Below are positions 1 to 64,000 of a stretch of 64,000 bases of DNA, piece after piece; positions within the stretch are counted from its first letter, which is position 1, and every line of letters starts with the position of its first letter. This stretch comes from Oryzias latipes (taxonomy: Eukaryota > Chordata > Actinopteri > Beloniformes > Adrianichthyidae), in assembly GCF_002234675.1 (NCBI RefSeq), contig NC_019867.2, positions 6,251,561 through 6,315,560 on the forward strand. Reading direction: 5' to 3'. The notes under the pieces were generated by a model. That model did not search any database and was not told the origin of the DNA. It saw only the letters and a program-made list of their open reading frames with translations. The translations under genes and the position numbers were made by a program.

Positions 1-1033
1 GCGATGTCACTTCCACTAAGGCTTTCCTTTTATTTGCAACCGTTTTCGTAGATGCATCGCTTTTTTTATGTTTGCATTTTTTTTCTTTTTTTGGCACCAC
101 TTTTTTTTTAAATTTTTTGCTGTCATGGCTGTTATTACTTGCAGCGTTTATTTTTTATTTGCATTTCATTTTCTTTTTGTTTGCAATTGCTTTTTTCTTT
201 TTGCTCATCTTTTTTTTTCTGCAATGGCGGTTCTGGGCCACCGTACTACGAAGATAAATCTGGAGGAACACAATTGAACTAATAAATATGATTGTACAAT
301 TAAAATATGTACAATTAAAATAATAAAAAAAAACATTAACGAGTAAAAGTAATTTTTGAGAAATTTTATTTGTGATACTTTAACACTGAAGTACAAAATC
401 AGTTACCACAGAAAGCCACTAAAGGCAACACCAAATCCTGAACATGGAGCGAGTAAGGCAAACAGTCTGTGATAATATATTACTTGCCATCATGATCAGG
501 AAGTAATCAATGTTTGTAAGCAGAAATAACCTCTTCCATCATTATGACAATCAGAAACTTGATTTTCTTTATTAGCTCAAGTTATGAGAACGATTGAAGA
601 TGTGAAATTTTCCATCTAACGATTTTCTAGACAAGCTTCATTCTATTGAGGGTCATGGGAACCTGCTAAAGGTCATCTCAGGTTTTTAGCAGGTGAGAAG
701 TGCGATACACACTTCAGGCCATGAGTTCATCACAAGGAACACAAAAGCAAAACATTCTCAATCCAAAGGGCAATTTGGAGTCATTACTTTAGCTAACATG
801 CATAAATGAACCTGTATTTATATCTATCGACTGGACTGAAGAGGAGTACTTAAAGAAAATGATAGCAACACGTTTTGGAGCTCATCCAGTCAGTGACTCT
901 CTGGGAAACAATTCAAATATTTTTTCTTCTCTTGGTTGGAACCAAGAGGTTTTTCCTTGTTAGAACATTAGTAGCCGGTGAGTTTGCATGACATTGTTTC
1001 AGGAGATTCCATGAGCAAAGGCAGTTTCTTCTG
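1..1033. other. Region downstream of acaa2, including its 3' UTR
   Basis: No coding gene is seen. The first 240 bases are T-rich and give only low-complexity frames. A minus-strand polyadenylation signal (AATAAA, read as tttatt at 365-370) suits the acaa2 3' end, so about 370-1033 is probably its 3' UTR. Bases 640-775 resemble a decayed copy, in reverse, of the teleost repeat seen better at 12255-12645 and 63745-64000. Confidence 0.5.
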
Positions 1034-6065
<5,032 letters not shown>

Positions 6066-6561
6066 CGTGATCCTGTAAAGTCCAACTTCAACAAAAACAA
6101 ACTGTGGATGATTTTTCAATTTGGAACAGAAAGATTTCTCGGGTTATGATCCGAATCTTATTCACGGTGAGTACAACTCGACAAACCCACTCTGACCTTT
6201 ACCCTATATAGCATGCTTCGTTTACTTCCAACTCACAGTTAGATTCGCCAAACGAAATTAAAATTTTCTTTTACATTTTTAACATAAATAACAAACAAAT
6301 ATACTAAAATTGGTGCATTATTGACCCAGTGGCTAAATTAGAAAACACATGTATTAATTTTAATTGTGTTGTTAAATTTTATGCGATATAGAAATGCTCG
6401 AAAGTGCGAGTCCCGGAAGTAGACGATTTTCCTTGATACGTAATTTCTTTGCGACGCGTGCGCCGTATCCCTTGAAAGGGACAGTCGATGCGTTTTTTAT
6501 GCTTTTCTGTTATTTTTTACCCAGCGTTGATCTCTAAATTAATAAAACACGAAGAGCAGAC
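6066..6561. promoter_or_regulatory. Probable bidirectional promoter, acaa2 / mrpl40
   Basis: The two start codons are 496 bp apart on opposite strands, and both genes encode mitochondrial proteins. An ETS-type core, CCGGAAGT, lies at 6413-6420, and CpG dinucleotides cluster at about 6400-6480, upstream of mrpl40. No TATA box is evident there. Shared regulation is inferred from the layout only. Confidence 0.55.
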
Positions 6562-7738
6562 ATGTCTTTGGCATTGTCGCGCTGTTTGTGGAGGGTTTTT
6601 TCCCGGCAGACTGTCCCGTCACGGTGAGTTTGATCAAAGACTGTCAAGGTTGTGCAAAAACACTAAACAGTTCAGTTTTTTGCAGCTGTTCGTTAGTTTC
6701 CCATGACGGTAACCAGACTACACAGTCTGATGTGTACTGTTTTTTTTTCTTTTCAGTGTGATTTTCGGGGAAAATCCACATGCTGTGAGGGGTCCCTTGG
6801 TTGTTCCTGTGATGGAGCTGAAGACGTCAGCCCCCCTGAGGTACCATCTACATCTTCACTCTTTTTAAATGATGAGGCATGCTCATGCTGTTGTGGGCCA
6901 GGAAATCATTGGCTATAACCTACCAAGACTCAGTCAGTTAGTTACTATGATTTAGATTTATGAGAAACTTTTTGTTGCAAGTTCAGGTACGTGAAGTTAT
7001 TGTTTTTGTCTATACTTTTATCATACCTTCACTGTTTCTTCATGTTACCTAAGAGCTGAGCCAAAAAAGAAAAAAAAAGTGGATCCACGGCGGGAGCAGA
7101 TGATGAGGGAGCGGCTGAGGAAGAAGCTGAAAAAGCTGGAGAAGGTTCCACCTGAGCTCATTCCCATAGAGGACTTCATCACTCCCATCAAATGCTTGGA
7201 TGAAACAAGGTAGAGGTTGTTGTTTATGAGTATTTATGACCTTTCATTATTTAACTTGTTTTGGTTGAGTCCCCTTCCACATAAACTGATTCTGTTTCCC
7301 ATCTAACTAAAGGAAACGTGCTGCTCCAGATCTGTCATTTGAAGAGAGTGAGAGCCGAGCGCTGCTGCTGAAGGACTGGAGTCGATACAAACAGGTAATC
7401 ATGTAACCTTAAAATAAAAATTGTTATCCATCCTGTATTAGCTTGTATATATGTCTTTGGTCTTATCTATATTCTGAAAAATACAATACTTGTCTTTTTT
7501 CTGACATCAGCAACAACACAAGGCTGAAGTAGAGGCTATTGAACTGGCTTTGGAGGCGCAGAGAGAGGCGCTGGAGGAGCTAAAGCTGGAGTCTGAGGAG
7601 CTGTACCAATCGGCTCTGAAGCCAGACCCACATCTGTTTCCCTTCACCCGCGAGGGTCCCTCATACACGCCCCCAATACCAAATTATGACGCCCCGGATG
7701 GAAAGTATAATGACATCACAAAGGTGTACACACAGTGA
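6562..7738 (+). CDS. mrpl40: Mitochondrial ribosomal protein L40
   Basis: Component of the large subunit of the mitochondrial ribosome. Five coding exons splice in phase: 6562-6623, 6757-6840, 7054-7209, 7313-7394, 7511-7738. The product is 203 residues; human MRPL40 has 206. The N-terminus ([15 protein letters not shown]...) is basic and hydrophobic as expected of a mitochondrial presequence. The lysine-rich stretch [12 protein letters not shown], the block [16 protein letters not shown], and the C-terminal motifs YTPPIPNY and [12 protein letters not shown] identify the family. The human protein has a few more residues after the final VYTQ. A polyadenylation signal AATAAA lies at 7941-7946. 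In human 22q11 its neighbour is C22orf39, as here. Confidence 0.96.
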
Positions 7739-8438
7739 TGGACAGTGGAGCGCTGTTTGTGCAACTCCAGAGGACTGCTTTCACATGTTTGAGCTTCACT
7801 TGAGTCAAGATGAAGCATGTTTGAGAGCCTGCAGGAGAGATGAGCCTTTCTGCCTTCATGTATGTTCAGTTATGAAGGCCAAAGTCACATATCATCAATG
7901 CAAACTGTGGATCCATTTTTTTCTATTTTAAGAAACTTAAAATAAAAAATGTCTACGGTTTCATTTTTAACTGTAATTTTCTTTTGTGTTAAACTGAATG
8001 TTTTAGTATGAATTGAACACAGGACTGTAATTACAGCCCTAGAAACAACATTTACCAAGATTGAAGAGTGTTAACATGATGGTGGTTACAAAATATGTGT
8101 TTCTGCTTCTTTCCAGACAAAACCTTTTGTTTTCTGTAAGGGTAAAAATTAAACTTCATGAAAAAAAAATGAAAATAAAACAAATCTATTGTTCACTTTA
8201 ATAAGTATTTTCAATCCAATGATATTAAAATCAAACCATTTCTCCCCCAATCATTCTATTAAAGCAGTGATTCTGTATTTTTCAGAAAAATCCTGTTGAA
8301 TTTGTCGGTCTGCTTCACAAAACATTATTCTCTTTATGGTCGACTAACATTTTCCCCCTAATCAACAGTGAGTGTTTGCAGCTCCACTACATCTCGTGTC
8401 CATTAAAAATTAAATACACAAAAGTCAAAGAGGTCCTT
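7739..8438. other. Convergent intergenic gap, mrpl40 and C22orf39-like 3' ends
   Basis: Contains the mrpl40 3' UTR with its signal at 7941-7946, then AT-rich sequence up to the stop codon of the convergent gene. I see no further gene or recognisable repeat. Confidence 0.6.
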
Positions 8439-9636
8439 TTAGGAGTCTTCTGTGTTGTCCTGGTTCAGAGGCAAATTCCAGTCTTTTGGAGGCTCACACC
8501 TCAGTTCCCACACTGGGTCAAAGTTTTTTTGCTCTGCCACCCGCTTTCTTTCACTTCTCTGCAATGCTTCCTAAAATAAGTTTAAAACAAATCTTGTAAT
8601 TATGCAATACGAATTTTAATAGGCAATATTCGTGTCCTAAAGTTGTACCTTAGTCTCTGTGCTTCTAGATTTTTCCCACTCTCTGCAATTATAGTAGTCC
8701 TCTTTCCACTGATGGCATGATGGGGTGGTGCCGTAAGTGTAATAATGGTGGAAGCGATTCACAAGACTTTTGCAGTGCCAGAACTCACTCCAGTAGGTGT
8801 CACATGCTCTCGGTGGCTGTGCGGGAAAAAGGCAAGAAATAAATACCAAAAGCAAAATTAGATAACCACATTAAATCTGACCTGAAACAGTTAAATGCAG
8901 GAACTCCTGCATTAATGTTTTGTGTGGATGTAGGAACTTGTATTTATGTAATGTAATGGTATTTAAATATACAGTTGAAACCAGGGGTTTACACACACAG
9001 GATGACCAAATTAAGGTCGGATTTCACACATGTGTTCTTGGTCTTTTTTTCTCCATTCATGGTACGACAAATCAATGCAACTTTCTATAGTGTTTTTACA
9101 CATTGCAGTATAAAAAAATTCCATGGAGGGAGAAATCACATTATAAGGGAGACATTTAGATATGTTGATCACACATCTTAAAATTATATAGCTGTGGGTT
9201 TTAGATTTATCAAACTCCTTTAAGAAAAATGTGATAACTCAAGAAATCAAATTAAAAAAACAGATTTTTCGTGCGCCCCCTTGTGGTTGTTCAATAAATT
9301 GAACCTCACATTTCTATATTGTATTTAGGTTAAAAAAATGTATTTTACCACTTTTCCTTACAATTAACGATAAATATATCCCAGTTTATGCTCCATGGTT
9401 GTGGTAAATATGAAATATGTCACATTTACGTTATTTGTTACGTGCTAACGATTTTATTTAGCTAAACACAGAGCTAGCCGCCTTCAAACTACAAACAAAT
9501 GTAACAATCATCAACTTTAGATCAATTAGAAAAAAGATTCGAAAGCTAAAGTGGAAAACTGTCACACTAAATTTAACATTTTGTATTCTTTTTTTAGTGA
9601 AATTACCCTCCATGTTGTTACCACGGGTCGGTCCAT
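8439..9636 (-). CDS. C22orf39-like small cysteine-rich protein (UPF0545)
   Basis: Ortholog of human C22orf39 by sequence and by position beside mrpl40. Two exons are clear. The middle one ends in coding sequence at 8649 and starts near 8820; the last is 8439-8570. They read PPRACDTYWSEFWHCKS, then HHYYTYG, CHQWKEDYYNCREWEK and, at the end, DWNLPLNQDNTEDS. Human has the matching PPRPCEAYRAEWKLC, HHYYVHG, CEQWQRDLASCRDWEE and DWHLPLP. The paired Cys spacing resembles twin-cysteine proteins, which is inference. The first exon is uncertain. A 15-base exon at 9622-9636 (MDRPV) with a good donor fits the phase, and ETS-like CCGGAAGT lies just upstream near 9667. Molecular function is poorly known. 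Confidence 0.75.
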
Positions 9637-10529
9637 AGCTAGGTCCAATAGCATTACCTAGAAAGGGACTTCCGGTTTTGTTTTTCAAAACAAAAGCGCC
9701 AGTGCATCTAAGCGGGATTCACTTTGTAAAAAGTAAAGTACAACGAACAAAAATATTTTTTTCTTTGTTTATAACATGTCTGTTTTCTTGATCCAGGTTG
9801 ATTCCATCGAAGTAGTGAGTTAAGACAGCAGTCAACAGGACTTGGTTTATCATTGAGGACGTTTCACTGCTTACCAAGAGTCTAATTTCTTTTTATTGTT
9901 AAATAATTTAGGCCTATTTAATTTTAATTAAATCCCTTAATGTGTTGTCCAAATCACAACTTACCATCTATTGTCAAAATGAGTTAAAATAAAGTCATTT
10001 GAAGTGATCACTGCATCTAATTCAACTGTTTTCTGCAAGTGTTGACATACCATTTCCATGCTAATAAATAATGACTAAACATTCCAAAAAGAATCATTTA
10101 TTTATTTATAAATAAAGCAGCAAAATGCATGAGGCATTGTTTTTACACATCAAGAGAAATATTGTTTTTCACCACAACTAAAGCTAAAGTAAATGTATGC
10201 TCTATTATATTAGCAACAAAGTGTACTGTTAAAAAAAAAGGAAAATGATATTTTAAAAAAAACACTGGATGTTCAAAGTGTAACATTATTATGACAAAAC
10301 TTTCCAATTGTTTTCTAATAATAATTTTCTGTGTTGGTGATAAAGCATTTCCTGACAAATTTCTACTGTCCTCACTCACATCACCAGAAAAAACCCCAAG
10401 AACCAGAATGCAATTTTGCTTTATTTGAGCAAATGAGAATATGAGAATTTCAATCAAAAAATATAATCAAAATTCTACATAAAAGCTCTACAATAGACGT
10501 CACATAGGCCTGACTCTCCACTTGCAGCT
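9637..10529. other. Gap between C22orf39-like gene and ufd1
   Basis: AT-rich. Probably the C22orf39-like upstream region on the left and the ufd1 3' UTR on the right. Minus-strand AATAAA signals lie at about 10097-10107 and near 10417. A minus frame at 10143-10457 shows no family resemblance and looks like chance in 3' UTR. Confidence 0.5.
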
Positions 10530-13500
10530 CTAAGGCTTTCTGCCTTTCTTGCGTAGTGACTGTCCCTCTCCAGAGAAGGCAATGAACTTGTTCAGGGCAT
10601 CATCCTGGAGAAGAAAGATTAAAAATTAGTAAAAAAAAAAGTAAATTAATTTTGGAAGCACATCTTATTACATATATAGAAAAACTATCAACTACTTACA
10701 TCATCGACAACTCTCCTGGGCTGAGGTCGGGAGTTTCTAATGAAAGTGATTTTGCCAACTTTGAAATCATAATTGGGAATTCCTCTGTCATGAAAAGATT
10801 GAAATGAAAATGGACATTGAATTAAAAAAAATCAGTAATTAGATTGAGATGTTCTCAACAGCTTTTAATCACTATTACACAATTTATTTAAAATCTTGCT
10901 AACAGGCTCTGCACATGTGATCAAACAAGGACTGTAAGTTGACTTATGAGGCCAACAATAGATGAAAATTTTTTTACTTTTAGTTTTAATTCCAGATGCA
11001 AAACTTTGTCTCAAAATTCTGTCCCATATGCAGAAAAGAAAAAGAAAAAAAAAATCAAACTAATTAAAAAAATGATTTACTAAGCAGGGACCTTAAAATG
11101 CAACAAAGTTGACACAAACACAAAAAGATGCAACTGTGAAGAGTTTAAATGCAAAACCACCTTTTAATGTCACTTGCTGCTAGAGGAACAGGGTTAGGCT
11201 CAATCCCTTTTGTTTTACCGTCCAGACGATTGCCAGAACCAGTAAAAGCCTAACGAAAAATAAAATCAAGAAAAGTATTTTATTGCTTTCATTTGTCTTT
11301 TGGGTCATTATTAGTTGGAACATACTCACTCTGAATCCGAGGTCCATGTCAGCATAACTGCTTGGGTCTGGCTCTTCCTCCTACAGAAATGTTTTTTACT
11401 AAACCTTTAATGACTTATCTCACTCACTGCTTAAGGCTCAGTCCTTACCGTGGGTTCATCCTGGTTCTGAGATCGCCGCTCAGGTTCTTTGTAACCCAGA
11501 GGTGCATCAAAGTCAACCTAAACAGAGGAGCAAAATAAAACTCAAATAGCAAATAATGTAAAGGTTTAATGTTGTCTAGAATAATAAAGAGAGTCTCACA
11601 TTCATATCACATTCAATGATGGACACAGCTTTATCTGGCTTGGTCTCCATCACTCGCAGCTCATAGATCTAAAGCAAACACAGGCTTTATAGAATGTGTG
11701 CACTATTGAAAGGAAAATATCCTTCAAAATAAAATGAATTACCTTTTCATTGTAGTTGATAGCAATAACATCACCAGTTGTCAAGCATGCAAAGTTCCTC
11801 AGTGCGTTCTCCAGCCTGTGATAAAGTGACAGCTCAGGAATTCCGCTTACCAAACTTTATATGCATAAAGGGCACATAGATGTCCATTGCTCTTACACTG
11901 CCTTGGGGTTTGTGATGTCCAGAAAATCAGGACTTTGAGGTTGGAACTTTGAATAAGTGGCCACCATGAGATTGACACTTTCCACCTGAACCAAACCACC
12001 TTCTTCCAGCAGGAGATTTTGCATCATCTACATAAATACATTTTTAAAAAGTCAGGAAACAAGACAGACAAAAGAAGCATAGTGCTGCCCTGACTTTAGT
12101 AGCTTAAACAAAAACAAAAAAATTGTGATTTTTTTAAGACAATAAAACCATGCTGTCACACTCAAACTTTGATTTATTTGTGTACATTTTGCATAAACAA
12201 TTATTTTTTTTTACTACTTTTATTTCTATTGATGCTGTTAGTTTGGCAGTGTTTTAAATCCACCCATCAAATCCCAGGTGGGTACATTCTGTGTGGAGTT
12301 TGCATCTTTTTCTCCGGGCACTCAAGCTTCCTCCCACAGTCCAAAAACATGCATCATGGGTTGACTGATTACTCTAAATTGTGTTATTGTTGCTCTGTGA
12401 CCGGCTGGTGACCGGCTGGTGACCTGTCTGAGGTGTACCTTGCCTTCGCCCACAGCAGCCAGGATAGACTCTGGCAATCCCGTAACCCTTACAGGGACAC
12501 AGCAGAATAAGAAAATGTGTGGATGGATTAAATCCACCCATCTTCAGATTACGCCGAATCCTTTTCAGGTTCATGACATGAGGTTGCTGGAGCCTAACTT
12601 GGCTTTTGTTGGGCGAAGGCAGGGTCCACCCTGAACAGGTTAGCGGTCTGGTAAAGGGCTATCTTACCTCCATGTGAAAAAAAATCTTCAGCTTTTCAGT
12701 TTGTTTTTTAAATCATCAAACTATTTACTGTGTCTCACCCAGTGTGGTAGGTAGCAGATCCCCTCATCTGCTACAAACTCCAGAACACCACAATGTGTCA
12801 TTCTGTCCGAGTTTTTGTTGGTCAGCTTGAACAGCATCGGGTACGTGATGTTGAGCCTGCCTTCACAGAACAAAAAAGGAAGAGGGTCCTTTCTAGTGAA
12901 GGGTTTATGAAAGAGAAAGAAGAAAAAGAAATACTTGTACTTACTGAGCTGGTCAAGAGCAGAAGGTGGCATGATTACTGGTGAAAGCGGAAAAACAGAT
13001 TTTCTCTGGTTACTGAACAGTTGTTATTGAAATCTTTGTTTTCATATTTAAATAAAAATGTAAAATATAATGTCTTTAGTCAGGTTTTATATAAAAAAAA
13101 GATCATTCATATCCAAATTAAAGTAAAATCGTATCCAAATTTAAACATTCAAATTAATATTTTCTATAAAAACAATGTGTTTTTAAGGAACTGTTTTAAG
13201 ATGTAATATTTTAAAAGGTATAGCACTATTTAAAATGTATGAATTAGATGAATGTATCTATTAAATCCGTTAGTTTGAGAAGAAGTTGATAAAATATGCT
13301 TTTAAATAAATCAATTGACAGTTATCTGTAGATTTTGTGCCAGAAGCAATAAATAAATTAATAAAATAAACATAAAGAGGATAGTCGTTTCTCGTTAATA
13401 TAAGTTATTTACCGTTTGGTTTTGAGTAGGTAAACAACTTCAACTTTAGTTTCACCCTTAAAACTCATGGTTCACTATTTTTTGACTTTCTTTGACTTTT

Positions 13501-13881
13501 CTCTAGATGAAATTATACCAACTTTTGCCTCCTTTCTCCACGTCGGAGCGGTCGTTGGGTCCCGCCAGCATGGACACCGAGTAGCACCGGTACTGAGTGG
13601 AGAAGCGGTTCGGAAAGCCCCGGCCCATTGGGGGGTCAAAAACATGGAAGGAAAACTATGGAAGAGTGCATACCACATGAAAGTCATTTTCAAACCGCAC
13701 TTCAGATCGTTTCACAAGAATAAAGCCGGCATGTGCAACTCTGTTTTCATCGTGACAGAGCATCTTTCTGCTCTGAGGTAATGTTGTTGTTAGCTGCCAG
13801 TTAGCCTAGCCGGTTAAAATCCGGTTTATTTTAATAGAAACATGTCGTCAGCAGTATGTAAATGTAAACATCACTTACCAT
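10530..13881 (-). CDS. ufd1: Ubiquitin recognition factor in ER-associated degradation 1 (UFD1)
   Basis: UFD1 pairs with NPL4 as the ubiquitin-binding cofactor of the p97/VCP ATPase, which extracts ubiquitylated proteins from the ER, chromatin and complexes. Twelve coding exons join in phase: 13879-13881, 13523-13655, 12945-12977, 12739-12860, 11897-12027, 11743-11815, 11600-11668, 11449-11517, 11330-11380, 11161-11249, 10700-10784, 10530-10604. They give 310 residues; human has 307. The N-terminal double-psi beta-barrel part is nearly identical to human ([64 protein letters not shown]). The C-terminus ends [13 protein letters not shown]. The first coding exon is the start codon alone, split ATG|GTAAGT. 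The donor after exon 2 (GTTGGT) is weak but gives the conserved KIIMPP. CCGGAAGT lies upstream at 13984-13991. Confidence 0.97.
12255..12645 (+). repeat. Teleost interspersed repeat in a ufd1 intron
   Basis: Carries phrases common to a repeat family widespread in fish: GTGTGGAGTTTGCAT, CTTCCTCCCACAGTCCAAAA, ACATGCATCATGGGTTGACTG, then GACCTGTCTGAGGTGTACCTTGCC and AGAAAATGTGTGGATGGATT. A short tandem duplication of about 11 bases lies near 12399-12420. Related copies are at 63745-64000 and, decayed, at 640-775. The class is uncertain. Confidence 0.6.
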
Positions 13882-15446
13882 AATGACAAATGAGGTCTTA
13901 GAGGAACTAAAACCCGTAAAAGCAATGTATTTTAGGTCTTTTTGTTTGTTCACGGAGTATTCGATGTTGTCTTTCTTTCTTTCCCGGAAGTGTACAAGCT
14001 GACAGGCGGATATGACGACAATTCTTCTTCTTGTAATTTAAGTGACGGGAGACACAAATGAAAAGGTGCAATACCGCTACCTACTGTGTTGGAGGGGGAA
14101 TTTGAGTGGGGGACAACCTAATTGTTCCATTAAAAACAAACAAAAAAAACTTTATTCTCCTCAACTGTCCAGTTCTCCTCCAAAACCAATAACTACTCCA
14201 TTTGACCTACTATCGGAAGAAAAATATTATAAAGACATCAATGCTGATAATAACTGAGCCAATTACACCATCACTGATTCTACTGTGTTCTAATCAGTGT
14301 AATATTCCTAACATTTCAACTACAAAAACCGAAAGATCCTTCGACATCCTTATTCCGACATTTTTTTTTAAATTAGAGATACAGAAAGAAAAAACAGTCC
14401 TCTTTGTTTTTTGTGTTCTGTAGATCCACTTGTGTAAATGGGAATGAACTGTATCCAAACTGTCTGCTGCAATTTCATCCCAGTTTCCCTTCCTTTTTCT
14501 AACCTCCATCTTCATTTGGAGATAAAAATCTACTTGTACGGTTGGAAAGACCCAGAAAGGAGTGGCCGTGTACAAAAACTTCTTAACTAGGGTCTTCTCG
14601 TGAATCTTTGATACTCTCGCCAATCTAGATCATTTCCAAACAAAGCTTTCGTTTTTCCCACCACGGAGGTCAAAGGTCACCGCTTTGGGGCAAATTTTAT
14701 CATAAAGTTTCAGTGATAATAACAAATTGATCGATAATAATGACAACGAAAAAAACTATAATATTAACGAAAAAGAAACATTTATAACAATAACATAAGT
14801 CTAAATCTAAAATATTTAAATCCCTTTTTGTTCCAAAAAAAAAGATGTTTAATGATTTAATGTTTTTTTTATTTTATTTTATCTACAAATAGTTTTTTCA
14901 CATGCTTGTATGATTTCTTTAATCCCTTTTCTTTCTTACCTTTTGGAACAAAACGGATTTTTTGACATTTTATATTTTACATGAGTGATGTTTTTTACTT
15001 TTTCACCAATAAACCTAAAAATGATACTTTTGATAAATGTTCACTAACAGCCTCATCTACAGTAAAACGGCATGGGATTTCTTTTTGTTTGTAAATATCA
15101 TACATTTGATTTGAATCATATTTAAGGAGCATTACTATTTTCCAAAGAATAAAAATATGTGACACAATTTCAAAGGTATAATAGTTTTATTTGCATTCAG
15201 ATGCGTACATTTTTTACAAGTCTTTGATACAGCTAAATGTTAGCAGCACAGAGTTAAAAACAGTCACAACAGAAAACAAGATGAAAATTATTTTGGATGT
15301 TAAGAAAATACAAAAAAGACAAAGGTTGCCGTCTTTGTTTAGGAGTTTCTCTTTGAAAGACTACAGAAGTTGAGGGAAATAGATCTTACAGACGTCAATC
15401 AACAGGCGTTCATTCATGTTGTTCTTTGCTCGTCTGACGTTTGTAT
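13882..15446. other. Gap between ufd1 and dhx37
   Basis: The left part (13882-14040) is the ufd1 upstream region with CpGs and an ETS core. Bases 14040-14640 look like an unclassified interspersed repeat (phrase AATACCGCTACCTACTGTG). The rest is AT-rich. A minus-strand polyadenylation signal at 15186-15191 probably ends dhx37 transcripts, so about 15170-15446 is its 3' UTR. Confidence 0.5.
14040..14640 (+). repeat. Unclassified interspersed repeat remnant
   Basis: Begins with a TTCTTCTTCTTGTAA-type run and the phrase ACCGCTACCTACTG, which I recognise as recurrent in teleost intergenic DNA. No open frame of substance and no clear ends. The class is not assigned. Confidence 0.35.
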
Positions 15447-29941
<14,495 letters not shown>

Positions 29942-30400
29942 TCTGGCTGCAGGTCTGGATAACAACAAGCTACAAAATATGAATTAAACCAAAATGTGTA
30001 AACAGACTCATAATCAGTCTGTGAGCTCCATTGACTCCATGACGACGAGCTAACCAGCTAACATTAGCGTTACGATGTAAACAGTGTTTAGGCACCAAAT
30101 GTCTATTCTTTGTAAAAACCCACCTTTTGCGTTTAATTGCAATTTCATATATGTCGTTTCAAATGTGACCATGAGTTTATAAACATCCCTCAAGCAAAAA
30201 ACACGTGTAAACACTGTGGGTCCGCCGCTTAAATGATTCCGCCGCAGCAACGTAAGTTACCCTAAAAGGGTTCCGGTCCGGAATCATTGTAGTTACGTCG
30301 CACGCGCCATTTTGAGAGTCAAACACATGTTTTTGTTTTGATCCATTCGCCAGGAAAAATCGGCGACTTGGTGTAACTGAAATAGCCACCAGATCTCACC
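29942..30400. promoter_or_regulatory. Divergent upstream region, dhx37 / THAP gene
   Basis: The dhx37 start codon and the THAP start codon are 459 bp apart on opposite strands. The segment 30230-30340 is CpG-rich with several TTACG/ACGT motifs. It must hold the dhx37 promoter. Whether it ever served the THAP gene is inference. Confidence 0.45.
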
Positions 30401-30711
30401 ATGGTACATACATGCGTTGCTGTTGGCTGCCACAACAGAAAAACTCCAGATTCACGCCTGTCGTTTTACCGATTTCCGCGGGATAAAGACAGAAAACAAC
30501 GATGGATTGCGGCAGTCAAACGGGCAGGGTGGCAGTCCACAGATGCCAGCAGACTCTGCAGTGAACATTTTGTGTCAGGTGGGTCTACAGTCGCACATTT
30601 TATTTGTCTCAAAAGTGATTCATTTAAAAAAAAAAATCGTATTAATCCTAACCTTTTCATATTTTTCTGACGGGCAAGTTATTCAAGTTATAAACTGACT
30701 TATAAAAATAA

Positions 30712-31060
30712 CTGTAGCGACCTGGGGGTTAGCCCCGCCTTCAGCCCCCAAGATTCATGAGAAGTGGGCAGTCTTGGTGTGAAAACCTTGAGTGAGAGAG
30801 CTGGAAGCATAAGTCACATCCATGCTGTTTGGGCTGTTTATCCTGTGCTTGAGTAATTGGGTTTATTGCTGAATATGGATTTGTGGATATTTTCCTGTTA
30901 ATTTCTTCTTGAGACTTTCCGGGGTCGTGCTGTGCATGGAGTATGGACAGCTCTTTATATGAAGCCAATTATTGATCAGCCTGACTATTGTGGTCCCACC
31001 ACAGTGATGTCCCGACTGTGTCCCGGATGTGTCGTTCCAATACAATTAATAACTTTTTAT
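30712..31060 (+). mobile_element. Possible solo LTR fossil
   Basis: A segment beginning TGTAGCGACCTGGGGG with a TATA-like TTTATAT near 30953 has the look of a Gypsy-type solo LTR. It splits the surrounding TIR repeat in the THAP intron. Its right end is not clean and no internal region is present. Old and incomplete. Confidence 0.3.
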
Positions 31061-32014
31061 CTCATTAAAAATCTTTCAATTATCTTTCTGTATTAAATTT
31101 AGTGAGCAGCAATGCTTGATAGTTTTTCTCAGAGACTTCTGGGAAATTCTAGATTACTGTACTGGGTTTTGGATACATTTGGACAGCTCTTAAAAAAAAA
31201 AAAGGTCAAAAGCTCTGTATTCCTGTAGTGCAATAAGTGGTGAGTAGTGAATGAATTCAAACACAACCTGTGAGAACTGGCCCGAGTAAATGTGACGTTA
31301 CCCATAAAAAAATGGTGTACTTCCAGCTTCAACCAAATGAAGTCAATTCATTCTCCATTCTTTTGCAATATAGATGTTGCCATGTTGGAGCCAGAAATTG
31401 TCAGTAAGCATAAGTATGCAATTTAGATAACAATATTTCACTTCCGACAACAAAATGGGATGCGGATTTGAGCATCAGCACAGATGAAAGTTTTTGGTCA
31501 GAACTTTGTCTAAACACCTTTAAAATGACAAAAAGTCCAAATCTGCAGCTAATCCATTTCAAAACTCTTCACAGAATTTACTACACTGGACAGAGGATGT
31601 TCAAGATGGGTCTCAGTAACTCAGACATTTGTCAGCACTGTGACAGTAATCTACCCGACAATTACATGCATGCACTATGGTTCTGCACGCCTGTCCAGGC
31701 TCTCTGGCGGCAGGTATGTGCCGATCTATCAGTCTGGCTTAAGGTTTCAATCACAGCTTCACCGTCACTTTGTGTGCTTGGTGACATGAGTGCCATCGAT
31801 GTAGAAGGAGGATTAGGCTCTATCATTTTCATAACTCTTTGCATTGCTAAAAAAACTATTTTAATAAATTGGAAAAGCAAAAAAAATATAAATATAAGTC
31901 AACACATAAATCTGCTGCTTGATCATATCAGCTTGGAAAAAATGTCAGCCCAAAGTTCAAGTAACTTCGAAAGAATTCGGTCTCTCTGGTCTCCCATAGC
32001 TAACTCCGTGACTT

Positions 32015-34130
32015 AGGGGGTGGGGGGGGCCTGGTCGTCGCTGCTCCTTGCCCTTCTGCCGTGGGCCGGGGTGGGGGTCGGGGCCTCCGGTGCCTGGCGG
32101 GGGTTGTTGGGGGCTCCGTTGGTCGGGGGATCGGGTCCGGCGCCTGGGTGGGGCGGGCTGGGGCGCTGCGTGGTCCTTTGGGCTTGGGTGTGGGGGTGCG
32201 TGGTGGGGGGGTGGGGTGGTGGTCTGGCCTGGCTTGGGGGGGTGGTCCCTTTGCCTGTGCTGGGGGGGGTTGGCGGGGGGCGCTGCTCGGGGGGGGGGGG
32301 GGGGGCAGCGGCGCTGGATGGGCTTCCCATCTACGCCTGGGGCTGGGATCGGCCCTTCCCTGGCTCTGGGGCGGGACGGGACAACCCTCTTGGGGCCCCC
32401 GGTCGCTCTGGGTGTCCTCCGCTTCGGCTGCGGGGTCTTGGGGGGGGTGGGGTGGGGGGTCTTGTCGGCCCTGACCTGTGGGGGGGCATTCTGGGGGAGG
32501 GGGGGGGGGTCCACTATTGGTACGGGGCAGGGGGGGTTGACGGGTCGGGGTCTCGGCTGAGGCCATCGGCGGTTTCCCCGGCCGGTTGGCTGCCTTGGTC
32601 CCGTCGAGGCCTGACCAGAGCTCTTCTAGGGCCGGCGTTTGGGGGTGGGGGCCTGGGCTTGCTCCGGGGGGGGCCGGCGCTTTCTGGCTCCTCTCTCTCT
32701 GTGTGGGGGGGGTGGTGCTGGGCCTGGGGTGTCGGCGCCTCCGGGGGTGGGGCCCCTGGGCTGGGTGGGCCTGGCCCCCTTGCTGGGGGGGGGGGCGGGG
32801 GACAGCTGTTTGACCACCGGGGGACAGTCTATCAGTTGTCCCCAACTTACCCCCTTCCTCATATAACCTCATAATAGGGTGAGGGGGTGGGGGGCTTAGC
32901 CTGCGATGAGCCTTGGGGGGGGGGTTTACTAGGCAGTGGCCCCCCTCCTATGGTTGCCGTATGGAGTGGGCCCCCCCTCTTTCGGTTTTACTTGCACCTT
33001 AGACATGTAGGGCCCTTGGTAGGGGGCGTGCTTGGACATCACTGCCAGCAAGCAGCGGATGTCCTCCTAGCACCCTACCCGCCAATTTTAACCGCACCTT
33101 AGACATTTAGGGCCCCTTGGTGGGGAGGGTGAGGGGACGTCACTGTGAGTAATCAGGAGATGTCCCCTTAGCGCCCTACCCGCCAATTTTAACTGCACCC
33201 CCCTTAGTACACACACTCCTCCCCCCTCAATATATACATCCCAACATAAACACACACACATGCACACACACACCATCTCAAACACACATACACGCACACA
33301 CATTTTGCAAGGAAGGTGGGACCTGGGTCCATCTGTCCCCTGCCTCTTCCCTGGTGGGGGGTGCGGGCCCCTTTGCAACGGCGGCCGTGTCCCCGGGGTG
33401 CCGGCTTCCTGGGCCCGGCGGTGCTCTCTCCGCGCGGTGGGGGAGTTCACATTACATCTGAGCCGGGGGTGTCTGGTCCCTGGGGGGTGGGTTCTGGTCC
33501 TTGCTCCTGAGTGCTGGGCCCCGCCAAATTTCCAACTGTGGCCGAGCCTGGTCGGGCCATATTTATAACACCCCTTGTGGGCCCTCTTTTTTTCCCCGGG
33601 GTTCCCCCCTCCTGGGCGGGGGCGGCGGGCCCCCTGCCTCGCTCCTCCCTGGACCAACCGTGGGCCGGGCGGATGGCTGCCTGGAGTGCGGAGCGGGTCT
33701 CCCTTGGGGGGTCCTGGCTCGTACCTGGGGTTGGGGCGGGGGGATGCCCGGAACTCCTGGGTGGTGGTGGGGTGCTCGTTTGGGGCTGTGGGCGTCCTTC
33801 TCCGGTGGGGCTCTGCGTTGGGTTCTCCCGGCGCGGCGGGGGGGCTGCTCTCCTGGTTGGGCTGGGGCGGCGCTCTCTTTCCCTCCGTGCTTCCCTGGCC
33901 TCTGGCTCTGGGGGCCTTGCGGCGGCCCTGCTGGCCCTGGCCTGGGTGGCGGGCTTGGTCGCCCGGGCGGCGGTTGTTCCCTGCCGGTTCCCGTGTGGCG
34001 TTGGGGGGATTCCGGCTGCCGCTGCTGCTGCGGTGGGGGTCTTGGGGTGGGGATGGCTGGGCACTCTCCCTCCTTCTTTTCACGTTCCACCATCCATTTT
34101 AGAAGAACATAAAACCTCACCTGAGCACTG
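32015..34130 (+). repeat. G-rich 3' UTR of the L1-type LINE
   Basis: Over 2 kb with dense runs of 4-14 G on the plus strand, very unlike the AT-rich host. Long frames on both strands (up to about 330 residues of Pro/Arg/Gly) result from the lack of A and T in stop codons. A (CA)n-like patch lies at 33243-33302. G-rich tracts are a known feature of L1 3' UTRs. Confidence 0.75.
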
Positions 34131-34669
34131 GTGTTAGCTCACCTTTGCACTAATAGCTTGCATGACTGAATGACTGAAATGTTTCACACTAGTTGGTTTT
34201 AAGGCATAAGTATGCGTGTGTGAACACTATCTGTTTTGTGTACATGCCGACAGGTGGACATTTTTGCAGCTAGCAGGTGTGTTTATAACATTTGAGTGTG
34301 TGTGTGGACGGGCCCCGCCCTTTTTGTACTGCATTTGAACCTTACCATAATGATTAACAACCAGTAAACTTGTTGCTGTATGCTGCTTCATGGTCTTATC
34401 CCCCTTCCACTCCTATTATCACCCCCTACCCCCCCTCTCTCTAGCGTCCCTCTCTCTTCTTCCCCTCTTTCCTTTTCCGTCCGGTCCAACACCAAAGATT
34501 TTCAGACATGATTGAAATTAATAAAGTTTGGCCTCAATTACAAAAGGGGTTTATTCAGACATACCTTTGGTTTGTCAGAAGATTAATAACCCCTCTTGTT
34601 AAAGCAAAATATGTCCAACACAAGAGGCCCTCAGCTCTCGTCTGTCTGCCCAGCTGTTGGACAGGACAA

Positions 34670-34674
<5 letters not shown>

Positions 34675-34740
<66 letters not shown>
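34675..34740 (+). repeat. Poly(A) tract of the LINE
   Basis: About 66 uninterrupted A residues immediately before the right target-site duplication. Such length is expected only in a young insertion or is partly an assembly estimate. Confidence 0.95.
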
Positions 34741-34742
<2 letters not shown>

Positions 34743-36055
34743 GTCAGTAAGCAGTGATTGGTCCAAGTGGGTCTGAGTCAACACTTCTATGACAACCACT
34801 TTCACCAATCAGGAGTGAGCTTGTTGGAAGTCCACGCCCCTACCACTTAAAAGCTGGGTACACAAAATCCGTCAATCAAACAATTCGACCGTTTGACGTT
34901 CAAAGATTATGTTGAGGCATCCGATTGGTCCGTTTCATAGTTTCTCATTTACAGTTAATGACTCAGACCGACTCAGACCATTATTAGAAAAAAGCGACCG
35001 AATATACTTTAATATATTTGTTGAGGTTAATGGCACAAATCTGCAAATGTACCATGTGGAATCTGCAGTGTCCCAAATATGACAAAAAAGGAATATAAAC
35101 ACTTTCACTCTGGCTACCGCTCATTCCACAGGCGAAACAAGTATACCCCTTACAAACATTTCCTCAACATCTTTTTCCTTCTTTTCTGTTTCTTCAGGTA
35201 AACAGAGCAAAAACCAGTTTTCCCCCGATTATATTCCATCAGTGTTCAAGCATGCCCCATCTCTGGAAAAGAGAAAACATCTTGCCGAGCTTGCAAACTT
35301 TGAGCGGAGACGAGAACTAATAAGGAGCAAGCGACAAGAACAAGAGAAGAGGACGGATGTTGCAGCTGCTCTGCTTGAACTTCAAAGCATTCACCCAGTC
35401 AATTCTGCAACAACAGACGCTGTGTCCGATGCTCAAGACCAAAATCCAGTGGTTGAGCACCTACATCTGACAGTTGCAATCAGCAACCTGACTATGCAAT
35501 GGAATGCAACGCCCTCAGACTTGAAGTGAGCATGCTGAAAGGTCAAGTAGATGCATTATCTATTACAGAAAAGTCTTTTGAGACGGATGACAATATAGTT
35601 AGGTTTTATACGGGATTGCCAAATTTTAAAACACTGAACACAATTATTTGGGTGATTCACTCTCAAATCAAAGTAGAGAAACTGTCAAAGTTTCAGCAAC
35701 TAGTGCTAACACTCATGAAAATGCGGCTTAATTTGACAAATCAGGATTTGGCCCACAGGTTTGGTGTAGATGCATCTACAATTTCAAGAACATTCAGGCA
35801 CATAGTCGATTTATTGTACTTAACTCTGGTTCCCACTGCTGTTGTCTGGCCACATAGAGAGGCGCTGAGGAAGACTTTGCCCATGACTTTCATGACAACC
35901 TATCCAAAATGTGCTGCGATCACTGACTGTTTTGAAGTGCCGCTTGAGCAATCGAGTGACCAGGAGGCCACAGCACAGACACGCTCAGCGAACACTTTAA
36001 GAAATACAGTGAAATATCTCGTCGGAGTAGCGCCACACAGTGTCATCACCTTTAT

Positions 36056-36260
36056 CCCTTGTGCTATCCTAGGCACTTTAACATTGGGAGTTGGGTCATC
36101 TAGACCCACTAGACAGTGCTCTGAACCTTTTTTCTTCAATGATTTGTGATCTTCACTGGTGTCCATGGATTACATGAAATCTTTCCACCTTTATCCACCT
36201 TTGTCATGGTAGGGAGAACACATCAATGTAAGGGTGGGGTCATCTAAGATAGCACAAGGG
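36056..36260 (+). mobile_element. piggyBac-type MITE inside the transposase gene
   Basis: 205 bp with terminal inverted repeats cccttgtgctatcctag at the left and ctaagatagcacaaggg at the right, differing at one base. The right flank is TTAA (36261-36264); the left flank TTAT (36052-36055) differs from it by one base. A CCC...GGG end and TTAA target are piggyBac hallmarks. It has no coding capacity. Confidence 0.85.
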
Positions 36261-36676
36261 TTAAATCAAAGGGCTGGGGTGGCGGCGTTAGTGACCGTCA
36301 CCTAATGGAAAACACTGGTTTCCTTCAAAACATGCTGCCTGGCGATATCGTGTTCGCTGAGAGAGGCTTTAACATTCACGAGTCGGTTGTGGTCCATGGA
36401 GTCCAGTTGGAGCTTCCTGCTTTCACAGAAGAACAAATTCAGCTGAGTAGGAAAGATTTGGCAACAACTAAAGAAACCCAAAAGATGGCTTCAGTATGCA
36501 TGCATGTGGAAAGACTTACTGGAATGGTTCAACAGAAATACACTATTCTTAATGGCCCTGTAGAAACCGCACTCACTTATACAGATGCATCATGCGGTGC
36601 CATTACCTTGGATAAAATCGTACATTCTGCCTGTGCTTTGAGTAACTTGTGTAAATCCGTTGAGCCTATTGACTGA

Positions 36677-37176
36677 TTTATTTTTTATTCTGTATCAACA
36701 ACAAAAAAACACGTTTTTCAAAATGGGTGATCATGTAAATGACTTCACTGGACTTTTTTTTTAAACAATAGATTGATTTCATTGAATCTATGATAATAAA
36801 TGTGCATAAAGTGGGAAAATGTTTACGTTTGATGAATAGCTGTGTGAAAAAAGGACAATGTTCTTGTTTTTGCTGCTTTGCGTTGACACAATACAAAACA
36901 ATGATTAAATGACAATGTTGAAAATAGGTTTTTAAAATAAGAAAGTGAACAGAAATAAAGTGTTTATTAACTAAAAAAAAACTTGTTTGATCTTTGTATA
37001 TTTGCAGTTACTGTAAGTTTTAAGTAATACATAGGTAGAAATTATATAGTAAAGGTAGGTTACGCTGTTTTGTTTAGTATAAAAAGTGTCAATATGTTGC
37101 AAAAGATTTATTTACAATGTTTAAGAGCCAAATTAACGTTAAAAAATCATGAAAGCCTTAGGTAAAAGGGTATGTT
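36677..37176. other. Gap between the THAP gene and gp1bb
   Basis: AT-rich. It holds the plus-strand signal AATAAA at 36954-36959 for the THAP gene and a minus-strand signal at 37107-37112 that fits the gp1bb 3' end. Nothing else seen. Confidence 0.6.
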
Positions 37177-38650
37177 TCAGATGCTACTGTCCTTCAAATG
37201 CTCATATTCGTTCTCTCTTGGGCTTTCTCCGACTGCCAAGATCTCCTCGGTGGTCCGTCTGGCCTCTTTGGACAGCCTCTCAAACCTTTTGAGGAAAATG
37301 ATGAGAGCTACCAGCAGAGCTGCTTGTGCCGCCACGAACACAAACAGACAGATGAAGGAGGCGAAGGCCAGGTTGCAGTACCAGTACTGACACGAGTCCA
37401 GCACCTCCTCCTCCGTTAAATATGCCACAAGCCTCCCTTTCAGGCTGGGGGGGGAGCTGCAGTTCACCCCCACGTGTGCCATGAGGTCAGCGCTGTGACG
37501 CCGCAGCCAGGCCCGTAAGTAGAGGACGCCGCAGTCGCACAGCCAGGGGTTACCCTGAAGGGAAACGGAGTGAAGGGAGCTCAGGCCATCCAGGAGCCCG
37601 TTGGGGAGGGTGGTGATCAGGTTGTCGTGGAGAAGCAACTCTGTGGCTCCTGCAGGGAAGCTGGTGGGCATGGAGGACGAGGTGAGAGACCTGCTGCTGC
37701 AGTCCACCCGACCACCACGACAAGAGCAGGGCTCTGGACATGCTGATGACCTCTGACCTCCAAACAGGAGGAGGGAATATAGGAGCAGAAATCTGGCCAT
37801 GGTTACCAAACTGAGGAAAAACAACTCAGATTAGCTGTGAGTAGATCTGTGGTCAGAGAAAAACTTAGATGTGTTATCATCTAAGTTTATAGAAAAAGAT
37901 TTTTTTATCGCCAAGCTTTACGCATAAACAATGTGATCTTATCTAAGACAGGAAAACCTAAAATCTGGACTATACAGGTATTTTCGATCATTAGCAGTTT
38001 TTTATTAAGCAGGAAAAGAAAGTTGCTGAACTTATAACAAATTGATTTATGTAGGAATGAATCCTGTAGCAGAATAATTTTTCCCTTGAAAAAAAGGGAA
38101 ACAAAAAGAGGAGATAAGGAATAATCTTTGCTGCAAATATGGAAGATATCCGGTTAAGGGTGTATCCTAAAATCTTTCTTCTATTTTCAATGTACAAACT
38201 TGGAAATAAAATATTATATATCAAAAACATATTTTTTATTAAAGCATCTGAACCAAAAATGCAAGAGGATTTGACTTTAAAAGGGTATAAACCCTGCTTT
38301 CAAACTGCAAAACCCTGTCAAAATAAATACAAATTAGTCCTTTGAAGCAGATGAAGAAAATGGTCATGAAAACATTTTTTAAAGCAAAATTGGATGCTGT
38401 CAGTGTCTGGAAAGAAAATTTGTTTGCAACATTTTTGCTTGTAGGCTAAATTATGTTACACATTAGTCCATCTGAGCTGGTTAAGATCAAACAAACATCT
38501 TTCATATTTAAAAAATTAAGAGATAAATCATACTTCACATTTCTAATAATTGTTTAACTCTAGCTATGTTGACATAAAGTATGAAAGAAGTGACTTACTG
38601 TTTTCTCTGCAAGTCCTCTATGCGTCTTAGAGTGTGGAGAGGAAGAGTGT
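37177..38650 (-). CDS. gp1bb: Platelet glycoprotein Ib beta chain
   Basis: Beta subunit of the GPIb-IX-V receptor on thrombocytes, the von Willebrand factor receptor. The coding part is one exon, 37177-37800, 207 residues (human 206). I chose the ATG at 37798-37800 because a splice acceptor lies just upstream and the context is ACCATGG. Features: signal peptide MARFLLLYSLLLFGG, LRR N-cap CPEPCSCRGGRVDC, one leucine-rich repeat (TELLLHDNLITTLPNGLLDG), LRR C-cap starting NPWLCDC, the membrane-proximal DSCQYWYC whose Cys should bridge to GPIb-alpha, a transmembrane helix (about residues 141-168) and a short cytoplasmic tail. A 5' non-coding exon ends with a donor at 38598/38599. It lies downstream of septin 5 on the same strand, as in mammals. 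Confidence 0.93.
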
Positions 38651-40584
38651 TTTACTGCCAGCTGGCTTTTACTGATAAACGTTGCTGTCAAGTTATGAGC
38701 ACACACAAACATATCTGCTTATTGACGCACACCGCCACGTAGGGATATCAGTAGCTCTTTGTTTTGAAGGTTTTAAATACTCAAAAACATTTTTTAAAGA
38801 GATGTTTTGAGACCAATCAGAGATCGAAAAGTTATGGTTTGATTTCTGGTTTGAAAACACGCACACAATTCCAATTTCAGAACTATTGATTTAAAAAAAA
38901 ACAATGATACATCAGATCATTGCAAAAACAGGCTTTCTAGAAATACATAAAAATTCTTATTATAATAAAATTAGTTAATTATGCAAAAAAAAATCAACCA
39001 AGGGGATAAAAAGATGGTCTAACAAGGATTCTTATTTTAAGAAAAAAATTCTTAACACAAATTGTCTTAATATGAAGTCATTTTACTATTCAAAAACTTT
39101 ACTGATAAGATCTTTTTACTTTTTAAGATTCAGTTTTTGGAGACAAGTTGCATCAATTATCTCAGCAGGCAGAACTGGCAAAGATCTGGAAGTTTTAGGT
39201 GTTGTTTAAGAAAAAAAAAGTATGTGATTACAGTTTAGTTAATTTACAAATTATGGCTTTCTCTGCCAGACCACAGCTGAAATAAATAAATTCTTAAACT
39301 ATCCTGCCTGGATGGATAAAGGTTCAATAAAAATAAAATAAATGAGGTACTTTGCAGAGTCCGATTAATCTCATCATTTGTAAAACTGTTTGTTTTTTGT
39401 TTTTCAGCATGATAAACATAGATACACGCCTATTTATTTTTACTGTTCTGCAAAATTTAGCCTTTTTTATAAAAAACAAAGAATGTCTGTTTTATTTTTA
39501 TTCTGACAGACAGAATCCTATGCATCCGAGAGGAAAACTGGCTGCAGGAGATAAATGTGAGTCAGCAGATTGTGTCCATGCAGCAGCTCCAGCTGCAGAT
39601 CCTGCAGCTACATTTCTGCCATGTGGGAGTGACAGATGTTCGATACGATTGCAGTGACAAAGCCGAAGCGACAAGACAAGGAGTTTATTTGTCACACCTT
39701 TGCAGACAGGCCACACAAACTGAGCCTTCAAGCAAAGTACAAACAAATCATGAGGATATGCACAAACACCCCCAAAGAGCGCTCTCTCTTGATATGTCAG
39801 ATAAAATATCAGCTCCTCGTTAGTGGCGTTGAAGCAAACAGCACGTCAAGATGCATTTTGTACAAGCACAGGGACTCTGCTATAAAACAGTAAAAATAGG
39901 CCCACAGCGATCAGCAGATGTGAGTAATGGCAGCATGCTTGCACATGCACCCTGTTCTCCACAGACTCTTGAAGGTCTGCACCTACAGTAAGCCACTGGC
40001 AATAAGTGCATTTCTCAACTCAGCCAGCTCATTAAAATGCTGGGAGGTGCTGGTTTGCCTGGTTGTTTCTGTAAAAACACTGAATATTAAAAAAAAGGAA
40101 AAGAAAGAAAAGGAAAATTGGACTTTGATAAAAAGAAGTTTACAGTCATGAAGGCAAATGGAAACTGGACGGACACCTCAAGTTCAAAGGACATTTGCTA
40201 GCATTCGCTCATACGCCCAGAGTTGCATATTACAAAACAACATCCATCAACAACAAATCACAAAATATTTCCATACAAAACATATCGCAGCACAAATCCT
40301 GATTTTATACCCCAAGGGTTTAGCAATGCTTTATAAAATTAGATACACTGAGCACGTACTTAAATTAGGCTTTCATATTATTTATGCCGGGGTCACAGCG
40401 AGGGCCTAAACATGAGAAGCTAAGAGAAGAATCTCCAGATAAACAGACAAACCAAAGCACCAAACTGAAGAGTAATGGACTCAGCAATTTCAAAGACACT
40501 TTAAAACCAAATCTGAGGACTTCACTGTTGTTCATGGGACGGACAGCAGGTGGCCCCGCAGAGCAGCTCTGCCCCAGGGGGAAA
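38651..40584. other. Gap between gp1bb and septin 5
   Basis: AT-rich with no gene. Part is probably the septin 5 3' UTR and the gp1bb promoter. Bases 39025-39180 resemble repeats at 44270-44510 and 51275-51550 (TTCTTATTTTAAGAAAAAAATTC-like text). A minus-strand AATAAA occurs near 39490. Confidence 0.5.
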
Positions 40585-43500
40585 TCACTGGTCCTTTTCG
40601 TGCATCTGCTGCTGCATCTTGTTCAGCATCTCCTGCATCCTCTTCAGCTGCAGATACACATAAAGGTTGTGGACGTTGAACTACAACAGCAGAACCATTT
40701 AGGGAAATGATACCATAACAGCAGGTTTCAGTGAGTTCCTATAAACATATCTAAAAGGAAAACACCAATATAGTTATAACTGTCAATAAACCTTTCGTTT
40801 CCTAACTCCTCTTTTTGCTGTTTCTTCATGCAGTTTTCATGGATATTCAAAAATCTATAATCCTTTTTCTTATCCAATTTGGCAGCTCCAGTCCATTTTT
40901 TTCCTCATGTCTACACCATCTATCCTGGTTCTCTGGATTTATTTCCCAGAGGATCCAATCTGAGGCCTTCATTTAACATTTTTTTTCTAACTAATCTAGG
41001 GATTTCCAATGCTGGTCCAGGACATCTACCACCCTGTACAGTTCTCTCTGCACTGCTTTCTGCTGATGAGCTGACTCAGATGTCTCCCCTTCTGATTGAC
41101 TCAACACACCTCATCTAGGTAATCAGCAGCAGGGAGAGCTGAAAAACAACACAGGGTGGTAGATCTTGAGGACCAGGATTGGGCATCACTGGTTCAACAG
41201 CCAAAGTGTCTGTTTGTTAGTCTCTAAACCACACAACATAGAAAGTCTTCAACAGTTACTTAAAATTCAATAAATAGTCGGTAAAACAACAACGGTCAAA
41301 TAGGTGACACAAAAAACTTTGACAATTCTTAAACCACGCCGAGTTACGTAAAGATGAGGATTGATGGTCACCTGTCAATCAAAAGACCCTAACAGTCACT
41401 TGAGTTTTCTAGACTAAATGTTTAAACCTCCATTTATTTTTGTTTATTTTATTGAAAAGTGGAGCCATTTTACTTTGAAATAAATATGGATCAACTTGCT
41501 AAAGACCCATTCTGATGAAAATTGTGTTTTTTTGTTGTTTTTCACATTTTCTTTGTAGCTTTTTTCTGTTGAATTAAGCTCAAAATTGCATTCATGAGTA
41601 TTTCTTTGTTGAAACCGTTGTGAATCTGAATTCAATAGTAAAAAAGATGCTGTTTGATAAATAGATCATTTATGACATAGGAAATTCTCTGCTCTGAGCT
41701 CCCTCCCAGCAACGGGGAGGGGAAGGGGGTTGCTCCGCACCAATGATCCTACTCACAACTTGGAGACAAAATTTCAAATGAACTACTGCAAATCTGCAGA
41801 AACTGTCAAATGACAGTTTCTGGGGGATTTTACCTTCAAACAACATACCGGTAATCATCATTAAAATAACACTGGGAACGCTTTAATAATAGACCGTGGG
41901 GCGGCCGTGATGCAGTGGTAGGGTGGTTGACCTCTGATCGGAAGATTGCAGGTTCGATTCCCACCCATGTGTCATAGTGTCTTCAGCAAGATGCCCAACC
42001 CCACCTTGCCTCTTGTGTATATATGTATATATATATATATACACACCATTTACCACTTGATGAAGTGCCTTTCATCTATAAGTAACGAGGTTTCTGCAAG
42101 TTATTTCCAACATGTTATGTCACTGTCGATTCTTTGGAAAGTCGATTAAAGACACTTTCATTCAAAAATGCTTTTAGCTCACTGGTATTATTGTTATCTC
42201 TATTCTACGTTTATTTTATTCTATTTAGTTTTGTTTTACATAATTTTAAATTGATTGTTTCTGTGTTTTTATTGTGTTGTGTTGTTTTATTGTTCAGCGC
42301 TTTGTGATTTTATCTGTGAAAGGCGTAACGTAAATAAAACTTACTTACATTTCCCACTGCTTTTTACAGCCAAGATCAAATACTTCCTTTACTCCTTTTC
42401 TGTTCAATGTTATGTCACAAATGAACTTTGTCTTGGCCGCAAGTTGATTTAGTTTCCCTCCTTCACTTAAATATTGTTCAGGTTGTTCTTTTCTCTTGTT
42501 TCCCATTGTCCTTACCAATCACAACATCATCTGCAAACACGGAGATTCTTTCCTGACCTCATTTATGAGCCTAAGATAAGAAGGTCAGAGCCAATCCTTC
42601 ATGCATAAAGGCTCATTTCTCTCCTTCTGTACTTAGACATCATCACAAGTCAATATCTACTCATGAGTCGTACCAACTTCACACCTTTGAGCCCCATTTT
42701 GAAAATTTTGACCTTGCCCAACAAATAGTCAGTATTTCTACTGTCGTTCGTCATTCATTTTAAATAAATGAATGAATGGCGAATTTAAACAAATCTTTCT
42801 CTCCATCATTTTAGTGAGAGTTACCTTGATCCATCATGTCATCTGTGTCTTCACTCTTACACTCTTTCAACCTGGCAGTGGGCATCACTCTTCCTGAGTC
42901 TGATTTCTCTGTTCTGGTATGACTAAAGTGAAGTTCAAACCTGCATATATTTCCTGGCATTCTGTTCACTTTGACTCCTTTTTGAAATACCAAACAGGTA
43001 ATATTTTCTGGACACTTAAAAGAAAACAGTAGGACTCTGACTCTCTGCTCAGCGCTACAGTTTTTTATTCCAGGCGTTTAATGATGGGAGCTCAGCATAA
43101 AAATACTGAGGACGGCGAAAGACGATGCGCCATACCTCCTCGTCTTTCATTTTTATGAGCTTTTCAGTTTCCACGTCTGGAGTGGACAGCGGCAGGATGG
43201 GGATGGGACTCTCCATCCGGTTGTCTTGCGCCAGTTTGCTGCAGAAACGACGTGGGGAAAAACGAGAAGGACGTTCTCTGAGTGACATTTTGCAAGCATA
43301 AGCAGCCAAGATGTTTAGAAAACAAAAAGCTTCTCGTTCTCACACTTCTCCTCTCACACTCTCTGACCTGGTCATCTCCTGGATGCACTGCGCTCTGTAG
43401 TTTTCATAGTGCACGTCGCAGGTCACATCTTTGAGGTCGTGCATATGAGAACGAATCAGCATGTTTCTCAGTTTTACAAAGTCACAGTGCGACTGATTTT

Positions 43501-46500
43501 CCACTGAGGAGAAAAAGTTGTTTGTTCAGTAAAATCCCAGGCTGTTGATGCTGGAAGCCATTTGTGTTCAGACCAGTTCACATACCTTCAACAATCCCCC
43601 AGGGGTACAGTCTCCCTCTGACCCTCTGTCCTCGTGCCTCCACCACCGTGTTGCTGCCAATCACAGCGAATGGCGTGCACTCCTGCACACACAATAGGGC
43701 AGGTTGTTTTTTTCAATGACACAGAGCAGCTCAAGAGAAGAATGTCCGCAAATGTTGAGACAAGCGCAAAGGTGGTGCAGGTGAGGTGAGCAATTCATGC
43801 TGCGACTGCACAGCCATCATCTCTCAGGAGATGGAACGAAAACACATCCATTTATGACCTTTAAGCATCTATATGTCTTCATTCAGGAAGTATCAGATAC
43901 AAAAAATGAAAAGTGGACATTGTCATTCAGTTATTTTTGTTTCTAAAAATATATTTCAAATGAATTTATTTAAACTTGTTAAAATCTTCTTGCAAGTGTG
44001 ATGACAACAACTATGATTACTGACAATAAAAATGTTACTGATCAACTAAAATGTTGATCAGTAACATTTTTCTTTCAGTAATCTCGTAAAATATGGTGCT
44101 AAGAAACTACTTGGAGAAGTTTTTTTTAAAGTAAAAAAGTTTTTGAAGTTTATTATTAGACCCTTTTTATGCTACACCTGCAAGTCCTTTTGTTTTAAAT
44201 AATTCTTTTATCTAAATGTGAAGATTTGTTTTTTACACAACGATACCACTAAAAAGTGAGCTCCACACTCAAATATTTCATTTTAAGAAAAACGATTTTG
44301 AAAAAAAACCTTTATCAATAAAGTTTTTTTACAGCAAAAATAATCTTAGTTTACGAAAACATGTTTTAGTAGATAGAATTTTTTTCTTAAAATAGGATTT
44401 CTTGGTAAGATTATTTCTCCTTCCCCTTTGGCAGATTTTAATTAGCTTTTTTAAAGAAATATTTTTTAATTTTATGCATTTTTGATCTATTGGAAGCCTG
44501 TTTTTGCACTGCAGAAAACAATTTCCACTGAGACTGCTCCATGTCTGCCATTACACTCTTTTTAAGAAGTGTTTTTTTTCCTTCAGAATAAGCACTTACT
44601 ACCACATGAAATGGCCCTTTGTGAGGAACTTTGTGGATTATCTAGACATGTAGCTTTCCTGATTGAATTTATTTCTTCAGAGGCTTTAAGGATAAAAACC
44701 ACATTCATTTGAATCTTATCGCTCCACCTCAGTGCAGAGCAGGCAAATTCTTGCTGTGTAAAACAGAAAATATGTGCTTCTACATGCAACACATGAGCTG
44801 CCTCAACAACAATGTTCTATTCTTTCAGCTGCAAGGCTTCAAAACTGAGAACAACGTGCTCAATAATCCTCTGAATTAGGGGGCAAATGTGTGATTAATC
44901 TGCAAGAAAAACAGAGCAAATGTCATCCTCAGACCAAGAAAATGACCTGGTTTAAATAAATAGTTTTGTTCTTTTTCTGTCTTTACATCATGACTGGTTT
45001 TAATGACAGCCAGATTTTAAAAAAGTGGTTTTAATGGAGGTCAAAGAGCCTTCTTTTTAGCCAAGATGTGCAGATGAAGTATTTTTGCTTGGTTAACATT
45101 CAATGAAAGTTGTATAATTTTTGACTAATCCAAAACTTTAATTAGCAGCAACACTCCAGGCCCCTTATTTAACATCTGAAAATTATTTGTAAGGTTTTAT
45201 TACTCAGGAGTATTTACATTTCCCATAAATAAAAGAAGAGGTAAAACACCAAAATCATTCAAAGCCAGTTGAAAGGTTTTGAAAGGGTTAAAGTCGAGCC
45301 CAAGAGCAATTTTATTCTGTAGTGAATTTGACATTTATGTATTTACTTCTTTACTCATTTGTTAATTTTGATTAGCAGCAACTAAGAGTGACCAAAAAAC
45401 GAATATACAAAATTAGAGAAACAAAACAAAACAAGTAAAACAAAAAAATGAATGAATTATTGTTTTTTTTCCTGTCAGTATACATAAAAGAAAAAAAAAG
45501 TTTACAACAGCATCAACTACATCTTTCAGGCTATGAACAATTGTAAATAGGAAAAAATACTCCTAGGCAATTGTTTACAAAAAATAACACATTTTATTAA
45601 AATAAAATGTTTTTTAATGTATTTAGCCCTGCAAATAACATGTAGAATGCAATCAAATGACTGGTCTTGTGAATTTTTAATTTAAATTCTTTTTAAAAAA
45701 GTTTGATTTTTTTAGATAACAGTTTAAAAAAGGTGCAGTTTTTTTATGTATGTGCATTTGTGTCATAAATGTGACTAAAAGAGTAATGAAAAGGGGAATA
45801 GGTTTTTTTATTTGACTTGATGTTTTTTTCTATTTAAGCATTAATTGTAGTCAATACAATAAAAAGTTCACAGAGATTTATCAAACTCATTACAGAAATG
45901 ATGAAATGCAGACACAAAAAAACAAACAACAAAACAAAGGGACACTTAAGTCACATAAATATAGTGGTCATTAACTAAAGTCAAGTAGAGCTTGATTTAT
46001 TGCTTGAAAAGGAGTGGGAAGAAGTGAGTTTGTATAATCCCATTCAATAACTAAAATGACACTAGTTTTATCAATAATTTCTGGTTTCATCAATCAATCA
46101 ACTTATTCATAAGGTACAAATTAAGAATGTAAGGAAAATGTAAGGAATCATTTGAAGTGATGTTTTTTTTTTTTTATCAGAAAAGCCAGTCGGCATAAAT
46201 TACCCAAACTTCACTCGTCTAAATTTACCTTAAGTTCTTTGTCGAGCTGTTTGAACTCTTCATCCTCATCCGAGTCGCACTCGGGAAACTGGTACACTTT
46301 GATCCCAAATTTGTCTATTTCCTCTCTTATCTGAAAGCAGAGTCACACAAACACACGCAAACACACAAGGAGGTCAGTATATAGTCTGCAGAAAGAAATT
46401 AGCTAGTTTTAGGCTTCTGACTCACTCTGTCTTTCAGCTTCTTTATCTCGTTGGGAGTGAGGCAGTCAGCTTTTGCAATGAGAGGAATGATGTTAACCTT

Positions 46501-47675
46501 TTCATGAAGAGCCTTCATGAACTCCACATCAACAGGACGCAGCCTGCAGACACACATGCAGCGGGAAAACACTGAAATTCTGCAGACCTTTGACTCTGCT
46601 TCCAGACAGGAAATGCCTCACTCTACCATACTTGTATGTTCATAAATATGTGCAAATGTGACAGATTACCCATGTCCAAAAGGAGGAATGAAATACAGAC
46701 AACAGTGGACTCGGTTGTCTTGGATGTTCTTCCTGTTCAGTCCACTCTCGTCCCGGAAATACTGCTCGAACTGCTGATCTATGTAGTCTGTGATGGGCTT
46801 CCAGCTGACAAACACACATCAGCCGCATTACACATGAGCATCGTCTTCATCAAGGTTCTCCTGAGATCAGCTGAGGCTCACCACTCGTTGTTGTTCACGG
46901 CGTCACCGAACCCCGGCGTGTCCACTATGGTCAGCTTGAGCTTCACTCCTTTTTCCTCGATGTCCACCGTGTGTTTGATGATCTCAACGGTCTGATTGAT
47001 GCGTTCTGCAAAGCGTCCACACAAGCAAAAACAGAGAATGACAAGATTTTAACACAACTCTCCCTCAACTATAAAAACAAAAACATCTGACATTAGTTTG
47101 CAGCTACAGACTCCCTGAATAGAAATACTTCATCTGAGAGCAAAACGATGAAACAGATGACAATGTCATGATGAAGATAATAAAGGAGTTTCTGACTCAC
47201 CCTCAGCATTCAGTAACTTCCTGTCTTTGTAGAGGTCTGTGAGAAAGAGGCTGTTGACCAGAGTGGACTTTCCCATCCCAGACTCTCCTTCAGAACAACA
47301 AAGTTTTAAAACTTTATTGGCAAAAATTATTTGACAAATTCTGCAAGACAACCAGAGCTGAACATCACGACGTCCATGACTCAGGTTGAAACTGTGCAGC
47401 AACTTTCAGCAGAAAGTTTGAGATTTTTTTCAAGAGGGCACAATCAAACAGGAACTGACCTGCCACCATCAACGTGAAATCAAATCCCTTCTTCACAGAC
47501 TTTCTGTGAACCTGATTGGGCAGAGTTGCAAAACCAACATACTGTTTCTCCTGCACAAACAAAGAAGACACAAAGGAACAATTATCAGAACTTTTTCTTG
47601 CAATAATAATTCAAGGCTTCGCACAACTGCAAAGGAAACAGATAAAGCCAATTGAAAGAGTCAATTGAGAGAGAA

Positions 47676-47726
<51 letters not shown>

Positions 47727-50169
47727 GATTGCAAGAATGTAATTAAATTATTCAGAAATTATGTTTTTCTTTACTTAAATAAATAGCCACCTCCTTTTAA
47801 GACAAACAATATTTAGCATAAAAAGTTTTAAATTAAAAGGTTTTGTTATGAAAAGTTAATAATGTTTCCAGACTTTGGTAAATACAACTCATTGGTGAAT
47901 CACTTGTATGCGTTTATACTCCGGATTTTGAATCATTTGACCTAAAAAAAATATCCACTAATTTATTTAAAATGATTTTTATGATATGGGCCTGGTTTCA
48001 CACTGCTGTCCTTTATTCTCAGGTGTCTTTATTTTGGCAGAAAGTTGTGGGGATTTTTTGGCAAAAGTTGCACAAACTAGCAGATCAAGTCAATATCAGG
48101 AGCCAGAATGTTTCATTTACTCCCATTATAAAAACTGACGAACAGTTAACGTGTGCTTAAGTGTCCTTGAAACTAATGTGCAGCTTGTGTCTTGTTAAAT
48201 TAAATATCGACAGATCCAGACCTTCTCCATGCATCAAAGTTTTATATTCAGGAAAGAAAATTGGCTTAAAAAACCCAGAAACAGAACTAATCAGTAGAAA
48301 AGTTGACAGAGTTTATGCAAATCAATTATTTCCATTCGGTTTGTTTTTTTTCAATAAATTGATTGCAGTGTTTTGCAAATAAAGTTTAAAGTGAAGATAA
48401 CATCAAATTCCAGAAGAAAACAAAAAGAAAATGAGTTTTGGGAACAATCCATTTTTGTGAGAGAAGTTAATCGGCTGATTGATATAAAAACATAAAAGAA
48501 ACAGTAAAAAATCTTGAAAAAATGGGCAGCCTAAATGTAGTTATACCTGCCTTCTTGGATGTATGTGAGATTAAATGCACCATTTTTGATAAGATATTCT
48601 AAAATAATAGTTAAGATGACATGGAAATGTATTTGAAATCAATGTTTGGCTCATTTCACTTGTTATTGATCCTTTAGGTCAGGGGTCTGCAACCTTAAGC
48701 CCTTAAAGAGCCATCCAGGTCGATTTCTTACTGACCAAAACCCAGTAGGAGCCACAAATTCTTACTTCCACGTTTAGAAAAATAAGACACTGATTAGTTC
48801 GTATCTTGTTACAATTATGATAAAAATAAATGACATTTTTTAATGCACAAGTTAAACTTAAACACGAATAGAGGAAATTGCATATTGTTTAAGTATCAAA
48901 TAGTTTATAACTTTTGACAGACGTTCACATGACTTCCTTTCAAAATAAAAGACATGCTGGGTCACATCTCAACTGCAGGAAATGTAGTAAGAGGTAGTGT
49001 AATGTCAGCAGTAATAATGATTTTAAAAGACACTGTTTATTTTACCATTTGTGGTGCATCTCAGCCAGAAATTCACAAATCTGTCAAACTAAAAATAAAT
49101 CGGGGCTAAATAAGTGACCCTTACCGTATTTTTCTAACCATGAGGCACACTGAAAATCCTTGAATTTGTTCAAATATAGAAAATTAATCTAATAATATGG
49201 GGCGCCCTTTAGAAATAATTCTGGTTGTGCTTATTGACCTCCGATTGAGTCTCTGTGGGACATAAAAATCTACTGTCAAATGTTTGTAAATCACTAGAAT
49301 AAAGTTTGAGTTAGTGTACTTTTTTAATTTTACTACTTACCTACTTTTTACTTCCTAGTTGCTTTTAAAATTGAAATCTTTTTTAAATTCTTTTTTTAAC
49401 CAGAGAGCAACAGTGGAAGGGTAAGAGAGTCACAGGAGCCTCTGCAGGCTGGAGACCCCTGTTTTAGGTAAAAGCATGTGGGAAAGTGAAGGTTAGATAA
49501 TACAAGTGTAGCATGCATGGACAAACACATGCACAGCATTCCTCTCTGGGTGCAGCTGAGAACAAGCAGAACCCCAGACTTTCCACTAAACCTCACAAAC
49601 ACAAAGGGGACCACAGGATACCAGCCTCCCATTCAGATGTGGTACAGTAGCCTTCACTCCTGCATCGAGCAGAGTGTCATCTTTGCCCCACAGAGCTGCA
49701 CGCTGACATGTGCTCACACAAACACACACACTCCAGTCTCATGGAGAGCATTCACACACAGACAGAAGCCTCATTCAGCAGCCCTGAAAAGCTCTTTTTC
49801 ATTCCCAAAACACACAGCGAGGGGTCCTCTCATGTTGTCATAACTTGTCGGGAGATTTTCTGACAGCGCCCTAGTGGGAACGTTAAAAACACACACAGCA
49901 TTCAGGCTCATAAAAAAGTGAAAGCAGAAAAAAAACTGCATTTTGCAGCGACTCTCACCCTGCAGAAGAGTCCAAACAGCTTCACTTTAATGCTAATCAC
50001 ATGCGGTAATCCACTTATTAATTAGGATTTCTGTTTAAGCTCCCAAAGTTCTTTAAGTCTGCACACATTTCTGTCCCCAAATCAAACTCTTTACCTTCTG
50101 CCTGGCGGTTCTCACTCGTGGGCACAGGAGCCGCTCCACCAGTTTCTCTTGCAGCATGATGGCATCCAT
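40585..50169 (-). CDS. sept5: Septin 5
   Basis: GTP-binding septin that forms hetero-oligomeric filaments; in mammals SEPT5 binds syntaxin and restrains vesicle release in neurons and platelets. Eleven coding exons in phase: 50095-50169, 47460-47550, 47201-47287, 46882-47005, 46670-46804, 46426-46543, 46229-46330, 43586-43682, 43368-43503, 43136-43238, 40585-40647. Product 376 residues. The start [15 protein letters not shown] matches the human isoform MDSLAAPQDRLVEQLL. P-loop GESGMGKS at about 56-63 spans exons 2 and 3, DTPGFGD is G3 and AKAD is G4. The septin-unique region contains [19 protein letters not shown]. The last exon [20 protein letters not shown] is a short coiled coil. Introns 1 and 7 are 2.5 kb each and repeat-bearing. 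Confidence 0.97.
41006..41192. mobile_element. Small hAT-like MITE in the last septin 5 intron
   Basis: Inverted ends: AATGCTGGTCCAGGACATCT then ACCACCCTGT at the left, and ACAGGGTGGTAGATCTTGAG then GACCAGG at the right. About 190 bp, no coding capacity. The sequence between the arms carries further inverted symmetry. The family assignment is from its ends only. Confidence 0.7.
41500..41893 (+). repeat. Copy of the AAAGACCCACTC MITE-like family
   Basis: Begins TAAAGACCCATTCTGATGAA and shares internal text with 54068-54598 (including a GGGAGGG...TTG segment). It runs straight into the SINE that starts near 41894, without its own right end. A 12-bp-arm hairpin (CAGAAACTGTCA and its complement) lies at about 41797-41822. 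Confidence 0.6.
41894..42140 (+). mobile_element. tRNA-derived SINE
   Basis: Starts GTGGGGCGGCCGTGATGCAG with an A-box-like TGATGCAGTGGTAGGGT and a B box GGTTCGATTCCC at 41951-41962, followed by text like TCTTCAGCAAGATGCCCAACCC. An AT-rich dinucleotide patch lies at 42017-42040. Confidence 0.65.
42141..42351 (+). mobile_element. 3' end of a non-LTR retrotransposon
   Basis: Decayed LINE tail with AAAGACACTTTCATTC, then CAGCGCTTTGTGATTTTATC and TAAATAAAACTTACTTAC at the end. Similar in layout to the LINE tail at 17440-17550. It may be the 3' part of the adjoining SINE, since SINEs often borrow LINE tails. Confidence 0.45.
44028..44071. repeat. Perfect 19-bp-arm hairpin in septin 5 intron 7
   Basis: Arms 44028-44046 and 44053-44071 are exact reverse complements with a 6-base loop. 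Not recognised as a microRNA; the arms are AT-rich and the stem lacks the usual length. Confidence 0.75.
44270..44510. repeat. AT-rich interspersed repeat, copy 2 of 3
   Basis: Shares phrases with 39025-39180 and 51275-51550 (CTTAAAATAGGATTTCTTGG, TTCTTATCC-like and GGCAGATTTTAATTAGC). It looks like a common old teleost repeat; the class is unknown. Confidence 0.4.
47683..47720. repeat. (TA)n microsatellite
   Basis: About 19 uninterrupted TA units in septin 5 intron 1, followed by CACACA. Confidence 0.95.
48672..49469. mobile_element. Non-autonomous hAT element with 8-bp duplication
   Basis: The body 48680-49461 starts CAGGGGTCTGCAACCTTAAG and ends with the inverted counterpart CTGGAGACCCCTG. 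The flanks ctttaggt (48672-48679) and ttttaggt (49462-49469) form an 8-bp target duplication with one mismatch, as expected of hAT. About 780 bp with no transposase frame. It lies in septin 5 intron 1. Confidence 0.85.
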
Positions 50170-50934
50170 CCTAAACCGCTCCAACTCTGGAGGACCGAAA
50201 TAGCCCCAGCTTCCAGAAAGTTTAGGAGCAGCCCAGAAGCGACCGGGGGAAAAAGCAGATCTGACGACTCCAGACCTCAATAAACTCGTTTACACCACAC
50301 TCCTTTCCTGCCTGCTCTCTTTAAATACGTTCCTCACACACTCCCTCTTTTTTTCCTTTGTTACCCAACTTCTTTCTTTATTCTCTCCTTCTTCTGCCCT
50401 GAAGCAACCCGGCTCTCCCTGTTCAGACAGGTACGGATGAATTCTCACTGTGAGGGGAAGGGAGGCAAGGGCAGAGAGAGATGGCAATTTGAGGGAGGAA
50501 ACAAGGGAGGGATGGAGGAGGCCATGGTCTAAAAGAAAGTCATTCATCGGACTTGTGCTCCCTCCCCCAGCTCAGTCGCTTAAAAAAATAAATCTGTACT
50601 CTCAGACAAATGACTGCTGGCTCACAGGGAAAGCCTGACAGACACAAAAAGGAGATGCTTTTCTTTGTTAGAGAAACAGATAATAACTTGCTCGAACTTG
50701 ACTGTGCAAACAAACGTGATAGGCAGACACTACAAGTGTGGACAGATGCAGGGAGGCTGACAGGGACTCCAGTTAACAAAGTCGTCTGTCAAGACGCCGG
50801 CGAGTTATTGTGTGAGCTGACCTGTGGCTTGAAGGTGACACCAGCTTTCTGTTTTTACTGAAAACCGCAGGTAAAAGTGCACAACGCAGATGACCAAACA
50901 ACTCCAAGTAAAACTTTCCAGTCACCTCCCAAAC

Positions 50935-51080
50935 AGCTCTTTAAACCCCAACCTAACATTACCGGTGCAGCAAAAATGGCGAGCAATATTGGAGATATCC
51001 AGCCGTACAGTTTTAGTCATAATTTTCTTTATATGTGTCCCCCATCTTCAGAAAAATGTAACAAGAACATGTTAAAAAAC
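50935..51080 (-). repeat. Reverse copy of the AAAGACCCACTC MITE-like family
   Basis: Read on the minus strand it repeats the segment of 54068-54598 around CTGTACGGCTGG and ATTGCTCGC, ending in the CATGTTCTTG text. Partial copy. Confidence 0.55.
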
Positions 51081-51274
51081 ATTTTTTATTGGAGGGGGTT
51101 CTTACTAAAAAAGATAAATATGAGTCTGAACGATGATTTTTTTTGGACTCATATAGAGCTTATTTTTGTCAGGAAGATGAAAAATTGTAACTTTTACACC
51201 AAAATATAGAATTTTATAGGTCAAATGTCTCAATTTGGAGCACTCGCACACATAATCACTGCAACATCTGTATC

Positions 51275-51550
51275 TTAAAAAGTAAAAAAGATCCTTGTGT
51301 CAAGAAAAATTGTCCTTTTTTCTGTCTTAAACAAAAAATAATCTTATCCAGAAAGTTTTTCAAAAGGAAAATTAACTTTCTTTAAGAAAATATAGTGACT
51401 ACAATTATATATAAAAAAAAAAATCTTGCTAAAAGACTGTTTTCTTATCCCATTGGCAAATTGTTCCTACTACCTCTAGCAGGGGTTTCTTGAATATTTT
51501 GCTTATTTAAAGAAGTTTTCCAAATTGAAGAATTTTTTCTAGGAGGCCGG
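51275..51550. repeat. AT-rich interspersed repeat, copy 3 of 3
   Basis: Shares CTTAAACAAAAAATAATCTT-like and CCCATTGGCAAATTG-like text with copies at 44270-44510 and 39025-39180. Confidence 0.4.
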
Positions 51551-53320
51551 TTTTTAAGTGTAAAACTCAACAAAGTGGGACGCTTTACTCTTTTAAAATG
51601 ACATCCTGGGATAAGGATTAAGCCTAAAATAAAATTATTTTATTATGTATTTCAATTTTTTATTTTCATTTTTTGGCTGCTGTTGCTACCAAAAGTAAAC
51701 AAACTAACAAAATAGTGTTAATTTAACTTTAAAAGCACAGAGGAAAATTGTTCTTGGCTTTTTAAGTTAAAAGCTAAATGTATATTTTTAAGTCAATTTT
51801 GAACTCAAAACGCAGAAATGTCAGAAAGAAACTTTTAAGCTACCAGTCTATGTCATTTATAGTTTGGCTCTGGTTAATTTATTTTAATTTTATTTAGACT
51901 AGATTGAAGAAAAGTCACCTAGAAGTTCCCTAAAAGTTAATGTACTTGGAACAAAAGAATTGAGATCACAAAAACCAAAAAAGGTACAAATAGAGGCACC
52001 AAACATGCCATCATAGTAAACAGACCTTGTAAAGTCATTCTTTTTCAAAATTTTCCTACAAGCATGGTTTCCTCCTGCCTTTAGAAGATTTGCACAAATA
52101 AAAAGCCACATAAAAAATGATAATTTTGATGTTTGGATTTCTATCATTCCGTTCTGTGAAGACCCTAAAATCAGCCACACAAACTCAGATATGAACTGTT
52201 TGGGACAAACATCTGGAAGTTCTCCTCCAACTGAACTCTCTGGATGTGATGTGAGGGGATCACATGACCTATTGCTGCAGAAGAGATTTCACAGCATTGG
52301 ATTTCTCTGGTTAATACAGTTTAATGAAACCAGATCAATGCTCTGTCAGCGAACAGCAACCTGAAGTTGACATAGAGTTTCGTCACATTCCAAACCCATC
52401 ATGGTTTCAAATTTGAATAAAAACCTTTGCGTCAGCCGTCAGAACACATGCTACCAGTTTACTGCCACCTTCTGCTGCACAGAGAGCTGCACATCTGCAG
52501 AGGCAGCCTTCTGCTGACACAACACTTAAAGCAGACTAGACCCTGGAATCTTTTCACTGGACTTCTCTCAGTGTAAACTCTTTGCTTCCCTTGTGCCACT
52601 CATTTGCAAAGCATCTAAAGTATTTTACAGTAGAGATAATGAGTTCATGAGGTTGGGACATTATACTTTGCTGTGGGAAGGTCTGTGGAGGTTTTCCACA
52701 TTTTTCCCTCCATGCATCTTCTAGGTTTTTCCAGCAGTAGGAAAAACTTCAGCCTGACAAATCACAACATTTTAGGCCCAGAAAGGGCTTTGTATTTCTG
52801 CATCATTGTCAAATGAGCTGAAAGTGAGAAAACAGGTTTCAAATTAAAGTGAAAGTGCAAAATAAACCTCGAAAGCATTGTTTCTGGGTACCATTTGCAA
52901 AAATTAATAACAATAAATTAATGGAAAGTTGTGAAATTAGCTAAAATTCATGCATTTTAATTCACATCTGAATTTAATCTGCAGGTCTAAAGCAGATTTT
53001 TCTTCACGTTTAATCCATTTTGAATAATTAATCTAATCTCTGGGTTAATCCCGGTTTATTGACATCCTGGCTTCTGCAGTGCTGCTGCTGTCTGCTAGTG
53101 GAAAAGCTGTTTTTACGCTTTATCAATCCATTATTATGATGTTTTGTAAATTCTTGAGACCTTTTGAATATTGAGCTGCGGTTCGCGCTGAAAGAAATGC
53201 AGGCGTGCGTGTTGTGTGGGCAGCAGTAATCTGGCTGCGGCTGAAACAGCAGGTCTAGACTGAAAATGATGCAAAGGAAACGGGCCACAATGCTCGTCTC
53301 CCCCGGACACTTTAGGAGCG

Positions 53321-53340
53321 TGTGTGTGTGTGTGTGTGTG
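53321..53340. repeat. (GT)n microsatellite
   Basis: Ten GT units; a second, imperfect GT-rich patch lies at 53410-53435. Confidence 0.9.
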
Positions 53341-54067
53341 CGTGGAGGTACCAGAGGAATTTCATGACAGAGGCTGCAACCAATTGATTCCAGATGTGAC
53401 AGTGGCGGTGGTGTGTGTGCGTGTCTGTGTGTGGACACGATGGGTGTGTCTGACTAAACGCACAATGTGGGCAGCAGAATTGAAACGTTCTCTGAAAAAG
53501 AAGAAGTTTCTCTTCCCTCCAGCGGACGCTGTGTGGTGCTGGAGGACGAGTGGCTCGCCCAACACCACACGAGGGAGACAGAGCTCTGAAAACTTTAGGG
53601 TTTGAGATTTCAGAAGCCTGGACAAAACAAATATTTTTCAAGCTCAAACAAAGACACAAAGTCCCAGAGATGTGCGGTGTTGGGAGAAAAAGATGCAGGA
53701 TGCATGACAAAGCGTGGAGACACTGGGTTAGAGATTAATGGGAGAGAGGAGGGAGGGTGTGTTTGAATAATAGAAGAGAAGAGCAGATGTCTTAAGATGG
53801 TTTTACAATAGCTCGCTGGCTAAACCCCCCACTGACACCTCCTCTCAGTGTCCAGCTGTCAACCTCTACCAATGACACGCCCTCGATGTGACACTCAACA
53901 TTTTACATTTATTTAAAAGAATCTAGGAAGGACACATTTTCTTTCATTTTCTCATTTTCTTCAACTTTTCATTAAGTAACAAATGTGCAAGATAATAAAT
54001 AAAGAGGAATTAACATTTTATGTCTCTGTTCTAAAACAGATTAAACCTTCTGAGAAACTTTCAGTTT

Positions 54068-54598
54068 TAAAGACTCACTCTGATGAAAGTTTTGTTTTTG
54101 TTGTTTTTAACATGTTCTTGTGGCATTTTATTAATGATGTAGGACATGTGTCAAAAAAATTAAGCTCATAATTTCGTTTCTTAATATTTCTTTGTTCAAA
54201 TCTTTGAGAATCAGGAGCAGAGGAAAAAAGCAGTCTGAAAAAGAGCCAGTAAATACGCAGGGTGGGCCACAAGCTTCCTGCTCCGCTCCATTCTGATGCA
54301 TCCAGTTGTAGACGGGTAGATCCCTGTACGTCTTTGTTTTCCTCGTCTGAGGTGGCTTCTGGCTCAAAACTGTACGGCTGGATTGCTCCAGTATTGCTCG
54401 CTATTTTTACTGCCCTGTTAAAGTTGGGTTGGGGGTGTGAGGTGCTGTAAGCTAGCAGGTAAGACTGTAAACAGAGAGCTCTCAACAACAGGGAGGGAAA
54501 GGGGGGGTTGATTTAGGCTAAAAAAACTAATCGTAATGAAAAAAAAACACTCAGAACGCTTTTAAAATAGATCAATAGATGATCGGAATGGGTCTTTA
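54068..54598 (+). mobile_element. MITE-like element, most complete copy of its family
   Basis: Ends are inverted: TAAAGACTCACTCTGAT at the left and ATCGGAATGGGTCTTTA at the right. About 530 bp, no coding capacity. Four further partial copies are in this window (26087, 41500, 50935 on the minus strand, 63253). No secure target duplication was found, so the superfamily stays open. Confidence 0.7.
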
Positions 54599-55847
54599 CA
54601 GATTCCTTGATTTAGAGTCTGTCCTTTATATCCTCCGCCTTGTTCTAAAGGTCATAGGGTTAAAAGAGCTTAGTGCCAGCTGTTTTGAGGGGAAGGAAAG
54701 GCCCAACATTAAGGAGCTATCAATGTTGGAAAGTGAAAGTGTCGGTGACAGAAACCCGCTATTGCACGTCAACTCATTTTGGTCTAAAGTTACCCAAAAT
54801 ACTCAGCTGGTCTATTCACCACTTTTTAAATTTTTTTTATTGCTTACTGAAAATCACAGGCTGGTGTGAACATATATAAAAGGAGAAAATGGCTTTAAAA
54901 CTAATTCAACGTATAATTAAAGAATATTTCTGCAGACATGAAAATGAAAGTTCATCTTGACTATAGATTCAAAGTACAATTTTTTTAACTCTAAAGCCTG
55001 AAGTGGATGCTTTTTTTCTCTGCAAATAACAAATCAATTCCGCTTTCTGAGCCCTGCTACTTTTAAATGATCTCATTGGATGTATACAATTAAAAATGTC
55101 TTGATAAAAATGCTCTTTTTTTCCTTCAAAGTGGATAAAACGGTTCTTGTTTCTCAGGCTGACTGCTTTTTTTTTTCTTCCCGCAGAAACAGCATCGATC
55201 AGTCGGTCAGTCAGCAGCAGGCAGCTCTCAGATTCTTCCTCTCGCTCATTCAAAGTTGTCCTTTTAGGAAGCAACCCTCTTAGTGTCACAGCACTCGAGT
55301 TCAGTGCCAGAAGGAGCACAAGAGCAGTCTGTCTCTAAAAGCATCACGCCCCACTGATAATGTTCAAACAGTCCAAGAAAACTACGCAGACAAACAGCTT
55401 TGATTTGAAAAAGAATAAAACGAAAATCTTGCAAAAAACAGTTTTGGAGCTGAGAAGAAACATACCAAAACAAAAAAGCTGTTGTTTACCCTGCACAGCT
55501 TTAAATTCAATTGAATTCAACTTTATTTATCTCACAGGGAGAAATTCACTCATCATAGCAGCTCAAAGAAAAAAGACAAGTGAATGTACATTTACAGCTC
55601 ACTAGATATTAGCTCAAATTACCAATTAAGTAATTAGGAGCAGAAATAATTGTACATGTGACATCACCCATGGAAAATGCTTTCCTTCCGGCTCCAGCAA
55701 AATGAAATCAATTCAGTCGCCATTTTTCTGCGATACAGGCAGAAAAATGCTGGAGCCAGAAGACAGTAATAGACCTTTTTCGCAAAAACCGGAAGTACGT
55801 CATCAACGTGTAAACCTAGTTCCGGTTTGTGCTTCGCTGGCGGAGGA

Positions 55848-57266
55848 ATGGCAGAGCCTAGAGTGTTTTCGAAGAGCCTGAGTTGTGTTCCGAAGTTCAC
55901 CAGCACCGATGTGATGAAGAGTGTGAAGATGCAATCGTCCACTAAAGGAAACAAATTGGACATGGGATATAAATTCGTCCACGAAGAGTTTATCCACCAT
56001 TACCAAGGTAAGCTTCAGCTAGCTTTAGCCATAGCCGCATCACCGGTAACTCTGTGTGTTTACGTCAACTGTAAATCCTGGTGTTATTAATTTGTAATAT
56101 AAGGCATCGCAGTGAATATGTTGTGTGTATGTTTAAGTGAAAAGGCATGAGATTAACATAACACCCAAAAATTTGGTGAAGCTGTAAATAAGAAATGTTA
56201 AGTTGCCCGTATGCGTGTTCATTTTGCTGCGGTTGCGGCACTTTCTTCACTTACTAGTATTATTTTTCTGAAAGTATGGTGAGCAGAAGTCCTCTTTTCC
56301 TGGACATGTCCTCTCTTTTGATACTTATATAATAAAATAACATTGAACATAGATGAAATGTAATTATATTTGCTTCATGTATGCAGCTCTGAACACCAAT
56401 TACTCTCGATGAAATATCTCACAAACTCACTTCACTCCTCTTTTTTACAAACTCAAATCTGGTCACCCTATTGACAGTTATAGTTTCATGTCATTCTGAA
56501 CATTGATGTAGTAACATAAGTATGTCCTAATTTTAACCTATATAATTTATTGTGTCTAGATATCACTGGACGCAGAAAGTGCCAACCTGAAAGCTTTCGT
56601 CTGCAGTTGTGTGGCTGCTAAAAGATTTTGCAATCACATAGTTGCCATCCTGTTCCAGACCGCACATTATTCACAGCTGGGTCTGCAGGCTGCTCCACCC
56701 CCCTGGCCTGCACGAGTGGCTTGCAAAGATGGCACAGGTGGGTTTGTGATCATATTGTCATTTTTTAAGAACGTATGTGTATCCATAACAACTCTAAATT
56801 ATTATAAAAACACCCCAAGTAGTTACTACAGACTTTAATTGCTTTCTGCCTTTTACTTATAAGGGAATCCATCCTGAACCGGTTAGTGAGCTGATGGTGC
56901 AAAAACCCAAAACAGTTGGCAGGGACGGTCAGAGGTCCACACTGTACAAGGCATACAGGTGATTAACTTTTTGTTGCTTTGTGAGCAAGTTAAGTTTTTT
57001 TTTTTTTAATCTTATGACTAACCAAATTATGGTTACAGCAGATATAATGAATTAAATTGAAATGTAGTTATGCACTTATGTCTAACTTTTGTGTGTTGTG
57101 TTTCTCTTGTGTAGGACCACAGCCAGATCCATATGATGGCATCTGGAAGCAGATTATGCCAGGTGCAGCCCCAACCTCTCATGGTTGTGTTGGATGGGTT
57201 TCTGAGATGGAATGAAAGAGAACTTGGATATATATTGTGGCAAATGCATGAATGCATACCTTAAAT
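55848..57266 (+). pseudogene. SWIM-finger (YqaJ-associated) gene of the ISL2EU element, partial
   Basis: Exon 1 (55848-56007) reads MAEPRVFSKSLSCVPKF...GYKFVHEEFIHHYQ and has a consensus donor. A second exon around 56560-56737 gives the SWIM motif CSCVAAKRFCNHIVAILF, with CxC...CxH ligands, then YSQLGLQA. A third (about 56865-56958) gives RSTLYKAYR, and a fourth from 57115 ends at a stop near 57266. No YqaJ nuclease core is visible, so the gene is incomplete. SWIM-YqaJ proteins accompany the transposase in ISL2EU elements; their role in transposition is not settled. Confidence 0.7.
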
Positions 57267-57564
57267 TACACTTATCTTGTCTTTAACAATCAGTTCAGCC
57301 TTCTGTCTTACTGTTGATCTGTAATGTTATTTTTTATTGTAAATGTTTGATGTTATTTGCATACCAAAAAATTAAACGAGGCACAATTTTGACCAAAATT
57401 GTTTTATTTGTTCATCTAATTTTTTTGTGTAGTCAGTCACATTTCAACAGAAAAATATTACGAATATAACAATTATATTTAATTAGATTTTAAGAATATG
57501 TGGAAACACTAAATTTTTCCATACTATTTGCACATTATACATTATTTACATACCAAACATTAAT

Positions 57565-58254
57565 TCACTCTTCAAAACAAAAAAGTCCATGATAATTTGC
57601 CAAAACACGGCGGTTAAGCCAGATCTGATTCACACTGCCCATCAGTGTGAGCGGCACAGAGAGTTCCTGATGTGAAAGGACTTTATCCTCATCACTCCAC
57701 CATAATTCTGAGGCGGGTGATGGCTGCGGTTTGTTCTGTTTCCTCCTTGCTGAATTGAGCTGAAAGCTTAAAAGGTGGAATGATGATCTTAGATCCAATG
57801 TCAGTTAGGAGGTCTTGAACGAGGAACTTTTGTCCGCCATGACATCGTCTCCTGGCTCCAGCAAAGGAACTTGGCTTCTAAGTCATGGATGTAATCCAAA
57901 GCCTCATCCAGAGCACCTGTGAAGATAAAGAAATTAAAAATCAGTCTTAATATATTAATGCTACCTTTCAACACAACACAGTAATCATGTTTTGAAAAGT
58001 ATGTTAAGTATTTAATTACAAATACATTTCATTTATTTTTGTTAAGGAAATTACAAAATGACAAAATGCTCAAAAGTGATTAAATACATGTAATTAAAAT
58101 AGGTGAGAGCATGAACATCTTTTATTATAAATATTAATTTGTTCAGGTAGAAATGCATGTATCCAATAACGGTACACATAGTTGACTAACGTTAACCAAA
58201 CACATTATGAACAACCTTACCTGCAGGTGGGTGTGTCACGTAGTCGTGATCCAT
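57565..58254 (-). pseudogene. DDE_Tnp_4 transposase remnant of the ISL2EU element
   Basis: The start exon is 58221-58254 (MDHDYVTHPPAG), spliced to an exon ending at 57916 (ALDEALDYIHDLEAKFLC). Then the sequence jumps directly to the C-terminal catalytic region: DDVMADK with the second Asp, DLLTDIGSKIIIPPF, and RLRIMVER with the final Glu. At least one frame change follows, and SVNQIWLNRRVLANYHG is in another frame. The helix-turn-helix and the first catalytic Asp region are absent, most simply by an internal deletion. It is on the opposite strand to the SWIM gene and converges with it. Confidence 0.7.
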
Positions 58255-58930
58255 CTTTACTGTCTTAGCTTAGCCACCATGTCGCTAGTATCTTCACAGC
58301 TTAGCTGCATAGCCTGACGTTTGAGGTTCTGTCATATTCTGACTCCCTTCTCAAAGGATCAGTAAAGTTGTTCCAAGGGAAAATACTCGGGGCAACACCA
58401 CTCTTCAGGCGACGAACGACGCAGCCGCACCACAATCCCGGAGCGAAGTTAGTAAGTGCCGGCAGCAGAGGGTGCTACCTGTGTTTACATTAAAACTATG
58501 CCCTTCATCTCTTCGGATCGCCTATATCCATTTGGGTTTCAGGTTTGGATCCACAGGAAAATAATGAAATGAAAGGTAAGGCTGTTTTTGGTTGGAAGAC
58601 GAACAGCCTGGAACGCAACAGAGACTGCAACTCTTCGACTCTGCCATTCTTCATATCTGCTGCTACGCTAACAGGAAGTTGTTTTACACGTCATTGACGT
58701 ATTTCCGGTCGAAAAATGCGGAAGTGTGAAAAAGGTCTATTGGCCTAAGTCGGTCTGAGTCAACGTTTCTATGGCAACAACTGTCACAGATCAGGAGTGA
58801 GCATGTTGGAAGTCCATACACCTTCCACTGAAAGCGAGTTCTGTCAAATCAAAAGTTTACTGTGCGGGCCAGCAGGCACCACATGCTTTTACTGAGGCAT
58901 CTGATTGGCCAGTTCATAGCTTGAATAACA

Positions 58931-59833
58931 AACAATAAAGAAAAAAATATCATGAAAAAAATTAGGATTGGCAAGAAAAAGTTATGAAAAAGATTTCTGG
59001 GCAAGAATGGTTATTCTGACCAAAACAATGACTGAGTAATATTTAAAATCTTAATTTTGTTCATCATTTTGTTATTTCATTTCCTTGTTTTTGTAAAAAG
59101 ATATTGTTAAACTTTGTTACATTGTGATATGTTTGGATTTAAGATAATAAATGTATTTATGCGCAATTTGTTTATTGTATTTTGAAATATGTCAAAAAGA
59201 AATCAAAATTAAATAAAAAGGTCTCCGCATGTGCAGAACCGCACTAGGCCAGCCACCCAGCTGTTTGTCCAACAGGGGAAAAAAAGGCCAGTTTTAGCAT
59301 TTTTCAAATAAAATAATTTGAATTTGATGTTTTTTTTAACTTAATATGAACAGTCAACACAAATAACAAATGGAAATGTAAAACAGAATTAAAGAGCAAG
59401 AAAGCAGCGTTTATTTTTAATTACCAGGCAATCTAACATGAATGAACTTTTTATAGAACTACTTCAAATACCTCTCCAGTCAAAAACTCACCTGAAACTG
59501 TAAAGACATGCTGTCGGATGAAGATTGAACTCGTCAGTTGCTGTTGAGGTCTGACTGAATGGTACTGTTTGCCGACTAATTTGAACAACCGCAAGTAAGG
59601 AGTTCTAGAGTTTTCACCACATGCATGAAGGTGAAACTGTGGCAAATGATGCATTTGGTGACAACTGAAAGTACACACTTTAGCAACGTATAATAATTTT
59701 TTTTTAAAGACATAGACTAAAGAATCAGACAGAGAGAACGGCTGGCTAATTTTTCATAGCATGCATATCCGTAAAAATGAAAAAAAAGTTATGAGGACTA
59801 ACAATCAGAAAGTATTGTGGTTTGTCTTTGAAG
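58931..59833. other. AT-rich intergenic DNA, no feature recognised
   Basis: No coding frame with family resemblance, no tRNA-like boxes and no inverted ends were seen. Confidence 0.5.
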
Positions 59834-60839
59834 TATAGACCGTATATGAGAACTGGACTGAGTGACCCCGCCCCCAGGCGTTCCCAGAAGTACCCGCTGG
59901 TTCCAAAAAGCCAAAATCCCATAGATTTCTCAAGAGAAACAAACAGCTATTACTCTGTCGTTATATTTATCAGAATACCTTTTCTTGCTCTAATACCTTT
60001 TTGGCATGTTCTTGCTAATCCAAATTCTTTTCACAATATATTTTTTGTAGTGCAAGTTATTCAAGTTATAAACTGGCCAATCAGATGCCCCAAAGTGGAC
60101 CCCCTGGCCCCCACGTTTTAACAGTATAAAATGACAGATTTTAGCTGAATCTGAATTCATTCCCTACCGTTCTGGTTCCTCCCTATAGCTCCAAATGTAG
60201 GGGTTAGGAAATGGCTCTTTTAAGGGGTAGCCGTGGCGACCTACGGCTGGGTATCCCTCTGCCGGTGGCGTGATCTGCGCCACGCTTGTGTCATGGAGGA
60301 GAAATTCTTCACGTGGCTGTGCTCTGATGCACAAACGTTTACATTTGGATGTAATTACAGACTTTTGGCTTTTGCGTGACTTTTCAAAGTGATCAAACTG
60401 ATGTAATGTATTTCCCGAGCGCTGGTAGCTACACGCTAACATAGATGGCTGGCGACTATTCGTGACTTCATCGATCGCTAGTAAGATCCGAATTTAAAGA
60501 CACTATTTTTTCATATGTCTCCGCTTGAAGGGCTAAATGTAGGGGTAGGGAAAAGCTGTAGAGGTAAGGAATGAAATTCGGATTCGGCCTTTGTGTGACC
60601 CACTTTGAATTGGCACTGATTTGACTCCCAGCAAGCACCTTTCTAAGTGGTTGGAGTGGTCACCATTTGACCGACTCGGACCAGTCACTCTTTACTGATG
60701 TCGTCTGGCTCCAACATGGCGGCGTCCGTGCTAAAAGATAATGGCAACTGAATTGATTTAATTTTGTTGGAGCTGGAAGTGAGCCATTTTCTATGGATGA
60801 CCTCAAACTCACTTCGTCCAGGTCTCTTATACAGTCAAT
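59834..60839. mobile_element. Copy A of a TIR repeat, about 1 kb, nearly complete
   Basis: The left end TATAGACCGTATATGAGAAC then TGGACTGAGTGA is the imperfect inverted counterpart of the right end near 60810-60839 (TCACTTCGTCCAGGTCTC then TTATACAG). The inner region contains GCCCCCAGGCG, CAAGTTATTCAAGTTATAAA, ACCGACTCGGACCAGTCACT and CTCCAACATGGCGGC. Copies B and C share these blocks, in reverse. No transposase frame is present. Confidence 0.65.
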
Positions 60840-63744
60840 GGTTTGAGGTCATGCAGCATCTGTAAAAATACTGTTTGGCCAACCAGACAGCGAGCAACAC
60901 ATCTGACCTTTTCCTAAAACTCCTCCTTGTCTTCTGCCAACCATCTTACCCAGGAAGCCTTGAAGGATTCCTCGGAGCTGTTGCTCTGATGCTGGGTCGG
61001 GAAAGAGGACAGACGGAATTAGACGAGAAGGAAAAATCAACAAAACCACTCCCCTCTCCTTTTTTTTGGCTCGGCGAAAACGCAAATGCCTGCTGTCATG
61101 TGACTCTTTAACATGCTAATCTGGCAGCATGTAATTGCAGAGGCACCAATGAAAATGCTGCACTAAAGGGCAATTGTTGACCTATTTATAGCATCTGCTA
61201 TTTATAGGGATGTTTGTGGAAGCTTGGCCGTGGGATCCAAACAAACTGACAAATATATATATATTTTTTTGTATATATTTTTTATATATACATATGAGAA
61301 AAAAGTTATCTTGAAATGTTTTTGGGCTCAGGACATAAATACATTTGTGCTGTTTTTGAGGATTACTACCTCATAATCCTGTGGGAATTTAGCAAGTCTT
61401 CCGCTCCAGTCTAATCTTTTCTATTTTGCTGTTTCATCACATCTCAAAGCAAAGTTGGACTTTGTGTAAATATGACAGGATGTTTTGGAAATTTGGAGAC
61501 CCAAAACACTAAAATCCAAGAAAAAAACAGAAAACAAAAACTGTTTCTGTGAAAAACATTTTATTTTTTATTTAAAAAGGATATTTAATAAAGCCGCAAA
61601 AAAGAAATTAATGAAAAAAATAGAGGCTTCACTGCTTGAACTATTGATCCTTATTTGTTTGATTTATTTATGCATAAACTAAAACATTTATGTACAACAA
61701 GGAAAATCTAACATAAAATTAAACGATGCAATGGTGCGTGACAGAAACCTGTCTGGGTTCTTTTTACATGGTCACACCCTAAAAAAAAAAAAAGCATTTT
61801 AAATAGAAAATAAAAGGAAGAAATTTAAAACACAAAGGTAAACAAATTAAATGGAAACAATTATCCTAGCTTAGTAAAAGCCGTTTCTATTTTATTACAC
61901 TTATTTTTGCACACATGACTTTACATTTTTCAATAACAATAATAATAATAATAATTTGATTTTACTTAATGCTTTTAAGCTAGTCAAATAATTAAAATAA
62001 TTTAACAGCTTTGTGCCACAATACCGGAAAGAAATTTGATTTAGTAAATTAAAGGAGGATAAAATATCTGACATTTTTTGGGAGCTATATGTTATTTAAA
62101 GAGAATGTTTATTGACAAATAAATCCAAGCATTTTAAAGCAGATTTCTCTGAGACTCTGGTTGACTGGTTCCACTTAGTGAAACCTGGTGTGAGAATGAA
62201 GGGAGACCCAGGATGTGAGCCGTTTCAGATATGTGAAACTAAACACACACAACCGGATTGTTGTCATTATCTGCATGTTTGGAGCATGGAAAAAAAAAAC
62301 ACACTTAGGTGGCCAAAAAACACAATAGACAAACTAACCAAACACCTGAGACATATGTCACAATAGAGAGGACTCCAGCATTGATGTAAATGGACTAATC
62401 TATGCTGGAATTCTAAACAAGTTACCTTCAGATTATTTGGGCTTTTGTCCCAAATCAAAATAAAGAAAAACAGACCAAAAAACATTGTCAGCATTTTGGA
62501 AGTTATATAAACAACCCCAAAGCTGCTTAAAGATGCTTGCTGTTACCGTGGGAACAAAATCTCGGAGGCACCAAAACAAGTTTTTCACCTCTCCAGGAAA
62601 TTGCAGGCTAAGGTGTGTTAGCCGAACAAAACAAAACAAAAAATCAGAGGAAAATCCACTATTTCAGTCACAATTTTACCCACAAATATGGAAAATTAGT
62701 TCAGCAAATTGAAACTATTTTTACAAAGCTGTTTTACCGACACTCAGGTTTAAGGCTACTTCAGTGAACTGCATGGGAATCATGTGTTTGAACCATTAAG
62801 TCAGGTGGTTTTATGAACAGAAATATTTTCCACGTGCCAAAAATCAGATCAAAAAGATTGCTTACACATTAAAACTTGATCGCAGAGGAGCAGCCCCTCA
62901 GGAGCTCCATCGGGGGGGCTCAAAATCTCAGTTTTTGTTTTCTACCCAACCCCCCGGGATGTCCCCGCTCTGCAGATGGTCCTCTTTCGGTCCCATCTGC
63001 AGCAGGAAGTGTGTGATAGGAACTGCAAAGCATTGGTGTCCTTTTTCAAACAAAACATAACAAAATTAAGTTTCTATGAAACAAAGTAGATGTCCATCGT
63101 TATGATCCCAACCCCCTTTCATTTCTGTTTAGTTCCTGTTGTTACAATCAATAATTAATGTGATTAAAGTCTAAAAGGCAAACTTTCTGAAAGACCTAAT
63201 GAGTATTTTAAATATTTTAATTGGGAATTATGCTTTTACTCTTCTTTGGGTTTAAAGACCCACAACTATGAAAATTGGTGTAATTAACATGTTCTTGTGG
63301 CATTTTTCTCATGATGACGGACATATATGAAGAAAATGAAGCTCAAAATTGCATCTCGGTGTTTTTGTTGTGACAAAAAACAATTGCTGCATGTTGAGAA
63401 ATGATGTGAAGGTGTTTGGTGTATGAAGTTTAATAAATCCGAAACAAAACAAACATATTTTTTTCTGATTCTAATCCAGCTTTTTACTGATAAACTGTGT
63501 CAATAAAATTGTTGTTTTCTCCATAAAGTGCCACAACATCTCTGATAAAAATGAGTTCAAAATGACTGACATAAAGATTAATAATGTACGTCATAATTAT
63601 TATGAATCTGTCACTACAGTTGCTTGTTTTATTAAGTCAAATTCACACATAAAACTTGACAACATGCATAAAAACATGAAAAATATGACGATGAAAAGTC
63701 AAAGGGAGCCAGGAGATAATGTAAATTATTTTCCTCACAACACA
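60840..63744. other. Terminal intergenic DNA with no gene
   Basis: AT-rich, with a TA-rich patch at 61254-61292 and (AAT)n at 61937-61957. One partial MITE copy begins at 63253. The frames at 60849-61111, 62112-62366 and elsewhere look random. Confidence 0.5.
63253..63400 (+). repeat. Partial copy of the AAAGACCCACTC MITE-like family
   Basis: Begins TAAAGACCCACAACTATGAA, then ACATGTTCTTGTGGCATTTT as in the other copies, and fades by about 63400. Confidence 0.6.
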
Positions 63745-64000
63745 CAGACCAGCAGATGATTCCATCCATCCATCCATCCATCCATCTTCAGAACCCACTG
63801 AATCCCTTTTGGGTCATGGGGGTGCTGGAGCAAACCCAGCTGCTGTGACCTTGGTGACCTTGAACAGGTCAGCAGTCTGTAGCAGGGCCACACACTTACA
63901 TGCCCACCAAGGGGTCATTTAGAGTCCAGAGAAAACCCTTGCAAGCACACTCAAGCTCCACACAAAAAGGTCCCAGTCGGGATTTAAAACAGGCCCCTCT
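63745..64000 (-). repeat. Teleost interspersed repeat with (CATC)n end
   Basis: A (CATC)n tract at 63761-63786 opens a reverse copy of the family seen at 12255-12645 (GAACAGGTCAGCAGTCTGTA, GGGGTCATTTAGAGTCCAGA). It runs off the window's right edge. Confidence 0.65.

Follow-up and report, generated by a model that had tools for sequence, protein, structure and literature searches.

A young family of internally deleted ISL2EU transposons in medaka and its probable mobilisation by a two-gene lineage

Analysis of the window (the whole 64,000-nucleotide stretch of Oryzias latipes DNA under study) identified an element that belongs to a young, high-copy, non-autonomous family of ISL2EU transposons. 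Comparison with relatives in the same genome suggested that this family was probably mobilised in trans, after its own genes had broken, by a two-gene ISL2EU lineage of five ~5.04-kb copies, hereafter the partner. The window element and the partner represent a known kind of transposon, ISL2EU.

Results

The element occupies 55771..58738 on the plus strand (2968 bp; ends AGACCTTTTTC...GAAAAAGGTCT) and is bordered by AT at 55769..55770, where the preceding base is A, and again at 58739..58740, where the next base is T. An earlier note had proposed an ISL2EU transposon with matching terminal inverted repeats (TIRs) and an AT duplication at 55769..58740, a span that includes the duplication as well as the element proper, and these features were recovered. 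The TIRs consist of an exact 11-bp core, AGACCTTTTTC, at 55771..55781 (+) and 58728..58738 (-), within imperfect arms of ~90 bp. In the window, AATAGACCTTTTTC was detected without mismatch at two sites only, 55768-55781 (+) and 58728-58741 (-). The inverted alignment of the arms, ~90 bp long, had a score of 43, and among 19,856 inverted pairs drawn at random from the window, 2 scored at least as high; in a smaller sample of 2983 such pairs the top score was 51, compared to 43 for the arms. Subterminal arms at 55788..55827 (+) and 58670..58709 (-) were 80% complementary, the left one containing the words CCGGAA/TTCCGG and ACGTCA. An empty-site comparison was made by joining the two flanks of the element, and copies of dispersed repeats elsewhere in the window aligned with parts of the joined sequence. 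One copy, at 34740-35000, crossed the junction with a single AT, its homology on the left side being just ~14 bases.

Remnants of two genes were detected on opposite strands. Exon 1 of the plus-strand YqaJ/SWIM gene (55848..56007; ATGGCAGAG...CAAG|GTAAG, with an inferred splice site) starts 77 bp inside the left end and is also present in the partner. A partner segment with an inferred 86-nt exon 2 (partner positions 509-594) is lost at 56200..56224 (+), where the blastn break falls at 430/454 in the element and 446/662 in the partner. Comparison with the partner then located an exon at 56560..56737 that matches partner CSCAAGKGFCNH, an exon beginning GIHPEPVSELMVQKPK at 56864..56958 and, at 57115..57211, the start of the exon that encodes the YqaJ nuclease in the partner. 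This last exon is cut by a deletion junction at 57211..57212 (+), from which partner positions 1683-2456 (774 bp; the GASPDG and EVK region) are absent, and a possible poly(A) signal, ATTAAA, lies at 57371..57376 (+) as a consensus match only. With the inferred 86-nt exon lost, joining exon 1 to the next retained exon causes the finger DNA to be read in the wrong frame, with stops there. A SWIM-finger gene had been claimed for this strand. The motif itself stood, since C-S-C-x6-C-N-H (CxCx6CxH) is encoded at 56602-56637 and fits the SWIM consensus by eye only, whereas at E<=10 neither the exons of the window element nor the 492-aa protein of the partner matched the Pfam SWIM profile.

The minus-strand gene encodes a transposase and begins with a THAP domain exon (58331..58647) that carries an in-frame stop at 58522-58524 and a frameshift. 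An inferred intron follows at 57917..58220 (GTAAGG...TTCACAG), with corresponding splice sites in the partner, and a deletion junction at 57867..57868 marks the absence of partner positions 3138-3775 (638 bp; the HTH region and DCTE motif). Beyond it are the frameshifted C-terminal half of a DDE_Tnp_4 transposase (57565..57852), which covers the second catalytic D and the E, and a possible poly(A) signal, AATAAA, at 57403..57408, again a consensus match only. Pfam analysis of 10 raw frames of the element detected DDE_Tnp_4 at E=0.17 and nothing else. Two joins of frames with X gave 0.16 and 3.1e-4 for this domain, and all three values were below cut-off. THAP (PF05485) scored above cut-off (E=3.2e-11) when the stops of a single frame were replaced by X, and two frames joined with X matched structure 2d8r (THAP domain-containing protein 2) at E=3.3e-10. 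The DDE remnant described in the earlier note was thus present as a C-terminal half that scored below cut-off, with the THAP domain having been overlooked. The same note was borne out on the two missing regions, since comparison with an intact relative showed both the YqaJ nuclease core and the central part of the transposase to be among the lost segments. The DDE piece had no BLASTP match to a second DDE element of the window; when the score of their global alignment, itself a poor one, was compared with those of 2000 shuffles, 0 reached it. Comparison of the window SWIM and DDE peptides with viral contigs yielded no confirmed relative.

At least 40 full-length matches with identity of at least 99%, the window copy included, were found among the scored members of a set of 197 genomic candidates. 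Statistics were derived from 39 parsed copies of the 40 full-length copies fetched. Each was 3-20 substitutions away from the majority sequence over 2979 bp, and two groups, five copies in all, were identical on different contigs (L010, L011 and L012; L017 and L018). The stop in the transposase gene was common to 39/39 copies and the exact junction at 57211..57212 to 37/39; the exact 31-base junction sequence occurred 94 times genome-wide and the reversed pattern 0 times. The target duplication was AT/AT in 36 copies, with single cases of GT/GT, AC/AC and TT/AT. The conditions under which the earlier note would have given up the ISL2EU assignment did not arise, in view of the full-length matches, the AT duplication and intact relatives with THAP, DDE_Tnp_4 and YqaJ domains. 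The base before AT was A in 34/39, and the base after it was T in 25/39 and A in 12/39. In two sets (L002/L014/L021 and L019/L022), paralogous repeats carried elements in both orientations at one and the same site; the flanks were 2.5-6.4% apart and the elements 1-12 substitutions apart, and these are independent insertions. Since the main lesions are common to a young family, the element moved after its genes broke. The description of this copy as a remnant is therefore true of its genes and untrue of the element, whose lesions are family-wide.

The deleted form is also present in older copies of ~90% identity. A 4318-bp element (L041), considered for its length as an autonomous partner, was found to be an older deleted copy, 94-96% identical and interrupted; by eye only, the interruption resembles a LINE reverse transcriptase. 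Two further candidates for intact parents, L047 and L048 (94% identical, from a search with a 53-aa protein), were rejected as being without the same downstream segments as the window element. In partner numbering their breaks lie at 1682/2457, 3137/3776 and about 4014-4018/4421, and their first break ends at 629, versus 662 in the window element.

Five relatives of 5036-5046 bp, with the same end motifs and 2-13 substitutions apart, constitute the partner lineage. AT was present on both sides in 5/5; the left base was T (four copies) or G (one copy) and A in 0/5, while T followed AT in 5/5. Through inferred splice sites, a 472-aa THAP and DDE_Tnp_4 transposase and a 492-aa protein that combines a YqaJ nuclease domain with the SWIM-like motif were open in all five copies; one partner exon precedes GTTTGA, an unusual donor. 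The proposed comparison of the encoded proteins with Pfam succeeded here for YqaJ (PF09588; E=3e-16) and DDE_Tnp_4 (1.3e-38), and THAP was found as well (8.1e-19). SWIM gave no match, and HTH_Tnp_4 scored 13.2 bits, short of the 27-bit cut-off; the region corresponding to HTH_Tnp_4 is absent from the window element. The YqaJ exon matched exonuclease 3syy (E=1.3e-9). The search with the 53-aa protein gave at least 124 matches (150 of 187 candidates scored), among which a frame longer than 183 aa, of 369 aa, was detected in the five partner copies only. Diverged relatives of the DDE part, among the matches listed, had frames of 118-183 aa and 75-77% identity. Genome-wide, the 94 exact deletion junctions compare with 5 exact and 4 near copies (1-2 mismatches) of the YqaJ core.

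The partner and the window element were 81-90% identical in blocks, and the partner is hence a cousin of the window element rather than its immediate parent. The first 24 bp and last 57 bp of the element equal those of the partner. Over the shared ends, identity was 57/57 on the right and 54/57 on the left, compared with 89.0% (2497/2805 ungapped positions) in the interior. Identity of 57/57 was also seen in 11 of 2749 interior 57-base windows, and the conserved ends, as a sign of shared mobilisation, are suggestive only. The flank preference of the partner differed from that of the gutted family, which may be due to chance with five sites.

Discussion

The ends, the target duplication, the shared lesions, the near-identity of the copies and the partner frames, open in 5/5 through predicted splice sites, are features of the sequences themselves, and from them we propose the following. 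Internal deletions, the stop and frameshifts broke the transposase and YqaJ/SWIM genes before the family spread, with the gutted element keeping the ends and target choice of a working transposon. The partner lineage, as the putative enzyme donor and with the predicted splice sites in use, would supply the 472-aa transposase and perhaps also the 492-aa YqaJ protein; these would bind the shared ends, excise the element and insert it at AT, which would thereby be duplicated. Since ~90% identical older deleted copies exist, another partner, now lost, could have served earlier bursts.

Viewed by itself, with its stops, frameshifts and missing segments, the window copy resembles a lone decaying fossil, that is, an autonomous copy that inserted in the window and was then eroded in both genes by local mutation. 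It does have private lesions (3-bp and 7-bp deletions, and 15 alignment columns unique to it in a comparison of the first 20 copies). However, the same stop in every parsed copy, and the junction in 37 of the 39 and at 94 genome sites, make this history highly improbable, and the shared breakpoints, near-identical copies and unrelated sites rule it out as the origin of the main lesions. It is just as hard to credit that the retained pieces serve a purpose, for example that a THAP or SWIM fragment represses the autonomous partner. The THAP and SWIM-like segments outlasted the catalytic cores, and the start codons and most splice sites are still present, but THAP ends at a stop after 41 codons in 39/39 parsed copies, with a frameshift in addition, and loss of the 86-nt exon puts the finger out of frame and leads to a stop.

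Movement of the family by a different transposase, from an ISL2EU lineage outside the assembly or another PHIS element, with the five 5-kb copies as bystanders, is unlikely and deserves more weight than either of these. The block identity of just 81-90%, the different flank preference at five sites, the diverged DDE relatives (frames of 118-183 aa, 75-77% identity) and the four further YqaJ-core sites with 1-2 mismatches are all consistent with it. Against it, the 5-kb copies alone, among the matches scored, retain an open frame longer than 183 aa (369 aa), and their ends are near identical to those of the gutted family. Mobilisation in trans by the partner lineage is the reading that we favour.

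Assignment to ISL2EU was based on the AT duplication, the TIRs, a DDE transposase with THAP and a second gene with YqaJ, the full domains being detected in the partner and remnants of THAP and DDE in the window copy. The available text of Han et al. (2015; PMC4482050) describes ISL2EU, of the PHIS superfamily, as duplicating AT at an A|AT|T-like site and as carrying two genes, for a THAP/HTH/DDE transposase and a YqaJ-domain protein, with a mean autonomous length of ~4840 bp and TIRs of 6-259 bp that usually have GG first. The elements described here agree in the AT duplication, the two genes (THAP and DDE; YqaJ) and the partner length (5036-5046 bp versus the ~4840-bp mean). They differ in that the window element starts with AG, which does not decide the matter as GG is given only as the usual start, that the partner HTH_Tnp_4 scores below cut-off and that the A|AT|T site, exact in the window copy, is followed less closely elsewhere (family, A in 34/39 and T in 25/39; partner, A in 0/5 and T in 5/5). 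According to the available text of PMC9179366, which deals with teleost ISL2EU elements, medaka contains and expresses ISL2EU; a YqaJ gene accompanies a transposase in which THAP or HTH occurs, and the elements found here resemble this in having a YqaJ gene and a THAP transposase. That text states that proof of ISL2EU activity was not yet reported, and its main part has 0 occurrences of "non-autonomous". The term "swim" has 0 occurrences in the available text of either paper, whereas the window and partner gene encodes a SWIM-like motif. PIF/Harbinger, with a TWA target and a Myb/SANT second gene, was rejected, as AT is duplicated, the second gene is YqaJ and there was no Myb among the listed Pfam matches.

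The Ds elements of the Ac/Ds system are internally deleted, retain their ends and outnumber the autonomous form. The window family is likewise internally deleted, has kept its ends and outnumbers its intact form; unlike Ds, it has ends of the ISL2EU type, targets AT and depends on a probable partner with two genes.

The available text of PMC4482050 describes what the second ORFs of ISL2EU do as unknown. A complete and very recent ISL2EU pair makes the role of the YqaJ/SWIM protein testable, with natural material in the form of five two-gene copies that are near-identical and have open frames, and of a recent family in which the ends were kept and the nuclease core and central part of the transposase were lost. 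Given that the gutted family spread, neither protein need come from the moving element itself, and the need for the nuclease can be asked by omitting the YqaJ protein. The chances seem to us evenly balanced that this is a currently mobile vertebrate ISL2EU system, in which a few intact two-gene elements would drive many gutted ones, both proteins would act, or prove dispensable, in trans and insertions would still be segregating.

Element boundaries and insertion site

The ISL2EU element had been placed at 55769-58740 in the earlier note, coordinates that are correct with the AT duplication counted in; the element proper occupies 55771-58738. In a search of the window, its terminal 14-mer, AATAGACCTTTTTC, was detected with zero mismatches only at the two ends of the element, and the score of the inverted arms, previously described as matching TIRs, was reached by just 2 of 19,856 random inverted pairs from the window. 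Dispersed repeats matched both flanks: on the left, copies at 31286-31396 and 60740-60800; on the right, a copy at 34757-34851 close to the element and other repeats farther out, at 59948-60092 and elsewhere. An empty-site comparison was performed in which both flanks were joined at a single AT and aligned to the repeat copies in the window. The copy at 34740-35000 spanned the junction with a single AT, with just ~14 bases of left-side homology, and the copy at 60500-60840 (minus strand) aligned strongly on the left, with homology that became weaker and gapped over the insertion site and to its right. As the flanks match these repeats and the copies extend across the joined junction, the element appears to have inserted within an older repeat, copies of which (31286-31396, 34757-34985 and 60500-60840) represent the apparent target. 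Inverted ends, TGGTCCAAGTGGGTCTGAGTCA (86%), were found on the repeat copy at 34759-34980, and an uninterrupted run of 68 A residues at 34673-34740, possibly a retrotransposon tail, adjoins the repeat copy.

Gene content of the element

The two genes are directed inward from opposite ends. Both start codons, at 55848 for the plus gene (77 bp from the element end) and at 58647 for the minus gene (91 bp), lie within the inverted arms in a common word, GAATGGCAGAG. Both arms carry CCGGAA and ACGTCA words, which we would guess to be promoter or transposase sites. The plus gene retains three exons and the beginning of another, and the exon after exon 1 carries a CxCx6CxH motif (56602-56637, plus strand). 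This motif fits, by eye, the SWIM finger originally proposed for the gene, but Pfam gave no match to the SWIM domain. In the minus gene, a THAP domain is followed by an inferred intron and then by DDE_Tnp_4 sequence covering the C-terminal half of that domain. The latter agrees with the transposase remnant first reported on this strand (two joined pieces had E values of 0.16 and 3.1e-4, neither of which reaches the Pfam cut-off), but the THAP domain was absent from that account. Pfam detected this domain at an E of 3.2e-11 in a single frame with X at stops and at 7.6e-14 with its two frames joined by X, and it matched the structure of THAP domain-containing protein 2 (E 3.3e-10).

Other elements are present in the window. 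A second DDE element at 35083-36676 (plus strand) has broken frames (HTH_Tnp_4, E 2.1e-21; DDE_Tnp_4, E 7.7e-20); BLASTP gave no match between it and the ISL2EU DDE piece, and no clear inverted ends were found near it. A THAP exon at 30401-30580 (plus strand; E 2.1e-15), ~5 kb upstream, may be its first exon, split off by later insertions. Pieces at 19043-19972 and 31414-32016 (both plus strand) matched reverse transcriptase (RVT_1, E 1e-16) and, below cut-off, zf-RVT (E 2e-4), and are probably parts of LINEs.

A near-identical family of deleted copies

A DNA search covered the whole 734-Mb genome (25 contigs), in which the window spans C9:6251561-6315560, with 40 of 197 candidates scored. At least 40 copies, including that in the window, matched at ≥99% identity over the whole query, in some cases short of a few bases at its ends; one additional piece matched at 94%. 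Parsing by exact end motifs was possible for 39 of 41 loci, with L039 omitted for an inexact right-end motif and L041, a neighbour of L036, for having no 3-kb pair of ends. L041 holds an older deleted ISL2EU copy (positions 4529-8846; 94 to 96% identical), broken by a LINE-like stretch, which directly adjoins a young copy with one AT in common.

The AT duplication noted for the window copy was found on both sides of 36 of the 39 parsed copies, the others having GT/GT, AC/AC and TT/AT (one each). The preceding base was A in 34, T in 4 and C in 1, and the following base was T in 25, A in 12 and G in 2, in flanks containing 23 to 27% of each base. The ISL2EU target is given as A|AT|T in PMC4482050, which also describes a THAP/HTH/DDE gene and a YqaJ gene.

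Parsed copies differed from the majority sequence by 3 to 20 substitutions per 2979 (mean, 7.3), and pairwise differences among the first 20 were 0 to 0.54%. Copies were identical within each of two sets (L010, L011 and L012; L017 and L018). A transposase stop was present in all 39, and a small number of changes were private to the window copy, one of them a 7-bp deletion in the DDE part. A 31-base word across the YqaJ deletion junction had 94 exact matches in the genome (reversed control, 0). The lack of the same downstream segments in two copies ~90% identical to the window element (L047 and L048) places the origin of the gutted form before the recent burst.

Five family copies occupied two homologous sites in diverged repeats (L002, L014 and L021; L019 and L022), with both element orientations in each group. 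Their flanks were 2.5 to 6.4% apart and the elements differed by 1 to 12 substitutions per ~2975. Duplication of an occupied site alone gives neither opposite orientations nor elements closer than their flanks, so these copies are most simply read as separate insertion events. Alignment coordinates placed two further pairs (L003 and L038; L004 and L031) each in a common repeat at different positions.

An intact lineage, the probable partner

A search of the genome with a 53-amino-acid DDE peptide gave at least 124 matches (150 of 187 candidates scored); among the scored candidates, a long open frame (369 amino acids, equal score) was present in just five loci, the next longest being 183 amino acids. 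These five copies, L042 to L046 (the partner lineage), were 5036 bp long (5046 bp in L045), differed by 2 to 13 substitutions per pair and had the same terminal motifs as the window's family, with AT at both sides. The base before AT was T (four copies) or G (one) and never A, in contrast to A in 34 of 39 copies of the window's family; the base after it was T in all five. Via inferred splice sites, uninterrupted proteins of 492 amino acids (five exons) and 472 amino acids (two exons) were obtained from 5 of 5 copies. In Pfam, the former matched YqaJ (3e-16) and the latter DDE_Tnp_4 (1.3e-38) and THAP (8.1e-19), with HTH_Tnp_4 at 0.071, below cut-off. The YqaJ exon matched 3syy, the structure of an exonuclease, in an alignment that included the GASPDG and E-K stretches, which we take to be the nuclease active site. 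Compared with the 94 deletion junctions, a word from the partner's YqaJ core occurred in the genome in 5 exact and 4 near copies (1 to 2 mismatches) in a search allowing up to 3.

Four partner segments are missing from the window element: 447-661, containing an inferred 86-nt exon (509-594); 1683-2456, the YqaJ core; 3138-3775, the middle of the transposase, whose DCTE motif we take to supply the first catalytic D; and 4019-4421, an intron. The loss of the nuclease core and transposase middle recognized in the earlier note was thus confirmed. Without the 86-nt exon, splicing of exon 1 to the next exon puts the finger DNA out of frame and it stops there; with these inferred splice sites, the finger therefore could not be produced from the normal start.

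Literature on activity, and a proposed mobilization in trans

Medaka contains ISL2EU, and no proof of ISL2EU activity is known, according to PMC9179366; ISL2EU activity is not described in the available portions of PMC12730594 and PMC11304231, and fish contents of ISL2EU are given as small in PMC4746887. Among the matches listed for ISL2EU, ISL2EU in medaka, nonautonomous ISL2EU and medaka transposon activity, no title described this gutted and intact pair; the family may already be named in Repbase. The partner and the window element were identical at 57 of 57 bases of the right end and 54 of 57 of the left, and 89.0% identical in the interior. These near-identical ends support trans-mobilization by the partner and do not prove it, because 11 of 2749 interior 57-base windows matched as well as the right end. 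The simplest reading is that the window's family would have been moved in trans by proteins of the intact partner lineage.
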